Origin: Cyanobacterium stanieri PCC 7202
GTDB taxonomy: Bacteria; Cyanobacteriota; Cyanobacteriia; Cyanobacteriales; Cyanobacteriaceae
Direction of reading: 5' to 3'
Length of the DNA: 64,000 nucleotides
Assembly (NCBI GenBank): GCA_000317655.1
Contig: CP003940.1
Coordinates: 1,869,547 to 1,933,546, forward strand
Positions 1 to 64,000 of this stretch are shown here, piece by piece. Position 1 is the stretch's first letter. Every line of letters starts with the position of its first letter. The position numbers and the translations under genes are program-made. Below the pieces are notes generated by a model. It did not search any database, had not been told where the DNA came from, and saw nothing but the letters and a program-made list of their open reading frames with translations.

Positions 1-99
1 AGAATGTTGGAAATGTCTAAGTAAAGTCAAAAAAGTAATCGATAATTGTCCATGATTTTGGTGAGTTAAACTGGAATAGTAGGACTCAAGGCTAAAATC

Positions 100-975
100 A
101 TGGCATCATTAACCGAAAGACGAGAGCAAAATGTTGCGGGTAATTTTTATGTAGATAGTAGCTGTATTGATTGTGATACTTGTCGTTGGATGGCAAGATC
201 CACCTTTTCAAAAATGGGGGAAAAATCGGCAGTATATGATCAACCTTCTAATTTAGAGGAGGAGATCAAAGCATTACAAGCGTTGTTATCATGCCCTACT
301 AATTCTATTGGTACTATCAATCCCCCTGAAAAGATTAAACAGGTGCAGGATACTTTTCCTATCCCTATCGATGATAATGTCTATCATTGTGGCTATCATT
401 CCCATAAATCTTTTGCGGCAACCTCTTATTTTATACAACGAGAAGAGGGTAATATTTTAGTTGACTCTCCTCGTTTTAACCCTGCGTTGGTGAAAAAACT
501 GGAGGAAATGGGGGGAGTTAGATATATGTATCTTACCCATCGGGATGATATTGCCGATCATCAAAAATTTCAGGAACATTTTAAGTGCGATCGCATCTTA
601 CACCGTGACGAAATCAGCGATCAAACCAAAAATATCGAAATCCCCCTAGACATCAACCAACCATTACAATTTGCCCCAGATATTATTATCATTCCTGTAC
701 CCGGTCACACCAAAGGGCATACCGTAATGTTATACAAAAACAAATTTTTCTTTACAGGAGATCATCTAGCATGGTCAGATCAACTAAATACAATCATAGC
801 CTTTAAAAATCATTGCTGGTACTCTTGGGAAAAATTAGTACAATCCACCGAAAAATTAACCAATTACTCCTTTTCATGGATATTACCGGGTCATGGTAGA
901 AGACATCAAGCCCCCCCCGAAATCATGCAACAAGAACTAAGAAACTGTATCCGTTGGATGCAAACCACCATCTAA
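100..975 (+). CDS. Ferredoxin-domain/metallo-beta-lactamase-fold hydrolase fusion
   Basis: This 291-residue protein begins with a single-cluster 4Fe-4S ferredoxin-like segment: Cys22, Cys25 and Cys28, then Cys65 followed by Pro. A metallo-beta-lactamase fold follows. Its metal motif is T146-H147-R-D-D-I-A-D153-H154, with further ligands in GHTKGH (203-208), GDH (220-222) and PGHG (263-266). Members of this fold are hydrolases or, with redox partners, flavodiiron-like enzymes; no flavodoxin domain is present here. The substrate is unknown, and a redox-linked hydrolase is inferred from the fusion. The ATG start directly precedes the conserved region. The stop overlaps the stop of the convergent mscS gene by a few bases. 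Confidence 0.85.
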   Translation: MASLTERREQNVAGNFYVDSSCIDCDTCRWMARSTFSKMGEKSAVYDQPSNLEEEIKALQALLSCPTNSIGTINPPEKIKQVQDTFPIPIDDNVYHCGYHSHKSFAATSYFIQREEGNILVDSPRFNPALVKKLEEMGGVRYMYLTHRDDIADHQKFQEHFKCDRILHRDEISDQTKNIEIPLDINQPLQFAPDIIIIPVPGHTKGHTVMLYKNKFFFTGDHLAWSDQLNTIIAFKNHCWYSWEKLVQSTEKLTNYSFSWILPGHGRRHQAPPEIMQQELRNCIRWMQTTI

Positions 976-1733
976 GAAGGATTATCCAGAGTAATGACAT
1001 AACTATTAGTGGGGGTTTCAATGTTTGCCTTTTCCAAGGCCTCCTTAATTCCTTGGCAAACGTCGGATGTTACCTTGATAAAAGATTGACGACGGGAATT
1101 AACCCAAAAAAGAACCTCTAAATGAACTGTGCTAGGAATCAACTCCTGTACCAAAATGATGACTTCACGCTCTGACTCTACACCTTCGATACCCATTATC
1201 GCCTCTCGGACAACTTCTTTCACTAAATCTAAATTTGAACTATCATCAACCCCAAAAACGATACTGCTACGGCGAAAAGGAGAAGCAGTAATATTAACGA
1301 TGCTACTTTGAAAAACTTGTTGATTAGGAATATAAACTAATCTCCCATCATAGGTTTGTAAAGTAATCGCCCTCAATTGAATTTGGGTAATTGTACCTTC
1401 ATAATCACTAATAACTACTTGATCATTAATACGAAATGGACGCGCTGCCAATAAAATAACCCCAGAGATATAGTTACCCAACACATCCTTAAGACTAAAA
1501 CCAATTGCCACACTGGTTAAGCCCAAAGTACCTAATAATAATCCAAAATCTAAACCTAAAATTCCCAAACTGATTACACTACCGACTACCCATACTCCTC
1601 CATAACACAAGCGACTTATTAATATGTCTGTACTGCGATCGCCCTCAGTCTTTTCAGCCCACAAAAGAGCAACATTTTTAACCCCCACAGCCACCAACCA
1701 AGTAACAAAAATAACAATTAAAGATCCAATCAA
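972..1733 (-). CDS. MscS-family small mechanosensitive channel, 5' end displaced by an IS element
   Basis: The 253 residues carry an N-terminal transmembrane helix, the glycine/alanine-rich pore helix region (LGLTSVAIGFSLKDVLGNY), and the MscS beta domain with YDGRLVYIPNQ. The family forms a heptameric inner-membrane channel that opens under hypo-osmotic tension. No ATG is available. The coding frame stays open upstream of the TTG at 1733 up to about 1797 (residues ...QGLIRDTIDNLPSL), then meets a stop inside the right end of a TnpB element. On the other side of that element, at 3189 on the minus strand, lies ATG-AAT-TTT-GAC, which would restore a start (MNFD-QGLIRD...). The gene has probably lost its native start by insertion, and whether it is still translated is unknown. 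Confidence 0.8.
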   Translation of the reverse strand: MIGSLIVIFVTWLVAVGVKNVALLWAEKTEGDRSTDILISRLCYGGVWVVGSVISLGILGLDFGLLLGTLGLTSVAIGFSLKDVLGNYISGVILLAARPFRINDQVVISDYEGTITQIQLRAITLQTYDGRLVYIPNQQVFQSSIVNITASPFRRSSIVFGVDDSSNLDLVKEVVREAIMGIEGVESEREVIILVQELIPSTVHLEVLFWVNSRRQSFIKVTSDVCQGIKEALEKANIETPTNSYVITLDNPS

Positions 1734-1773
1734 AGAAGGTAGATTATCAATAGTATCCCGAATTAAACCTTGA

Positions 1774-1822
1774 TTGACACTCCCACCGACAAATCAAAGA
1801 TTATGTCGGGGGATTCTTACTT
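1774..1822 (-). ncRNA. Putative 3' part of omega RNA / right end hairpin of the TnpB element
   Basis: Directly after the tnpB stop the minus strand reads AGTAAGAATCCCCCGACA, an AT-rich loop, then TGTCGGTGGGAGTGTCAA. A stem of nine to ten pairs with one mismatch forms. This is the typical scaffold end of TnpB omega RNAs, where the guide is the flanking host DNA. Here the guide would start in the mscS codons around 1773. The 5' extent of the RNA inside tnpB cannot be fixed by eye. Confidence 0.45.
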
Positions 1823-3045
1823 CACAGACACTTAACTAGCTTAGTCAAATTACTTTGGCTAAACCCCGTCAGTACGTCTCCGTAAGCATTTTGACTCACG
1901 GTATGTCCTACCGCAATTAATCCTCTATTTCTAATTACCTCTGCACTAACCACATCTCTTGGTGCGGTATAACCACAAAACTGGCAACTATGTATTCTCT
2001 GAGTCAAATGCTTTTTGCCCGTATGATTACCACAGTTACTACATTCTTGAGATGTTCCGTTTTTGTCAACCTTGAGATAAAACTTACTTCTTTTCCAGCA
2101 GATATAAGGCAATATTTCATTAATAAACTGCCCTATACCCGAGTCTAAAGATTGCTTTCTCACAATCCCTCGACTCCAAGAAACAAAATTTATATCCTCC
2201 ACAAAAATGTTGTCAGTCAAATCGCAGAGGTAATTAGCTAACTTAAAATGCCAATCACGGCGTGTGTTAGTAACTTTTTCGTGGATTTTTGCTATCTTGT
2301 TTTGGAGTTTTAACCAATTATTAGAGCCTTTAATCTTATGTTTCAAGAGTCTTTGTAGCAATTTCAGCTTACTCTGTGCTTTTAACAAAAACTTAGGGGC
2401 TTTGATTAACTCTCCTCTATCTGTAGCAATAAATGATTCTATCCCTGCATCAATTCCTAAACTTGTTTTTCCCACAGGTGCATCATAGCAAGATTCTTTA
2501 GATTGAAAAGCAATCATCAGATAATACCCTGATGCTTTTTTCACAATACGAGCTTGTTTAGGCTCAAATCCGGTAGGATAATCTCTTGACTGTTTAATTC
2601 TTAACCAGCCTAATTGTGGTAACTTAATCCTACCTTCAGCTAAACAATTTTTTAGCATGGCAGGGAAAACAAAACTTTTCATTTGCTTTTTAAATCTAGG
2701 AAAGCCATAACCCTTAGACTTCATATCGGAGAATGCTTTATCTAAAGTTTTCAGAGTTTGTTGTAATACTTGAGCATTAACAGATTTTAAATCTGGGTTA
2801 GTTTTCTTGGCAATGGTTAAGTTTTTTGCTTGGTTGTTATAACTAGGATATGGTGCGTTAGCGGGGATTATATACTCAGCAAATAATGAACAACGATCAA
2901 CCAGTGATTTACGGCTGTTATACCAGTGCTTACGTTCAGCTAAAGCGTAATTATAAACCGACTTACAGACACTCAAAATGTGCTCCACTTCTTGAGTTTG
3001 TTGTCTATTTAGTTTTAGCCTGAACTGGTAAGTTAAGGTAATCAC
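1822..3045 (-). CDS. tnpB: TnpB-type RNA-guided transposon nuclease
   Basis: The 407-residue protein has the N-terminal helix-turn-helix-like segment (residues 1-50) and the RuvC-like core. The catalytic acidic residues are Asp199 (GIDAG), Glu283 (FVEDIN) and Asp364 (PRDVVSAE). A zinc finger (Cys335, Cys338, Cys354, Cys357) sits between the last two acidic motifs. All key residues are intact, so the gene looks functional. TnpB proteins cut DNA guided by an omega RNA transcribed from the gene's 3' end and the element's right end. They preserve the element at its donor site. The start at 3045 (MITLTYQFRL) matches the normal N-terminus of the family. Confidence 0.92.
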   Translation of the reverse strand: MITLTYQFRLKLNRQQTQEVEHILSVCKSVYNYALAERKHWYNSRKSLVDRCSLFAEYIIPANAPYPSYNNQAKNLTIAKKTNPDLKSVNAQVLQQTLKTLDKAFSDMKSKGYGFPRFKKQMKSFVFPAMLKNCLAEGRIKLPQLGWLRIKQSRDYPTGFEPKQARIVKKASGYYLMIAFQSKESCYDAPVGKTSLGIDAGIESFIATDRGELIKAPKFLLKAQSKLKLLQRLLKHKIKGSNNWLKLQNKIAKIHEKVTNTRRDWHFKLANYLCDLTDNIFVEDINFVSWSRGIVRKQSLDSGIGQFINEILPYICWKRSKFYLKVDKNGTSQECSNCGNHTGKKHLTQRIHSCQFCGYTAPRDVVSAEVIRNRGLIAVGHTVSQNAYGDVLTGFSQSNLTKLVKCL

Positions 3046-3269
3046 TGGTTATTAGCCAACATTGTTTGTTACTCTCATTGTATAACATAATCTCAATAAC
3101 TAAAGAAAAATTATTGTTAGTAGTTACCAGAAGTTACCGAAAAATAAAGACTCGCTGTCGCTCGGTTTCTGTTGTGGGTCAAAATTCATCTCCCGTTAAT
3201 TTCTGTGGGCTTTTTTTTCTTGATAAATGTAACCAGAGTCCTCTTTTGACACTGCCAGATAGATATAAA

Positions 3270-3599
3270 ATGTCAAAAAAAATTCATATCGCCATTTCAA
3301 CAGATAACCTCCTTGAAAGCATTAAAGACTATAATAAATTTTTATCTGCTTTACCGATTATAGTTGTTGATAATCAATATGCCCTCTGGGAAACAGAAAC
3401 CGTCAATTTTTCAGTAAGAGTCGATAAAAATGTTCCTTCTGGTACTCTCAGACACTTAGGATGGCAAGATTCTACCGCCGAAAAATTCACCGAAGAAACC
3501 GATGTAAACGGCATTACTTGGGAAAGATTTAACCGACAAAGTCAGTTAGATGAAATTGAGATTCTGAAAAGTACAGATAATGGAGGCAAAAACCCTTAA
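3270..3599 (+). CDS. VOC/glyoxalase-like small protein
   Basis: From ATG 3270 the frame gives 109 residues. They resemble one beta-alpha-beta-beta-beta VOC module: IHIAIST near the start, then RHLGW and GITWE, which supply the His/His/Glu-type metal residues seen in glyoxalase-like proteins. The frame is open further upstream to 3066, but that part runs through the left end of the IS element and has unlike composition, so I chose the internal ATG. Substrate and role are unknown; related cyanobacterial proteins are annotated only as glyoxalase-like. Confidence 0.65.
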   Translation: MSKKIHIAISTDNLLESIKDYNKFLSALPIIVVDNQYALWETETVNFSVRVDKNVPSGTLRHLGWQDSTAEKFTEETDVNGITWERFNRQSQLDEIEILKSTDNGGKNP

Positions 3600-3685
3600 A
3601 TTTTTATCAATAAAAGTATCGGTTTTTTGTTAACTCAACAGCATAACAATATTACAAATTGCTCAGATCATTAATTTACTTTAAT

Positions 3686-4582
3686 CTATTTTTCCATTAA
3701 AGCTGACAGTTGATTAACCGTCTCCTCCACCTTAACCGTACTACCCGGATTTACCAAGCCAAAATAATCAAAAACGTGAACATTATCCTCCTTTACCGCC
3801 CGTAAATTTCCCCAAAAAGACTCTGCTTTCATCTGTTCCTCAATACCCTGTTGCCCTGGATCTACTAAAATGATAATCTCGGGATCAGTTTCCAAAATTT
3901 TCTCAGGAGATAAAGTTACATAGCCCCCAAATTGAGAGCTACCCTGTAAATCTGCCAACACATTCTTAAATTGAAATTGAGTTAATAAATCTCCTGCCCA
4001 GCTATTTTTATTAGGGGCGAGAATGGGTTGACGACTGACCAAAACTAACATAGAAATATCAGGATTTGCCTGAGCAGGTATCCACCTTTGATAATTATCA
4101 AGGAGAGTTTGAGGATTTTCTCCCATGATAGACGCCAAATTTTGAGTTAATTCGGTCAAAGACTCCCAACTGCCCACACTGGTGGACATGGTTTTAATAC
4201 CAACTTCCTCTAATCTTGCCAAGGTTTGGTCACTAAAACCCTCCGCACCGATGACTAAATCAGGCTTAAGGGAAACAATTTTTTCTAAATTTGGGGGGGC
4301 ATTTCCTTCACTGACAGTAGGATAATCAGCAAACCGAGGATCATTTCTGGTGAGGCTACTGCCCGGAATTGCTATTAATTTATCAGGGTTTAATTGATAA
4401 ATAATATCTGCGGTAAGGGAAGTTAGGGCAACAATTCTCTGGGGTTGATTTAATTCTTGTAATTCGCTATTAATGCTTTCTGGTTGGTTTTCTTGTAATG
4501 CCAGATTTTCGGGATTATTACAAGCAGTAAGAGTGATGATAGAAAGAGATAATAAAAGTGATTTTATGATTTTATTTTTCAT
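3686..4582 (-). CDS. Periplasmic iron/heme/corrinoid-binding lipoprotein of an ABC importer
   Basis: The 298-residue protein starts at ATG 4582 with a lipoprotein signal (lipobox LTAC, Cys21). The mature part is a TroA/BtuF/FecB-type binding fold: RIVALTSLTADIIYQL, then NLEKIVSLKPDLVIG, and a C-terminal lobe with LSPEKILETDPEIIILVDPG. It is the last gene of a minus-strand operon with permease, ATPase and TonB-dependent receptor. It therefore probably hands heme, a siderophore or a corrinoid to the permease. The open frame extends upstream to 4669 through a palindromic repeat, but the signal peptide defines the true start. Confidence 0.88.
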   Translation of the reverse strand: MKNKIIKSLLLSLSIITLTACNNPENLALQENQPESINSELQELNQPQRIVALTSLTADIIYQLNPDKLIAIPGSSLTRNDPRFADYPTVSEGNAPPNLEKIVSLKPDLVIGAEGFSDQTLARLEEVGIKTMSTSVGSWESLTELTQNLASIMGENPQTLLDNYQRWIPAQANPDISMLVLVSRQPILAPNKNSWAGDLLTQFQFKNVLADLQGSSQFGGYVTLSPEKILETDPEIIILVDPGQQGIEEQMKAESFWGNLRAVKEDNVHVFDYFGLVNPGSTVKVEETVNQLSALMEK

Positions 4583-4613
4583 GGTTAAAATATTTATTAT
4601 TGACTGATATTTG

Positions 4614-4636
4614 ATGGTGGGCAATGCCCACCCTAC
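4614..4636. repeat. Dispersed palindromic repeat GTAGGGTGGGCAATGCCCAC type, copy 1
   Basis: The segment between the TonB receptor stop and the binding-protein gene reads, on the minus strand, GTAGGGTGGGCATTGCCCAC plus three bases. The core GGTGGGCATTGCCCACC is an almost perfect inverted repeat. The same 23 bases occur on the plus strand at 14067-14089 just after pheT. It may form a hairpin in the operon transcript. Confidence 0.75.
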
Positions 4637-4637
4637 C

Positions 4638-7268
4638 TTAAAAACGTAGTCTAAAATTAATTCCTGCATTAAATCCGGGAGGAGCTAAACGTTCTAAGTT
4701 GGGGCTATCTGGTGCAGTACCTCGTACACTAGACCATTCAAAATATTTTTGATCAAATAAGTTAAATAAACCTATATTTAAAGAGGCATTTTTAGAAAAA
4801 TTATAGTAACTAATTAAATCTAGTAAAAAGTAACCATCGGGAAGAAATAAATTATCTCCCTCAATCCTTCTTTTTGCTCCTACAAATGTTCCTACTAACT
4901 CCGAACCCCATCTATCTTCGGGCGCTCGATAGCGTAAACCTACCACTGCTTGAAATGGATCAATGGAGTCGAGGGGTACAGAATTACCATCACTATTATT
5001 GTTTCCTTGAGTCCAAGCTAAACTACCGAGCAAACTAAAACCATGCTCTCTGGTAGGATTAAAGAAATATTCTGCCCTTGCTTCTAAACCATAAATTTCA
5101 GCACTGCCAATATTTTGAGCTTGGAATACCTGAAATCCATCACTGGGGCGAGTCCCCAAGGTGGCATTACTAATAAAATTACTGTAATTGTTATAAAACC
5201 CTGCCAAACTAAAATCCACTTGAGGGTATGAACCACGGATACCAATTTCAAAACTATCACTGGTTTCGGGTACTAAATCCGCATTGGGCAATACTGCATA
5301 TTGAAAAGCGAAGTTGGTAAAACCAATATTGGCATCATCAAAGGGAGGACTACGAAAACCTCTGGCATATTGTCCATACAAGGATAATTCTGGAGTAGCA
5401 CGATAAACTACACCAATTTTAGGAGAAAAGGCGGAGTCATTACGATCTTCTACCTGAAAATTATCAACATTGATACGGCGAAAATCATCGTCTTCATTGG
5501 CGTTGAGACTAAAGAAATCCCAGCGTAAACCGGGAATAATAGACCATTTACCGATTTCAATTTCATCTTGGACATAAACCCCTAGGCGAAGGGTGTCGGT
5601 ATCAGGGAAAGTTTTATTAGGAAATTCCTCACCTATTACAAATTTACTGGTGCTACCATCAGCAAAAATAAGGGTATTATCCCTCGGGCGGGAGGTTCTG
5701 GTGTTAAATAGTTCTAAGCCATAAACCAAGCGATGGGATGCTCTAGCGGTTTGAAAATCGCTTTGTAGTTGAATTTCACCGCCAAATAATTCTTGGGAAA
5801 ACTCGTTAATTTCATCTCTGGTGACTGGGGCAAATCTCGGTGGCCCCATACCGAGGCTTTGTTGGATGCCACTAGATATTTTTTGTTCTCTAATGAAGGC
5901 ATCTTGATAGTATATCTTAGCGTTAATGGCGTTTAACCATTGAGGATTTGGGTTTGTGCTGTTGTAGTCAAGGCTGAAACGATTCCTTTTGCGGGTATCG
6001 GTAGCTTCGGACACTTGGCGGTCAAAAAATACAAGATTAGGAGGACGAAGGTTAAAAGGTGTTCTGCCAATCTCATTGAGTAAGTTTGTTTCTACTTTTT
6101 CGTCTAAAAATTCCCCTGTAAATTTGAGACTACTATTTTCGTTAAAGTTATAAACCAATTTGGCGGTAAGGCTTAAGTCTCTGGTATCTTGAGGATTGGC
6201 GATCGCATCTCCCCTTGTTTTAAATTCTGACCCTGTGGCGGTACGAAATACAGTGGAAAATTGCAATTTGCCGTCTTCGTCTTCCCCTGCTAATACTCCT
6301 GTGAGGGAAATGCTTTCGTCTCGGCTATCATAACCTATCTGCCCACTGGTATAAAAGGAATTTCCAAAAACGTTGAGATAGTCTTGAGGGTCTTTGGTAA
6401 TAAAAGAAACTACACCGCCGATGGCATCGCTACCATATAAAGCGGATGCAGGCCCTTTAATAATTTCTACCCTTTTGGTGGTTTCCATATTGAAGTAGTC
6501 TCTACCCCTACCCACATAGTTATCGGGTACTCTAATACCATCTACTTGTAATAATATTCGGTTGCCGTCAATGCCTCGAATGTTAAAACCTTGATTCCCA
6601 AAACGATTGGCAGCCCTGCCGACGGATACCCCCGGTTCATACCTAACTAAATCTTGTATGTCTTGAATGAGTTGTCTTTCGATTTGTTGGGAGTCAATAA
6701 CGGTAATGGAACTGGCAGAATCAAGGAGTCGTCGGGCGGTTCTAGTACCTGTAATAGTAATGGTGATGTCGTCTCGGTTAAAAATGTTTTGTGCGGTGGT
6801 TGGTCGCCCCATGGTTAGGCTTAAAATTAGGTTGTTGGGGGAGGGTAATATTTCACTGAAGGGAGTTTGTTGGGTGCCTGTAACTACCATTCTGACGGTG
6901 TTATTATCAAGGGTGGTAAGGGTAATGTGACGAATATCTGAGCTAACGTCATTTACCTGAAATTGGTTGTCACCGTTGATGTTGAGGGTGGTATCTACAA
7001 AGTCGATAATTACTTGCTCGGATTCGTTCATAATTAGGGGAACGGGGCGCGTACCGTCTTCGGTTTCGATGGTGATTTCGATTCTTGATGGTTGGGGGTT
7101 GATTTGGATGCCTGTAATGGTGGTTTTGCTATTATTTTGGGCAACTATTAGGGGTTGCTTTTGATTTTCGATGGTTGTTTCTTGGGCTTCTGCGGGATTA
7201 GCTATGGTGAGAATTATTAATGATAATAGGGTTGATTTTTTGATTATTTGTATTTGTGTTTTGTTCAT
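4638..7268 (-). CDS. TonB-dependent outer-membrane receptor with N-terminal AMIN-type domain
   Basis: This 876-residue protein has a Sec signal (cleavage after AEA near residue 28) and an AMIN-like beta domain (about 50-155). A plug domain follows (about 170-295, with NIRGIDGNRILLQVDGIRVPDN and ALYGSDAIGGVVSF), and then a long beta-barrel ending in Phe (INFRLRF), the normal outer-membrane insertion signal. The plug motif is closest to the heme/hemoglobin-receptor branch. The AMIN-plug fusion is typical of cyanobacterial siderophore and heme receptors. It is cotranscribed with the downstream binding lipoprotein and upstream permease/ATPase genes. The exact ligand cannot be read from sequence. 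Confidence 0.93.
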   Translation of the reverse strand: MNKTQIQIIKKSTLLSLIILTIANPAEAQETTIENQKQPLIVAQNNSKTTITGIQINPQPSRIEITIETEDGTRPVPLIMNESEQVIIDFVDTTLNINGDNQFQVNDVSSDIRHITLTTLDNNTVRMVVTGTQQTPFSEILPSPNNLILSLTMGRPTTAQNIFNRDDITITITGTRTARRLLDSASSITVIDSQQIERQLIQDIQDLVRYEPGVSVGRAANRFGNQGFNIRGIDGNRILLQVDGIRVPDNYVGRGRDYFNMETTKRVEIIKGPASALYGSDAIGGVVSFITKDPQDYLNVFGNSFYTSGQIGYDSRDESISLTGVLAGEDEDGKLQFSTVFRTATGSEFKTRGDAIANPQDTRDLSLTAKLVYNFNENSSLKFTGEFLDEKVETNLLNEIGRTPFNLRPPNLVFFDRQVSEATDTRKRNRFSLDYNSTNPNPQWLNAINAKIYYQDAFIREQKISSGIQQSLGMGPPRFAPVTRDEINEFSQELFGGEIQLQSDFQTARASHRLVYGLELFNTRTSRPRDNTLIFADGSTSKFVIGEEFPNKTFPDTDTLRLGVYVQDEIEIGKWSIIPGLRWDFFSLNANEDDDFRRINVDNFQVEDRNDSAFSPKIGVVYRATPELSLYGQYARGFRSPPFDDANIGFTNFAFQYAVLPNADLVPETSDSFEIGIRGSYPQVDFSLAGFYNNYSNFISNATLGTRPSDGFQVFQAQNIGSAEIYGLEARAEYFFNPTREHGFSLLGSLAWTQGNNNSDGNSVPLDSIDPFQAVVGLRYRAPEDRWGSELVGTFVGAKRRIEGDNLFLPDGYFLLDLISYYNFSKNASLNIGLFNLFDQKYFEWSSVRGTAPDSPNLERLAPPGFNAGINFRLRF

Positions 7269-7299
7269 TTTTTTGATGGTTTAAAAATAGTTTGAATAG

Positions 7300-7330
7300 A
7301 TCCCCCCTAGCCCCCCTTAATAAGGGGGGA
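7300..7330. repeat. G/C-run palindrome in the operon gap
   Basis: TCCCCCCTAGCCCCCCTTAA followed by TAAGGGGGGA forms a stem of CCCCCCTTA with TAAGGGGGG. It lies in the 231-base gap between the ABC ATPase and the TonB receptor. It belongs to the short C-rich repeats common in cyanobacterial intergenic DNA and may attenuate or stabilise the message. Confidence 0.55.
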
Positions 7331-7387
7331 ATGAGTGTTAGGGTTTTTTCTAAATCGGCTGATTATGGAGCAATGAGTGTTAGGTTT

Positions 7388-7419
7388 TGCCCCCTAAATC
7401 CCCCAATTCTGGGGGACTT
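7388..7419. repeat. Dispersed C-rich repeat, copy 1
   Basis: The 32 bases TGCCCCCTAAATCCCCCAAT...ACTT recur in reverse complement at 30691-30722. An internal hairpin (TCCCCCAATTCTGGGGGA) is visible. It sits in the same operon gap as the previous palindrome and is followed by tandem-like ATTCCCTATTGCC words. Confidence 0.75.
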
Positions 7420-7499
7420 GAAATTATAAAAATAGATATTTAATTTAAGATGGTTAACTGTTTAACCATTCCCTATTGCCTATTCTCCATTCCCTGTCT

Positions 7500-8288
7500 T
7501 TAAACATAGGCAGAAACAGAAGTAGTAAGGGGACAAATTTGTTTGCCGATGGGGGTGTCGATAATGACGGTTTCTACGTCAAAAACGGCGGATATATTTT
7601 CGGGGGTTAAGACGGTTTCTATGTCGCCGATTTGATAGATTTGTCCTTGTTTGAGGAGGGCGAGGCGATCGCTATAGCGCACTGCTAGGTTAATCTCGTG
7701 TAATACTGTAATGATGGTTAAACCTTGTTTATTCAACTTTTTCAATAGTTCCAATAGTTGTAATTGATAGTGAATATCAAGGTAGGTGGTGGGTTCATCG
7801 AGTAATAACACTTGGGGATTTTGGGCAAGGGCAAGGGCTAAAAAGGCTCTTTGTCTTTCTCCCCCTGATAATTGGCTTACGGGGCGATCGCAATATGCCA
7901 TTAATTCGGTTTCTTGGAGGGCTTGATATACCGCCTGTTGGTCTTCCCCTGTCAAATCCCATTGATACCATGATTGGTGAGGGGTACGCCCCAAACTTAC
8001 CAACTGACGGACTGTTAAACCTTGGGGTATGGTTTGCTGTTGGGGTAGGATAGCTATTTTTTTGGCTACGGTTTGGGGAGGAAGGTTATGAATATCTTTA
8101 CTGTCTAGTAAAATTTTTCCTTGACTGGGTTTAAGGATGCGACAGATGAGCTTGAGGAGGGTGGATTTTCCTGAGCCGTTAGCACCCACTAAACTAAGCC
8201 ATTCTCCCCTTTCTAAATCGAGATCAACGGATTTGATAATGGCACTTTTTCCGTAACCACCATATAAGTTATAAGTATTTATAGGCAT
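7500..8288 (-). CDS. FecE/BtuD/HmuV-type ABC transporter ATP-binding protein
   Basis: The 262 residues show a complete ABC ATPase: Walker A GANGSGKST (35-43), Q-loop LPQQQ (81-85), signature LSGGERQ (140-146), Walker B LLLDEPTT (161-168) and the switch His197. It drives import of heme, ferric siderophore or cobalamin from the periplasm together with the FecCD permease encoded 11 bases upstream. The TonB receptor and the binding lipoprotein follow downstream. The protein is cytoplasmic, bound to the permease. Confidence 0.93.
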   Translation of the reverse strand: MPINTYNLYGGYGKSAIIKSVDLDLERGEWLSLVGANGSGKSTLLKLICRILKPSQGKILLDSKDIHNLPPQTVAKKIAILPQQQTIPQGLTVRQLVSLGRTPHQSWYQWDLTGEDQQAVYQALQETELMAYCDRPVSQLSGGERQRAFLALALAQNPQVLLLDEPTTYLDIHYQLQLLELLKKLNKQGLTIITVLHEINLAVRYSDRLALLKQGQIYQIGDIETVLTPENISAVFDVETVIIDTPIGKQICPLTTSVSAYV

Positions 8289-8299
8289 AGTAAATTATC

Positions 8300-9346
8300 T
8301 TAAAAAGAGCGTCTGTACAATAGCCATACGAAAAGGGGCGAACCAATCAGGGCGGTAACAGCGCCTACGGGTAACTCCACCGCACCGATGCGGGATATTA
8401 AGTCAGCCCAAGATAGTACCATGGCACCCCCTAATGCAGACATGGGTATTAAAAGACGATAATCATTGCTTTTGAATAAAAAGCGCATGGCATGGGGTAC
8501 GAGTAAGCCCACAAAACCGATTAACCCTGCGATACTCACTGCCCCTGCTGCCAACATGGTAGCGGTGCCACCAATGAGTAAGCGCGATCGCCCCAGGGGA
8601 ATCCCCAAACCCACCGCCAAATCATCACCGAGGTTAAGGACATTGACAAAACGGGCTAGTAAACAAGCAAAGGCGATCGCACCTAAAATGTAAGGACTAG
8701 CAAGGGTTAACTCCGCCCAACCCCTTCCATTAAGACTCCCCACAATCCAATTAAGCGCCCTTTGAATCCTGCCATCATCCGAGAGTAAGAGTAAAGTAGT
8801 TTGGATTGCCCCAAACAAAGAAGATACCGCCACTCCGCCCAAAATTAAACGTTCTACCCCGATGCCATTACCAGTTCTAGCGAGGGAATAAACCAAAGCA
8901 GTGGTAAGGATTGCCCCCAACCAAGAAGCAAGGGGAATCATGTACAGAAAAACATTCAGGGTGATTAACACCACCACCACCAACCCCGCCCCTGCGGAAA
9001 TACCGAGCAAAAAAGGAGTTGCCAAGGCATTGCGCAACATTCCCTGCAACAAAGCTCCAGAAGTACCCAAAGCCGCCCCCACCACAAAAGCGGCTAAGAT
9101 GCGAGGTAATCTTAAATCCCAAATAATTACCTGATTAATTTGCGCACCCTCACCTCGTAGGGCTTGATAAATTTCTGTAAAAGTTAGAGAAACTGAGCCT
9201 GATGACAAAGAAACAAAAAAAGTCAATAGTAGAGTAACACAAATAATTATTATTATCAATTGAGTTTTTCTACTACTGTTATGACTTTTAAGACTATCTA
9301 ATGAACGGCTAGTTTCAACAGGTCGAACTCCTGTCTCAACAGTCAT
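8300..9346 (-). CDS. FecCD/BtuC-type ABC transporter permease
   Basis: The 348-residue integral membrane protein has about ten hydrophobic segments and the family signatures LRLPRILAAFVVGAALGTSG and GLIGFVGLLVPHAMRF. It begins with a short cytoplasmic tail. It forms the translocation channel of the siderophore/heme/B12 class of importers. It is the first gene of the four-gene minus-strand operon, so the operon promoter should lie in 9347-9615. Confidence 0.93.
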   Translation of the reverse strand: MTVETGVRPVETSRSLDSLKSHNSSRKTQLIIIIICVTLLLTFFVSLSSGSVSLTFTEIYQALRGEGAQINQVIIWDLRLPRILAAFVVGAALGTSGALLQGMLRNALATPFLLGISAGAGLVVVVLITLNVFLYMIPLASWLGAILTTALVYSLARTGNGIGVERLILGGVAVSSLFGAIQTTLLLLSDDGRIQRALNWIVGSLNGRGWAELTLASPYILGAIAFACLLARFVNVLNLGDDLAVGLGIPLGRSRLLIGGTATMLAAGAVSIAGLIGFVGLLVPHAMRFLFKSNDYRLLIPMSALGGAMVLSWADLISRIGAVELPVGAVTALIGSPLFVWLLYRRSF

Positions 9347-9459
9347 GGCATTTTGCTGTGATTACTATTATTAAAGGATTTTGTGAAAACATGGCATAAG
9401 TCGATAATTACGAACACCATTTATTTCTTTTCTCATTTATAACCAACTTTATAAATAAT

Positions 9460-9474
9460 TGCAAATAATAATCA
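9460..9474 (-). promoter_or_regulatory. Weak Fur-box-like motif upstream of the uptake operon
   Basis: On the minus strand the bases read TGATTATTATTTGCA, close to the 7-1-7 Fur inverted repeat TGATAATNATTATCA with three mismatches. It lies about 115 bases before the permease start in an AT-rich region, where chance matches are likely. Iron control would fit the operon's job. Confidence 0.25.
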
Positions 9475-9615
9475 ATAAAATATAAGTATCAAATGATTAA
9501 GATATTTATTAAAAAAACTCCCCATCACCTCTACCCCTCATCTTCCTTCTCCGCTCTTGATTTATTCATCGCCCTTAGCAGATAATGGAGTATGGACCAG
9601 TAAAAGAAAAATTAT

Positions 9616-10710
9616 ATGTTAAGAGCAGGAATTGTCGGACTCCCCAACGTAGGAAAATCAACCTTATTTAATGCCGTAGTAGCCAATGCCAAAGCCGATG
9701 CGGCGAACTTCCCCTTTTGTACCATTGAGCCTAATGTGGGAGTTGTAGCCGTGCCTGATGAGCGTTTAGATGTACTGGCAAAAATATCTAACTCCGCCAA
9801 AGTAGTCCCTACCCGCATCGAATTTGTGGACATTGCAGGGTTAGTCAAAGGTGCTAGTAAAGGGGAGGGGTTGGGAAATCAATTCCTTGCTAATATTAGA
9901 GAAGTAGATGCCATTATTCATGTAGTCAGATGTTTTGACAGTGATGATATTATCCATGTTTCTGGGTCAGTGGATCCAGTGCGTGATATGGAGGTTATCA
10001 ATTTAGAATTATCCCTCGCTGATTTAACTCAAGTTGAGCGCCGAGTGGAAAGACTCAAAAAACAAGCCAAAAGCAACAATAAGGAAGCTGTGGCGGAAAT
10101 GGAAATTTTAGAGAAAATTTTGCCTATCCTCAATGAGGGCAAAGCCGTTAGGGAATTAGAATTTACCCCCGAAGAAGAGGAAATTATCAAGCCCCTTGGT
10201 TTATTAACCTCAAAACCTGTTATCTATGCCGCCAATGTTAGTGATGAAGATTTAGCCACAGGTAACCAATGGGTAGAGGGTGTAAAAGCAGAAGCTACCA
10301 AACAAAATGCCATGGTTGTCATCGTTTCCGCGCAAGTGGAATCGGAGTTAGTAGAGTTAGGGCCAGAGGAAAAGGCAGAGTTTTTAGAATCTTTGGGAGT
10401 TGAAGAGGGAGGTTTGCAGTCTTTAATTAGGGCTACTTATGAATTACTCGGATTGCGTACCTATCTCACCACTGGAGAAACTGAAACTAGGGCATGGACT
10501 ATTATTGCGGGAATGAAAGCACCTCAAGCGGCAGGAGTTATTCATTCTGATTTTGAACGGGGTTTTATTCGGGCTGAAACTGTTGCTTATAATGATTTGG
10601 TTAGTTGTGGCAGTATGGGGGCTGCCAAAGAAAAGGGTTTGGTTAGGGCTGAAGGTAAGGAGTATGTGGTGCAAGAGGGGGATGTTTTATTGTTCCGTTT
10701 TAATGTTTAG
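9616..10710 (+). CDS. ychF: YchF/OLA1-type ATPase (redox-regulated, ribosome-associated)
   Basis: The 364 residues match the full length of the family. Visible motifs are the P-loop GLPNVGKST (8-16), the G3 region DIAGLVKGASKGEGLGNQFL, the NxxE-type base motif NVSDED, and a C-terminal TGS domain (FERGFIRAETVAYNDLV). YchF hydrolyses ATP, binds ribosomes and modulates translation under stress. The ATG at 9616 gives the standard N-terminus. The gene stands alone and ends before a HIP1-based terminator. Confidence 0.97.
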   Translation: MLRAGIVGLPNVGKSTLFNAVVANAKADAANFPFCTIEPNVGVVAVPDERLDVLAKISNSAKVVPTRIEFVDIAGLVKGASKGEGLGNQFLANIREVDAIIHVVRCFDSDDIIHVSGSVDPVRDMEVINLELSLADLTQVERRVERLKKQAKSNNKEAVAEMEILEKILPILNEGKAVRELEFTPEEEEIIKPLGLLTSKPVIYAANVSDEDLATGNQWVEGVKAEATKQNAMVVIVSAQVESELVELGPEEKAEFLESLGVEEGGLQSLIRATYELLGLRTYLTTGETETRAWTIIAGMKAPQAAGVIHSDFERGFIRAETVAYNDLVSCGSMGAAKEKGLVRAEGKEYVVQEGDVLLFRFNV

Positions 10711-10775
10711 GGGTAATAATATTAGTTTTATTTAAGTTTATTTTTGATTGAAATCTTTTTATTTTAGTTGATTAG

Positions 10776-10800
10776 AAAAGGGCGATCGCCCTTTTTTTTT
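10776..10800 (+). terminator. Intrinsic terminator built on a HIP1 palindrome
   Basis: AAAAGGGCGATCGCCCTTTT followed by more T forms a seven-pair GC-rich stem and a T tract 66 bases after the ychF stop. The core is the HIP1 octamer GCGATCGC. Confidence 0.8.
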
Positions 10801-10948
10801 ACTTATACTTAAGAAGCAATTTTTTTTGTCATACTAATAAATAGAGTACACAAGAATTGAATAAGAAAATATTATCACCAAAGATATTGATAATTAAAAA
10901 TAGATAAGTCATAATAATTGCTACAACATTAAGAACAAGTTAAGAAAA

Positions 10949-11404
10949 ATGAAAAGCAACAATATTTGGACAATTTTAATGATTTTATTATTAGGCGGCA
11001 CCTCTGTATCCCTTGCCGCTTGTGCAGAAGATGGGGAAATTGCTCCTCCTCCTGCTGAGGAAGGTATCGAAATAGAAGAAGATACAGAAACACCTGAAGG
11101 AATTGAAACCGAAGAAGAAGAAACTGAAGAAGAAACCACTGAAGGTGAAGGGCAAGAGTGATTGGGATTAGTCAAAGATTTACAAATCGGTGATTTAATG
11201 TGTTACGCCACCTTAGAAAATGAAAACGGCGAGGAGTTTTATCGAGGGGCAAGTTTTGAAATTTGCGAACAATCGGAAACTTATCTTAATCAAACCGTTG
11301 CTTTAAGCTATGAGATGGTAAACATTAATGATTGTGAATCTATCGAACCCTGTGGCAAAACTCGTCAAGAGGAAATTATTACAGCCATGGAGATTATTCC
11401 ATAA
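10949..11404 (+). pseudogene. Small acidic lipoprotein gene interrupted by an in-frame TGA
   Basis: The first part (70 residues) has a lipoprotein signal (lipobox LAAC) and a Glu/Thr-rich linker ending ...EGEGQE. A TGA occupies 11159-11161. The very next codons continue in the same frame without a shift for 80 more residues. That part is a compact Cys-containing domain (DLQIGDLMCYATL, ASFEICEQ, CESIEPCGKTR) ending at 11404. Such domains follow acidic linkers in cyanobacterial lipoproteins, so the two parts are one gene. A TGG-to-TGA change would explain the break. Sequencing error, a real nonsense mutation or readthrough are all possible. The function is unknown. Confidence 0.7.
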
Positions 11405-11629
11405 TTTTGACTAATCATTAGCTAATTTTTTGGTGTCAGGAGTTAGGGTAAAAGGAAAAAGTTTATTTGAGTAAGATAAATTTGATTACTTTTACCCGAA
11501 ATTTTTTCTGCCAAAGAGCAATAGATAATATCACCTCAATTGGGGAGGTTCAACAATTAGTTTACGATAGGGGGGAACTTAGTTAATAATAGGAGATTAG
11601 GTTATTACAAAAAATTTATATTTTAAACA

Positions 11630-14063
11630 ATGCGTATCTCCTTTAAGTGGTTACAAGAATTAGTCGATATTAATATTTCCCCCGAAGAATTAGCCAAAAC
11701 CCTCACCATTGCAGGGTTTGAAGTAGAAGACATGGAAGATAGACGCACTTGGGCTGATGGTGTGGTTGTTGGTAGAGTTTTAGAGTGCGATCGCCACCCA
11801 AATGCTGATAAACTGAGTCTATGTCAAATCGATATTGGCGAAGAAACCCCCTCCCAAATCGTCTGCGGTGCGCCCAACATCAGAAAAGATATATTTGTGG
11901 CGATCGCCACCCTTGGTACATATTTACCCAACGTAGATTTAAAAATAAAACCTGCCAAACTCAGAGGAGTAGAAAGTAAAGGCATGGTTTGCTCATTAGC
12001 TGAGTTAGGATTAACCAAAGAAAGCGAAGGTATCAAAATCCTCGAAGGAGACTTAACCGTAGGGCAAGATGTGCGCCCCCTCTTGGGCTTAGATGATGTC
12101 ATCCTCGACATTACCGCCACCGCCAATCGTGCTGACGCCCTCAGTATGGTAGGCATTGCCAGAGAAGTAGCCGCCCTCACAGGGGGAGAGTTAAAACTAC
12201 CCACCACCGAAATTATTACCCCCAACAATCAAACCGATAACCTCACCCTCCACATCCAAGAAACCTCCGCCTGTCCTGCCTATATTGGTACAATTATCGA
12301 AAACGTTAAAATTGCTCCCTCCCCCCCAATGGTTGCAATGGAGACTTGAAGCATCAGGAGTGCGCCCCATCAACAACGTCGTTGACGTTACCAACTACAT
12401 CCTCCTCGAATGGGGGCAACCCTTACACGCCTTTGACAGGGAAAAACTAACCCAAATTACTAACAGCCAAACCTTAAATATTGGGGTGCGCTTTGCCCAA
12501 GAAAACGAAACCCTCACCACCCTAGACGGGCAAGAAAGACAACTAAAAGAGCAAAACCTACTCATCACCGCCAACAACCATCCCATCGCCCTAGGGGGAG
12601 TTATGGGAGGAGAAGAAAGCGAAGTAGATGACAATACCCAGAATATCATCCTAGAAGCCGCCCTCTTTGAACCTGTGCCAATCCGTAGAAGTGCCAGAAG
12701 TCAATCCATCCGCACCGAAGCCTCCACCCGTTACGAAAGGGGAGTTAACCAAGTGCAACTAGAAAAAGCCCTTAACCATGCCATAGCCATGATTACGGAG
12801 TTAGCCCAAGGTAACGTTACCGCCCAAGTTACCGCCGATAATCGTCGGGGAGAATTTACCAACACCATCCAACTCAGACTCAACCGTTTACACCAAGTAT
12901 TAGGGAAAGTGATTGATGGGGAAGGGTTAACCGATGTTGCCCCCCAAGACGTGGAAAGAATTTTAACCGACTTAGGTTGTCAGTTGAAAGTAGAAACAGA
13001 AAACCCCTTAACCTGGGTTGTCACCGTGCCACCTTACCGTTATCGTGACTTGGAAAGGGAAATCGATTTAATTGAAGAAGTAGCCCGTTTATATGGTTAT
13101 GATCGTTTTACCGATACCTTACCCCCCCAATCTCAAGTGGGTTATTTATCCTCCGAGGTGACAATCCAGCGCCAAATTAGTTCCGCATTGCGTGGTTTAG
13201 GCTTAACGGAATTGGTGCAATATTCCCTCGTTAAACCCGAAAAAGCCCAAATCAAAATCGCCAATCCTCTTTTCAGTGAATATTCTGCTCTCCGTAGCAA
13301 CTTAATTGATGGTTTAATCAATGCCTTTGAATATAACCAAGCCCAAGGAAATGGTCATTTAAACGGCTTTGAAATTGGACGAGTTTTTTGGCTAGAAGGT
13401 GACAAAAGATGCGAAGGAGACGCACTGGGGGGTATCCTCGGCGGCAATTTATATAGGGATGGTATCTGGGTAAATAGTGGTAAACCTCAACCCATGTCAT
13501 GGTATGAAGCCAAGGGCGTTTTAGAGAGTTTATTTAACAGTCTCAAAGCACCGATTACCTATCAGGCAGAATCCGATGATGAGCGTTTACACCCAGGGCG
13601 CACCGCAGGGTTATGGTTACATAAAACTAAAATTGGGGTATTTGGGCAACTTCATCCCCAGCTAAGGCAGGAAAGAGATTTGCCTGAGAGTGTTTATGTG
13701 TTTGAGTTGAAACTTGCTCCTTTGATGGATTATATCAGCCAAAGATATTTACAGATTCCCACTTTCAAGGCTTATTCTACTTATCCTAATGTAGAACGTG
13801 ATTTGGCTTTCTTTGCACCCATGGATTTGACGGTGGCAGAAATTACCAACGCTATGCGCAAGGCAGGGGGTAAAACCTTGGTGGATGTGAAGTTATTTGA
13901 TGAGTATAAGGGGGAAAATGTGCCTGATGGTAAGCGTAGCTTGGCTTTTAGTTTAATTTACAATTCCCCTGATGGTACTTTGAAGGATACTGATGTTGAT
14001 CCTATTCATAACAAAGTTAGAGATAAATTAGCGAAGCAGTTTCCTGTGGAATTACGCAGTTAA
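11630..14063 (+). CDS. pheT: Phenylalanyl-tRNA synthetase beta subunit, with a one-base frameshift
   Basis: The N-terminal part (11630 to about 12320) carries the B1 and tRNA-binding EMAP-like domain ([20 protein letters not shown]). The C-terminal part (to 14063) carries B5, the catalytic-like domain and the anticodon-binding FDX domain ([17 protein letters not shown]). Together they give about 810 residues, the normal length. The frame breaks at a run of seven C (12321-12327). With six C the protein reads [17 protein letters not shown] continuously. As written, the first frame stops at 12349. PheT is essential, so a homopolymer sequencing error is most likely. The partner pheS is not in the window. 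Confidence 0.9.
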
Positions 14064-14066
14064 TCT

Positions 14067-14089
14067 GTAGGGTGGGCATTGCCCACCAT
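14067..14089. repeat. Dispersed palindromic repeat GTAGGGTGGGCATTGCCCAC type, copy 2
   Basis: The 23 bases are identical to the minus strand of 4614-4636. The palindrome lies between the convergent ends of pheT and the holin-like gene and could form a bidirectional hairpin. Confidence 0.75.
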
Positions 14090-14105
14090 TACGATTAGAA
14101 ATTTT

Positions 14106-14444
14106 CTAAAATACAATTTGGTTGATGATGGTGGATACCACAGAAACTATTACGGAACCAAATAAGGCGTTGAAAAATCCACCTACTTTGAATCCGGGGG
14201 TAAAGTAACCCACCAGAGAAAAACAAATGGCGTTAACTACTAGCAGGAATAAACCCAAGGTGACGATGGTAAAAGGGAAGGTGAAAAAGACGAGGATGGG
14301 TTTAATAATCCCGTTGACTAATCCCAAAACAAAGGCGCCAATAAAGGCGGCTTGGGCGCTTTCCATGATGATGCCGGGTATGATTACCGAGGCGATATAC
14401 ATGGCCAGGGCTGTAATACACAGGGTAATAAGAAATTCTACCAT
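14106..14444 (-). CDS. Phage-holin-family-4 / YvlD-like small membrane protein
   Basis: The 112 residues are almost wholly hydrophobic with about four membrane segments. The family signature GLVNGIIKPILVFFTFPFTI and VVNAICFSLVGYFTPGF are visible. Such proteins are widespread in bacteria; the holin name comes from distant similarity and no lysis function is implied. No phage genes lie nearby. It is probably monocistronic. Confidence 0.85.
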   Translation of the reverse strand: MVEFLITLCITALAMYIASVIIPGIIMESAQAAFIGAFVLGLVNGIIKPILVFFTFPFTIVTLGLFLLVVNAICFSLVGYFTPGFKVGGFFNALFGSVIVSVVSTIINQIVF

Positions 14445-14588
14445 GATTGATTTATAGTTAAATTTTATTTGTTTTGATTATAGTCAAACTTATTTTATCT
14501 TGCGATTTTTGAAAATAAATTTAATAAGTTGATTGTTTTGTTTATGTTTCCTTCAGTGCCTTATGAAATGGGGGAAATATATCAATTA

Positions 14589-14616
14589 TTGAAAATTAGA
14601 ATTGCCATACTATAGT
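14589..14616 (+). promoter_or_regulatory. Sigma70-type promoter for rpmF
   Basis: TTGAAA at 14589-14594 and TATAGT at 14611-14616 are separated by 16 bases, about 65 bases before the rpmF start. Both hexamers are close to consensus. Confidence 0.5.
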
Positions 14617-14681
14617 AACTATGGTTAAAATGGTAAAGTTGTCTAAACGTAAAACCTAGATATAAATATTATTTAAAAACC

Positions 14682-14858
14682 ATGGCAGTACCAAAGAAGA
14701 AAACATCTAAATCAAAAAGAGATCAACGTAAAGCTCATTGGAAGAGAAAAGCTAAATTTCAAGCAGACAAAGCTCTATCTTTAGGAAAATCTGTTTTGAC
14801 CGGTAACTCTAATAGTTTTGTTTATCCTTCTAAGGATGATGACGAAACCGAAGAGTAA
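14682..14858 (+). CDS. rpmF: Ribosomal protein L32
   Basis: This short gene encodes 58 residues. The N-terminus [20 protein letters not shown] is diagnostic of bacterial L32, and the C-terminus is acidic as in cyanobacteria. Like the L32 of many cyanobacteria, it lacks the zinc-binding cysteines. It is a component of the large ribosomal subunit. A promoter lies upstream and a hairpin terminator directly follows. Confidence 0.95.
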
Positions 14859-14879
14859 GAGTGTTTCATTGTACAAGAG

Positions 14880-14906
14880 AGGGGTAAGTTTACCCCCTTT
14901 TTTTAT
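14880..14906 (+). terminator. Intrinsic terminator after rpmF
   Basis: AGGGGTAAGTTTACCCCCTT forms a short strong stem followed by a T run. It separates rpmF from the convergent permease gene ending at 14903. Confidence 0.75.
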
Positions 14907-16021
14907 TTTCCCAAAGATAATTCTCCTTTTTTACCTAAAATTCCTTGGGGTCTTAGGACAATTAAAATCATTAAAATTAAGCCAATAATCATAACTCTTA
15001 AAGAGCTTAATTGAGCACTGGAAATAAAGTCATAATTATCAGAAATAAATCTAGTCAAAGACTCGTAAGCCCAAAAAATTGTGGCTCCCAAAATTGTTCC
15101 TGCATTGTTTCCTGAGCCACCAATAACGACAATTATCCAAGCATTAAAAGTAATCAGTGCCTCAAAACTACTGGGATAAATGGTGGTAAATTGCCAAGCA
15201 TAAAAAGAACCCGCTAAACTGGCGATCGCCCCTCCCAACATAAAAGATTGCAGTTTATACCAAAAGATATTTTTACCCAAAGCCTTGGGAATTTCTTCAT
15301 CCTCACGAATAGCTTTTAGAACCCTACCCCAAGGAGAATGCACCAATAAATCTAAACCATAATAAACCATTGCCAAAGCAATTAAAACTAACAACATCAA
15401 CCCTGATTTATAGGTGTAATTATAAAGTGCAATTACTCCATTTATATAAGTAATTAAAACTAAAATTAAAGTAAAAATAGTAGAAAGTAAAACACTATTA
15501 CGACTCGCATATTGAAAACTTTTTCCTTGGATTTCTTGACCATCTTTTAACCTTGTTTTTGCATTTATAAATAAACGCCAGACCACAAAAAAAGCTAATA
15601 AAGTTAAAATAAAAATCATCAAATACTTTCCTGCCAAATTAGGCTGAAAAGTACCCAAAGGTAAAGGATAACGCTGGATGCCAAAAGTTCCTCTGGTTAA
15701 CCATTCCTCATTTTGAGCCACCAAACGGAGAAACTCTGCCACACCAATAGTGACAATAGCAAGGTAATCCTCCCTAAGTCTGAGGGTAGAAGCACCCATC
15801 AACAAACCCAACACCGAAGAACCAATAATACCAATTATCACCGCCAAAAAAATAGGCATTCCTTGCAGACTTAATAAAACTGTGGTGTAAGCACCAATAA
15901 TCATAAATGCTACGTGACCAAAATTAATTAATCCCGTGAAACCCCATTGTAAATTTAAACCAAGGGCAAAAAGGGCATATAAACCCGTGGAAATTGTCAA
16001 AAAAACAAGGTATTGAACCAT
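14903..16021 (-). CDS. LivM-type amino-acid ABC transporter permease (NatD-like)
   Basis: The 372-residue membrane protein starts MVQYLVFLTIS and contains the LivM signatures NLQWGFTGLINFGHVAF and VIGGSGNNAGTILGA. The loop REDEEIPKALGKN is the ATPase-contact motif. It strongly resembles NatD, a permease of the cyanobacterial N-II neutral/acidic amino-acid importer. No natA, natB, natC or natE gene is in the window, so it is an orphan subunit working with components encoded elsewhere. Dispersed nat genes are usual in cyanobacteria. It is divergent from urtC, with an NtcA-like site between. Confidence 0.9.
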   Translation of the reverse strand: MVQYLVFLTISTGLYALFALGLNLQWGFTGLINFGHVAFMIIGAYTTVLLSLQGMPIFLAVIIGIIGSSVLGLLMGASTLRLREDYLAIVTIGVAEFLRLVAQNEEWLTRGTFGIQRYPLPLGTFQPNLAGKYLMIFILTLLAFFVVWRLFINAKTRLKDGQEIQGKSFQYASRNSVLLSTIFTLILVLITYINGVIALYNYTYKSGLMLLVLIALAMVYYGLDLLVHSPWGRVLKAIREDEEIPKALGKNIFWYKLQSFMLGGAIASLAGSFYAWQFTTIYPSSFEALITFNAWIIVVIGGSGNNAGTILGATIFWAYESLTRFISDNYDFISSAQLSSLRVMIIGLILMILIVLRPQGILGKKGELSLGK

Positions 16022-16132
16022 AAAAAATATCTAACCTCCGCCATTTTTCTTGTTCATTGTCCATTGTTTTATGTTTATTGTCCATCATCACGGTGGAATT
16101 TATACCCTTTACGGAGATTGTTCTTGCAAAAA

Positions 16133-16146
16133 GTATCAATTAATAC
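16133..16146 (+). promoter_or_regulatory. NtcA-type operator GTAN8TAC with downstream -10 like box
   Basis: GTATCAATTAATAC is an exact GTA-N8-TAC palindrome, the binding consensus of the nitrogen regulator NtcA. A TAN3T box (TAGGAT, 16166-16171) follows after 19 bases, near the usual 20-24 of class II NtcA promoters. It lies 64 bases before the urtC start and about 110 bases from the start of the divergent amino-acid permease. Both targets are nitrogen-uptake genes. Confidence 0.6.
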
Positions 16147-16209
16147 CAAATAAAAAAACCATTGTTAGGATAATTGCCTTGTGACATTAACTAGGACACG
16201 AATAACAAA

Positions 16210-17373
16210 ATGGTAAGTACAGCCCAATTTATTCCTAAGAACAAAACCCGCAATTGGTGGTTAAAAGTCTCTCTTATTGTGGGTATAGTAGCTATTTTGG
16301 CGATTGTGCTACCGTTTATAATTCCTGCTTTTCGGCTCAGACTATTAGGCAGATTTTTGGCTTTGGCGATTACGGCCCTAGGAATCGATTTAATCTGGGG
16401 CTATACAGGATTACTAAGTTTAGGTCATGGAATTTTCTTCGGTTTGGGGGGATACATTTTTGCCATGTATCTCAATTTGCAAACTGCACAGGGTGGTTTA
16501 CCTTCTTTTTTCACATCCTATGGGGTAAGTGAATTGCCTTTGATTTGGCAACCATTTCGCACTTTGCCCATAACAGTCATCGGATTAATTGTTATTCCGG
16601 GTATTGTGGCAGGGATTTTAGGTTATTTGGTATTTCGTAACCGCATCAAGGGGGTATATTTTTCCATCCTTACCCAAGCGGCGTTGATTGTATTTTTCAA
16701 TTTTTTTAATGGGCAACAGCGTTTGGTAAATGGCTCTAATGGTTTAACTACGGAGACTCAGACGATTTTTGGTACGGTGGTTAGTTCTCCTGTGGTGCAA
16801 ATCACTTTTTATGAATTAACTATTGTTTCCCTGATTTTAGTTTATTTACTCTGCTTTTGGCTGACTAGAGGGCGTTTTGGACGTTTGTTGATAGCGATTC
16901 GAGATGACGAGACTAGGGTTCGTTTTTCAGGTTATGATCCTACTTGGTTTAAGGTGGTTGTTTTTTCCGTTTCAGGGGCGATCGCCGGGCTATCTGGGGC
17001 ATTATTTACAGTACAAACAGGCATTGTCACTCCCGGCAGTAGTATGGATGTAGCATTTTCCATTGAGATGGTGATTTGGGTTGCTGTGGGGGGCAGAGGT
17101 ACTTTGTTAGGGGCGATCATTGGTGCCGTGTTGGTGCGATCGGCACAAACCTTTTTGAGTGAGGAATTTCCAGCGGTATGGTTATTTTTTCAGGGGGCAT
17201 TATTCCTGATTGTGGTAACAGTTTTACCTAACGGCATCGTTGGTTGGTGGCGCGAATGGGCATGGTTAAAAATTAAATCCCTATTGGGATTACAACCCAC
17301 CCTCCTTACCTATCCTGAAATTGATCTCAATGCCGAGGTGATGGTGGAGTCTAACCAGCAAGAGGAAGATTAA
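16210..17373 (+). CDS. urtC: Urea ABC transporter permease UrtC
   Basis: The 387-residue membrane protein has the UrtC-type LivM signatures: LGIDLIWGYTGLLSLGHGIFFGLGGY, NRIKGVYFSILTQAALIVFFNFFNGQQ, LVNGSNGLT, and AVGGRGTLLGAIIGAV. UrtC and UrtB form the channel for high-affinity urea uptake. The gene is normally inside urtABCDE, but here no other urt gene is adjacent. It is followed by purD on the same strand after 73 bases. The upstream NtcA-like site suggests induction under nitrogen limitation. Confidence 0.93.
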   Translation: MVSTAQFIPKNKTRNWWLKVSLIVGIVAILAIVLPFIIPAFRLRLLGRFLALAITALGIDLIWGYTGLLSLGHGIFFGLGGYIFAMYLNLQTAQGGLPSFFTSYGVSELPLIWQPFRTLPITVIGLIVIPGIVAGILGYLVFRNRIKGVYFSILTQAALIVFFNFFNGQQRLVNGSNGLTTETQTIFGTVVSSPVVQITFYELTIVSLILVYLLCFWLTRGRFGRLLIAIRDDETRVRFSGYDPTWFKVVVFSVSGAIAGLSGALFTVQTGIVTPGSSMDVAFSIEMVIWVAVGGRGTLLGAIIGAVLVRSAQTFLSEEFPAVWLFFQGALFLIVVTVLPNGIVGWWREWAWLKIKSLLGLQPTLLTYPEIDLNAEVMVESNQQEED

Positions 17374-17446
17374 GGCAATTGTCAATTAAGCCCCTTGCTC
17401 TTAAAATGAAAGTCTGTATGTAGTCAGTGCAAGGAAAAAAAAGAAC

Positions 17447-18712
17447 GTGAAAGCATTAGTCGTTGGTAATGGTGGAAGGGAACACGCTTTGGCATGGAAA
17501 TTATTACAATCCCCCCAAGTAGATCAAGTTTTTTGTTGTCCGGGTAATGGAGGCACTGCCACCCTCAAAAATTGTCAAAATATCGCCATTGCAGTGGATG
17601 ATTTTCCTGCCATGGTGGAGTTAGTCAACAAAGAAGCCATTGATTTGGTGGTAGTAGGGCCTGAGTTGCCCCTTTCTTTGGGCATTACCGACTATCTTAG
17701 GGAGCATAATATCAAAGTTTTTGGTCCTGATAAGGCAGGGGCTACCATCGAGGCGAGTAAGTCTTGGGCAAAGGATTTAATGGTTAGTGCCAATGTGCCT
17801 ACGGCAAAATCCGCCACTTTTACCGATGGAGAAGAAGCGAAAAAGTATATTCAACAACAGGGCGCGCCCATCGTGGTAAAAGCCGATGGTTTGGCGGCGG
17901 GTAAAGGGGTTGTGGTAGCCATGACCCTAGATGAAGCGTTAGGGGCGATCGATGAACTTTTTGCCCAAAATTTCTCCACAGTGGTGGTAGAGGAGTTTTT
18001 AACAGGGCAGGAGGTGTCTGTTTTAGCCTTGACTGATGGGGTTACAATTCGTCCTCTGATTGCGGCACAAGACCATAAACAGGTAGGGGAAGGAGACACG
18101 GGGGCAAACACTGGTGGCATGGGAGCTTATGCACCTACTCCTTTGGTTACTCCTGAATTGGGCGATCGCATTTACACGGAAGTTTTACAACCTACCCTCA
18201 AGGCATTACAGGATAAGGGTATCGACTATCGGGGGGTACTGTATGCAGGATTAATGATTACCCCCGAGGGGGAGCCGAAAACCCTAGAATTTAACTGTCG
18301 TTTTGGAGATCCTGAAACTCAGGCGGTGTTGCCCATGCTTAAAACTTCTTTATTTGATGTACTTTTAGCCTGTGCGGATCAGAATTTGGCTTCTTTACCT
18401 CCCCTAGAATGGCAAGAGGGCAGTGCGGTATGTGTAGTAGGGGCATCTGCTGGTTATCCCGGTAGTTATGAAAAGGGTAAGGAAATTACGGGCATTACTG
18501 AGGCGGAAAATACAGGGGCAACGGTATTCCATGCGGGAACAAAATTGAGTGATGATCGTCTCCTAACCGATGGTGGTAGGGTTTTAGGGGTGACTGCCAT
18601 TGCCGATGATTTTCAAGGTGCGATCGCCTCTGCATACCATGCCATGGATAAAATATCCTTTGAGGGTATTTATTTTCGCCGTGACATCGGACATAGGATT
18701 ATGAATAATTGA
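17447..18712 (+). CDS. purD: Phosphoribosylamine-glycine ligase (GARS)
   Basis: The 421-residue ATP-grasp enzyme starts at GTG 17447 with an A-rich ribosome-binding site (AAGGAAAAAA). It shows the N-domain MKALVVGNGGREHALAWKL, the ATP-grasp region (GAPIVVKADGLAAGKGVVVA), and the signature FNCRFGDPETQ. It joins glycine to phosphoribosylamine in step two of purine synthesis. Length is standard. thiS follows after 39 bases and is probably cotranscribed. Confidence 0.97.
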   Translation: MKALVVGNGGREHALAWKLLQSPQVDQVFCCPGNGGTATLKNCQNIAIAVDDFPAMVELVNKEAIDLVVVGPELPLSLGITDYLREHNIKVFGPDKAGATIEASKSWAKDLMVSANVPTAKSATFTDGEEAKKYIQQQGAPIVVKADGLAAGKGVVVAMTLDEALGAIDELFAQNFSTVVVEEFLTGQEVSVLALTDGVTIRPLIAAQDHKQVGEGDTGANTGGMGAYAPTPLVTPELGDRIYTEVLQPTLKALQDKGIDYRGVLYAGLMITPEGEPKTLEFNCRFGDPETQAVLPMLKTSLFDVLLACADQNLASLPPLEWQEGSAVCVVGASAGYPGSYEKGKEITGITEAENTGATVFHAGTKLSDDRLLTDGGRVLGVTAIADDFQGAIASAYHAMDKISFEGIYFRRDIGHRIMNN

Positions 18713-18737
18713 TAATGGATAATTGATAATGAGTAAT

Positions 18738-18746
18738 GGAGGAAAG
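18738..18746 (+). promoter_or_regulatory. Strong ribosome-binding site deciding the thiS start
   Basis: GGAGGAAAG lies five bases before the ATT codon at 18752; the GGAGG core ends nine bases before it. This supports initiation at ATT (18752) or, less well, the ATT at 18758. Confidence 0.55.
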
Positions 18747-18751
18747 AAACA

Positions 18752-18952
18752 ATTAATATTACAGTCAATGGTGACACTCACCAGTTAGAAACTAATCTGC
18801 TTTTATTACAACTTTTGGAGATCTTAAAATTTAACCCTCGTTTAATTGCTGTGGAATATAATGGCGAGATTCTCCATCGTCAATACTGGGATTCTACCAT
18901 GGTACAGGATGGCGATCGCCTCGAGGTGGTGACTATTGTGGGCGGTGGTTAA
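18752..18952 (+). CDS. thiS: Sulfur-carrier protein ThiS with apparent ATT start
   Basis: The frame encodes 66 residues with a ubiquitin-like beta-grasp pattern (ITVNGDTHQ, VEYNGEILHRQYW, DGDRLEVVTIVGGG). It ends in the Gly-Gly tail that is adenylated and thiocarboxylated for thiazole synthesis in thiamin biosynthesis. The frame is closed upstream by a TAA at 18734-18736. No ATG, GTG or TTG lies between that stop and the conserved residues, so ATT at 18752 after a GGAGG is the only sensible start. The 3' end overlaps the convergent aldolase gene by 20 bases. Confidence 0.85.
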   Translation: MNITVNGDTHQLETNLLLLQLLEILKFNPRLIAVEYNGEILHRQYWDSTMVQDGDRLEVVTIVGGG

Positions 18953-19574
18953 TCTTTTGTATTAGTTGGTAAATGCGATCGCCCATAATTTCCCACTGTT
19001 GCGCCCTGACTAAATCCATGGGGAATAAATCCCCCGAAAGTCCAACGGCGATCGCCCCTACCTCAAGAAAATCAAAGGCTTCCACCACTTTGATGCCCCC
19101 CGTAGGAATAAGGGGAAACCCTGCCATGGGGCCTTGTAAACTTTTGATATAATCCACTCCTCCCACCGCTTTGATGGGAAATACCTTCACTGCCTGCGCA
19201 CCAGCATCAAAAGCATGGATAATTTCCGTGGGGGAAAGGGTACCAGGATTAAAAGGAATATGATGAAGATGGGCAAAAGTCAGCAAATCTTGATGAAAAT
19301 GGGGACTAAAAGCAAATTGCGCCCCTGCATTGATAGCGTCTTTTAAATGGGAAATCGTCAAAATAGTACCCACCCCGATATGACAGTCTGGCAGTTGTTG
19401 ACGGAGATGATTAACTAACTTATCTGCTTGATAACTATTCCAGGTGATTTCAATTAACTTAATTCCTGCCTCCGATGCCGTATAGGCCATCTTTTCCCCC
19501 AATTCCCAATTAGATGCCCTAATGACGGCGATAAGACGGTATTTTCTGAGGAGAGATAGCCAACTGTGGAGCAT
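18933..19574 (-). CDS. KDPG/KHG aldolase-family protein (Eda-like)
   Basis: The 213-residue TIM-barrel protein has EIT near 42-44 (catalytic Glu), the phosphate-loop residues HIGVGTIL (65-72), the PGT site at 110-112, and the Schiff-base Lys130 in VKVFP. These features match bifunctional 2-keto-3-deoxy-6-phosphogluconate/4-hydroxy-2-oxoglutarate aldolase of the Entner-Doudoroff pathway. It is monocistronic and convergent with thiS. The start ATG at 19574 gives the expected N-terminus. Confidence 0.9.
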   Translation of the reverse strand: MLHSWLSLLRKYRLIAVIRASNWELGEKMAYTASEAGIKLIEITWNSYQADKLVNHLRQQLPDCHIGVGTILTISHLKDAINAGAQFAFSPHFHQDLLTFAHLHHIPFNPGTLSPTEIIHAFDAGAQAVKVFPIKAVGGVDYIKSLQGPMAGFPLIPTGGIKVVEAFDFLEVGAIAVGLSGDLFPMDLVRAQQWEIMGDRIYQLIQKINHRPQ

Positions 19575-19740
19575 TAACTTTTTAAGAACTAGAATTGATT
19601 ATTATTCAACAATAATGAATAATGAGTAAGCAAATATTTTGCCAAAGAGAGAATCATTTACCAGAGTATCATTGCAGTTAGGATCATTAATTGCCATCGC
19701 TCTGGATAACACATCATCTAATTAACAAGGAAGGGATAGC

Positions 19741-20931
19741 GTGAAAATACTGGTACTAGCATGGGAATTTCCGCCGAGAATAGTAGGGGGTATTGCTCGT
19801 CATGTAGCAGAATTATATCCTGAAATTGTTAAGTTAGACCATGACATTCATCTTATCACTGTGGAGTTTGGTAGCGCCCCTGCCTATGAACAGGTAGAAG
19901 GAATCAAGATTCATCGTGTGCCTGTGGCACCCCATGATCATTTTTTTGATTGGGTACATAATATGAATCGAAGTATGCAACATCAAGCCCACAAATTAAT
20001 TAATCATATTGGTACTTTTGATCTAATTCATGCCCATGATTGGTTGGTAGCCGAAAGTGCGATCGCCCTTAAACATCAGTATAAAATACCTTTAGTAGCC
20101 ACCATCCACGCCACGGAATACGGCAGACACAACGGCATCCATAACCATAGCCAAGCCTATGTATCTAGTCAGGAAGGCAATTTAATCTATAACGCATGGC
20201 GAGTAATTGTCTGTAGTAGTTATATGCGCGAAGAAGTCCATCGAGCTTTTAACTGTCCTTGGGATAAAATTGATATTGTGTATAACGGCATTCGGGCGGA
20301 AAAAAAACAACATCCCCCCCATTTTGATAAACAAGCATTTCGCCGTCAATATGCCGCCGATGATGAAAAGATAGTTTACTACGTGGGTAGGATGACTTAT
20401 GAAAAGGGTATTCAAGTATTATTAAATGCCGCTCCCCAAATTTTACGAGCCACAGGCTATAAAGCCAAATTTATCATTATTGGTGGTGGTGATACCAGTA
20501 ATATCAAAGCCCAAGCCGCTAGATTAGGAATTTGGGATCGATGTTATTTTACAGGGTTTATGTCTGATGAAGATCTCAATAAATTTCAAACCATCGCTGA
20601 CTGTGCAGTTTTTCCTAGTTTATACGAACCTTTTGGCATTGTTGCCCTCGAAAGTTTTGCCTCTCGGGTGCCTGTGGTGGTTTCTAATACGGGGGGATTG
20701 CCAGAGGTGGTACAACACGAGAAAACAGGTATCACTACCTATGCCAATGATTATAATTCCCTTGCTTGGGGAATTTTACAAGTGTTGCAAAACCCAGACT
20801 ATGCCAAAATTTTGGTAGCTAATGCTTATCAAGATTTAAAAGACAGGTTTAGGTGGAGTGACTTGGCAAAACAAACTGTGGCAGTTTATACTCACATTTT
20901 AAAAGAGCGTCGCTCAGTTACGTGGCATTAA
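19741..20931 (+). CDS. GT4-family glycosyltransferase (glycogen-synthase-like fold)
   Basis: The 396 residues begin with WEFPPRIVGGIARHVAELYP, the donor/acceptor loop of GT-B enzymes. They contain YVGRMTYEKGIQVLLNAAP and the EX7E nucleotide-sugar motif in YEPFGIVALE. GT4 enzymes transfer sugars from nucleotide donors. This subtype is found beside polysaccharide or glycogen genes, but the acceptor is unknown. The GTG start follows AGGAAGGG with correct spacing. The 3' end overlaps the convergent radical SAM gene by four bases. Confidence 0.9.
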   Translation: MKILVLAWEFPPRIVGGIARHVAELYPEIVKLDHDIHLITVEFGSAPAYEQVEGIKIHRVPVAPHDHFFDWVHNMNRSMQHQAHKLINHIGTFDLIHAHDWLVAESAIALKHQYKIPLVATIHATEYGRHNGIHNHSQAYVSSQEGNLIYNAWRVIVCSSYMREEVHRAFNCPWDKIDIVYNGIRAEKKQHPPHFDKQAFRRQYAADDEKIVYYVGRMTYEKGIQVLLNAAPQILRATGYKAKFIIIGGGDTSNIKAQAARLGIWDRCYFTGFMSDEDLNKFQTIADCAVFPSLYEPFGIVALESFASRVPVVVSNTGGLPEVVQHEKTGITTYANDYNSLAWGILQVLQNPDYAKILVANAYQDLKDRFRWSDLAKQTVAVYTHILKERRSVTWH

Positions 20932-22079
20932 ACATTGATTTTTGCATCAAAAGTTAATTCTAAACCTCTGGGGATGGTGGAATATAACTCCAAAATAGCC
21001 TGGGCTTGGGGTGATTTTTGGATTTGTTCGATCATAAATTCGATCATAGGTTTCGCCACTGTACATTGTAAGTTGCCTTGGGTGTCGTAGGTGCGATCGC
21101 TCCCTTGCATTTCGGCAATGGGAATTTGATGGCATTTTTGATCAAATGGACAACTGCGACAGGTTTCCATTCTCATTTCTCTTCTGATGATGGTTTGATT
21201 ATGTTCTGGAGAATTGAGAATATCAGTTAGGGAGTTATCAAAGATATTACCCATATATCCTTCGGGTAGATATGCCTCTCCGTAGTTATACAAATCACCG
21301 TTAAGATTAACAATAGTTACCCATTCCCTTTTGGAGGGGTTAAAACGACGAATATTGCGATCTAAGAGATAGCGCACCGCTGCGATAAAATAATCCCAGA
21401 GAGGATAAATACGAATATGACTAGGATTTTTAAATTGTTCTAGGGTTACGGCTTTATATGCTTCGAGAATTTGCTCACTATCAATCATCAGGGGTTTCAT
21501 TCGCTCGGAAGGTTCTACACTATTAGAAACTGGTAGCATACGATAAGTAATCCCTAGATTGTTGAAAAAATGATAAGTGTTTAAGATATAGTCTATGTTG
21601 AGGGCATGAACGACATTTATCACCCCAAAAGGGATTTTTCGATCTATTAATTTTTGTAAATTATCTACCACTTGATCTCGAGAGTCTTTTCCTTTTATAT
21701 CAATCCTTTGTCCGCCAAATACATCAAAGGATACCCCCAATGATATATTTAACTCCTCTAATAAATCTAAGGTGCGATCGCTCAGATGAACTAAATTAGT
21801 TTGTAAACTATTACGAAAAGAAATCCCCCGCTGGGTTAAATACTTTTCCTGAAGACTACAAAAATCACGAAAATAATGCTCGGGTAATAATAAAGGTTCT
21901 CCCCCATGAAAAACAAATTCAGGGGAAAATTCTTGCTGTTGAAAATAGTCCGCAACATGGGCAAAAAAGGATTCTAATTGCTCCAATGACATTTTTTCCT
22001 TATTTCCCAATTCATCATATTCATAACAATATTCACAGCGTAAATTACATAATTTACTTAATTTAATAACAAAATACAT
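20928..22079 (-). CDS. Radical SAM/SPASM-type peptide maturase-like protein
   Basis: The 383-residue protein has the radical SAM cluster CNLRCEYC (Cys11, Cys15, Cys18), the HGGEPLLL motif, and a C-terminal SPASM/twitch-like Cys set (ETCRSCPFDQKCHQ, plus a later Cys). Proteins of this layout modify ribosomal peptides (thioether, cyclophane or epimer formation) or activate sulfatases. No sulfatase is nearby. The only partner in the same orientation is the exported Cys/Gly/Pro-rich protein 155 bases upstream, across two hairpins. A modification of that protein is inferred. Confidence 0.85.
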   Translation of the reverse strand: MYFVIKLSKLCNLRCEYCYEYDELGNKEKMSLEQLESFFAHVADYFQQQEFSPEFVFHGGEPLLLPEHYFRDFCSLQEKYLTQRGISFRNSLQTNLVHLSDRTLDLLEELNISLGVSFDVFGGQRIDIKGKDSRDQVVDNLQKLIDRKIPFGVINVVHALNIDYILNTYHFFNNLGITYRMLPVSNSVEPSERMKPLMIDSEQILEAYKAVTLEQFKNPSHIRIYPLWDYFIAAVRYLLDRNIRRFNPSKREWVTIVNLNGDLYNYGEAYLPEGYMGNIFDNSLTDILNSPEHNQTIIRREMRMETCRSCPFDQKCHQIPIAEMQGSDRTYDTQGNLQCTVAKPMIEFMIEQIQKSPQAQAILELYSTIPRGLELTFDAKINV

Positions 22080-22181
22080 AGTTATATAAACATATTATTT
22101 TTGATAATTTTTCTTACTTTATACGGACATAATATACTGCCTCCTTTATCAGTACATAGGTTAATAAATTGAAATTAAAAA

Positions 22182-22210
22182 ACTAGGAAAGAGATATATT
22201 CTTTCCTAGT
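22182..22210 (-). terminator. Intrinsic terminator/attenuator between putative precursor and radical SAM gene
   Basis: ACTAGGAAAG...CTTTCCTAGT is a perfect ten-base inverted repeat. On the minus strand it is followed by a T run (CTAGTTTTTTAATTTC). It would end most transcripts after the 194-residue protein gene and let a fraction continue into the maturase gene, as is usual when substrate is needed in excess. Confidence 0.8.
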
Positions 22211-22212
22211 CC

Positions 22213-22233
22213 ATAACATCCTGATGATGTTAT
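22213..22233 (-). other. Second hairpin directly after the exported-protein gene
   Basis: ATAACATC, a five-base loop, then GATGTTAT form a perfect eight-pair stem. The stem touches the stop codon of the 22234-22818 gene and precedes the T-tailed terminator. It may protect the 3' end of the short message. Confidence 0.6.
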
Positions 22234-22818
22234 TTAAAAGGATCGTTCAGGGAGGCTTCTATTGGGCAATCCGGGCAAATCACGCTGTGGGGTAATGCGA
22301 TCATTCGGTTCAATCATCGGCTCTGTAGGAGTCACCTGATTTAGAGAATCTCTGACATTTCCTCTGGGCATAATTTCCCCTTCGGGTTCATCAGGACAAC
22401 GTCCCCCAGGGCAATATTGAAGCCAGAGGGGTTCATCATCTCCGCCATCGTCTCCACCACAACCATCACAGCTAGTGACGATACCATTTTCAACGGTGAA
22501 AATGATGTTATTGTTGGTATAAGCACCATCTTGTAAGGGTGTTTGTCTGCCACCGTCAAAAAGAACGATCGCCCTTCCATCTTGTACAGCGATACTATTT
22601 CCCCCAGTTTGTCTCAAAATATTATCTAAGGGAACTGCACGAGTGCGAATTGCCGGGTCAATCTCTCTAATTTGGGCATGGGCAGAAGAAACCATTACGC
22701 TATCTAAAACGCTGGTCAACTGATGAAGCAAACCACTTCCTCCTGCGACAGTTAAACCTGTAACAGAGGCGATAATAATGGCAGTTTTCCCTTTGTTTTT
22801 GATGTTTTGTTTAGACAT
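22234..22818 (-). CDS. Exported Cys/Gly/Pro-rich protein, candidate substrate of the adjacent radical SAM enzyme
   Basis: The 194-residue protein is not one I recognise. It has a basic N-terminus, a long hydrophobic segment (about 13-40) and a probable signal cleavage after SAHA (about residue 48). A beta-rich stretch follows (DGRAIVLFDGGRQTP, NNNIIFTVENGIV). Next come the segment CDGCGGDDGGDD, then LWLQYCPGGRCPDEP with two more Cys, and a Pro/Arg-rich tail ending PERSF. Four Cys and aromatic residues lie in the Gly/Asp-rich core. It precedes the radical SAM gene in the same direction. Its role as substrate is inferred from position only. Confidence 0.65.
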   Translation of the reverse strand: MSKQNIKNKGKTAIIIASVTGLTVAGGSGLLHQLTSVLDSVMVSSAHAQIREIDPAIRTRAVPLDNILRQTGGNSIAVQDGRAIVLFDGGRQTPLQDGAYTNNNIIFTVENGIVTSCDGCGGDDGGDDEPLWLQYCPGGRCPDEPEGEIMPRGNVRDSLNQVTPTEPMIEPNDRITPQRDLPGLPNRSLPERSF

Positions 22819-22992
22819 TTATCATTTTTTGTTGACTACATGGTTATGGATAACTGCGATCGCCCATCAACCATTGATGATAGGGATTAACACTAAGTGT
22901 TATTAATGTAGAGGTAAGTTGTTCCATAACCTTAAACACATTAGACGTATTTGATCATTAAAAGTTCCCGTTTTTCTTGTGTTTACCGAATT

Positions 22993-25900
22993 TTAAAATC
23001 GTCTTTGGTATCTAATCCTAAACTCGTTGAAAATATAATCATAAGATACAGAAATATTAGAACGATTTTCGAGAGGATAAACTCCTTCCACGAGGGGAAA
23101 TACCCTTAAATCACTCATTCCTAAAGGTCTTCCCCAAGTGCTTACCCTTTCATTTACCCCAAAGGTAAGATCATTAAATAAGGGTACTACAACTAATTGC
23201 AATAATCCACTTTCAATTAAATCAATATTTCCAGCCCCTTCGAGTTGATCGAGTAAACCCAAGAATTGACCTCCTACTATCAGATTAACTAATTCCCCTT
23301 GACTACGTCCGGGGATACTACTTAACCTCACGAGGGGAGAGTTGAGGATTTCGAGGTTCGAGTTTTCGGGATTAAAACTTCCTGCAATGTTGGTGCATCG
23401 GGCGACAGAATCGAGTCTTTCTTGACTCCAACCTTCTTTGTTTATAGCTGTATCCGAGGAAGGAATATCACAGGGATTAACCCCTGTTCCCCCTGCAATT
23501 AAGGGGGTGAGGGATTGTAAATTGCCTGTGATGGCGAGTTCTACTCTGACAGTTTCCCCCCTACCTCCTCGAATGATAGGATCTGAAATTTCATTAGTTC
23601 TAATGGTAGTTAGTTGACGGGAATAATCGATAACATCTCCCTCTACTAATATATCTACCTCGGGATTAAAGACGCTTTGGTCAGGTCGAAAGACAATTCT
23701 GTTTTCGTTGGTGCGGGAGAGGAAAAAGGTGGTTTGTTCGGTGATAGCAGTTCCCAAAATTCCAAAGGGAGATGCAGTGCCTATGGTAATTCGCCCTCTA
23801 CGAATGTTTAATTCGCCATCAGCAGTTATGTTTTCAGGATTTAATCCCCTACCGTTAACTAACAAATCACCGTCAAATAAGAAGCGATAAACCCCAAATT
23901 GGGAAATATCTAAATCCCTTAAACTAACTTCCAGATTGTTAATTTGTGGTTGAAAAATTCCTTCCCCTGTGAAGCCGTTTTCCCCTAACCATTGACTGGC
24001 GATGTTGATTTCTTCGGGGGTGAGGGTTTCTCCGTTGGTATTAAGGTTGGGGATGCTGACTCTACCCCCAGCAAGGCGGAAGAAGCCCCCTAAAACGGGA
24101 TTTAACACTGTGCCATCGATACGGATTTGGGCATCCACTCCCCCTCGGTAGAGGTTAGTTAAATCAAGGGTTTGGTTAGGGATGGAGATGGTGAGGGGGT
24201 TTTCATTGTCAGGTTGGGCAGTGGTTAGAGGTAAACTACCCCCCAGATTAATCTCCGTATCCTTTATTTTAGCTTGTACTTGGTTAAGGGCGATCGCCCT
24301 GCCATCCACATCCACCTCCCCAGAGACAATTACAGAATCCTCAATAGAAGAAGAATCAAGCCTTGCATTATCCAAATTCACCCTACCCCTCACCTGCACC
24401 TGATTTAAATCAGGATTTTCAAAAAAGCGATTCAGAGAAGCAATTTCCACATCAAATTCTGCATTGGCATCTCCCCCCGTCAAAGCCAACTGCCCTTGGG
24501 TTAGAATCCCCAACACCTCCAAAGCCTCCTTCGCCAGAGACACATTTAAAGTGGCAGGAAAAGGAGTCGCAAACAGAGGATGATAAGGCAAAGTAGAAGT
24601 TATCTGTATCTCCTCTGGTGCGGTGGAAGCAAAATTAAATAAATAATCCTCATAAATAAAATCCCCCCTTACCTCTTGGGCTAAAATTGCTCCATCGAAA
24701 CTACTATCCCTTACTACCACATTACCCTCAATGAGAGGATTTAATAAATTACCAGCCAATCTTCCCTCAATATCCACAATACCCCCAAAATCAGACTCAG
24801 GAATAAAGGCGCTAAAAGTATCTAAAGATAAATTAGACACCCTAAAATCTCCCTCCTGCCTAGTTAAAGATAAATTACCAGCAAAAGCCACCTCACTATC
24901 ATTTACCCCCAACACAAAAGGCTGTATTTCCACATTATTATCTCGAAACTCCGCCCGTAAACTTATCTGAGGAATAATCACAGGCTGACTCTGTTGGATA
25001 ACCAAACCCAAACCATCTACAATATCAGGATAAGCAGGTTGCGGTAACCATTGCCAATTTTGCCCCTCAAAACCCACATCTAACACAGGATTTTGCAAAT
25101 TACCGCCGATAACAATTTCCCCCTGATAACCCCCCATCACATCCAAATTAGAAGGAATACCCCCCTCCTCAATTTGTTGGGCAATAGCCTTAATTTGTCT
25201 ATCAATATTCGCCAACAAATTAACCTGATTACCGATGGTATCATCCCCATCACCCACCGACTGAGGAGGAATGCTATCCGCCGAAGCAAAAACATCCTGA
25301 GTTTGAATCTGTTGTACAATAGAAGCCAAAGTTTCCACATCACTAATCTGTAGAGTAGTGAAAATATCCCTCACATCACCATCCACATTTAACCTACCCT
25401 CAATATCCTGAGTCGCCAAATTAAAACTACCCTGCAAAGCATAAACACTATCCCCAAAACGCAAAGAAGCCTCTCGCAACTGCGCCACATCATCCCTAAA
25501 CACAAAATCTGCATTAATTTCGTTGGCGATAATATTACCGATGCCAATTTCCCGTAAACGAATATTTCCCCTACTACTAAAATCCCTTAAATTAACCGTC
25601 GTCTGTTGCTCTACCCTACCCTGTAGATTACCCACTATACCAAAATTTGCCACAGGGCTAATCCTTAAACTAGCCAAATCAAAATTACTAACCGTAGCCG
25701 TAAACTCCTCTCCCCTTCTTTCCCCTTGCACCAAAAAACCAGCCTCTCCCCCCTGAGAAATAAGCACTTGATCAGGAATAAAAGGAATATAATTATCAGA
25801 AGTAACAGGAGTAATATTATTGGGAATCAAAGCCGTGTAGATAACATCCTCTTCACCCCGTAAATCGAGAATAATTCCCTCACTACCATTGACATTTAAA

Positions 25901-28900
25901 TTACCAGCCAACAAAGGCTCAAATTGAATATCATTAAAAATCAAATTAGCTAATTCCACATTCCCCCGCAAACGCAAGTTATTCTCTCCGAGGGGATTAG
26001 TTAACAAATTATTGCCAGTAAACCTACCTACAAAATTACCCACCCCAGATAAATTTGCCTCATCAGGTAATAAGCGAATACCATCCTCTTGGGGAAACTG
26101 TGCCAAGATAGCATTAGCAGGAATTGTCTCCAAGTCTGCTTGGGTTTCTATATCCAAAGCCACATTAGTTATATCCAGATTAGAAACCAAATTAATCACA
26201 TCAAATCCACCCCTAGCATTGAGACTCGTTTCACCCACATTAACCAAGGCTTGGGTAACTTCCACAATCGCCGAGGGATTGTTACTAAAAATAGGGGCAA
26301 GACTTCCCCTCAAATTCACTTGACTATTAAGGGGAGAGTTAGCTAGTAGTTGATTATCTAAATTTAAATCTAATTGTTGGGCAAGGTTATCAATATTTAT
26401 ATCCTCAGTATTTAAATTAATGCCCCATTGATTGTTACTTATATTCGTCACCGCAACTCCTCCCCCTTGGGCAAGGTTAAAGTTACTATTGGCATTTAAT
26501 ACCAGACTATTGAGAGGGGAAAGAGTTTGAGTATCAAGATAATTAATTGCCGTGGCGACAACCTCTTGGAGGGAGACATTAACATTTATCTGACTATTAA
26601 CTTGATTGACATCGAGAGGAAAATCAGCAATCAATTGTTGGGCGTTAATATTTTGGGCATTGGCGTTAACTCTTACTAAGCCATTACTAATATTCGTTTG
26701 ACTGTTAACAATTCCTCCTCCTCCACGAAGACGATTATCTGCATTAACTGTCAAACTGGGTAAGGAAGCGATAATATTTTCAAGGGATGTGAAGTTAGTT
26801 TGATTATTAATTAATTCGGCAGTCAGGAGGGATAGGTTTACTCGACTGGTTTCGATGGTAATAGGGGAGGTGGCATTGAGATTATTTAAGTTAATTCCTG
26901 AAGCGGTGGCAAGAAAAGCGGTATTTTGAGGATTAACCCCCCCTGAAAGATTAACTAATCCTCCATTAACTAATACCTCACTACTGAGATTGAGGTTAAG
27001 GGTGGTAAGGTTTCTTTGCCCAAGGGTAATTAATTCTTGGATACTACTTTCTAGCTGTAAGTTACTGGTAATAATATTAGTATCTACCGCAAAATCGGTG
27101 ATCAAATTATTTAAATTAATTTCCCTTGCATCGGCATTGGCAAGGATAACACCATTTTCCAGACGGCTATCAACTTCTATACTTCCCCTATCTACAGTTA
27201 GTTGTAAGTTGCTGATAGCGTCAATGTTATCTAAATCAAGATTGTTAAAATTACCCCTTGCCTGAATATTACCTTGATTGGCGCTGATGAGGGTGGCGGT
27301 GTTTATATTTTCTGGGCAGTTACCCATGGTTAGACAATATTGACGCACAAAGGGGGTGAGGGTAAGGGAGTTGATGACTAAGTCGGCATTCCAGTTGTTG
27401 GTTTCTAAATCTGTTAAGCCGTTAACATTAATAGTGCCATCGTTAACTATTAATTGGGTATCATCAACCCTTAATTGATTGTCGCTATAGGCTAACTCTC
27501 CTCTGCCTGTAATCTTGCCCAAATCTTGGCTACCGTCATCGGGGAGATTAAAGTTTACAGAGGCGGAAGGGTTGCCGATATTTCCTGTAATGTTTCCTGT
27601 GGCTTGTAATCGACTAACTTTAATCTCAGGGGGTAAAAGGTTATAGACGTTGATTAATTCTTGGGTGGGTAAGTCGGCATCAAGATTTATTTGTAGGGGA
27701 AAGTCGTTAACATTGATGGTTTCTTGATTGGTTATTTTTTCCCGAAGATTCGTATTTATTAAACCTGAGAGGAAAACTTCTCCCCCTGCAGTGGGATTAA
27801 TTTGTAATCTGTTTAAGGTAATGGCATCTAGGTTACTATCTAAGGATAAAACAGTTTGCCCTAAGTCAATTTGATCGACTATGGTATTTTCAATGGCAAT
27901 ATTACTGTTAATTTGGGGGTTATCAATCTCCCCTGTGATGGTTAAATTTCCATCGAGGATACCGTTAAGAGTAACGGGGGAAATCACGGCAAGGGAGGCA
28001 AGGGCATCGTTAACATTTATGGGGTTAAGATTTCCTTGGATGTCGTAACCTTGGTTTAAATCAATGTTTCCTGTGAGATTTCCTGCGAGACTACCTAAAC
28101 TGGCGTTAATTTCTTGAAAGTTGATGATTTGCCCGTTAACGGTAATGTAGGCTTCACTGCGTAGGGGTTGAATGATGGCTTGAGTATCATCTTCAGCTAA
28201 AAAGATATAATCTCCTTCTACCTCGGTAATAGCTATACTTCCTCTGCCTTGGGTTTGACGAAAATCTTGAAAGGAGGGGATATTAATTTCTAGGTTGGTA
28301 TTGACTAACCCTTGGCTGAGGTTGAGGGGAAGGGTGGAGAGAAGGGGATTGATTTGGGTGAGGTTGAAGTTTGTTATCTGGATTTGGTTATTGCTTTGGG
28401 TGGTGGAGAGGATGGTTTCCCCGCTGAGATTGATATTACTATCATCGATTTGGGATTCAATATTATAACTAAGGGGGTTTGTCTGGTTGTCGTAGAGGAG
28501 GTTAAGGTTGATTTGATTTTCTATCTCAACGGCTTGGGTTAATTGGTTGGGGGTGATGGCAAGGGTGGCTTTTTCGATACTTAGATTGATGTCGGCGGTG
28601 ATGGGTAATTCTGGTAAGTCAATACTTTCGGGGATTTCGGTTTCTTCTTCTTCGTCAACGGTGATGAGGGTGTCGAGTTGCCCGAGGGCGGTAATTTCTT
28701 CGATGGTAATATCAAGGGGGAGATGGCTTTGGAAAAGAATATGGAGGGGATTAAATCGGGCGTTGATATTTTTGATTTCTACAAAGCTGTTATCTTGGCT
28801 GGTGGGGGGAAGGGTAATATCATCGATGGTGAGATGAGAGAAGCCAAAACTGCTTATTTCCCCAATATTAACTTCTCTATCCAGGGCTTTTTTTAATTCT

Positions 28901-29085
28901 TCTTCAATGGTTTCTGGTATGACTTCGGTAATAATATATTTTGCACCTAAATAAGCACCCGAGGCGATCGCCCCTACACCTACCACTACAATAATGATAG
29001 TTTGGGGAGAAGTGACTATTTGTTTTACCTTACCAAAAATAGTATTAGAATTTTCTTCTGGTTGGGGGGATTGTGGATTTGTCAT
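22993..29085 (-). CDS. TamB/DUF490-type giant envelope protein
   Basis: The roughly 2030-residue protein has an N-terminal membrane anchor (IIIVVVGVGAIASGAYLGAKY). A very long region of repeated beta strands follows (recurring patterns such as GNLTGNIDLNQGYDIQGNL), and a C-terminal TamB domain ends RYQRRF. TamB/AsmA-like proteins form hydrophobic grooves that carry phospholipids between inner and outer membrane; an older model is autotransporter assembly. Cyanobacterial members are about this size, with chloroplast Tic236 as a relative. I prefer the ATG at 29085; a GTG at 29094 is the alternative. No BamA/TamA partner is in the window. Confidence 0.93.
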   Translation of the reverse strand: MTNPQSPQPEENSNTIFGKVKQIVTSPQTIIIVVVGVGAIASGAYLGAKYIITEVIPETIEEELKKALDREVNIGEISSFGFSHLTIDDITLPPTSQDNSFVEIKNINARFNPLHILFQSHLPLDITIEEITALGQLDTLITVDEEEETEIPESIDLPELPITADINLSIEKATLAITPNQLTQAVEIENQINLNLLYDNQTNPLSYNIESQIDDSNINLSGETILSTTQSNNQIQITNFNLTQINPLLSTLPLNLSQGLVNTNLEINIPSFQDFRQTQGRGSIAITEVEGDYIFLAEDDTQAIIQPLRSEAYITVNGQIINFQEINASLGSLAGNLTGNIDLNQGYDIQGNLNPINVNDALASLAVISPVTLNGILDGNLTITGEIDNPQINSNIAIENTIVDQIDLGQTVLSLDSNLDAITLNRLQINPTAGGEVFLSGLINTNLREKITNQETINVNDFPLQINLDADLPTQELINVYNLLPPEIKVSRLQATGNITGNIGNPSASVNFNLPDDGSQDLGKITGRGELAYSDNQLRVDDTQLIVNDGTINVNGLTDLETNNWNADLVINSLTLTPFVRQYCLTMGNCPENINTATLISANQGNIQARGNFNNLDLDNIDAISNLQLTVDRGSIEVDSRLENGVILANADAREINLNNLITDFAVDTNIITSNLQLESSIQELITLGQRNLTTLNLNLSSEVLVNGGLVNLSGGVNPQNTAFLATASGINLNNLNATSPITIETSRVNLSLLTAELINNQTNFTSLENIIASLPSLTVNADNRLRGGGGIVNSQTNISNGLVRVNANAQNINAQQLIADFPLDVNQVNSQINVNVSLQEVVATAINYLDTQTLSPLNSLVLNANSNFNLAQGGGVAVTNISNNQWGINLNTEDINIDNLAQQLDLNLDNQLLANSPLNSQVNLRGSLAPIFSNNPSAIVEVTQALVNVGETSLNARGGFDVINLVSNLDITNVALDIETQADLETIPANAILAQFPQEDGIRLLPDEANLSGVGNFVGRFTGNNLLTNPLGENNLRLRGNVELANLIFNDIQFEPLLAGNLNVNGSEGIILDLRGEEDVIYTALIPNNITPVTSDNYIPFIPDQVLISQGGEAGFLVQGERRGEEFTATVSNFDLASLRISPVANFGIVGNLQGRVEQQTTVNLRDFSSRGNIRLREIGIGNIIANEINADFVFRDDVAQLREASLRFGDSVYALQGSFNLATQDIEGRLNVDGDVRDIFTTLQISDVETLASIVQQIQTQDVFASADSIPPQSVGDGDDTIGNQVNLLANIDRQIKAIAQQIEEGGIPSNLDVMGGYQGEIVIGGNLQNPVLDVGFEGQNWQWLPQPAYPDIVDGLGLVIQQSQPVIIPQISLRAEFRDNNVEIQPFVLGVNDSEVAFAGNLSLTRQEGDFRVSNLSLDTFSAFIPESDFGGIVDIEGRLAGNLLNPLIEGNVVVRDSSFDGAILAQEVRGDFIYEDYLFNFASTAPEEIQITSTLPYHPLFATPFPATLNVSLAKEALEVLGILTQGQLALTGGDANAEFDVEIASLNRFFENPDLNQVQVRGRVNLDNARLDSSSIEDSVIVSGEVDVDGRAIALNQVQAKIKDTEINLGGSLPLTTAQPDNENPLTISIPNQTLDLTNLYRGGVDAQIRIDGTVLNPVLGGFFRLAGGRVSIPNLNTNGETLTPEEINIASQWLGENGFTGEGIFQPQINNLEVSLRDLDISQFGVYRFLFDGDLLVNGRGLNPENITADGELNIRRGRITIGTASPFGILGTAITEQTTFFLSRTNENRIVFRPDQSVFNPEVDILVEGDVIDYSRQLTTIRTNEISDPIIRGGRGETVRVELAITGNLQSLTPLIAGGTGVNPCDIPSSDTAINKEGWSQERLDSVARCTNIAGSFNPENSNLEILNSPLVRLSSIPGRSQGELVNLIVGGQFLGLLDQLEGAGNIDLIESGLLQLVVVPLFNDLTFGVNERVSTWGRPLGMSDLRVFPLVEGVYPLENRSNISVSYDYIFNEFRIRYQRRF

Positions 29086-29237
29086 TTGTCTCACTCACAC
29101 CTTTAGGATTGCTAATCATAAGTTACCTCAACTTTAGATTTTTTTCATTATCATTATGGAAAAAGTGCTTTGGTTTAGTGAATTATTTTTTGTATAATCA
29201 TTTTACTATTTCTACTCATTTCTCCCTCAGATATTTT

Positions 29238-30656
29238 ATGTTAAATTCCCAACTTCCTGATATTACCCTTGAGAAAATTAAAGAAAAAATCTTACAAGGT
29301 GCCAATAATAAGGATAATGAGCTACCAGAGTCGCTAAAAAGTTTACAGAATGACGCTCAAGCAATAGTAAATCAGGATGTTAATGAGAGAGAATTTGCCA
29401 CGGAGTCAGACGAATTTGATCATTATATTAATCTTGCTAATGCAAGAGGACAAATAAGAGATAAGTTACCAGAATCTTTTGATCGTTTTCCTCGTTCAAT
29501 TTTTAAACCTTTTGGAAAAGTTTTTTTAAAAGTTTTATCATACATTTTTAAAGATCAAAGGGAAGTAAATTTTAACATAGAAAAAACTTTACATAGCTTA
29601 AATAAAAAAGATCAAGTTTTACTTAACTATATTCAAGAAACAGTCAAGAAATATGACAATTTTCAACAGATAAAACAAGAAGTTAATTTATTAAAAGAAG
29701 AACAACAAAAAGAAAGAGAAAAAATAATTGCGAATAATGAAAGTAATAATCGTCTTTTACAAAGACAAATAAATGAGAAATTCACGAAAAATCAATGGGA
29801 AATAGAACAACTTAAATTATCTATTCGGGAATTAAAAATAAAAAATGAGGATTTATTGCAAAGGAATATTTATTTACAAAAAACAATATTACAACAAGAG
29901 AAGTTGATCGAAAAATTAATAAAAAGTTTTAATAATAATGATACTCAAGAAAAATCATCAATAATAAAAAACATTAATAATGACATTGAAAATCATTCCT
30001 TAGATAGTTTTTATTTAGCCTTTGAAAATAAATTTAGGGGCGATCGCCAAGACATCAAAGATTTATTAACTCAAGATTATCGATATTTAATTGACAGTTT
30101 AAATATTGATAAAAAAAATAATTTATTTATTGACGTAGGTTGTGGCAGAGGAGAATGGCTAGAAACTATTAAAGAATGGGGTTATCAAGGTAGAGGAGTT
30201 GATCTTAATCAGGTAATGGCGGAAGATTGTAACAATCGTGATTTACAAGTAATTATTAGTGACTGTGTGGAATACTTAAACTCCCTCGATGATAACTCCG
30301 TGGATGTAGTCACAGGATTTCATATCGTAGAACATTTACCCCTAAAAGTTATCCTAAATTTATTTAGTGAATGTCTACGGGTACTCAAACCCCATGGGAT
30401 GGTCATATTCGAGACTCCTAACCCCGATAATATTTTAGTAGGTAGTCGTAATTTTTATCATGACTTAACCCATCGTAATCCTATTCCAAGTTCCACTTTA
30501 GCTTTTATGTTGGAATCTGTTGGTTTTCCTAAAGTAGAGATTTTAAACCTACATCCCATACCAAATCATAATATTACTGGAGATGAATTGGCTTTACGTT
30601 TTAGTCAATATTTTTATGGATGCCAAGATTATGCGGTGATTGGATTTTTGCATTAA
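29238..30656 (+). CDS. Coiled-coil SAM-dependent methyltransferase
   Basis: The 472 residues have a charged N-terminal region. A long coiled coil follows (about 120-230, many E/K/Q/L heptads), and then a class I methyltransferase with motif I DVGCGRGEW (299-307), GVDLN and FHIVEHLP. This arrangement resembles methyltransferases of surface-polysaccharide loci that cap or size glycan chains. That role is inferred. The frame is open upstream to 29073, but ATG 29238 avoids overlap with tamB and starts the hydrophilic protein. The gene is AT-rich compared with its neighbours. Confidence 0.8.
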   Translation: MLNSQLPDITLEKIKEKILQGANNKDNELPESLKSLQNDAQAIVNQDVNEREFATESDEFDHYINLANARGQIRDKLPESFDRFPRSIFKPFGKVFLKVLSYIFKDQREVNFNIEKTLHSLNKKDQVLLNYIQETVKKYDNFQQIKQEVNLLKEEQQKEREKIIANNESNNRLLQRQINEKFTKNQWEIEQLKLSIRELKIKNEDLLQRNIYLQKTILQQEKLIEKLIKSFNNNDTQEKSSIIKNINNDIENHSLDSFYLAFENKFRGDRQDIKDLLTQDYRYLIDSLNIDKKNNLFIDVGCGRGEWLETIKEWGYQGRGVDLNQVMAEDCNNRDLQVIISDCVEYLNSLDDNSVDVVTGFHIVEHLPLKVILNLFSECLRVLKPHGMVIFETPNPDNILVGSRNFYHDLTHRNPIPSSTLAFMLESVGFPKVEILNLHPIPNHNITGDELALRFSQYFYGCQDYAVIGFLH

Positions 30657-30690
30657 TTAATATGGCATTGCTGATTTTAACTGATGATAA

Positions 30691-30722
30691 AAGTCCCCCA
30701 GAATTGGGGGATTTAGGGGGCA
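30691..30722. repeat. Dispersed C-rich repeat, copy 2
   Basis: AAGTCCCCCAGAATTGGGGG followed by ATTTAGGGGGCA is the reverse complement of 7388-7419. It lies in the 166-base gap before the GTPase gene and can form a hairpin. Confidence 0.75.
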
Positions 30723-30822
30723 ATCAGGGCAATCTTGCTCACAACTAATTACTCGAACTTAATATAATCTTGCATTCCTAAGATTTTCGTCATAATAGTA
30801 GGTAGAGATTTGCCAAAAGGAA

Positions 30823-32169
30823 ATGACATCAAAAACTTCCCCCTCCGTATCATCAATTATCGGTTTAGCCCGTGCCAGTTTACAACAATCCCTCTCTTGG
30901 TATGCCAGTAGTCGTCGTCATTGGAATTATCCCCCTGATGCCAAGTTACAAGGGGCAGTTAAGGATGATTTACGTAACCTTAAAGGGGCGTTGGAAAAGT
31001 TGGAACAACAAGTAATAAAGGTTTCGGCTTTTGGTTTGGTAAGCAGAGGAAAATCCACGGTAATTAATGCCTTGTTGGGGGAAGATGTCTTGGCGACAGG
31101 GGCTATCAATGGGGTGACAAAATGGCCAAAATCTATTCGTTGGCAACCACCCACTGGCAAGGTAGAAATTGAGTTTATTGATACTCCGGGATTGGATGAG
31201 ATTGATGGGGAAAGTCGGGCGCAAATGGCAAGGGAAGTTAGTCTGCAGTCGGATTTAATATTATTTGTGGTGGCAGGGGATATTACGAGGACAGAGTATT
31301 TGGCACTTTTGGAGTTACGCCGTACCCAAAAACCATTATTACTGGTATTTAATAAGGTAGACTTGTATCCTGATACGGATGTGAGGAGTATTTATCAGCA
31401 GTTGCAGGAGTTGAGTAATGAAACAAATCAACCTTTGTTGACTCCTGATGAGGTGGTGATGGTATCGGCAAAACCACAACCCATTAAGGTGAGGGTTGAA
31501 TTGGCGGATGGTAGTTTTCGGGAGGAGTGGGAAGATTTACCTCCTCGGGTGGATGATTTGAAGGAAAAGATATTAATAATTCTCAATCGGGAGGGTAAGG
31601 CTTTATTGGCGTTGAATGCATTGAATCAGGCAAAAATTGCTCAGGAAAATATTGCCCATAAGACGGTGGAGTTGCGACAAAAGGAGGCGGAAAAAATTAT
31701 CTGGCAATATGCTAAATACAAGGCTTTGATTGTGGCGGTTAATCCTATTGCCTTGGTCGATTTATTGGTAGGTGCGATCGCCGATTTGACCATGATTAGG
31801 GCGTTAGCAAGGTTATATGGTTTACCGATTACCAGTTATGAGGCTGGTAAATTGTGGCAAACGATTGTAAAAAGTTTGACAGGTTTAATCGTGGGGGAAA
31901 TCATCACCATGATTATGCTGGGTTTTGCCAAAACAGGTACGACTTTAAATAGTTTATGGGAAAACCCGGGTAATTTTACAGCTTTTGCCAGTGCAGGATT
32001 GCTTCAGGGGGGTATTGCTGGATATGGTTCATATTTAGTAGGTAAGGCAGCCCAAATATATTTAGAAAACGGTTGCACTTGGGGAAATTTTGGCACTTCT
32101 TCAGTAATTAAGGAAATTATTGCCCAAGTACCTGCTGAGTCTATCATTTCCCGTTTGAGTAACGAATAA
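30823..32169 (+). CDS. Era/dynamin-like GTPase with C-terminal DUF697 membrane domain
   Basis: The 448-residue protein carries G1 GLVSRGKST (71-79), G3 DTPGLDE (120-126) and G4 NKVD (177-180). Downstream lies a DUF697-type region with glycine-rich hydrophobic helices (about 300-445: VAVNPIALVDLLVGAIADL, GLIVGEIITMIMLGFA). This arrangement is common in cyanobacteria; function is unknown, perhaps at a membrane. The ATG at 30823 follows AAGGAA. The gene is monocistronic and convergent with the sulfur-carrier gene. Confidence 0.88.
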   Translation: MTSKTSPSVSSIIGLARASLQQSLSWYASSRRHWNYPPDAKLQGAVKDDLRNLKGALEKLEQQVIKVSAFGLVSRGKSTVINALLGEDVLATGAINGVTKWPKSIRWQPPTGKVEIEFIDTPGLDEIDGESRAQMAREVSLQSDLILFVVAGDITRTEYLALLELRRTQKPLLLVFNKVDLYPDTDVRSIYQQLQELSNETNQPLLTPDEVVMVSAKPQPIKVRVELADGSFREEWEDLPPRVDDLKEKILIILNREGKALLALNALNQAKIAQENIAHKTVELRQKEAEKIIWQYAKYKALIVAVNPIALVDLLVGAIADLTMIRALARLYGLPITSYEAGKLWQTIVKSLTGLIVGEIITMIMLGFAKTGTTLNSLWENPGNFTAFASAGLLQGGIAGYGSYLVGKAAQIYLENGCTWGNFGTSSVIKEIIAQVPAESIISRLSNE

Positions 32170-32170
32170 A

Positions 32171-32195
32171 AAAGGGCTGAATATTTTTCAGCCCT
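32171..32195 (-). terminator. Intrinsic terminator for the thrC/sulfur-carrier transcript
   Basis: GGGCTGAA...TTCAGCCC forms an eight-pair stem. Read on the minus strand it is followed by TTTTTT, so it ends transcription from the 32220-32495 gene. On the plus strand it lies just after the GTPase stop. Confidence 0.75.
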
Positions 32196-32219
32196 CAACA
32201 TAACTTTGAATTATTAACC

Positions 32220-32495
32220 TCAGCCTCCAGCAACCGCAGGAACAATACTTACTTCATCGCCATCACTCAAAGCAGTGTCGGTATTGTCCAAAAATCTGAT
32301 GTCCTCACTATTTACATAGAAATTGAGGAAACGACGGGGTGCGCCTTGCTCATCACAAAGACGGGCTTTGATACCGGGATAATTTGCCTCGAGGGCATCA
32401 ATTAAACCAGCTACGTTGGTGGCATCACATTCAACAGTCGCCTCTTCTTTGGTGAATTTTTGTAGGGGGGTGGGAATTAATACTTTTACTGCCAT
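32220..32495 (-). CDS. MoaD/ThiS/CysO-like ubiquitin-fold sulfur carrier
   Basis: The 91 residues form a beta-grasp protein ([11 protein letters not shown] at the start, [14 protein letters not shown] at the end) with the Gly-Gly tail that becomes a thiocarboxylate. The sequence is closest in style to CysO, the sulfur carrier of O-phosphoserine-dependent cysteine synthesis. It follows thrC on the same strand after about 105 bases containing hairpins. This neighbourhood is recurrent in bacteria. A role in cysteine or thio-metabolite synthesis is inferred, and a molybdopterin role is less likely because no moa genes are near. Confidence 0.88.
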
Positions 32496-32537
32496 TTTTC
32501 TCTTGATATTTTTTTACTAATAATAATTTTTGCAAAA

Positions 32538-32584
32538 AAAAGACCCTTAAAAAGTCTTTGGTAAACAAGGGGTTATATAACCCC
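32538..32584 (-). terminator. Two hairpins between thrC and the sulfur-carrier gene
   Basis: GGGGTTATATAACCCC (32569-32584) is a perfect palindrome. Further along the minus strand AAAGAC...GTCTTT with a T run (32538-32554) looks like a weak intrinsic terminator. Partial readthrough into the downstream gene is possible. Confidence 0.5.
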
Positions 32585-32601
32585 CTGTTCGGAAATCTAT
32601 C

Positions 32602-33906
32602 TTACACTAAAACTTGTTGCCATTCTAGGCGATCAAGGGTGCGAGAGCGTTCTAAAGCTCTTTCAAAACTTTCTAATTTGGGTTCAATTAAGAGAGGTTC
32701 ACTAATATAACCCTGTACTGCTTCTTGGGTTTTTAAACCGTTACCAGTAATATATACTACGGTGCTTTCTTCAGGATCAATTTTACCTGCTTCTACTAAT
32801 TTTTTGAGTACCGCAATGGTGGTACCCCCTGCGGTTTCGGTGAAGATACCTTCAGTTTCGGCAAGGAGTTTGATTCCTTCGATGATTTCGGCATCGGTAA
32901 CGGATTCGATATTACCGTTGGTTTTACGGGCAATATCAAGGGCATAGACACCGTCAGCGGGGTTACCGATGGCGATGGATTTAGCTATGGTGTTAGGTTT
33001 AACAGGGGTGACGAAGTCTCTTCCTTCCTTAAAGGCTTGGGCGATGGGGGAACATCCTTCCGCTTGCGCACCGCTAAAACGAACGTCTTTATCGTCCACT
33101 AAACCTACTTTGACAAATTCTTGGAATCCTTTATAAATTTTGGTGAATAAGGAACCTGACGCCAAAGGTGCCACGATGTGATCGGGTAATTTCCAGCCGA
33201 GTTGTTCTGCTACTTCGTAACCGAGGGTTTTGGAACCTTCGGAGTAGTAGGGGCGGAGGTTGATGTTGACGAATCCCCAGCCGTAGGTGTTACCTACTTC
33301 GGAACAAAGGCGGTTTACTTGATCATAGTTACCTTTTACCGCCATTACAGTGGGATTATAGATGAGGGTACCTAATACTTTACCTGCTTCGAGGTCAGAG
33401 GGAATGAATACACAACAGTCTAAACCTGCATGGGCGGCGATCGCAGCGGTGGAGTTCGCAAGGTTTCCTGTACTTGCACAAGATACGGTAGTAAAACCTA
33501 ATTCTTGGGCGCGGGTTAAAGCAACGGAGACTACCCGATCCTTAAAGCTAAGGGTGGGCATGTTTACAGCATCATTTTTAATATAGAGATTTTTGAGACC
33601 TAAGCGACGAGCCAAACGGTTAGACTTGATTAAGGGAGTCATTCCTGTACCGACATCGATGGGGTTATCGGTTTCTACGGGCAAAAATGCTTTATAACGC
33701 CAGATGGAATTAGGGCCTGCGGCAATGCTTTCACGGCTTACCTGACGACGAATTTCATCGTAATCATAGGCTACCTCCAAAGGGGCGAAGGTTTCTTCAC
33801 AAATATTGATCGCTTTTAGGGGATACTCGGTACCGCCTTCTTTGGATACTAATTTGGTGAAGGTGGGTTTTTTCTTGGTGGTGTCAGTGGCGATCGCAGT
33901 TGTCAT
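32602..33906 (-). CDS. thrC: Threonine synthase
   Basis: The 434-residue PLP enzyme has the lysine motif PTLSFKDRV and the Gly/Ser-rich phosphate site SCASTGNLANSTAAIAAHAG. It also has GSLFTKIYKGFQEF and the closing VVYITGNGLKTQEAVQ. It converts O-phosphohomoserine to threonine. The N-terminal DUF-like segment (SKEGGTEYPLKAINICEETFAPLEVAYDY) is the usual cyanobacterial/plant form. It is the first gene of the minus-strand pair with the sulfur carrier. A Rrf2-like palindrome lies about 105 bases upstream. Confidence 0.96.
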   Translation of the reverse strand: MTTAIATDTTKKKPTFTKLVSKEGGTEYPLKAINICEETFAPLEVAYDYDEIRRQVSRESIAAGPNSIWRYKAFLPVETDNPIDVGTGMTPLIKSNRLARRLGLKNLYIKNDAVNMPTLSFKDRVVSVALTRAQELGFTTVSCASTGNLANSTAAIAAHAGLDCCVFIPSDLEAGKVLGTLIYNPTVMAVKGNYDQVNRLCSEVGNTYGWGFVNINLRPYYSEGSKTLGYEVAEQLGWKLPDHIVAPLASGSLFTKIYKGFQEFVKVGLVDDKDVRFSGAQAEGCSPIAQAFKEGRDFVTPVKPNTIAKSIAIGNPADGVYALDIARKTNGNIESVTDAEIIEGIKLLAETEGIFTETAGGTTIAVLKKLVEAGKIDPEESTVVYITGNGLKTQEAVQGYISEPLLIEPKLESFERALERSRTLDRLEWQQVLV

Positions 33907-34009
33907 GATGCTTTTTTCTCCGTGTGCTTTAACTACTTGTGTAAAAATTTCTAAATTATTTATGATTGCTTGACCATAAGCATAACAACTCAGTTTACAA
34001 CTGTCAACT

Positions 34010-34034
34010 ATACCCGACTAAAATAGTCGGGATT
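34010..34034. promoter_or_regulatory. Rrf2/IscR-type palindromic operator candidate
   Basis: ATACCCGACTAAAATAGTCG followed by GGATT contains the perfect inverted repeat CCCGACTA-AAA-TAGTCGGG. It agrees at 23 of 25 positions with the IscR type 1 consensus ATASYYGACTRWWWYAGTCR plus RSTAT. It lies between divergent thrC and ileS, 104 bases before thrC and 138 bases before ileS. The A run after it (GGTCAAAAAAAATG) gives no T tail on the plus strand, so terminator function is less likely. Confidence 0.45.
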
Positions 34035-34171
34035 AAGGTCAAAAAAAATGGGATTCTCTCCTCAAAACGAAAAAATATCCCCCTTTGAACCTACCAACAT
34101 TGAGAGATAACCCCGATTCACCATACAATAGCAAAATACGAAAATAATTATATTAACTAACATCTCCTGCG

Positions 34172-37090
34172 ATGAGTGAACCCAAAAGCTATAAAGATAC
34201 AGTAAATCTGCCCCAAACTAGCTTTAACATGAGAGCTAATGCGGTGCAAAAAGAACCAGAATTACAAAAATTTTGGGCTGAAAATCAAATCTACGAAAAA
34301 TTAGCCGAAAATAACCCCAAAGAATTATTTGTCCTCCATGATGGCCCTCCCTACGCCAACGGAGACTTACACATGGGCCACGCCCTCAACAAAGTTTTAA
34401 AAGATATTATTAATAAATATAAATTACTACAAGGTCACAAAGTTCGTTATGTACCGGGGTGGGATTGCCACGGTTTACCCATCGAGTTAAAAGTATTACA
34501 AAGTATTCCCGAAGAAAAAAGACCAGAATTATCTCCCATCAAATTGCGGTATAAAGCCCGTGACTTTGCCCTCAAAACTCAAAAAAAACAAGCCGAAGGA
34601 TTTAAACGGTATGGCATCTGGGGAGACTGGGAAAACCCTTATCTCACCCTCAAACCCGAATATGAAGCCGCCCAAATCGAAGTATTCGGTAAAATGGCGC
34701 TCAATGGTTATATCTACCGTGGTTTAAAACCTGTCCATTGGAGTCCTAGCTCTCAAACTGCCCTTGCTGAAGCAGAGTTGGAATATCCTGAAGGGCATAC
34801 CTCCCGTAGTATCTACGCTAGTTTTACCATCACCAAATTGAGCGACAAAGCCTCGCATTTAGAGCAATATATGCCTAATTTGGGGGTTGCCATCTGGACT
34901 ACTACCCCTTGGACAATCCCCGGTAACTTAGCCGTGGCGGTTAACGGTAAATTAGATTATGCCGTGGTGGAAGTAATTGCAGAAAATGATCCTCCCAAAC
35001 CCCCCTTGATAAAAGAAGGGCAATTCCTCATAGTTGCTCAAGATTTAGTAGAAAGCCTTGGGAATACCTTCGGTGCGAAACTAGCAGTTAAAACCACAGT
35101 TAAGGGCGCTGATTTAGAATTATCCACCTATAAACATCCCCTGTTTGACAGAGAAAGCCCCGTGGTTATCGGTGGTGACTATATCACCACAGAATCTGGT
35201 ACAGGATTAGTACACACCGCCCCCGGTCATGGACAAGAGGACTATATCACAGGGCAAAAGTACCATTTACCAATCCTTTCCCCTGTGGATAACAAAGGTA
35301 ACTTTACTGAGGAAGCTGGGGAGTTTGCAGGTTTAAATGTACTAAAAGATGCTAACCAAGCCATCATCGATGCTTTAACTGATAAAGGTAGTCTTTTAAA
35401 AGAAGAAGCCTATCAACATAAATATCCCTATGATTGGCGCACCAAACAACCCACCATTTTCCGTGCTACTGAGCAATGGTTTGCATCGGTGGATGGTTTC
35501 CGTGAGGAGGCTTTGAAGGCGATTAAGGAGGTTAACTGGATTCCTGCCCAAGGAGAGAATCGTATCACCCCCATGGTGAGCGAAAGAAATGATTGGTGTA
35601 TCTCCCGTCAACGGAGTTGGGGTTTACCTATTCCTGTGTTTTATGATGAGGAAACCAATGAGCCTTTATTGAATGAGGAAACTATCAACCATGTGCGGGA
35701 TATTATCGGGGAAAAAGGTTCCGATGCTTGGTGGTTGATGTCGGTGGAGGAGTTGTTACCTGAGAGTTACCGTAATAATGGTAAAACCTACCGTAAGGGT
35801 ATGGATACCATGGATGTATGGTTTGATTCTGGCTCATCTTGGGCGGCGGTGGCAAATCAACGGGATGAGTTGAAATATCCTGTGGACTTATATTTGGAAG
35901 GTTCTGATCAACATCGGGGCTGGTTCCAATCTAGTCTTTTAACCAGTGTAGCGGTGAATGGCCATGCTCCTTATAAGACTGTGTTAACCCATGGTTTTGT
36001 GTTAGATGAGAAGGGCATGAAGATGAGTAAGTCTGAGGGTAATGTGGTTGATCCAAATCTTATTATCAATGGTGGTCTAAATCAAAAGCAACAACCTCCC
36101 TATGGTGCTGATGTATTACGCCTTTGGGTATCTTCTACAGATTATTCCGCGGATGTGCGGATTGGGGATAGTATCATCAAACAGTTGGCGGATGTTTATC
36201 GGAAGATTCGTAATACGGCTCGATTTTTAATTGGTAGTTTACATGATTTTGATCCTGCTAAAAATGCGGTGAATTATGCAGATTTGCCTGAGTTGGATAA
36301 GTACATTTTGCATGAAACCCATGAGGTTTTTACGGAAATCACTGAGGCTTACGAGAGTTTCCAATTTTTTAAGTTTTTCCAAAAGGTACAGAATTTCTGT
36401 GTAGTGGATCTTTCTAATTTCTATCTCGATGTTGCTAAAGATAGACTTTATATTTCAGATCTTGATTCTGCCCGTCGTCGCAGTTGTCAGACTGTTATGG
36501 CTATTATACTGGAAAATTTGGCAAGGGCGATCGCCCCTGTATTATGTCATATGGCGGAGGACATCTGGCAAAATCTCCCCTACTCAAAGCCCTGTAATTC
36601 TGTGTTTGAAGCAGGTTGGGTGAAATTAGAACCTGAGTGGGTACAAAGCCCCGAATTTGTCCAAAAATGGCAGGAATTACGCCATATCCGCACCGGGGTT
36701 AACAAAATTTTGGATGATGCCCGTAACCAAAAGCTCATCGGTGCTTCCCTTGAGGCGAAAGTGTTGGTATATGACACCACAGGTAAGTTAGCGGATACTT
36801 TGGCAAGTCTCAATCCTGATGATGCGCTTAATGATGGTAACAGGGTTGATGAGTTACGTTATCTGTTGTTAGTTTCCCAAGTGGAGTTAGTAACTGATGA
36901 GTCTACCTTAGATGGCATTGATTATCAGGGAGAAATCACTTTAACCGATACTACCCTTAAGGTAGCAGTAGTCAATGCAGAAGGGCGTAAGTGCGATCGG
37001 TGTTGGAACTATTCTAATTCCGTGGGTACTTTTGTTGATGAACCTTTAATTTGTAACAGGTGTAAAGAAGCCTTAGCAGGTAATTTCTAA
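34172..37090 (+). CDS. ileS: Isoleucyl-tRNA synthetase
   Basis: The 972-residue class I synthetase has the HIGH motif as HMGH (67-70), the editing domain (TTTPWTIPGNLAV, YITTESGTGLVHTAPGHG), KMSKS (617-621), and a C-terminal zinc knuckle (Cys941, Cys944, Cys961, Cys964). Residues 274-283 (PPKPPLIKEG) look like a translated C-rich intergenic repeat inserted in the editing domain. It charges tRNA-Ile in the cytoplasm. A terminator follows. Confidence 0.97.
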   Translation: MSEPKSYKDTVNLPQTSFNMRANAVQKEPELQKFWAENQIYEKLAENNPKELFVLHDGPPYANGDLHMGHALNKVLKDIINKYKLLQGHKVRYVPGWDCHGLPIELKVLQSIPEEKRPELSPIKLRYKARDFALKTQKKQAEGFKRYGIWGDWENPYLTLKPEYEAAQIEVFGKMALNGYIYRGLKPVHWSPSSQTALAEAELEYPEGHTSRSIYASFTITKLSDKASHLEQYMPNLGVAIWTTTPWTIPGNLAVAVNGKLDYAVVEVIAENDPPKPPLIKEGQFLIVAQDLVESLGNTFGAKLAVKTTVKGADLELSTYKHPLFDRESPVVIGGDYITTESGTGLVHTAPGHGQEDYITGQKYHLPILSPVDNKGNFTEEAGEFAGLNVLKDANQAIIDALTDKGSLLKEEAYQHKYPYDWRTKQPTIFRATEQWFASVDGFREEALKAIKEVNWIPAQGENRITPMVSERNDWCISRQRSWGLPIPVFYDEETNEPLLNEETINHVRDIIGEKGSDAWWLMSVEELLPESYRNNGKTYRKGMDTMDVWFDSGSSWAAVANQRDELKYPVDLYLEGSDQHRGWFQSSLLTSVAVNGHAPYKTVLTHGFVLDEKGMKMSKSEGNVVDPNLIINGGLNQKQQPPYGADVLRLWVSSTDYSADVRIGDSIIKQLADVYRKIRNTARFLIGSLHDFDPAKNAVNYADLPELDKYILHETHEVFTEITEAYESFQFFKFFQKVQNFCVVDLSNFYLDVAKDRLYISDLDSARRRSCQTVMAIILENLARAIAPVLCHMAEDIWQNLPYSKPCNSVFEAGWVKLEPEWVQSPEFVQKWQELRHIRTGVNKILDDARNQKLIGASLEAKVLVYDTTGKLADTLASLNPDDALNDGNRVDELRYLLLVSQVELVTDESTLDGIDYQGEITLTDTTLKVAVVNAEGRKCDRCWNYSNSVGTFVDEPLICNRCKEALAGNF
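34991..35020 (+). repeat. Repeat-derived 30-base insertion inside ileS
   Basis: CCTCCCAAACCCCCCTTGAT followed by AAAAGAAGGG encodes PPKPPLIKEG in frame. Its pattern (CCCCCCTTxATAA...AAGGG) matches the C-rich palindromes seen in this window's intergenic gaps (7300-7330). It appears to be a ten-codon in-frame insertion. Confidence 0.5.
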
Positions 37091-37100
37091 TCATATTATG

Positions 37101-37129
37101 GGGTGAGAAAATTCTCACCCTTTAATTTT
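37101..37129 (+). terminator. Intrinsic terminator after ileS
   Basis: GGGTGAGAAAATTCTCACCC is a perfect stem of nine pairs with a two-base loop, followed by TTTAATTTT, ten bases after the ileS stop. It separates ileS from the restriction-enzyme-like gene. Confidence 0.8.
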
Positions 37130-37155
37130 GATGAAAATATTTTTATAAATACTGA

Positions 37156-37920
37156 ATGAAGAAAAAAGATTACGAAGATTTTATAGACCAAGACTTGATG
37201 CCTAAATTAACAAAACAAATTGCAGCTGAATTGCACAATTCTCAAACAGAGTTGCAACGATGTAAATGGGCAGAAGGGGAAGCAAATACAGATACAGATT
37301 TTTCTTATCTAGCAGGGCAAAAAGCTCTAAATATCTTTCAAGACATCATCAGCTTATATCCATTATTTAAAAATAAAATTGCTATTGAGGTTCAATCACC
37401 CGATTTAAAAATATCTTTTAAAATCTTAGATAGTAAAATTACGGTAAAGAGAAAAATAGAACTCAAGAGTGGTTATACTGAAAAGGGTCATGATGTTATC
37501 ATACCAGGATCTACTATAGGAAAACTTGATATAAATATTTGGGTGATTTTCGTTTTAAGAAAAGATAATAATCAACAATTTGATATTAGATATGGAAGAT
37601 ATTACAAAGGAATAAAAATTACAGAAAATGATCTTTTTCAAGATAGAACTCCTCGACCGAAATTAGCATGGAGTGGTTTTCAAAAGATAGACGAAAATCC
37701 TGATGATAAAATTGTGGACAAAGATAAGGAATGGATTAAAAGATACGCTCAAGTAGCAGTAAACAGAATCATTAATGATGAACTAAATAGGAGTTCCTGG
37801 CAGGATGATTTAGTAATTGAGATCATTAAATATCTCTTAAATAACCCAGAAATTTTAGAAGAGATTATGAAAAAACTATCTATTGATAAAAATATATTAA
37901 TAGCAAAAATTAAAAAATAA
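37156..37920 (+). CDS. Putative type II restriction endonuclease partner of the adjacent C5-methyltransferase
   Basis: The 254-residue protein is hydrophilic and AT-rich, with no family I can name. The segment KRKIELKSGY (99-107) fits the E-x-K half of a PD-(D/E)xK nuclease core, followed by a beta-rich stretch (GKLDINIWVIFVLRKD). The gene converges on a C5-cytosine methyltransferase gene with a 14-base gap, a typical restriction-modification layout. Specificity is unknown. The endonuclease call comes mostly from context. Confidence 0.6.
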   Translation: MKKKDYEDFIDQDLMPKLTKQIAAELHNSQTELQRCKWAEGEANTDTDFSYLAGQKALNIFQDIISLYPLFKNKIAIEVQSPDLKISFKILDSKITVKRKIELKSGYTEKGHDVIIPGSTIGKLDINIWVIFVLRKDNNQQFDIRYGRYYKGIKITENDLFQDRTPRPKLAWSGFQKIDENPDDKIVDKDKEWIKRYAQVAVNRIINDELNRSSWQDDLVIEIIKYLLNNPEILEEIMKKLSIDKNILIAKIKK

Positions 37921-37934
37921 ATAAAATAGTTTGT

Positions 37935-39218
37935 TTAAAAAATAGCCGATCTTTGTTGCTCTAGGTGATCTAAATAATTATCATTAAACAAATTGTCCCA
38001 AATAGAATCTAATTTCATTGCAATGTGATAACTCAACAATGGCGGTACTGCATTACCTATCAATTTATAAGCCTTACTCGCAGAAATAGGTAAATCAGTT
38101 TTGAATATTTTATTATCTCTAACAAACTCGTAGTCATCGGGAAAAGTTTGTATTCTTGCACATTCTCTAACTGTTAAACGTCTCATTTTTTTTCCAGAGT
38201 TTATCTCATCATGATAACGTCCTCCTAACTCTAAAGAGAGTCTTCTAAATTCAATATTTCCATGATGCTCTGCTCTAATTGTAGGACTTAACCCATCTAA
38301 ATTTATTTCTATTTGTCCTTGAGTTTTTCCATAAAATTTAGCTCGAGAAAATTTCATTTGAGCTTGATCGTTTATCTCTAATTCTGGTTCTAATAATCCG
38401 CTTAATGCAGATCTAACTGTGGAATAAGATTTTAAATTATTATTATGAATAACACTATTTTGTGGATCATAATGAGTAATTTCTGGAAAAGGGTTAATGA
38501 AGTCTTGTAGGTTAGAAAGTTTTATCCATTTTCGACTTAAGTATTGTTTGTTAATACCGATAAAAAACAATCTTTCTCTAGTTTGAGGAATACCATAATC
38601 TGGTGCATAAAGTAATTTAGAAAAAACTATATAGCCCTGATTATTAATTGCTTGAAAGTCAGATTCTATCTTCTTTTTTACTTCAAATAAAGAATTTAAG
38701 CCTTTGACATTTTCCGCAATAAATATTTTTGGTTGAGTAATTTCTATCACTTTTTTCATCCAATAGTAAAGCATTCCTCTGTTTTTGAGATAATTATCAG
38801 TTTTTTTATCTAAATAATTACCATCATGATTTTTGTGAGATTGTAAACCTCTTCTTTTCCCCGCAACGCTAAAATCTTGACATGGAAAACCTCCAGTTAC
38901 TATATCTATATCTTTAGGAAAACTAAATTCTCCTCTATTGTGTTTTTCTACTAAGTCAACGACACTTTCTTGATGAAAAATATTCCTATTAAAATAGGAT
39001 AGCCAAGCATTTTTTGCACTAACCTCAATATCGTTAGAGAAAACTGTCTCAAAGGATGTTTTAGCTAATTTTATTAAATGCTTATTTTTATCAATAACCC
39101 AATCAGGATGTATTTTTTTATTAATGAAATCTTCATGAACCCAAAAATTTCCTTCCATTCCTAAATCCATTCCTCCACAACCTGAAAATAGGGATAAGAC
39201 TCTTTTTTTTGAATTCAT
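37935..39218 (-). CDS. DNA (cytosine-5-)-methyltransferase, type II modification enzyme
   Basis: The 427 residues contain the C5-methyltransferase motifs in order. They are I FSGCGGMDLGME (11-22), IV GGFPCQDFSVAGKRRG with nucleophile Cys113, VI AENVKGL, VIII RERLFFIGI, IX RRLTVRECARIQTFPDDY and X LIGNAVPPLL. The target-recognition region lies between VIII and IX. It methylates cytosine in an unknown duplex site and should protect against the convergent endonuclease. The gene is notably AT-rich and lacks HIP1 sites, consistent with recent acquisition. Confidence 0.92.
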   Translation of the reverse strand: MNSKKRVLSLFSGCGGMDLGMEGNFWVHEDFINKKIHPDWVIDKNKHLIKLAKTSFETVFSNDIEVSAKNAWLSYFNRNIFHQESVVDLVEKHNRGEFSFPKDIDIVTGGFPCQDFSVAGKRRGLQSHKNHDGNYLDKKTDNYLKNRGMLYYWMKKVIEITQPKIFIAENVKGLNSLFEVKKKIESDFQAINNQGYIVFSKLLYAPDYGIPQTRERLFFIGINKQYLSRKWIKLSNLQDFINPFPEITHYDPQNSVIHNNNLKSYSTVRSALSGLLEPELEINDQAQMKFSRAKFYGKTQGQIEINLDGLSPTIRAEHHGNIEFRRLSLELGGRYHDEINSGKKMRRLTVRECARIQTFPDDYEFVRDNKIFKTDLPISASKAYKLIGNAVPPLLSYHIAMKLDSIWDNLFNDNYLDHLEQQRSAIF

Positions 39219-39521
39219 AATGGAATTTTAAGTATGGCTACTTTGATTAACGAATATAAAATTATAATATATTTTAAGATAATCATAATTTTATAATTAC
39301 CACGAATCAACTTCCATACACACTGACTATTTCAAATCAAACTAAGGTATGATCATATACACAAGGGTAATCAAAGTTACATTGTATTCAAACTAGACGC
39401 TATTCTTTCGAGAAAAAAACATAATCACACTGCACTGTTAGGATAAGTCAAGTTGTGAATTATCAAAAACATTAATCGATCTTACCCTTACCTTATTCAT
39501 TGAATATTTTATAGTTAGATA
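39219..39521. other. AT-rich intergenic region between methyltransferase and hisB
   Basis: The 303 bases hold no gene I can support. On the minus strand a TATAAT box (39266-39261) lies about 43 bases before the methyltransferase start and may be its -10 element, with a poor -35 (TTATGA). No clear hisB promoter or HIP1 site is visible. Confidence 0.4.
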
Positions 39522-40166
39522 ATGACAGTTAATAACACTTTAATCCCTGCCCAAAAAACAGAATTAGCGTCTATTCCGCCCCGTGTTGCTGCAGTTAGTC
39601 GTGATACCAAAGAAACTGACGTTAAAGTAGAGGTAAATTTGGATGGTACGGGAAAATGTAATGTTAATACAGGGGTGCCGTTTCTTGACCACATGTTACA
39701 TCAATTGTCATCCCATGGGTTATTAGATTTAGATATTCAAGCTACAGGGGATATTGAAATCGATGATCATCACACCAATGAGGATGTGGGTATTACCCTA
39801 GGTATGGCGATCGCACGGGCGGTAGGTAATAGAAAGGGGATTAATCGTTTTGGGCATTTTATCGCCCCTTTAGATGAGGCTTTGGTGCAAGTTAGTTTGG
39901 ATTTTTCGGGAAGACCACATTTAAGCTATGGTTTAGAGATTCCCACGGAAAGGGTTGGTACTTATGATACTCAATTGGTAAGAGAATTTTTTGTGGCGAT
40001 TGTTAATCATTGCCAAATTACTTTACATATTCGTCAGTTGGATGGCATTAACTCCCATCATATTATTGAGGCGACTTTTAAGGCTTTTGCGAGGGCTATG
40101 CGTATGGCGTTGGAATATGATATGCGTCGTCTGAATGAGATTCCTAGCTCTAAGGGAGTGTTATAA
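39522..40166 (+). CDS. hisB: Imidazoleglycerol-phosphate dehydratase
   Basis: The 214-residue enzyme shows both metal-binding repeats: [13 protein letters not shown] with [11 protein letters not shown], and [15 protein letters not shown] near the C-terminus. Other family motifs are [14 protein letters not shown] and [11 protein letters not shown]. It removes water from imidazole glycerol phosphate in histidine synthesis. It is monofunctional, as expected outside enterobacteria. Other his genes are not adjacent; hisD lies about 7 kb away on the other strand. Confidence 0.96.
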
Positions 40167-40377
40167 ATAAATATATTTATAATAAATAAACAAGGTCACT
40201 TATTAATAATTTTATTATATGATTTCACGACCATCATTGTTGATTTAGTTGATGCGGTTTTCTTTTTGGATATTTTCTTTTGTACAAGGGAAGGAAAAAA
40301 GACCGTATCGAAAATTTTGACAATGTTGGTTATCAATTATTTTTCATCCATTAAATAATTTTAGAGGAAAATTAGTC

Positions 40378-41445
40378 ATGTCCCATCAAGGAAAGTATTT
40401 GTTAGTTGCTTCGAGTCAACCCTATACAGGGAAAACAGCAACTATATTAGGTATTGCTCATCAGTTGAAACAAAGAGGGATTAAGCTAGGATATGCTAAA
40501 CCTATCGGTACTTGTTTTAATGATTCTGATACGACTCAAGACGAACAGGATATAAGTTTCATCACTCAAACCTTAGATTTATCCCCTGGTCAAATCCAGT
40601 CTCCTTTGGTTTTGTTGAATAAAAAAACTATTACTGATGCTTTGAGTGGCAATGTTGATCAGCAGATTGATGTTGTTGATTATTGCAACTCCATTGAGGC
40701 GGATTTGGTTTTGGTAGAAGGGGCAGGAAATCTTTGTCAGGGTAATTTGTTCCATTTATCTAGTACTGAGGTTGCCCAAAAAATTGATGCTTCTGTTTTG
40801 TTGGTGGTTAAATATGATGCCCTACAAATTGTTGATCAAATTCTCTCGGCAAAACAGTTATTTGGCGATCGCCTCTTAGGTGTTACAATCAATAGTATTC
40901 CTCACAATCAACTAGACACCATGACTAATGTAATAAAACCTTTTTTAGAAAGTCATGGTATAGATGTATTGGGAATGCTACCCACCGACAGACTATTACA
41001 AAGTGTTAGTGTTCGGGAGTTGGTATCACAACTAAAAGCTAATGTATTGTGTCGTCCTGATCGATTAGATTTGATGGTGGAAAGCCTCACCGTAGGGGCG
41101 ATGAATGTTAATTCTGCGTTAGAATATTTCCGTCAACGACAAAATATGGCAGTAGTTACAGGGGGCGATCGCACCGATTTACAGTTAGCCGCCCTAGAAA
41201 GCTCCACAAACTGCCTAATTTTAACAGGACATACCCCGCCCCAACAACTCATTTTAGCACGGGCAGAAGACCTAGAAATCCCCATCCTGACCGTTGATTT
41301 TGACACCCTTACCACCGTAGAAATTGTCGACCAAGCCTTTGGCACAGTGCGCCTCCAAGAAACCATTAAAGTTGAATGTGTACAACAGCTAATTGAAGAA
41401 CATTTTAACCTTGATCAACTATTACAAAAAATCGGTCTAAAATAA
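40378..41445 (+). CDS. BioD-like P-loop / DRTGG-domain protein (phosphotransacetylase-family regulator-like)
   Basis: The 355-residue protein starts with a dethiobiotin-synthetase-like P-loop fold ([11 protein letters not shown] at 13-23, [19 protein letters not shown]). A DRTGG-type domain follows (about 215-325, with [18 protein letters not shown]). The same two domains form the N-terminal half of long phosphate acetyltransferases, but the catalytic PTA domain is absent. Stand-alone forms are common in cyanobacteria with unproven function. The stop codon TAA overlaps the terminal repeat of a small non-coding element. Confidence 0.88.
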
Positions 41446-41739
41446 CCACAGTTAGGGATAATAGTCGTCAGTATGGTAGGGGGACGCAGGGACGTAGTGC
41501 GCTACGTCCGTAAAGGTTGCAGGTTGAAAATACGACCAGCCTTTGTTAGTTTAACCTCAATTCGGGATAATAATTATGAGTATCGTTTAGTGTCAGCCTT
41601 GACGGTGAAAAGTTTACGGCGGTTTTTAAATTGCTAAATAACACCTAGAAATGCTGAAAAATATTCACTTCACTATTGCCCATTGCCCATTCCCTATTGC
41701 CTGCCTTAACTAGAAAATGTTATCCCGAACTCAGGTTAA
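41443..41739. mobile_element. MITE-like non-coding element with TTAACCTCAGTTCGGGATAA-type ends, copy A
   Basis: The 297 bases lie exactly between two convergent stop codons. The left end (TAACCACAGTTAGGGATAAT) and right end (TTATCCCGAACTCAGGTTAA) are inverted copies. A further internal end (TTAACCTCAATTCGGGATAA, 41551-41570) suggests nesting or a tandem unit. The body shares CTACGTCCGTA, GGTTGCAGGTT and ATACGACCAGCCTTTGTTAG with copy C. No coding capacity is present, and both flanking stop codons fall within the ends. Confidence 0.65.
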
Positions 41740-43037
41740 TTGACTTCACACTCCCTCTCATCCTCCTCAATTCTTCTTTCTAATCGATCCGTTACGCCCA
41801 AAATTGCATCATCATAAAGACGCTCAAACTCTTGATTAAAATGTTCTGCAATGGTCGAATTATTAATAACTAATAAAGTCTCATCATTAGTATAATTTGC
41901 CGCCGCTGACCAATTATGAGAACCTGTAATAATTATTTGATTATCAATCAAAGCAAACTTATGATGTAATTTATCGCCCCTTTCAATGCGAGGAATTCCT
42001 ACAGTATCAATAGGATTTGACCACGGGTTATTATCATCATCAAATTGACAATTATTGCTCAATTCAACTCCTAATAAATCTAGTGCTTCACTGTAATATC
42101 TATAAGCAAAAAGAGGATCTATCAATGCCCTTATCTGAGTACCTTCTAAATGTCTTCTTTCCAGGGTATTAGATAATGGTTGTTTACTGAACACAAAAAG
42201 AGCTAAATCCACCGACTCTGTAGCTTGTTTTAAAGTTTTATTAATTAAACCATTGGTACTTTCTTCCCATGGACGAGTGCGAGAAGTAGGGGAAAATTGG
42301 ACAGTAACCTGGCTCTCTCCAATTCTTACAGTCTGAGCAGGACGAAAAGGTTTTTGTAACCCAAATAAACTATCTTTTTGATTACCCACTCCATCACCCC
42401 ACATGTAGTTAAACTCTTGTTCAAAAATACTTGCTAAAGGGGTATTATCTATTACTAAAAGATGGTTAGTATTTCCCCTTGTATTGTGATTTTCTAAGTC
42501 TCCATGGATGCCACTCAGGGTAAAATTTGCTGATCCTGTCACCACTTTTTGATTATCAATTACGACAAATTTATGGTGCATTAAACCACTACCTTTGCTA
42601 CCATCTTCTGTATCATCAATAAGGGGTATATCGTTCCTTTTTAAAATGGCTAAACCATGATCCGCACCTAGTTGATTGAGACTTAAATTATAATTATTTT
42701 CTATTACTATTCTTACTTTTTTTCCTGCTTGATATTGAGATACGATCGCCCTTGCTAAATCTGGTAAATTAATATCTTGAATGGCTATATCGATGGTATT
42801 TTGCGCGCTGTTAATTGCTTCAATTAAAACCTCTTCTAAGTTATCCCCTTGTCTAATAATTGGTCGGTATGGCTCAGTATATTCTGCCTGTGGATTATGA
42901 TTAAAATATACTTGAATATAAGGGTCTTGGGGAAGGGGTAAAAAATTATTTACCTGGGGAATTGATACTTCATTTTGACAACCATAAAGCACCAAAAAAC
43001 AGGAAAGTATCGCAATCAGTATATTATTGATTTTCAT
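41736..43037 (-). CDS. Phospholipase D-like lipoprotein with two HKD motifs
   Basis: The 433 residues start with a lipoprotein signal (lipobox LYGC, Cys20). Two HKD modules follow: H155-K156...D161 with GSANF, and H359-K360...D365 with GSHNW. The PLD fold covers phospholipases, cardiolipin synthases and phosphodiesterase nucleases. With no extra membrane helices and a lipid anchor, a secreted nuclease or phosphodiesterase in the periplasm is most likely; this is inference. All catalytic residues are intact. The stop lies in the end repeat of the flanking element. Confidence 0.9.
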   Translation of the reverse strand: MKINNILIAILSCFLVLYGCQNEVSIPQVNNFLPLPQDPYIQVYFNHNPQAEYTEPYRPIIRQGDNLEEVLIEAINSAQNTIDIAIQDINLPDLARAIVSQYQAGKKVRIVIENNYNLSLNQLGADHGLAILKRNDIPLIDDTEDGSKGSGLMHHKFVVIDNQKVVTGSANFTLSGIHGDLENHNTRGNTNHLLVIDNTPLASIFEQEFNYMWGDGVGNQKDSLFGLQKPFRPAQTVRIGESQVTVQFSPTSRTRPWEESTNGLINKTLKQATESVDLALFVFSKQPLSNTLERRHLEGTQIRALIDPLFAYRYYSEALDLLGVELSNNCQFDDDNNPWSNPIDTVGIPRIERGDKLHHKFALIDNQIIITGSHNWSAAANYTNDETLLVINNSTIAEHFNQEFERLYDDAILGVTDRLERRIEEDERECEVN

Positions 43038-43106
43038 CTGGTTGGAAACTGCATTACTCCTGAGTATTAAACCATAAATTGTCCTCCTATCAGCAAGGTT
43101 TATTGA

Positions 43107-44033
43107 TTATGAGCGGGAACGAGATAAGATTAAATTAGCGATGGAAAGAACCAAAATCGCCATAAATAAAACCAAACCCATGGCACTGGCATAATTTATA
43201 TCCAAGTCTTGAAAGGCTTTCTCATAAATATAATAAACAATGGTTTTTGAGCTATTTCTAGGGCCTCCTTGGGTTAATAAAAATACCTCTTCAAATACTT
43301 TGGTGGCACTGAGGGCAGAAATAACCGCCACTAAGAAGATATAGGGCTTCATCAGGGGAATGGTAATATCAAAATGTTTTTGCCAACCGTCTGATCCATC
43401 GATCGCTCCTGCCTCGTATAATTCAGGAGAGATACCCTGTAAACCTGCCAGATAAATGACCATATAATAACCCAGTCCTTTCCACACGGTGACTACCATC
43501 ACACTCCAAATCGCCCAATCAGGGCTTGTCAGCCATGGTAAACCCGATGAAAAACCTAATCCTAGCCAAATTTGGTTCAGGATACCATTTGACCAATATA
43601 AAGCCCTCCAAGCGATTCCTGCCACTACCATGGAGATTACCACGGGGGTATAATAGGCGGCACGAAACCAGTTGATTCCTTTTAATTTTTGGTTAACGGC
43701 GATCGCCAAAAATAGGGGTAAAATAACCAAAGGAGGTACAACCCCCACCATATAAAGAAGACTATTAAACAATGTTTTTCTGAATAACTCATCTTGAATC
43801 AACCGTTCAAAATTTTCTAAGCCCACCCATTCAGGGGGTTGAGTCAAATCATAACCATACCTAGAAAAACTGAGACTAAAGGCTTGTAGGGCAGGATAAA
43901 AGACAATGATAACTAGAATGATGAGGGCAGGGGCTAAAAATAAATAGGGTTTTAATTTTTGCCCTGAAATGTCAAGTACAATCTCTTTGAGTGAGGGGAA
44001 AATTTTTCCTGAAGTAAGATTTTTTTTAAGCAT
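43107..44033 (-). CDS. Sugar ABC transporter permease, MalF/UgpA type
   Basis: The 308-residue membrane protein has about six segments, starting with YLFLAPALIILVIIVFYPALQA. The EAA loop reads EAGAIDGSDGWQKHFDITIPLMKP. Such permeases pair with a MalG-type permease, a binding protein and a MsmK-type ATPase. None of these is present in the window, so it is an orphan subunit, as is common in cyanobacteria. The substrate is probably an oligosaccharide or glycerol-type osmolyte and cannot be read from this gene. Confidence 0.9.
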   Translation of the reverse strand: MLKKNLTSGKIFPSLKEIVLDISGQKLKPYLFLAPALIILVIIVFYPALQAFSLSFSRYGYDLTQPPEWVGLENFERLIQDELFRKTLFNSLLYMVGVVPPLVILPLFLAIAVNQKLKGINWFRAAYYTPVVISMVVAGIAWRALYWSNGILNQIWLGLGFSSGLPWLTSPDWAIWSVMVVTVWKGLGYYMVIYLAGLQGISPELYEAGAIDGSDGWQKHFDITIPLMKPYIFLVAVISALSATKVFEEVFLLTQGGPRNSSKTIVYYIYEKAFQDLDINYASAMGLVLFMAILVLSIANLILSRSRS

Positions 44034-44124
44034 CCTGATATAAATAAAGAATTAAAAGGAAAGATAAATCAATATTGCTCACTTACTTTTTAGGAATAAT
44101 CAAATGAGCTTTTTTTAAGTTTTT

Positions 44125-44511
44125 TTATAGCAAAAAGTCTGTTAATACTTCGTCGGGTTCGTCTTCAAATTCATCATCCCATTCACCGTTATCATTATCT
44201 TCTTGAGTATTTTTGGTTTGTAAAGTAGCGACTAATTTTTCCAAAATATCTAATTTGGTAGTTAATCTTTCTATTTGGTAGTCTTTTTTTTCTAAGGTTT
44301 CTAAACGTTGACTAAGTTGTTCATATTTTTCTAATAGTTGGTTATTTTCTAAAGTTAATTTACTTTCAGATAAATAATTGCCGATAATATCTAATACTAA
44401 TTCTTCTATATTTTGTTCCTTTTCAAGGGCAATTTTATCTAATTTTTCTAACCATTCATCAGAAATATTTAAATATAAATTAGCTGTTTGTAATTTTAAA
44501 TCTTCAGACAT
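44125..44511 (-). CDS. Small coiled-coil protein of unknown function
   Basis: The 128 residues are not recognised. The first 50 look like a ribbon-helix-helix-type or helical segment (YLNISDEWLEKLDKIALEKEQNIEELVLDIIGNYL). A coiled coil follows (about 55-100, many L/E/K heptads), and the tail is very acidic (NDNGEWDDEFEDEPDEV). It is divergent from larE. The first segment resembles CopG-like DNA-binding helices, so a small regulator is possible but unproven. Confidence 0.6.
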   Translation of the reverse strand: MSEDLKLQTANLYLNISDEWLEKLDKIALEKEQNIEELVLDIIGNYLSESKLTLENNQLLEKYEQLSQRLETLEKKDYQIERLTTKLDILEKLVATLQTKNTQEDNDNGEWDDEFEDEPDEVLTDFLL

Positions 44512-44636
44512 AGTGAGTATTAATAAAAAAGTGGTAAATTATCATTTAGTTTAATGCTTAAATATCCATGGTACATTCTTTAAACTTATTTCGAGTAGAA
44601 TATAATGGTACTGTAAGATGTTTAGTAAAAGACGGT

Positions 44637-45470
44637 ATGAGCAAAGATAAACTAGAGAAATTAAAAAGTATCTTCACCACCATGGACAAGGCTTTGATTG
44701 CCTATTCTGGGGGAATTGATAGCACCCTAGTTGCTAAAGTTGCTTATGATGTCTTAGGAGACAAAGCGGTTGCGATTACGGCGGTATCTCCTTCCCTTTT
44801 ACCAGAAGAATTGGACGAAGCCCAAGACCAAGCCCAGTTTATTGGGATCAATCATGAGATGATTGTCACTGAGGAAATGGATAACCCTAACTATACCTCA
44901 AATCCCGTTAATCGTTGTTATTTTTGTAAAAGTGAATTACATGATAAATTAAGGGCGATCGCCCTTAAAAGGGGTTATCCTTATGTCATAGATGGGGTGA
45001 ACTATGACGATTTACAAGACTATCGCCCTGGCATAGAAGCCGCTAAAGAAAGAAAAGTGCGATCGCCACTAGCCGAAGTAAAAATATCAAAATTAGAAGT
45101 AAGAGAAATAACCAAACTCTTGAATCTACCATGGTGGGATAAACCTTCTCAACCCTGCCTATCCTCCCGTTTCCCCTACGGAGAAGAAATCACCATCAAT
45201 AAACTTCATCGTGTGGGTAGAGCAGAAATTTATTTACGCAATCTAGGCTATCTCAACTTAAGAGTGAGATCCCAAGGGGATACCGCTAAAATTGAACTAC
45301 TACCCCAACAAATAGCCACTTTTGTTAACGAGGTTGATTTACCCAAATTAGTCAACTATTTTCAAGAATTAGGTTTCACCTACGTTACCCTCGACTTAGA
45401 AGGTTATAGCAGTGGAAAACTAAACAGAGTTATTAACCATTCTTCCAGTGATGACCTTGTCCTGCGATAA
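44637..45470 (+). CDS. larE: LarE-type ATP-dependent sacrificial sulfur transferase
   Basis: From ATG 44637 the protein has 277 residues, the usual length. It shows the PP-loop SGGIDST (24-30), NRCYFCKSELHDKL with the Cys that serves as sulfur source in characterised LarE, and the SQPCLSSRFPYG motif. LarE inserts sulfur into the pyridinium nickel cofactor of lactate racemase. larB and larC are not in the window, so the target pathway is open. The frame reaches back to 44568, but the extra residues are unlike the family. Confidence 0.88.
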   Translation: MSKDKLEKLKSIFTTMDKALIAYSGGIDSTLVAKVAYDVLGDKAVAITAVSPSLLPEELDEAQDQAQFIGINHEMIVTEEMDNPNYTSNPVNRCYFCKSELHDKLRAIALKRGYPYVIDGVNYDDLQDYRPGIEAAKERKVRSPLAEVKISKLEVREITKLLNLPWWDKPSQPCLSSRFPYGEEITINKLHRVGRAEIYLRNLGYLNLRVRSQGDTAKIELLPQQIATFVNEVDLPKLVNYFQELGFTYVTLDLEGYSSGKLNRVINHSSSDDLVLR

Positions 45471-45508
45471 TCTCTATAGTCAACAAAAAAATTATGAGAA
45501 AATAACCC

Positions 45509-46018
45509 GTGAATGCAGAATATTGGATACAAAAACTCGAACTACAAAAACATCCCGAGGGGGGTTATTATCGAGAAACTTATCGTAGTAATGATATTAT
45601 CAAAAAAGATGGTTTGTCATCTCGGGCAATAGAACAAAGAAATTCCTCAACAGCTATTTACTATCTCCTTTCCGAAAAAGACTTTTCCGCATTCCATCGC
45701 CTCAAGAGTGATGAAATATTCCATTTTTATCATGGCGCACCATTACAAGTTCATATTCTCACCTCATCAGGGGAATATAAATCAGTATTACTAGGGGATA
45801 CACAGGGAGAAAATCCTACATTTCAATTAGTTATCAATCAAGGTGATTGGTTTGCCTCGGAAGTGAGTCAACCAAATTCATATAGTTTAATCGGTTGTAC
45901 TGTATCTCCCGGATTTGATTTTAGTGATTTTGAATTAGCCTCTGCCGATGAATTAATAAACCAATACCCAAATTATGAAGAAATTATTACAAGATTAACC
46001 ATAGAGAAAGAGCCTTGA
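45509..46018 (+). CDS. DUF985 (cupin_5) protein
   Basis: The 169-residue protein carries the family signatures LQKHPEGGYYRETYRS, SSTAIYYLLSEKDFSAFHRLKSDEIFHFYHGAPL and the cupin core with CTVSPGFDFSDFELA. Cupin_5 proteins are beta-barrels with a possible epimerase-like or metal-dependent activity. No reaction is established here. The GTG start follows AGAAAATAA, 38 bases after larE, so cotranscription is likely. Confidence 0.9.
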   Translation: MNAEYWIQKLELQKHPEGGYYRETYRSNDIIKKDGLSSRAIEQRNSSTAIYYLLSEKDFSAFHRLKSDEIFHFYHGAPLQVHILTSSGEYKSVLLGDTQGENPTFQLVINQGDWFASEVSQPNSYSLIGCTVSPGFDFSDFELASADELINQYPNYEEIITRLTIEKEP

Positions 46019-46179
46019 TAATGGAGTTTTTTTATTAAGGTTATAATTAAACAAAAAATTTTCTTAAACAGTCAAAATAAAGATATAAAAAACCAAGATA
46101 TTAAATATAGATCAACCATAATAATACCCTTTACCTTTGACGTCTTTGTGAGATAAAAACTATTGATAAACACCTTCTA

Positions 46180-46208
46180 TTGACAAAAATGCCATTAAAT
46201 TTTATAAT
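46180..46208 (+). promoter_or_regulatory. Near-perfect sigma70 promoter for the DUF1868-cobH pair
   Basis: TTGACA (46180-46185) and TATAAT (46203-46208) are both perfect consensus hexamers with an ideal 17-base spacer. The start codon follows 65 bases after the -10 box, after a GAGGAGAAA ribosome-binding site. Confidence 0.8.
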
Positions 46209-46272
46209 ATTTTTTGCTTTTTAAAAAAGTTATAAATGCCAACAATTTAAAAACTAATCGAGGAGAAAAAGA

Positions 46273-47049
46273 ATGGATGGAAACTATCAAAGCTATATCA
46301 ACAGAGTTGTGCAAATGACTGCACCTGTTAATTATGAACAACAAATACAAAATATTCAGTCATCCCCTAAGTTTGAAGGGCAAAAGCCTGTTGAGTTTCC
46401 TGGATATACTATTATTACTCCTCCTCACGGAGAATCTAATTATAATCAAGAGTTTTATCAAAAGTTAGCTCAAACTCAACAAAAATTAGTAAAAGGATTG
46501 GGGGCTGATTTTTTTGTGGCTTTACCTGCGGATAGTTTTCATATTACTTTGGCGGATTTAATTTGGGATAATATTTATCTGGATGCGGTGACAAAAAATC
46601 CGAATTTTGATCAGTTATTAATTAGACAAGTTGAGAGTATTTTTAAGGACTATAAGACTGTTTATAAGGAGTTAAAGGCTTATGAGTTTGATGTTTTAGG
46701 TATCTCGATTTTTCCCCGTGCTATTGCGGTATGTTTAGCACCCAAGGAGGAGTTTTACGAGTCAGTGGTCAAACTAAGAAAGTTAATTTATCAGGATGAG
46801 CAAATTATTGATTTAGGCATTGAACAAAATTATGAGTTTGCGGCCCATGTTACCCTTGGTTATTTTAGTAATGTATCTGATGATTTTGATCAGGATAAAG
46901 TAAAGTCTGTAATTACGGAAATCAATGATCAATGGTTAGAAAATTCTCCTTCTACTTTCACGGTGGAACAGTTTGAGGTAAGAAAATTTACTGATATGAC
47001 TAATTTTGTTCGTCAGGATGATTGGGCTGTAATTAAGTTGCAAAAATAG
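46273..47049 (+). CDS. DUF1868 / 2H-phosphoesterase-like protein
   Basis: The 258 residues contain two H-x-T-L motifs, HITLADL (around 97) and HVTLGYF (around 195). They are spaced as in 2H phosphoesterases, the fold of RNA ligase-type and cyclic phosphodiesterases. The sequence fits the uncharacterised DUF1868 group. A cytoplasmic cyclic-nucleotide or RNA phosphoesterase is inferred. It has a perfect promoter and is followed eight bases later by cobH, so the two are almost surely cotranscribed. Confidence 0.8.
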   Translation: MDGNYQSYINRVVQMTAPVNYEQQIQNIQSSPKFEGQKPVEFPGYTIITPPHGESNYNQEFYQKLAQTQQKLVKGLGADFFVALPADSFHITLADLIWDNIYLDAVTKNPNFDQLLIRQVESIFKDYKTVYKELKAYEFDVLGISIFPRAIAVCLAPKEEFYESVVKLRKLIYQDEQIIDLGIEQNYEFAAHVTLGYFSNVSDDFDQDKVKSVITEINDQWLENSPSTFTVEQFEVRKFTDMTNFVRQDDWAVIKLQK

Positions 47050-47057
47050 ATAAAATT

Positions 47058-47669
47058 TTGACTAATTTAAGTAATCCGATTATTGAAAAAAGTTTTGCCA
47101 TTATCGATGAAATTGTTGGGCAACATTCCTTGACTTTTTCTGAGTATGAAATTGCCCGAAGAATTATTCACACTACGGCAGATTTTGATTATCTCAATCT
47201 CTTATATTGTAGTCCAAGGGCGATCGCCCTTACCCTAGAATTTCTCAAAAAAGGAACTCCCATCGTCACCGATGTAAGTATGATCAAAGAGGGCATCAAA
47301 ACCATGGTAGGGCGTACATTCCAAAACCAAATCATTGTGGCGGTAAAACAAGCCCCCATGGCGGAGGAAGGAAAAACCAGAACCGAAACTGGTATGCTGA
47401 GGTGTATCCAAAAATATCCAGAAGCCATTTATATTGTCGGCAATGCGCCCACCGCCCTTCTGGCATTGTGTGAGCAAGTGAAACAACAAAAAACCAAGCC
47501 CCCCGTCATTATCGGAGTACCCGTGGGCTTTGTAGCCGTATTAGAAGCCAAAGAAGCCCTGCGCCAGTTGGACATACCCCAAATTCAAATCCAGGGCAAT
47601 AAAGGAGGCTCGACGGTAGCCGCCGCCATCCTTAACGCCCTCTTGGTTATGGCTTACCGTCAGGGTTAA
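47058..47669 (+). CDS. cobH: Precorrin-8X methylmutase
   Basis: The 203-residue enzyme has the signature EIARRIIHTTADFDY with the catalytic His38, TDVSMIKEGI, and GVPVGFVAVLEAKEAL. It moves the methyl group from C11 to C12 in corrin-ring synthesis (CobH/CbiC). The start is TTG at 47058, with no ATG near. It lies eight bases after the DUF1868 gene. Its 3' end overlaps the convergent hisD by 23 bases. Confidence 0.95.
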   Translation: MTNLSNPIIEKSFAIIDEIVGQHSLTFSEYEIARRIIHTTADFDYLNLLYCSPRAIALTLEFLKKGTPIVTDVSMIKEGIKTMVGRTFQNQIIVAVKQAPMAEEGKTRTETGMLRCIQKYPEAIYIVGNAPTALLALCEQVKQQKTKPPVIIGVPVGFVAVLEAKEALRQLDIPQIQIQGNKGGSTVAAAILNALLVMAYRQG

Positions 47670-48954
47670 TTCTCAACTTCACCGAATCCCCATGGGAAGG
47701 CAACCCTTCCGCCTCTGTCAGGGCCATGATGGCATTAGACACTTTTTGCAAAGCGTGGGGATTATATTCAATTAAACTTGAGTATTTCATAAAGGTTTCC
47801 ACCCCCAACGCAGAAGCGTAACGAGCCGCCCCTGACGTGGGTAGGGTGTGGTTTGGACCTGCTAAATAGTCTCCCACCGCCTCGGGGGTGGAGTTGCCCA
47901 AGAAAATCGCTCCTGCGTGGCGGATATGGGTCATTAATTCCCAAGGTTCTTCTACTTCTAACTCTAAATGTTCAGGGGCGAATAAATTGGATAGTTGCGC
48001 CGCTTCCTCTAGGTTTTCAGTCACTATCACTACACCATAATGGGCGATCGCCTTTTCCGTCAACACCTTACGGGGATGATTTTCCAACTGCTTAACTACC
48101 TCCTTCTGCACCCCCTGCGCAAGGGGTAAATAGTCTGTAATCAAAATAGCCGCCGCCAAGGGGTCATGCTCCGCCTGGGCTAGTAAATCCGCCGCTACAT
48201 GAACAGGATTCGCCTGTTTATCGGCAATTACCAACACCTCACTAGGCCCTGCCAAAGAATCGATGCCCACCGTGCCAAACACTTCCTTTTTCGCTAGAGT
48301 GACAAATATATTACCCGGCCCTGTGATCACATCCACATTAGGAATCGTTTCCGTACCATAGGCAAGGGCTGCCACCGCTTGGGCGCCCCCCACCCGATAA
48401 ATTTCCGTTACCCCCGCTTCACTAGCTGCCACCAACACCGCAGGATTAATTTTCGCCCCCTCACTCGGAGGAGTTACCATGACAATACGAGGAACTTTCG
48501 CCACCTTCGCAGGGATAGCATTCATCAGTACCGTACTAGGATAAGAAGCCCTACCCCCCGGTACATACAAACCAGCCCTATCCACAGGGGTATAACGTCT
48601 ACCCAAAGTTACCCCATCGGTGGGAAAACTGACCCAAGACTTAGGCACCCTTTGCTGATGAAAAGCCTCAATTTGTTTTGCCGCCAACTTGATAGCCGAC
48701 AGTAAATCCCGAGAAATCTGTTGATAAGCAGTATCAATTTCCGCACCGCTAACCTTAAGGTTACTTTCGTTGATAGTTTGTCGGTCGAACTTCTGAGTAT
48801 AATCAAATAAGGCTTGATTTCCATGCTTTCTCACCGTCGCAATGATTTCCTTAACGATGGACTCTTGAATATGAGTTTCATCATTGTGAGTGCGATTCTC
48901 TATTCTTTTTAACTCTTGTTTTGCTTCACCCTTATCTGTGATTATTCTCAGCAT
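47647..48954 (-). CDS. hisD: Histidinol dehydrogenase
   Basis: The 435-residue enzyme shows GLYVPGGRASYPSTVLMNAIPAKVAKV, the DVITGPGNIFVTLAK region, QAEHDPLA with the zinc/catalytic Glu-His, and the C-terminal GPNHTLPT. It performs the last two oxidations of histidine synthesis. Length and start are standard. It stands alone, overlaps cobH tail-to-tail and lies divergent from pxcA. Confidence 0.96.
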   Translation of the reverse strand: MLRIITDKGEAKQELKRIENRTHNDETHIQESIVKEIIATVRKHGNQALFDYTQKFDRQTINESNLKVSGAEIDTAYQQISRDLLSAIKLAAKQIEAFHQQRVPKSWVSFPTDGVTLGRRYTPVDRAGLYVPGGRASYPSTVLMNAIPAKVAKVPRIVMVTPPSEGAKINPAVLVAASEAGVTEIYRVGGAQAVAALAYGTETIPNVDVITGPGNIFVTLAKKEVFGTVGIDSLAGPSEVLVIADKQANPVHVAADLLAQAEHDPLAAAILITDYLPLAQGVQKEVVKQLENHPRKVLTEKAIAHYGVVIVTENLEEAAQLSNLFAPEHLELEVEEPWELMTHIRHAGAIFLGNSTPEAVGDYLAGPNHTLPTSGAARYASALGVETFMKYSSLIEYNPHALQKVSNAIMALTEAEGLPSHGDSVKLRINPDGKP

Positions 48955-49081
48955 CTGTAATATATCAAACGGTGTACCTTACAATATATGTTTTATGATA
49001 ACAATGTTATTCGGTGATTTGTAGTCAATACCCAAAAATAACTCATAAAATATTAAATCATGTAACCGTTGCATAGCTTTC

Positions 49082-50371
49082 ATGTTCAACCAAATTTTTC
49101 GCTATACAAAACGCTCCCTTGCCCGTAGTGCCGAAAATGCCCTTGAATCAGCCTATCAAGCAGCGTTAAAAATTAAAAACCTTGAAATTGATCATTTTCA
49201 AGGAAAAAAAATCACCCTTCAAAATGGAGTCCATAGCGAAAGAGTATTTACTTATTTTCAAGGGGAATTAAAAAGTAATTTAAAAATTATTGATCTCAAA
49301 TTAACTCAATTTAAAACCAGTCAATATTTTAATAATTTATTTTCTAATCACAAACAAAATTATAACTACGATAGCAACAATCAAAAAATTACTCTCAGTC
49401 AATCATTAATCATCGAAAAACTTGATTTTATTGACCAAATAGTTAATAAATATCTGCAAGAGTCAGACACTAATCCTAAACAAGTACCTAACCTATCTAA
49501 AAACACTAAAAATCCCGTCATTGACATTCCCGCAGGAGACGACAAAAAACTAGAAACAGTATCTGACAAAACCAGTGTCCTACCCCGTTCTTTTTTACGA
49601 ACATTAACCAAGATCAAAGATGAAATTAATCCCGATTCTCAAGACACAGAAGAAGAATTAATTAATCGTTTTCGTCGCTCCAAATATAAAACTGCCGTAT
49701 CTGTAAAATTTCTTTTATTTCTGATCATAATACCGATTTTAGTTCATAATATCAGTAAAATTGCCATCGGTAGAACATTCATTGATCCCTACTTTGCTAA
49801 CCATCAAGAAATCGTTTTTATCAATCAAGACTTACAAGAAGAAGCCCTCAACGAATTAAGAATTTTTGAGGAAAATCTGGAACTAAAAACCATGATTGGG
49901 TTAATGCCAGAGTTAACCCCAGAAGAAAGAGAAATCAACATCCAAGAAAAAGCTCAAGAGTTAGCCCAAAACTACCGCCGTCAGAGTGCCAATGCCATAA
50001 AAAATATTTTCTCCGATATACTTGCTTTTATTGCCTTTGCCATCATCCTTGTGTCTAGTCGTCAAGAATTACAAATTCTCAAATCCTTCTTAGATGAATT
50101 AATTTATGGCTTAAGTGATTCTGCAAAAGCATTTTTAATTATTCTTTTCACCGACATATTTGTCGGTTTCCACTCTCCCCACGGATGGGAAATTGTTTTG
50201 GAAAGTGTTGCTCGTCATTTCGGCTTGGCAGAAAATAGAGACTTTAATTTCCTTTTTATCGCCACATTTCCCGTAATCCTTGATACGGTTTTAAAGTATT
50301 GGATTTTCCGTTACCTTAATCGTATATCTCCCTCGGCGGTGGCTACCTACAAGAATATGAATGAATCTTGA
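49082..50371 (+). CDS. pxcA: Proton-extrusion protein PxcA (CemA/CotA family)
   Basis: The 429-residue protein has a long hydrophilic N-terminal part. Four membrane segments follow in the C-terminal half (FLLFLIIIPILVHNISKIAIGR, FSDILAFIAFAIILVS, SAKAFLIILFTDIFVGFHSPHGWE, LFIATFPVILDTVLKYWIFRYLNRISP). The motif GFHSPHGWE is diagnostic of the CemA family. PxcA supports light-dependent proton export and pH homeostasis at the plasma membrane. Its presence is strong evidence for a cyanobacterium. Confidence 0.95.
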   Translation: MFNQIFRYTKRSLARSAENALESAYQAALKIKNLEIDHFQGKKITLQNGVHSERVFTYFQGELKSNLKIIDLKLTQFKTSQYFNNLFSNHKQNYNYDSNNQKITLSQSLIIEKLDFIDQIVNKYLQESDTNPKQVPNLSKNTKNPVIDIPAGDDKKLETVSDKTSVLPRSFLRTLTKIKDEINPDSQDTEEELINRFRRSKYKTAVSVKFLLFLIIIPILVHNISKIAIGRTFIDPYFANHQEIVFINQDLQEEALNELRIFEENLELKTMIGLMPELTPEEREINIQEKAQELAQNYRRQSANAIKNIFSDILAFIAFAIILVSSRQELQILKSFLDELIYGLSDSAKAFLIILFTDIFVGFHSPHGWEIVLESVARHFGLAENRDFNFLFIATFPVILDTVLKYWIFRYLNRISPSAVATYKNMNES

Positions 50372-50507
50372 TTTTTTTTCCTCCGTTCTCCAGATGTTAG
50401 CTTGTTGTGGGTGGAAGTTTCAATATAAATAATGTTTTGTCGCTCGTCTTTTTGATAAACTTAATAAAGTTTGAACATAGCTATCAAAAAAAAGGAGTTT
50501 AGTTGTT

Positions 50508-51065
50508 GTGGCAAATCGTACGATTTTGGTAATTGACGATAGTATGGTTATTAGACGTACTGTTAAAGATATGTTACCCCCCGGTAAATTTGATGTGGTA
50601 GAAGCAAAAGATGGTTTACAGGGAATGGAGTTGTTAAAAAGTAACAATCCTGACATGATCATGTTAGATTTTTTCTTACCAAAAATGAGTGGTTGGGATG
50701 TTTATCAAGAAATCCAGAAAAATCCTCAACTAAGGGCGATTCCTCTTTTGCTAATGTCAGGAAGAAAGGATGAAGTTACTGACAAAATTCCTGAACCTTT
50801 TGAATATTTTGCCTTTTTAGAAAAACCTTTTGACCAAAAACAATTGGTACAGGGCATCCGAGATGCCATGGAAAGATCGAAAAAACTGGCTCAAATGCTA
50901 CAACAGTCTGCCTCAAAACAAACTACTACAGCGGTGGCTTCTTCGGGAGATAGTGCCAATGTTGCTAAATTAAATGCCCGAATTGCTCACTTAGAAGGGG
51001 AAGTGGATAAGTTGAAAAAACAAATGAATCAGCTAGTGGGTTTTATTAAGAAAAAGTTACAGTAA
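50508..51065 (+). CDS. CheY-type response regulator with C-terminal coiled coil
   Basis: The 185 residues comprise a receiver domain (Asp10-Asp11, phosphoacceptor Asp54, a Thr/Ser at MSG, Lys in FLEKPFD) and a linker rich in Gln/Thr. A short coiled coil (LNARIAHLEGEVDKLKKQMNQLVGFIKKKLQ) follows. There is no DNA-binding or enzymatic output. It probably signals by protein contact, like PatA-type or motility regulators. The partner kinase is not adjacent. The GTG start follows AAAGGAG. Confidence 0.85.
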   Translation: MANRTILVIDDSMVIRRTVKDMLPPGKFDVVEAKDGLQGMELLKSNNPDMIMLDFFLPKMSGWDVYQEIQKNPQLRAIPLLLMSGRKDEVTDKIPEPFEYFAFLEKPFDQKQLVQGIRDAMERSKKLAQMLQQSASKQTTTAVASSGDSANVAKLNARIAHLEGEVDKLKKQMNQLVGFIKKKLQ

Positions 51066-51121
51066 GTTTTGCTCCCCTTGGGTGATACTGTGTTTGATAA
51101 GATTAATTTTTTTGCTTCAAT

Positions 51122-51325
51122 ATGACTGTTAATAACTCCTTTTTTTTCATTCTGAAGGTATTAGTAATTTCTGCTTTAATATCAATTATTATTAAATACG
51201 TTCCCAGTAATTTTAATTTAATTAGTCAAACACATTTAGCGTTACCCATCGTTTTTACACCAACTATTATCGTTTTAATTATTTTATCTTATAGAAGTTT
51301 ATCAGCTAAAGATATGAGTAAATAA
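51122..51325 (+). CDS. Small two-helix membrane protein, unknown
   Basis: The 67 residues contain two hydrophobic segments (about 8-24 and 40-58) joined by a short polar loop, with a charged C-terminus (RSLSAKDMSK). It lies between a response regulator and an AI-2E-type exporter on the same strand. The ribosome-binding site is weak. No family is recognised. It may be part of the exporter transcript. Confidence 0.5.
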   Translation: MTVNNSFFFILKVLVISALISIIIKYVPSNFNLISQTHLALPIVFTPTIIVLIILSYRSLSAKDMSK

Positions 51326-51417
51326 TTAGCTTCTTTTTTTAATAATTAAAATTTGACCAGAAAAAATAGTTTTACCTCTCAAAAACTATTTTTCGCCAAA
51401 ACTAAAGGTTAATCGCC

Positions 51418-52452
51418 ATGAACTTTGCAAAATGGGTAAGTTTTTCCCTCGTTATTATTTTAGTTTATATCACTTGGCAGATAAGACAATTACTTTTGTT
51501 GGCTTTGACGGCGGTAGTTTTGGCCATTAGCCTTAATATCTTAGTATTACAAATGCGTCGCTTTGGGATGAAACGAAATTATGCGGTTGCATTATCAATT
51601 TTGTTTTTGTTGGGTATCATTTTTCTATTTGGTAGTTTGGTTGTTCCTTCTTTAATTACCCAATTGGAAGAGTTATCCAATTTAGTACCTAAAGGGATTG
51701 ACCAATTAATTTTGGAATTAAATAATTTGAGGGATAGTCTTGCTTTAGATGTGATTGATGCCTTACCTACTTTGGAGCAAATTTTATCTCAATTACAACC
51801 TATTTTGAATGAGTTGGTAAGTCGAGGGGTGACGATTGTTTCAGGTTTCTTTGGGGTTTTACTAAGCAGTATATTACTCTTGGCTTTAAGTTTAATGATT
51901 TTAGTAGATCCTATTCCCTATCGTAATGGTTTTATTCGTTTATTTCCTCAATTTTATCGTCCTCGTATTGACCAAATTCTTGTATACTGCGAGAAGGATT
52001 TACAGGAATGGTTAACGGATACTTTAATTAAGATTTTTAGTGCTATTGTTCTAAGTTCTTTAATCTTATTTATTTTTAGTATTCCTTTGGTTTGGGTGCA
52101 AGGTTTGTTGGCAGGATTTTTAGTGTTAATACCCTACATTGGTCCTACTATTAGTGTTATTTCACCCATGGCGATCGCATTTATAACCTCATCATGGAAA
52201 CCATGGGTAATACTATTTTTTTATATACTAATATATCAGCTAATTGAATACGCAATCTTGCCGAAACTAAGAAAAAATAGACTAAGATTATCCCCTGCCA
52301 ATGTAATTATTGGAGAGGTTTTTTTTGGTAGTCTATTGGGCATTTTAGGATTATTTTTAGCCCTTCCCTTAACTATTATTTCCCAAATTTTTGTCAAAGA
52401 AATATTAGTTAAGGATATTTTAGATCAAATCAATCGTCAAAATGAGCTATAA
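51418..52452 (+). CDS. AI-2E/PerM-family membrane transporter
   Basis: The 344-residue protein has about eight membrane segments and the family signatures LLALTAVVLAISLNILVLQM, GVTIVSGFFGVLLSSILLLALSLMILVDP, and PLVWVQGLLAGFLVLIPYIGPTISV. The family exports small molecules (autoinducer-2 in E. coli) or exchanges Na+ for H+ in halophiles. The substrate here is unknown. The ATG gives the expected start. Confidence 0.92.
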   Translation: MNFAKWVSFSLVIILVYITWQIRQLLLLALTAVVLAISLNILVLQMRRFGMKRNYAVALSILFLLGIIFLFGSLVVPSLITQLEELSNLVPKGIDQLILELNNLRDSLALDVIDALPTLEQILSQLQPILNELVSRGVTIVSGFFGVLLSSILLLALSLMILVDPIPYRNGFIRLFPQFYRPRIDQILVYCEKDLQEWLTDTLIKIFSAIVLSSLILFIFSIPLVWVQGLLAGFLVLIPYIGPTISVISPMAIAFITSSWKPWVILFFYILIYQLIEYAILPKLRKNRLRLSPANVIIGEVFFGSLLGILGLFLALPLTIISQIFVKEILVKDILDQINRQNEL

Positions 52453-52531
52453 AAATATTGCAGATATTTCACTCTAAAGAATTGGATAGGCAAATACAGG
52501 GGTTAATTTTGCCCCCTTGCTTTGCTACACC

Positions 52532-53017
52532 TTAGTGTAAATGGGATTCGATAAACCAAAGACGCTTATCAATGGTACGAGAAATTTCGGTGTATAAATC
52601 GGCGGTGTCAGCATCCCCTAAATTTTCTGCCAAATCAATGGCTTTTCTCAAATGGGCGCCATAGGTGGCATATCTATCTGCCAAAGCGGTTAAATGTTCT
52701 TCTCCTGTCACCGCAGTGAGGGGATAATCTTCTAAAATAGAGTTAGTAGCGGCGACTTTTACAGTACCAAGGGCAACAGCCGCTAGGGCGGTTACTCTTT
52801 CGGCAACCATATCCACATACTCTTCCAATTCTCCTGCCATTTCGTCAAAAAATTCATGGAGTTGGTAAAAGTCTTTACCCTTTACATTCCAGTGGGCTTG
52901 TTTGGTTTGGGTTTTTAAATCGATGGTACTGGCTAAGGTTTGATTGAGCAGGGTGGCTACCTTATCACGGGTTTCCTCGCCTAAATCTAATCTTGTTTTA
53001 TATAAATGAGTTCCCAT
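52532..53017 (-). CDS. Dps-family ferritin-like DNA-protection protein
   Basis: The 161-residue protein has the Dps ferroxidase signature AHWNVKGKDFYQLHEFFDEMA (His42, His54, Asp58 and nearby Glu). It also has LEDYPLTAVTGEEHL in the middle helix and a DADTADLYTEISRTIDKRLWFIESHL ending. Dps dodecamers oxidise and store iron and protect DNA under oxidative stress. The N-terminus is short and lacks a lysine-rich tail, so DNA binding may be weak. The gene is monocistronic. Confidence 0.94.
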   Translation of the reverse strand: MGTHLYKTRLDLGEETRDKVATLLNQTLASTIDLKTQTKQAHWNVKGKDFYQLHEFFDEMAGELEEYVDMVAERVTALAAVALGTVKVAATNSILEDYPLTAVTGEEHLTALADRYATYGAHLRKAIDLAENLGDADTADLYTEISRTIDKRLWFIESHLH

Positions 53018-53126
53018 ATATATGTGATTCTCCTTAATAAATAATTGCTATTTCATGCAGTGTATAGCTTACAGTCAGCTATGCACTAATTCCACCTTAA
53101 CAAACATTTACACAAAACCGCAAAAT

Positions 53127-53603
53127 TTACATGTTTCTTTTCGTTTTAAACCACTGTTGTAATAGGTTGCGACAGTCGTGGGCTTTGATACCTGCAATCA
53201 CTTCCAAATGGTGATTTGAGCAATGGCTATCGGGTAAATTAATCACCGTGCGCACGGCGCCTGTTTTGAAGTCATCTATCCCATACACTAGGGTTTTGAT
53301 TCGGCTGTGGATGATGGCACCAATACACATGGGGCATGGTTCGAGGGTAACATATAAGGTACATCCATCCAAGCGCCAATCTTTTTTTATGCGGGATGCC
53401 TGACGGATGGCGAGTATTTCTGCGTGGGCGGTGGCATCGTTATCTCTTTCTTTTCGGTTATGGGCGATCGCCATTAATTGATTATTTTTATCAACAATTA
53501 CCGCACCGACGGGTATTTCCCCCTGTTTTCCTGCTTCTTGGGCTTGTTGATATGCTTGATTCATCCAATGAAGATGATTTTTATAAATGGGATTATTAAT
53601 CAT
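53127..53603 (-). CDS. tadA: tRNA(adenine34) deaminase TadA
   Basis: The 158-residue zinc deaminase has HAEI (His60, Glu62) and PCPMC (Cys90, Cys93), with NRKERDNDATAHAEILAIRQAS typical of TadA rather than other cytidine deaminases. It converts adenosine to inosine at tRNA-Arg position 34. Length is normal. A hypothetical lumen protein gene lies 23 bases upstream on the same strand, so they may be cotranscribed. Confidence 0.93.
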   Translation of the reverse strand: MINNPIYKNHLHWMNQAYQQAQEAGKQGEIPVGAVIVDKNNQLMAIAHNRKERDNDATAHAEILAIRQASRIKKDWRLDGCTLYVTLEPCPMCIGAIIHSRIKTLVYGIDDFKTGAVRTVINLPDSHCSNHHLEVIAGIKAHDCRNLLQQWFKTKRNM

Positions 53604-53625
53604 TTTTGCCGTTATAAAATGAAGT

Positions 53626-54411
53626 TTATAACTCTTTTTTTTCTAAATTTAATTCATAGGAATAAAGAGCCACAGGTTGATTAAAGGCAAGAAAATAATC
53701 AGGATCTTGGGGAGATAAATAAACAGCGGTATATTGTTGGGCTTGGATGTGATTTGAATCTATCAATGTATATTTAGTAGTGGTTTCCACAAAGTTGATA
53801 TACACATTACCCGGACGACGAAAAAATTGTCTGGTAATTTCGCTGGTGATAAATTCTTGCTCATTGATACTTTCTGTTTCTCTACCAATTACTGTTGAAA
53901 TTAATTTATTATCTTGACTAAATTTGGTTATTTGTTCAGTAGAATTATTAGAGTTAACCATAACATTTTGCACATTTTCTTCTCCTAAATAGGCTCGGGC
54001 GATCGCCCTTCCATTAAAGGCACGATCTGCAATAGTTACTATTTTATCGTTAATTTTATTAGGGAAAAAATTATCTTGATTTTGGTTAATGGTAGCAGAA
54101 ATAAATTTAACAGGAAATACAATTTTTTGATCAATATATGTAGCATTTTGAGAAAAACCGGGGGTTTGAAATTTAGGGGCAAGAGGAGCGATTTGCTCTT
54201 TTAAAATATTAGTTACTTCCCATGTTCCTTGAAACCACCGGGGATAAATTAATTCTTGCTCAGGAGAAGGCAAAGATATTTGACTGTCCCATTGAGGAAA
54301 GTTATTAATGCGTTTTTCTAGGTTATCTGCCCAGGTAGGATTAATATTGATCAAATTAAAAGCTATAATAGTTATGGTTATAGTTAAAAAATATTGGATG
54401 GTTTTAAACAT
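53626..54411 (-). CDS. DUF6816-type lumenal/periplasmic protein
   Basis: The 261-residue protein has a Sec signal with cleavage near PTWA-DN (about residue 28). A conserved beta-rich domain follows (YPRWFQGTWEVTNIL, VKFISATIN, TEQITKFSQDNKLISTVIGRETES, RRPGNVYINFVETTTKY). The pattern resembles a conserved cyanobacterial/plant thylakoid-lumen family of unknown function. It is upstream of tadA on the same strand. Confidence 0.75.
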   Translation of the reverse strand: MFKTIQYFLTITITIIAFNLININPTWADNLEKRINNFPQWDSQISLPSPEQELIYPRWFQGTWEVTNILKEQIAPLAPKFQTPGFSQNATYIDQKIVFPVKFISATINQNQDNFFPNKINDKIVTIADRAFNGRAIARAYLGEENVQNVMVNSNNSTEQITKFSQDNKLISTVIGRETESINEQEFITSEITRQFFRRPGNVYINFVETTTKYTLIDSNHIQAQQYTAVYLSPQDPDYFLAFNQPVALYSYELNLEKKEL

Positions 54412-54485
54412 TATTTAAAGATTTTTTTATTAATTTTTTTAATAAACAAAGTATTTTTTCAAACCCTAACATTTTAAACGAAATT

Positions 54486-54552
54486 AAACCTGTACGGACG
54501 TAAAATGCTACGTCCCCCACCATACCGACAACCATTATCCCAAACTGAGGTT
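54486..54552. repeat. Partial copy B of the TTAACCTCAGTTCGGGATAA element
   Basis: On the minus strand the segment reads TTAACCTCAGTTTGGGATAA, then GTTGTCGGTATGG, GGGGACGTAGC and TACGTCCGTACAGGTTTAA. It matches the left half of copy C (56673-56760) but lacks a second end. It sits directly upstream of the OmpR-type regulator. Confidence 0.65.
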
Positions 54553-54583
54553 AAAATTAGTATTGTTTTAGTCATAGCTGATT

Positions 54584-55255
54584 ATGAGCAAAATTTTAAT
54601 TGTCGAAGATGAACAAAAATTAACCAAATTTTTGAAACAGGAATTACAGTATGAGGGATACGAGGTAATTGTGGCAGAGGATGGGGTTACGGGTTTAACC
54701 ATGGCAAGGGAATCTCACCCAGATTTAATTTTAATTGATTGGATGTTACCAGCCCTTTCTGGGTTAGAAGTATGTCGTCGATTGCGTTTAGCAGGGGATA
54801 GGGTACCAATTATTTTACTAACTGCCAAAGATGAAATTAGTGATCGAGTAGCGGGATTAGATGCAGGGGCGGATGACTATATTGTTAAGCCTTTTAGTAT
54901 AGAAGATTTGTCAGCAAGGTTAAAGGCAAATCTGCGTCGTGGTAGTGAAGAAGATCCAGATCAATTAAACTTCCTTGATCTTAGTTTAAATCGTCGCACT
55001 CGGGAAATAAAAAGGGGCGATCGCACCATAGAATTAACCGCCACAGAATATGATTTATTAGAATACCTCATTTCCCATCCCCGTCAAGTACTTACCCGTG
55101 ATCAAATTTTGGAGAGGGTATGGGGTTATGACTTTGGGGGAGACTCCAACATCATCGAGGTATACGTGCGCTATTTACGGCTAAAACTAGAAGCCAACAA
55201 AGAAAAAAGATTGATTCAAACCGTCAGGGGAGTAGGCTACGTCTTAAAAGAATAA
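54584..55255 (+). CDS. OmpR/PhoB-family response regulator
   Basis: The 223 residues comprise a receiver domain (Glu8-Asp9, phosphoacceptor Asp52, Thr in LLTAKDE, Lys in IVKPFS) and a C-terminal winged helix (about 127-222, ELTATEYDLLEYLISHPRQVLTRDQILERVWGYDF, RLIQTVRGVGYVLKE). It is a DNA-binding regulator whose sensor kinase is not adjacent. Its closest named relative cannot be decided by eye. Confidence 0.93.
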   Translation: MSKILIVEDEQKLTKFLKQELQYEGYEVIVAEDGVTGLTMARESHPDLILIDWMLPALSGLEVCRRLRLAGDRVPIILLTAKDEISDRVAGLDAGADDYIVKPFSIEDLSARLKANLRRGSEEDPDQLNFLDLSLNRRTREIKRGDRTIELTATEYDLLEYLISHPRQVLTRDQILERVWGYDFGGDSNIIEVYVRYLRLKLEANKEKRLIQTVRGVGYVLKE

Positions 55256-55346
55256 CACCATTGACAATAAACCATTGACAATCGACAATAAAAGGCAATG
55301 GGATAAAAAACCTCATCCTCATTGACCATTTTCCAACCCTGTAAAT

Positions 55347-56663
55347 ATGAATAACCAACCTAAAATAATTGTATTAGACGATGACCCCACAGGTTCTCAA
55401 ACCGTCCATAGTTGCTTATTATTGATGCAGTGGGATGTAGATACCCTCAGAGATGGCTTGAAAGATGAATGTCCCATTTTTTTCATTTTAACCAACACCC
55501 GTGCCTTAAATCCCCAAGAAGCAGAAAGCACTACCAGAGAAGTATGTCGTAATCTAAAAAGTGCGATCGCCCTTGAAAACATTACAGAATACGTCATTGT
55601 CAGTCGTTCAGATTCTACCCTCCGAGGACATTACCCCATCGAAACCGATACCATTGCCCAAGAATTAGGGGAATTTGATGCCCATTTTCTCATCCCCGCC
55701 TTTTTTGAAGGAGGCAGAATTACCCGTAATAGCACCCATTACCTAATCATAGACGGAGTAGAAACCCCCGTCCACCAAACAGAATTCGCCCAAGACTCCG
55801 TATTTGGTTACAGCCATAGTTATCTCCCCGACTATGTGAGCGAAAAAACTAACGGTAAAATAAAACCAGAACAAGTACAATGTTTTCAGTTAGAAGACAT
55901 CAGAAAAGGCAGTCAAGACAGACTCAGAAAACTAGAAAATAACCAATGTTGTGCCGTAGATGCAGAAAATCAAAGCGACTTAGATAAATTTGCCCAAGAC
56001 TTACTCACCGTAGCTGCCGAAGGCAAAAAATTCCTGTTTCGCAGTGCCGCCAGTATTCTCACATCCCTAGCAGGGCTTGGCAAACAACCCATCCAAGCCG
56101 AAAAAATGAGCCAATATAAACCCACTAATAACACAGGAGTTATCTTAGTAGGTTCCCACGTCAAAAAAACCACCCAACAATTAAACCAACTATTACAACA
56201 ACCCCAAATTGTAAGCATCGAGATTGACGTAGTCTTACTCAGAGACAATCCCAACTCCCGTAATACTATTATCACTCAGGCTTTGGAAAAAGTAGAAAAT
56301 ATCCTTTCCCAGCATAAAACCCCTGTGGTGTATACCAGCCGCAAAGAATTGACTTTTGCCGATATTGCCACAAGGCTAGAATTTGGAAAGCAAGTCTCTA
56401 GTTTGTTAATGGACATAGTCAGAGGATTACCCAAAAATATTGGCTTTTTAATTAGTAAAGGAGGAATCACCTCCAACGATGTCCTAAGCGATGGTTTAAG
56501 CCTAAAAGAAGCAAGACTGTTAGGGCAAATTTTGCCCGGATGTTCAGTGATTACAACTCCTGCCAACCATCACCTATTCCCTAGTCTTCCCGTGGTTTTA
56601 TTTCCCGGTAACGTAGGAGATGACAATGGTTTAGTTACCGCCTATGAGCGTCTAAACAATTAG
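55347..56663 (+). CDS. DUF1537 four-carbon acid sugar kinase family protein
   Basis: The 438-residue protein begins IIVLDDDPTGSQTVHS, the signature of the OtnK/DtnK family. It has VSRSDSTLRGHYPIE with the substrate-binding Arg/Ser/Asp, and the C-terminal nucleotide-binding part (GFLISKGGITSNDVL, PVVLFPGNVGDDNGL). Characterised members phosphorylate D-threonate, erythronate or related four-carbon acids. No partner dehydrogenase or aldolase is adjacent, so the substrate is open. Confidence 0.9.
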   Translation: MNNQPKIIVLDDDPTGSQTVHSCLLLMQWDVDTLRDGLKDECPIFFILTNTRALNPQEAESTTREVCRNLKSAIALENITEYVIVSRSDSTLRGHYPIETDTIAQELGEFDAHFLIPAFFEGGRITRNSTHYLIIDGVETPVHQTEFAQDSVFGYSHSYLPDYVSEKTNGKIKPEQVQCFQLEDIRKGSQDRLRKLENNQCCAVDAENQSDLDKFAQDLLTVAAEGKKFLFRSAASILTSLAGLGKQPIQAEKMSQYKPTNNTGVILVGSHVKKTTQQLNQLLQQPQIVSIEIDVVLLRDNPNSRNTIITQALEKVENILSQHKTPVVYTSRKELTFADIATRLEFGKQVSSLLMDIVRGLPKNIGFLISKGGITSNDVLSDGLSLKEARLLGQILPGCSVITTPANHHLFPSLPVVLFPGNVGDDNGLVTAYERLNN

Positions 56664-56672
56664 GTTTACTAT

Positions 56673-56915
56673 TTAACCTCAGTTCGGGATAACAGTTGTC
56701 AGTATGGTAGGGGACGTAGCATGCTACGTCCGTACAGGTTGCAGGTTGCAGGTTACAGGTTTAAAATACGACCAGCCTTTGTTAGTTCCTTGATGGAACT
56801 AAGTATCAGAAAATTAATTAACATTACAGTTTTTGTAAATTTCTTAACCTGATACCTGACACCCGATACCTGGCACCTTTACAAGACTATAAATTTTATC
56901 CCGAACTCAGATTAT
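56673..56915. mobile_element. MITE-like non-coding element with TTAACCTCAGTTCGGGATAA ends, copy C
   Basis: The 243-base element has the left end TTAACCTCAGTTCGGGATAA (56673-56692) and inverted right end TTATCCCGAACTCAGATTAT (56896-56915). It again fills the gap between two convergent genes, and its right end touches the stop of the next gene. The left half holds the palindrome ACGTAGCATGCTACGT and tandem GGTTGCA words. The right half has near-repeats of ATACCTGACACCCG. No coding capacity is present. Confidence 0.7.
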
Positions 56916-57437
56916 TTAATTTTCCAAACGAGTCTCAGTGGTTGTTAACAACTCCACTGGATTAGTTTGTAAACTATACATCATCCAGGTAAAACCACCA
57001 ATCAACACAGCAAAAGAAGCCGCTAAGGCCCCAGTTAAAACTCTAACTCTTCCCTGTAGAGACTTAATTCTTTTTTCAGTGGGTAATGCCAAATTTTCGA
57101 TTACCTCCACCTCTTTCGCCTTAGACTGGGGAAACTCCACCAAACTATAAAGCCAATCGGTGATTAATTGAGGACACTTGGGCTGTAAATACAACTTACA
57201 ACCCAAATGTTTAGCAATGGGACGAGGCAAACGACTAATATATTTTAAAGTAGGATTGATACCCCATAAGGGACAATATTTATTGATTAAATTCAAAGTG
57301 GCAATGTCATAAAGACAGCCGATAATGGCTTTTGCTGTTGCCTCTTCTCTTTTAAATAACTGTTCTAATAAAACCAAGATTTCTCTCAGGTTTTCTTCCT
57401 CTTTTTGATATTCTTGTAAGGTTTTTTGTTTTCCCAT
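56916..57437 (-). CDS. Hypothetical protein with one C-terminal membrane helix
   Basis: The 173 residues are not recognised. The N-terminal 120 are soluble and helical with scattered Cys (EREEATAKAIIGCLYDI region, LINKYCPLWGINP, KHLGCKLYLQPKCP). One membrane segment follows (VLTGALAASFAVLIGGFTWMMYSL, about 133-156) with a short tail. Cyanobacterial origin is likely from context. No function is proposed. Confidence 0.65.
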   Translation of the reverse strand: MGKQKTLQEYQKEEENLREILVLLEQLFKREEATAKAIIGCLYDIATLNLINKYCPLWGINPTLKYISRLPRPIAKHLGCKLYLQPKCPQLITDWLYSLVEFPQSKAKEVEVIENLALPTEKRIKSLQGRVRVLTGALAASFAVLIGGFTWMMYSLQTNPVELLTTTETRLEN

Positions 57438-57571
57438 AGGGTGATAAATGTTGATTTATTTTATAATTTCTTATTTATCTGATCTTAACATTATCAACTG
57501 AAAAAACAACCATTAGTATTATCGAAGGAATAATAGCCGACTTTATATAGGTGACAATTTATTCAATATTT

Positions 57572-59596
57572 TTAGTTATCAACAGTTCTTAATTTTGCTC
57601 TTAAATTTTTAATTTTATCTCTCATTTCTGCTGCTTTTTCAAATTCCAAATCTTTCGCATATGTTTTCATTTGTTCTTCAAACTGTTTAATTAAATCAGG
57701 AATCTTATCTAATGTTACCTCTTCTATGTGATCATAAACTTTTTCTAATTGTTCACTATTTAATCGACGGGTTATATCCAAAAATTCTAAAATAGAGCTA
57801 CTAGATTTTTTACTAATAGATCTAGGAATAATATTATGTTTTTTATTATAAGCTAACTGTAATTTTCTCCTTCGATTGGTTTCATTAAGAGCTTTTTCCA
57901 TACTATCAGTCAAATTATCAGCATATAAAATCGCTTCCCCATTGACATGACGGGCCGCCCTGCCGATAGTTTGAATTAAAGACTTCTCAGAGCGCAAAAA
58001 ACCTTCTTTATCCGCATCCATAATTACCACCAAAGAAACTTCGGGCAAGTCTAAGCCTTCTCTTAATAAATTTACTCCGATTAAAATATCAAATTCCCCT
58101 GCCCTTAAACTTTGGATTATTTCGATGCGTTCGATAGACTGTATTTCTGAGTGTAAATATTGAACTTTTATGCCCCTTTCTTGGAGATAATTGGTTAAAT
58201 CTTCTGCCATTCTTTTGGTCAGAGTTGTAATTAAAACCCGTTCGTTTTTGACTACTCTTTTTTTCACTTCTCCAAGTAAATCATCGATCTGATTTTCCGT
58301 TGGTCTAACACAAATTTCTGGGTCTAAAATACCTGTGGGGCGAATAATTTGCTCAGAAATATTACCCTCTGATTGGTCAATTTCCCACTGGCTAGGGGTG
58401 GCGGATACAAAAATACATTGATGGACTTTTTGCCAAAATTCTTCGGCTTTGAGGGGGCGATTATCGGCAGCGCTTGGCAGTCGAAAACCATGATCGATCA
58501 AAACTCTTTTTCTAGCTTGATCTCCGTTATACATCCCCCTAATTTGTGGTACGGTAACATGGGATTCATCTACTATTAATAACCAGTCTTTGGGAAAATA
58601 ATCCACTAAACATTCAGGGGATTCCCCCGCTTGTCTTCCTGCGAGATGGCGAGAATAGTTTTCCACACCGTTACAGTAACCTACTTCTTGTAACATTTCT
58701 AGGTCATAACGGGTTTTTTGTTTTAATCTTTGGGCTTCTACTAATTTTCCTTGTTTTTCTAGTTCTATGAGCCTAATTTCTAATTCTGCTTTGATAGAGG
58801 CGATCGCACTTTCTAACTGTTCTTGGGGAGTGACAAAGTGCCTTGCAGGGTAGATATTAATGCGTTCTAATTCTTTGATAAATGAACCATCTACGGGGTC
58901 TAAAAGGGAAATTGAGTCGATTTCGTCTCCAAAAAAATCAAGGCGAATTACTCGATCCTCGTAGGCAGGGACGATTTCCAACACATCCCCCTTAAGGCGA
59001 AAACTACCCCGTGCTAGTTCAATGTCGTTACGGGTATATTGAATGGTGACTAAATCTCTTAATAGTTGCCGAGTGTCATATTCTGCCCCTACCGCTAGTT
59101 TTACCGAGGCTTTGAGATATTCTGAGGGGATACCCAAACCATAGATACAACTAATAGAAGCCACCACAATCACATCTTGACGCTCAAATAACGAACGGGT
59201 GGCCGAATGACGCAACATATCGATTTCATCGTTGATGGATGAGGTTTTTTCGATATAGGTATCGGTAACAGGGATATAGGCTTCTGGTTGGTAGTAGTCG
59301 TAATAACTGACGAAATATTCGACGGCGTTATGGGGAAAAAACTGTCTCAATTCCTCACACAGTTGGGCGGCAAGGGTTTTGTTATGGGCTAATACCAAGG
59401 TCGGTTTTTGGTGATGGGCGATGGCATTTGCCACTGTATAGGTTTTTCCTGTACCCGTTGCCCCAAGAAGGGTATGGAATTGATCGCCCCTTTCTAAGGC
59501 TGTTACAATGGACTTGATAGCCGTGGGTTGATCTCCTGTGGGTTTAAAGGGCGCTTGTAGTTGAAACATGGGCAATTGATTATGAGTATTATTCAT
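57572..59596 (-). CDS. uvrB: Excinuclease ABC subunit B
   Basis: The roughly 674-residue helicase-like protein has Walker A GATGTGKT and the beta-hairpin region [20 protein letters not shown]. It also has the DESHVTVPQ box, the motif VI region ([11 protein letters not shown]) and the C-terminal UVR motif ([20 protein letters not shown]). It loads and verifies damage in nucleotide excision repair. I prefer the ATG at 59596; a TTG two codons earlier is possible. It starts two bases after the stop of a Uma2 gene, so the two are probably cotranscribed. Confidence 0.97.
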
Positions 59597-59598
59597 TA

Positions 59599-60231
59599 TC
59601 AATTATTCCTCGTTGCGATCGCCCATTCCCGAATTTTACGACGAATAGTCCTTCTGCCCTCACTACGATATTGATCAATTACCTCTGGAATTTCCTGTAC
59701 CCGTAACTTAGGAAAAACCAAACTAAATTCCGATTCCTGATAGGTTTCGTCTTCTTGAAGCAAATAAATTTTCAATTGCCCCTCATCATAACACCACAAC
59801 TCAGGAACACCGATACGGGCATATATGGGAAAACGATTAAGGGATTTGCTAGTAATATCAATTTCTAAAGCTAAGTCAGGGGGAGGATCTTGATTTAAAT
59901 CATAATGTAATTGTCCTCTGATTTTTGGCTCATTTTGAAAATAAAAACAATTATCAGGCTCAAGCCCTGCCATCTTAGCCTCTTTTCGCCATGTTGTTGA
60001 ACCAAGGCTTTCGTAATCCATTTCCAACACCTCTGCGATGTCTTTAATACAATCACCGATATTTTCTTTGTAATATTCGTGTTCAGGTAAAGGAGTCATA
60101 ATTTCTAAAATGCCGTTATCATAAGCAACACGAGAACTGCGGGTTTGCCCTATATCCACAAGGATATTCTCGAACTGTTGCCAAGAAATATTATTTAATA
60201 AAACTCTATCCGCACGGGCTTTTGTAAGCAT
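59599..60231 (-). CDS. Uma2-family (DUF820) putative endonuclease
   Basis: The 210-residue protein shows the Uma2 layout: [19 protein letters not shown] and the PD-(D/E)xK-like core [21 protein letters not shown]. It closes with [18 protein letters not shown]. This family is expanded in cyanobacteria, and its biological role is poorly known. The stop is two bases from the preferred uvrB start, suggesting translational coupling. A second Uma2 gene lies directly upstream. Confidence 0.9.
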
Positions 60232-60303
60232 ATTTCTTAACCATTAATTTATTACTATTTTATTCAAATACAAAGACTATTAACCCATTCCCGTTAAACA
60301 TTA

Positions 60304-60966
60304 CTATTTTTCACGGTTAGGTAATTGATCAATAAATTCTCGATGTTTATCACTATTTAAATTATGTTCCAATATTTTTAACACTTGGGCTAAATTGCGA
60401 TCGAGCATATGGGGAATAGATAACACCAAACAGGGAAAAACCCGACTCTCAATAATTCCCTCGGAAGAGGGTTGATATTTAAGATAGTTTCCCTCATGGA
60501 GATAAAACCAGTCTATTTTTTTGTCATACACTTGCCAGACAATATATTCTTTTACCCCATGACGGCGATAGACTTGCATTTTGTCATACATATCATAGGA
60601 AGCACTCGAACCGGCAATCTCCACAATCAACTCTGGCGCCCCCTCAATATAATCATCTTGGCTAACCCTCGATTGCCCTCCCTCAATGCGCAATAGGGCA
60701 TCTGGTTGGGGTTGATTATCAAAATCTAATCTGATAGTGGTATTATCTGCCAATGCCACCCCTGGGGTGTTTGCCATATAGAAAGCTAACCAACCCATAA
60801 TATAGCTATGGGGTAAACCATGATTTTCATATCTTAGGGCTGCTGCCATATAAACAACTCCATTAATTAATTCGGTTTTTATTTGGGGGGCTAGGTTTTT
60901 TGTCCGTTTTTCATATTCAATACTGGAAAGGCGATCGCCATTTTCGAGGGGAGGAAAAGTATTCAT
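60304..60966 (-). CDS. Uma2-family (DUF820) putative endonuclease
   Basis: From ATG 60966 the protein has 220 residues. It contains GVVYMAAALRYENHGLPHS, DNQPQPDALLRIEG, and the core APELIVEIAGSSASYDMYDKMQVYRRHGVKEYIVW, which is the Uma2 nuclease-like signature. The open frame reaches 61056, but the additional basic N-terminus (residues MNILFTNRKKGKK) is unlike the family. It is only distantly related to the neighbouring Uma2 gene, so the pair is not a recent duplicate. Confidence 0.88.
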   Translation of the reverse strand: MNTFPPLENGDRLSSIEYEKRTKNLAPQIKTELINGVVYMAAALRYENHGLPHSYIMGWLAFYMANTPGVALADNTTIRLDFDNQPQPDALLRIEGGQSRVSQDDYIEGAPELIVEIAGSSASYDMYDKMQVYRRHGVKEYIVWQVYDKKIDWFYLHEGNYLKYQPSSEGIIESRVFPCLVLSIPHMLDRNLAQVLKILEHNLNSDKHREFIDQLPNREK

Positions 60967-61135
60967 AGCTTCATCACATCTGTCAGAATTAATTTTAAAT
61001 TTATTATACAAATTAGTTTTTTTCCCTTTTTTACGGTTAGTGAACAAAATGTTCAAATTAACAGGATCATTGTTAAACTAAGTAACAGGGCTAAAAGTAC
61101 ATCTCCACGTCCGTTGTGCAATATTAGTAATAATC

Positions 61136-64000
61136 ATGAATCCACTTAACCAGCCATATCAATCCTTTATTGATGAAGTACCCCAGTTATTACAAGAGAT
61201 AGAGAAAGGGCTACATAATATTAGGCAAAATCACTCTACCGAAGTCGAAAACCTTATCAATGCAATCAATACTCTGCAAACTGGCACCCAAGAGGTGGGT
61301 TTAGAGTCAATTAGTAGCATCGCCCAGAAGTTAAAATATTATTTACAATCCTTTCATCATCAAGATTCGGTAGTTGATCAAGACTTGGCAGAGCTTTTTA
61401 TGGATGGTTATGATTATCTTGCTCAGTCTTTGGTTTTACATATAGAAAATGGTAGTTTTGACGAAAATCAAGGGGAGGAAGTATGGCAAAAGTTGGAGGA
61501 AAAATTAGTGGATTATCTTAAGTCGGGGGAAAATAATCTTTCTGGAGAGGATGATATTGTTGCGTCTATTTTTCATGGAGAAATAACCCAAGAAATTTTG
61601 CGTCTCAGGGGTTTGGTGGCTTCTCCCGATATATTTCAACCTTCGGAGGAGTTGTCGGCTTGTTTTCAGGTTTTGCTTGACTGTGCAGAATCTTTGGATT
61701 TATCAGGTTTTACCTCTTTGGTTACCACTGCCCAAAAAGCCTTTAGATTACATCCTGATCAAGCAATGGTTATTGCTAATTTGTTGATTCAAGACTTAGA
61801 AAAAAGTCGTAATTTAGTTTTAGAGGGCGATCGCACTTTAGGGGGTGAACCCTGTACCGAAATTGTAACTTTAGCAGAGGATATTAACGCCTATATAAAC
61901 TGGGAAAGTCCTGTGAAAGAGACTAATCAGGTGGATGTAAATGATTCTAGTTATCAATTTTTTATCGCTGAAGTACCAGATATTTTAGAAAAAATTGAAA
62001 GAAATTTATTAGTTTTAAAAGACGATAAAAGCGTCAATAAAATTAATGACATTATGCGCGGTTTACACACCCTAAAAGGTGGCTCTGCTAGTGTCGGTTT
62101 AAATAGCATTAAAAATATTTCCCACCAGATGGAGGACTATGTAAAACTCCTTTTTGATGAAACGGTGGCAGTGGATACGGAGTTAGAAGGTTATTTGTTA
62201 GATGGTTTCGATTGTTTACGAGGGGCTTTGATGGAGCAAATCGAACAGGGAAGCCATGGTGAGCAGTGGGAGGCTCAAAGTCAGCCTATATGGGCAAATT
62301 TAGACCAGAAACTAGGTGATATTGCACCCAATGACTACTTACCTTCCTCCGCAGACTTGGGGGTTGATATGATGGCATCGATGTTTGAGTCGGATGTGGG
62401 AGAAGCCATTGAACATTTACAACAAATAGTGGATAGTCTTCCCGAAGAAAGTCTTAGAGAAGAAGTATTATTACAAACAGAAGTTTTCCTCGGTTTCGGT
62501 GAGATGTTTAAACTCTCAGGATTCCGAGATATAGCCAAAAGTGCCTCAATGGCGATCGCACTTAACCCCTCAAAAATCCAAGAAATTACCCATTTATTGA
62601 TCGAAGATATTACCCTTGCACGACAAGAAGTGTTACAGGGCGATCGCACCCAAGGAGGAAATCCATCCATAGAGTTAAAAAGACTCTCAGGGCAAGAAGA
62701 TTCAAATCTAGGTGCCGAACCAGAAAACCTCGATTTCGCCCATTTAGCTCAAGAAATAGCTAACCAAGAGGAAGAAGCCCTCGATTTCGCCGAAGAATTA
62801 TCCCCCCAAGAAGAAGAAAATATGGAGGAAGAAACCCTCGACTTTGGGCAACTAATCGGAAACTTGGACTCCCTCGAGGAAGAAACCCCCAGTTATGCCA
62901 TGGATGCAACCCCAGAGGAGGACTACAGCAACCTAGAAGATGCTTTCGCTCAATATGCCGAGGAAGAAGAATCAGAACAAAAACAGCTACAAGAACAATC
63001 CTATCAATTCTTTATCGAAGAAGCCCCAGAATTAATTGCACTCATTGACACGGGCTTAGAAAAAGTCATCCAAGATCCTCATAATATCAACGAAATTAAC
63101 GAAATAGCCAGAGCAGCCCATTCCCTCAAAGGCGGAGGAAGAAGCGCTGGGTTAGAAGACATTGGCAACATTGCCCTACGGGTGGAGAAAAGTTTTAAGG
63201 CCTTGTTCAGCGAAAATATCACCCTAGATGATGATTTGACTGCCTATCTGGAGGAAATATATCAACTCCTACGCCAACCTCTCATAGCCCGTATTGAAAA
63301 TCAGGAATTTGATGAAAAGGTTAACCTCGATTTAGCCAATGAATTGTGGGCAGAGTTTGAGGAAAAATATGGAGAAGAGTTGGCAAAGGCAGAGGATTTC
63401 TTGCCCTCATCCAGTGATTTGGGTATTGATATTGCTACCTCTATTTTCGAGGTGGATGTTGCCGAGGGCATCAAGGCCGTTGAGGAAGCCATGGCAGGGG
63501 ATGAGGAAGCCCTACGAGATACCCTCACCATGCAAACGGAAGTATTTACAGGATTTGGCGAAATGTTGAATCTACCGGGGTTTACAGAAATTTGTCAGAT
63601 TACAGGGGAAACTTTACAACAACAACCCCAACAGTTAAGGGCGATCGCCTCTGCTTTTTTAGATAACATAAAACAGGCTCATCAGCTAGTAATGGAAGGG
63701 GATAGGGAAACGGGAGGAAGCCCCAGCGAAGAATTGTTAACCCTCGCAGGAATTGGGCAAACAGATAATACCCCCATAGAAGAATACCAAGAAACCCCCA
63801 TCGATACCAAAGATCCTAGTTACAACTTCTTTATCGAAGAAGCCCCTGAATTATTGGCAATGATGGAGGAAGGTTTATTAACCCTCAAACAAGAACGTAG
63901 TACAGGTAAAATTCACCAAATTATGAGGGCGGCACACTCCATCAAAGGCGGTGCGGCTAGTGTTGGTTTAGAAGCCATTAAAACCATTGCCCATCGTCTC
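61136..64000 (+). CDS. CheA-like histidine kinase N-terminal half with tandem HPt domains, partial at the window end
   Basis: The open frame runs from ATG 61136 past the window end (955 codons visible). It contains three HPt domains with phospho-His at about 311 (GLHTLKGGSAS), 662 (AAHSLKGGGRS) and 934 (AAHSIKGGAAS). Each is preceded by YxFFIxEAPE-type helices. A degenerate HPt without His forms the N-terminus (residues 5-100). Between them lie repeated modules (DLGVDMMASMF..., QTEVFLGFGEMFKL..., EGDRTxGGxP), so the protein grew by tandem duplication. Kinase and receiver domains would lie beyond 64000. Cyanobacterial CheA/PilL-like hybrid kinases of this type control pilus motility or phototaxis. 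Confidence 0.85.
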   Translation, partial: MNPLNQPYQSFIDEVPQLLQEIEKGLHNIRQNHSTEVENLINAINTLQTGTQEVGLESISSIAQKLKYYLQSFHHQDSVVDQDLAELFMDGYDYLAQSLVLHIENGSFDENQGEEVWQKLEEKLVDYLKSGENNLSGEDDIVASIFHGEITQEILRLRGLVASPDIFQPSEELSACFQVLLDCAESLDLSGFTSLVTTAQKAFRLHPDQAMVIANLLIQDLEKSRNLVLEGDRTLGGEPCTEIVTLAEDINAYINWESPVKETNQVDVNDSSYQFFIAEVPDILEKIERNLLVLKDDKSVNKINDIMRGLHTLKGGSASVGLNSIKNISHQMEDYVKLLFDETVAVDTELEGYLLDGFDCLRGALMEQIEQGSHGEQWEAQSQPIWANLDQKLGDIAPNDYLPSSADLGVDMMASMFESDVGEAIEHLQQIVDSLPEESLREEVLLQTEVFLGFGEMFKLSGFRDIAKSASMAIALNPSKIQEITHLLIEDITLARQEVLQGDRTQGGNPSIELKRLSGQEDSNLGAEPENLDFAHLAQEIANQEEEALDFAEELSPQEEENMEEETLDFGQLIGNLDSLEEETPSYAMDATPEEDYSNLEDAFAQYAEEEESEQKQLQEQSYQFFIEEAPELIALIDTGLEKVIQDPHNINEINEIARAAHSLKGGGRSAGLEDIGNIALRVEKSFKALFSENITLDDDLTAYLEEIYQLLRQPLIARIENQEFDEKVNLDLANELWAEFEEKYGEELAKAEDFLPSSSDLGIDIATSIFEVDVAEGIKAVEEAMAGDEEALRDTLTMQTEVFTGFGEMLNLPGFTEICQITGETLQQQPQQLRAIASAFLDNIKQAHQLVMEGDRETGGSPSEELLTLAGIGQTDNTPIEEYQETPIDTKDPSYNFFIEEAPELLAMMEEGLLTLKQERSTGKIHQIMRAAHSIKGGAASVGLEAIKTIAHRL

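Follow-up and report, generated by a model that had tools for sequence, protein, structure and literature searches.

The stretch of DNA analyzed here, hereafter called the window, comprises 64,000 nt from the genome of Cyanobacterium stanieri PCC 7202. Its minus strand carries a gene for a 194-residue protein with a signal-like N-terminus (22818-22234), followed by a hairpin with an 8-bp stem, a second hairpin with a 13-bp stem and a T-rich tail, and finally a gene for a 383-residue radical SAM/SPASM enzyme (22079-20928). An original prediction, made from the sequence alone, had placed both open reading frames at these positions and proposed that they encode the precursor and maturase of an unnamed modification system. 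Two segments that it singled out in the smaller protein, CDGCGGDDGGDD and LWLQYCPGGRCPDEP, are indeed present. Below, clade A denotes the phylogenetic group that includes the window enzyme and clade B its sister group. The features of the locus are as follows:

22234-22818, minus strand: precursor gene for a 194-aa exported protein, the putative maturase substrate (open reading frame; all clade-A maturases examined have a homolog immediately upstream)
22675-22818, minus strand: signal-like N-terminus, residues 1-48, with an n-region, a hydrophobic segment (13-27) and A-H-A|Q
22459-22662, minus strand: small predicted folded domain, residues ~53-120, helix plus beta strands (AlphaFold2 model)
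22396-22470, minus strand: Cys-rich core around the predicted cross-link site, with C117, C120, C136 and C141 (sequence)
22417-22425, minus strand: predicted cross-link site W132-L133-Q134, aromatic-x-X, i to i+2 (motif enrichment)
22333-22359, minus strand: C-terminal follower NVRDSLNQV (V-x-D-x-F/L-x-x-I), candidate maturase recognition helix (pattern count)
22213-22233, minus strand: hairpin 1, 8-bp stem, directly 3' of the precursor stop codon (stem search of the gap)
22180-22212, minus strand: hairpin 2, 13-bp stem plus T-rich tail, terminator- or attenuator-like (stem search of the gap)
20928-22079, minus strand: radical SAM/SPASM maturase, 383 aa (PF04055 and PF13186 above cut-off; predicted model)
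22026-22049, minus strand: CxxxCxxC radical SAM cluster motif, C11, C15 and C18 (invariant in 20 of 20 aligned relatives)
21063-21161, minus strand: SPASM cysteines C307, C310, C316 and C339 (alignment)

Conservation of the gene pair and of its surroundings

The two genes are separated by 154 nt, and the two tandem hairpins that had been predicted in this gap, one of them T-tailed, are real (22233-22213 and 22212-22180). The 13-bp stem of the second is followed by TTTAATTTCA. As a control, the gap was shuffled; a stem of at least 13 bp appeared in 18 of 2000 shuffles and two stems of at least 8 bp in 175 of 2000. The proposal that the hairpin is an attenuator typical of such systems did not hold up among homologs, as only about one in two homologous gaps contains an uninterrupted stem of at least 8 bp. 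A conserved attenuator role was rejected because a T-tailed hairpin directly behind the precursor gene was seen in this window only.

The pair is flanked by a glycosyltransferase-like gene and a TamB gene, in agreement with the earlier statement that no protease or exporter is adjacent. If the precursor leaves by its own signal sequence, as proposed below, a dedicated exporter would be unnecessary. Neither flanking adjacency is kept in sister species when the loci are compared, and a search for conserved genomic neighbors found none, with the glycosyltransferase and TamB genes far apart in genomes G003 and G004.

The two genes travel as one unit. Of 386 evenly drawn cyanobacterial genomes, six carry a clade-A enzyme (called at >500 bits), and the precursor family is present in exactly the same six, which bears out the predicted pairing. 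Four further genomes of this draw carry clade B alone (250-283 bits) and have no clade-A-type precursor family; in those inspected, another type of precursor adjoins the enzyme. A set of 60 genomes of relatives, with the host genome (G000) counted among them, yielded the precursor in four (G000, G003, G004 and G026), and these four are also the ones whose enzyme reaches 54% identity or more. The host genome contains five precursor matches and two enzyme matches. These include a second pair at 851-854 kb of its contig C1 (locus L037), where the enzyme is accompanied by two precursors, as well as two precursors that lack a nearby enzyme (L038 and L039).

A scan of GTDB contigs, in which an alignment was used as the query since a single protein gave no match, extended clade A to Nodularia, Rivularia, Plectonema (twice), Richelia, Calothrix rhizosoleniae, Nostoc, and Bradyrhizobium uaiense. 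Each of these enzymes has a precursor-like open reading frame directly upstream. The one in Nostoc (L056) looks truncated. Plasmid records gave no match at E 1e-30, and a viral collection gave one distant match (31%) and four very weak ones.

Every clade-A enzyme examined thus has a precursor directly upstream, even though the surroundings vary between genomes. An enzyme conserved without the exported protein, which the original prediction had named as contrary to a pairing, was not found in the close clade. The varying flanks and the terminator-like hairpin between the genes could be taken to mean that an ordinary secreted protein merely sits beside an unrelated radical SAM gene. We regard such a coincidence as scarcely credible given the shared distribution in 6 of 386 genomes, adjacency that spans phyla, a tandem array with two enzymes in G026, and the loss of the precursor core where the enzyme has been lost (see below).

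Relationships of the enzyme

The radical SAM/SPASM identity assigned to the larger gene was upheld by its CxxxCxxC motif and by the Pfam models, with scores of 61.1 bits for PF04055 (Radical_SAM; cut-off 29.5) and 26.4 bits for PF13186 (SPASM; cut-off 21.5). An alignment indicates that the cysteines equivalent to those of Aux II are kept, whereas the ligands equivalent to Aux I of anSME are absent, as they are in GrrM; the enzyme has CX2CX5C without the last Cys of CX2CX5CX3C. This ligand assignment derives from alignment to anSMEcpe and from the known structure of that enzyme.

The predicted model of the enzyme (pLDDT 86.4) matches the folds of anSMEcpe (Z 26.8), ChlB (Z 25.3), and the sactipeptide enzyme 5wgg (Z 22.7). 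ChlB, of the ChlA/ChlB system (PDB 9gm3, 9gmc), is also the best single-sequence match in the PDB (E 1e-12), although the sequence alignment is good over residues 3-158 only and identity over the fold is 19%. The title of a reference-list entry calls it a "multiple cyclophane synthase" (PMC12636437). The window enzyme lacks the aKG-HExxH domain to which ChlB is said to be fused.

Among NCBIfam models, the enzyme matches many peptide-modifying families and exceeds no curated cut-off. The top match is DynA (NF041298; 137.2 of 450 bits), followed by the anaerobic sulfatase maturases (TIGR03942; 134.9 of 349.45 bits). DarE (NF038005) scores 104 of 650 bits, and the cyclophane maturases YhhB, AmcB, and GrrM/OscB (TIGR04261) score 91 of 445, 90.5 of 425, and 85 of 310 bits, respectively. 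The window precursor has no meaningful NCBIfam match, and the GrrA model TIGR04260 has none in G000, G003, or G026. The system can therefore be called unnamed, as had been proposed, in that no NCBIfam model names either the enzyme or the precursor.

In a maximum-likelihood tree, which is rooted at the midpoint only and has a long alphaproteobacterial branch, the 11 clade-A sequences form one group (support 100/98), and clades A and B together are split from both the sulfatase maturases and GrrM (100/99). Clustering with anaerobic sulfatase maturases, which the original prediction had named as a contrary outcome, was thus not observed. An enzyme of this type would install formylglycine in its partner protein, and the second-best NCBIfam model and the top fold match (4k36-4k39, with Aux II-equivalent cysteines in common) do lead in this direction. 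Nevertheless, we judge a sulfatase-type activity to be highly improbable. The model score is far below cut-off, the branch is separate with full support, the Aux I cysteines are missing, and the precursor core contains no C/S-x-P/A-x-R motif of the kind expected in a sulfatase-like substrate.

Precursor architecture and core motif

Four parts make up the precursors of this family: the signal-like N-terminus leads into a small domain, and a variable core precedes the C-terminal tail. In the window precursor, a 15-residue hydrophobic stretch (mean hydropathy 1.85) is preceded by a charge of +4, and A-H-A|Q falls at residue 48; the signal assignment draws on hydropathy, charge, and this site rather than on a dedicated predictor. 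Such an N-terminus is conserved in clade A and absent from the Bradyrhizobium precursor. The domain that follows is modeled by AlphaFold2 with pLDDT values of ~78-88 over residues 61-120. No fold is claimed for it, because the best match (PilB/PilT ATPase N-domains, Z 4.0 over 66 residues) possibly reflects a common arrangement. Domain and core are repeated together in some homologs, including the duplicated modules of L044.

Cores in clade A are strongly divergent between homologs, yet they follow a common rule. In 14 clade-A precursors, 32 of 35 Trp residues have Asp, Glu, Asn, Gln, Arg, or Lys at position i+2, where shuffles that preserve composition predict 13.9, and within the range from -4 to +4 this is the only offset that departs from expectation. 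The residues found there are Gln (12), Glu (8), Arg (6), Asp (5), and Lys (1), with no Asn. In clade B, one of the same six residues occupies i+2 after 9 of 9 Trp and 51 of 71 Phe. Each of these three counts was reached in none of 2000 shuffles, with the qualification that the core motif and the follower pattern described below were noticed before counting, that the precursors were collected manually from retrieved loci, and that paralogs among them are not independent. Sequences of GrrA, a published family of triceptide precursors, served as a positive control (14 sequences from relatives) and gave W-x-N/D at 41 of 46 Trp and F-x-N at 73 of 76 Phe.

The enzymes XncB, MscB, and OscB, the last of which belongs to the GrrA system, are reported to cross-link residues i and i+2 (PMC11002830). 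Judged by these motifs, the aromatic/i+2 pattern is the grammar of three-residue cyclophanes. GrrA/GrrM (OscA/OscB; TIGR04260/TIGR04261) resembles the window system in being cyanobacterial, in having an exported-looking precursor followed by a radical SAM/SPASM enzyme, in its aromatic-x-X core, and in an enzyme without Aux I-equivalent cysteines. A signal peptide had been put forward as a feature that sets the window precursor apart from GrrA, but this distinction falls away, as GrrA proteins of the relatives are ~117-150 aa long and have a signal-like start. The two systems differ instead at i+2, which is Asn or Asp in GrrA and Gln, Glu, Arg, or Asp in clade A. Moreover, clade-A precursors lack Gly-rich repeats and carry the additional folded domain and a follower motif, the enzymes fall in separate clades, and a gene of ~300 aa that precedes GrrA at four loci (L130, L131, L133, and L137) has no counterpart in the window system.

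The follower motif, V-x-[D/E]-x-[F/L/W]-x-x-[I/L/V/A], was recognized in 21 of 28 clade-A and clade-B precursors, compared with a mean of 1.5 and a maximum of 8 among shuffles. Because it is the only segment besides the core that is visibly common to precursors of both clades, it is the best candidate for a recognition element, and its presence in both suggests follower-directed recognition. In addition, some G026 precursors are bimodular, with domain, core, and follower all present in both modules, which argues for recognition within the module and not at the N-terminus. Clade B, known from cyanobacteria, Nocardia, and Myxococcota, has enzymes 31-37% identical to those of clade A and shares the W/F-x-X cores and the V-x-D-x-F/L follower. 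Its precursors differ in being short exported or Nif11-leader peptides in which Phe dominates over Trp, and a further gene of ~300 aa and of no known function often lies downstream.

Precursor copies that stand without an adjacent enzyme have lost the motif. In G003, the gene pair (L040) sits between PPK2-like and LptC-like genes. The same site in the host genome (L039), with flanks 79-85% identical, shows no enzyme trace and contains a 141-aa precursor remnant whose domain and core are lost. Two other orphans, L038 and L041, have no enzyme in the fetched flanks and retain the domain and all four cysteines, and they read LSAEYC where the paired copies in the window and in G003 have L/MWLQYC. 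All three orphans contain zero Trp and no C-terminal V-x-D-x-F/L motif. The sample is small, and because the genes of L038 and L041 are 80% identical and thus closely related, the three represent at most two independent events.

These copies also bear on the sites that had been guessed as targets of modification. The WLQY segment stood, with W-x-[D/E/Q/R] nearly universal, whereas the CxxC segment did not, as the mature part contains no Cys in several enzyme-linked clade-A precursors (L054, L055, L057, L165, and L037b). Cysteines that are kept in orphans without Trp and missing from several maturase-linked homologs imply that the Cys-rich core is not the family-wide target, and CxxC is an unlikely site of reaction. 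A maturase that forms thioethers at the CxxC and CPGGRC cysteines, as in sactipeptides and ranthipeptides, would suit the Cys-rich window precursor, the weak matches to PapB and SCIFF-type models, and the structural proximity of 5wgg. Even so, we consider it quite unlikely, given these Cys-free precursors next to enzymes, the retention of four cysteines in L038 and L041 as Trp was lost, and model scores far under the cut-offs.

A candidate triceptide-type system

We think it likely that the window contains a two-gene precursor/maturase unit of the triceptide (three-residue-cyclophane) type, and the clade-A pairs probably constitute a new family of this type, with W132 of the window precursor predicted to be cross-linked to Q134. 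This assignment draws on the gene pairing and co-occurrence, the motif statistics, the predicted enzyme fold, and the loss of the motif in copies without a neighboring enzyme. Two observations speak against it. The enzyme reaches no curated cut-off of a cyclophane maturase, and the DynA and anSME models score higher than those of YhhB, AmcB, and GrrM/OscB. Moreover, Gln and Glu, which are the most frequent i+2 residues in clade A, are absent from the partners given in a review of such enzymes (Arg, Asn, Asp, Ser, and Ala; PMC11002830). Our search of open literature found no prior description of the clade-A family, although the data tables of the principal triceptide papers (Nguyen 2020; Sugiyama 2022), known to us through citations, may list it.

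In the proposed mechanism, the enzyme would engage the precursor in the cytoplasm, probably through the C-terminal V-x-D-x-[FL] helix, the small folded domain, or both. A 5'-deoxyadenosyl radical would then remove hydrogen from the C-beta of the i+2 residue (Q134), and the resulting carbon radical would add to the indole ring of W132, closing a W-L-Q cyclophane under strain. Export by means of the precursor's own signal sequence would follow, and the modified protein would presumably act outside the cytoplasm.

The Trp/i+2 grammar is compatible with a C-C, C-O, or C-N linkage, and the same W-x-X core might instead undergo a different Trp cross-link, of the C-O or C-N type or to another residue, as in darobactin and dynobactin. 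The maturases of those compounds, DarE and DynA, likewise form Trp-based cross-links and are a close and the best NCBIfam match, respectively, and one core has the overlapping motifs WLWERD. We nonetheless find this alternative improbable, because both scores are well short of their cut-offs and the i+2 spacing is strict across many unrelated cores. The window precursor further differs from those systems in being a long exported protein.

As a triceptide-type system, the pair may also represent something broader, a reading that we offer only tentatively. Rather than on small peptides destined for release, cyclophanes might be installed on proteins that are exported, partly folded, and retain the ring. 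A small beta domain, periplasmic or exposed at the cell surface, would then hold a Trp-x-Gln/Glu/Arg/Asp staple, and the enzyme would be guided by a C-terminal follower helix that two enzyme clades share across phyla.

The clade-A pairs would add a coherent and uncatalogued family of enzymes and substrates to the triceptide type, in which the partner residue differs (Gln, Glu, Arg, or Asp) and the substrates are exported proteins with a folded domain. The combination of W-x-[QERD] and V-x-D-x-[FL] provides a search rule for more members. Two-gene units with built-in export may also prove handy for the heterologous production of stapled proteins.

Probable block duplication and neighbours of additional pairs

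One relative of the Cyanobacterium stanieri host (genome G026) carries a tandem precursor/maturase array:

L044 7031-14243, five or more precursors together with two almost identical maturases

Because the maturases are so alike and chimeric and truncated open reading frames separate the blocks (e.g., L044 9624-10133), the sequence points to recent block duplication. Second precursor/maturase pairs in G003, another relative, and in the host itself have these neighbours:

L042 2943-3709, genes resembling transposases, some 700 bp away from the G003 pair
L037 1717-3109, a tandem of two almost identical genes (about 200 aa) immediately downstream of the host pair

The same transposase-like element occupies L041 10115-10881, at a locus holding a precursor copy with no enzyme in the fetched flanks. 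The tandem host proteins combine a coiled coil with nuclease-like 'EIDVLVTNENHVLVVEIKS'.

A putative tailoring gene in the sister clade

A gene of about 300 codons lies directly downstream of clade-B maturases, the sister clade of the window enzyme:

L058 5175-6086
L074 5258-6145
L066 5212-6123
L060 5205-6086

The two copies tested matched no Pfam family. The protein carries the pattern HLDSWD...RRRHxSRNRICINLGREDRFFLFINL and appears to be a second tailoring enzyme; its His-x-Asp motif suggests that it may be oxygenase-like. Thermosynechococcaceae MS004 has two consecutive genes, adjoined by a Nif11-type precursor, that each fuse a clade-B radical SAM enzyme to this domain:

L070 1740-3899 and 3896-6112 (a region also covered by L169)

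Pairs and relatives outside cyanobacteria

Relatives of the window maturase and a further clade-A pair were located as follows:

L061, L072, L062, L068, L076, L077, maturase relatives in Nocardia and Myxococcota (Nannocystis, Polyangium)
L057 3620-3988, 122-aa precursor beside a clade-A maturase, Bradyrhizobium uaiense

In Nocardia terrae the precursor contains a PFHQFQQFHQGPFRQ repeat that follows F-x-Q grammar. The B. uaiense precursor contains four W-x-[Q/R] motifs. It has no signal-like N-terminus, and the pair suggests horizontal transfer and loss of export.
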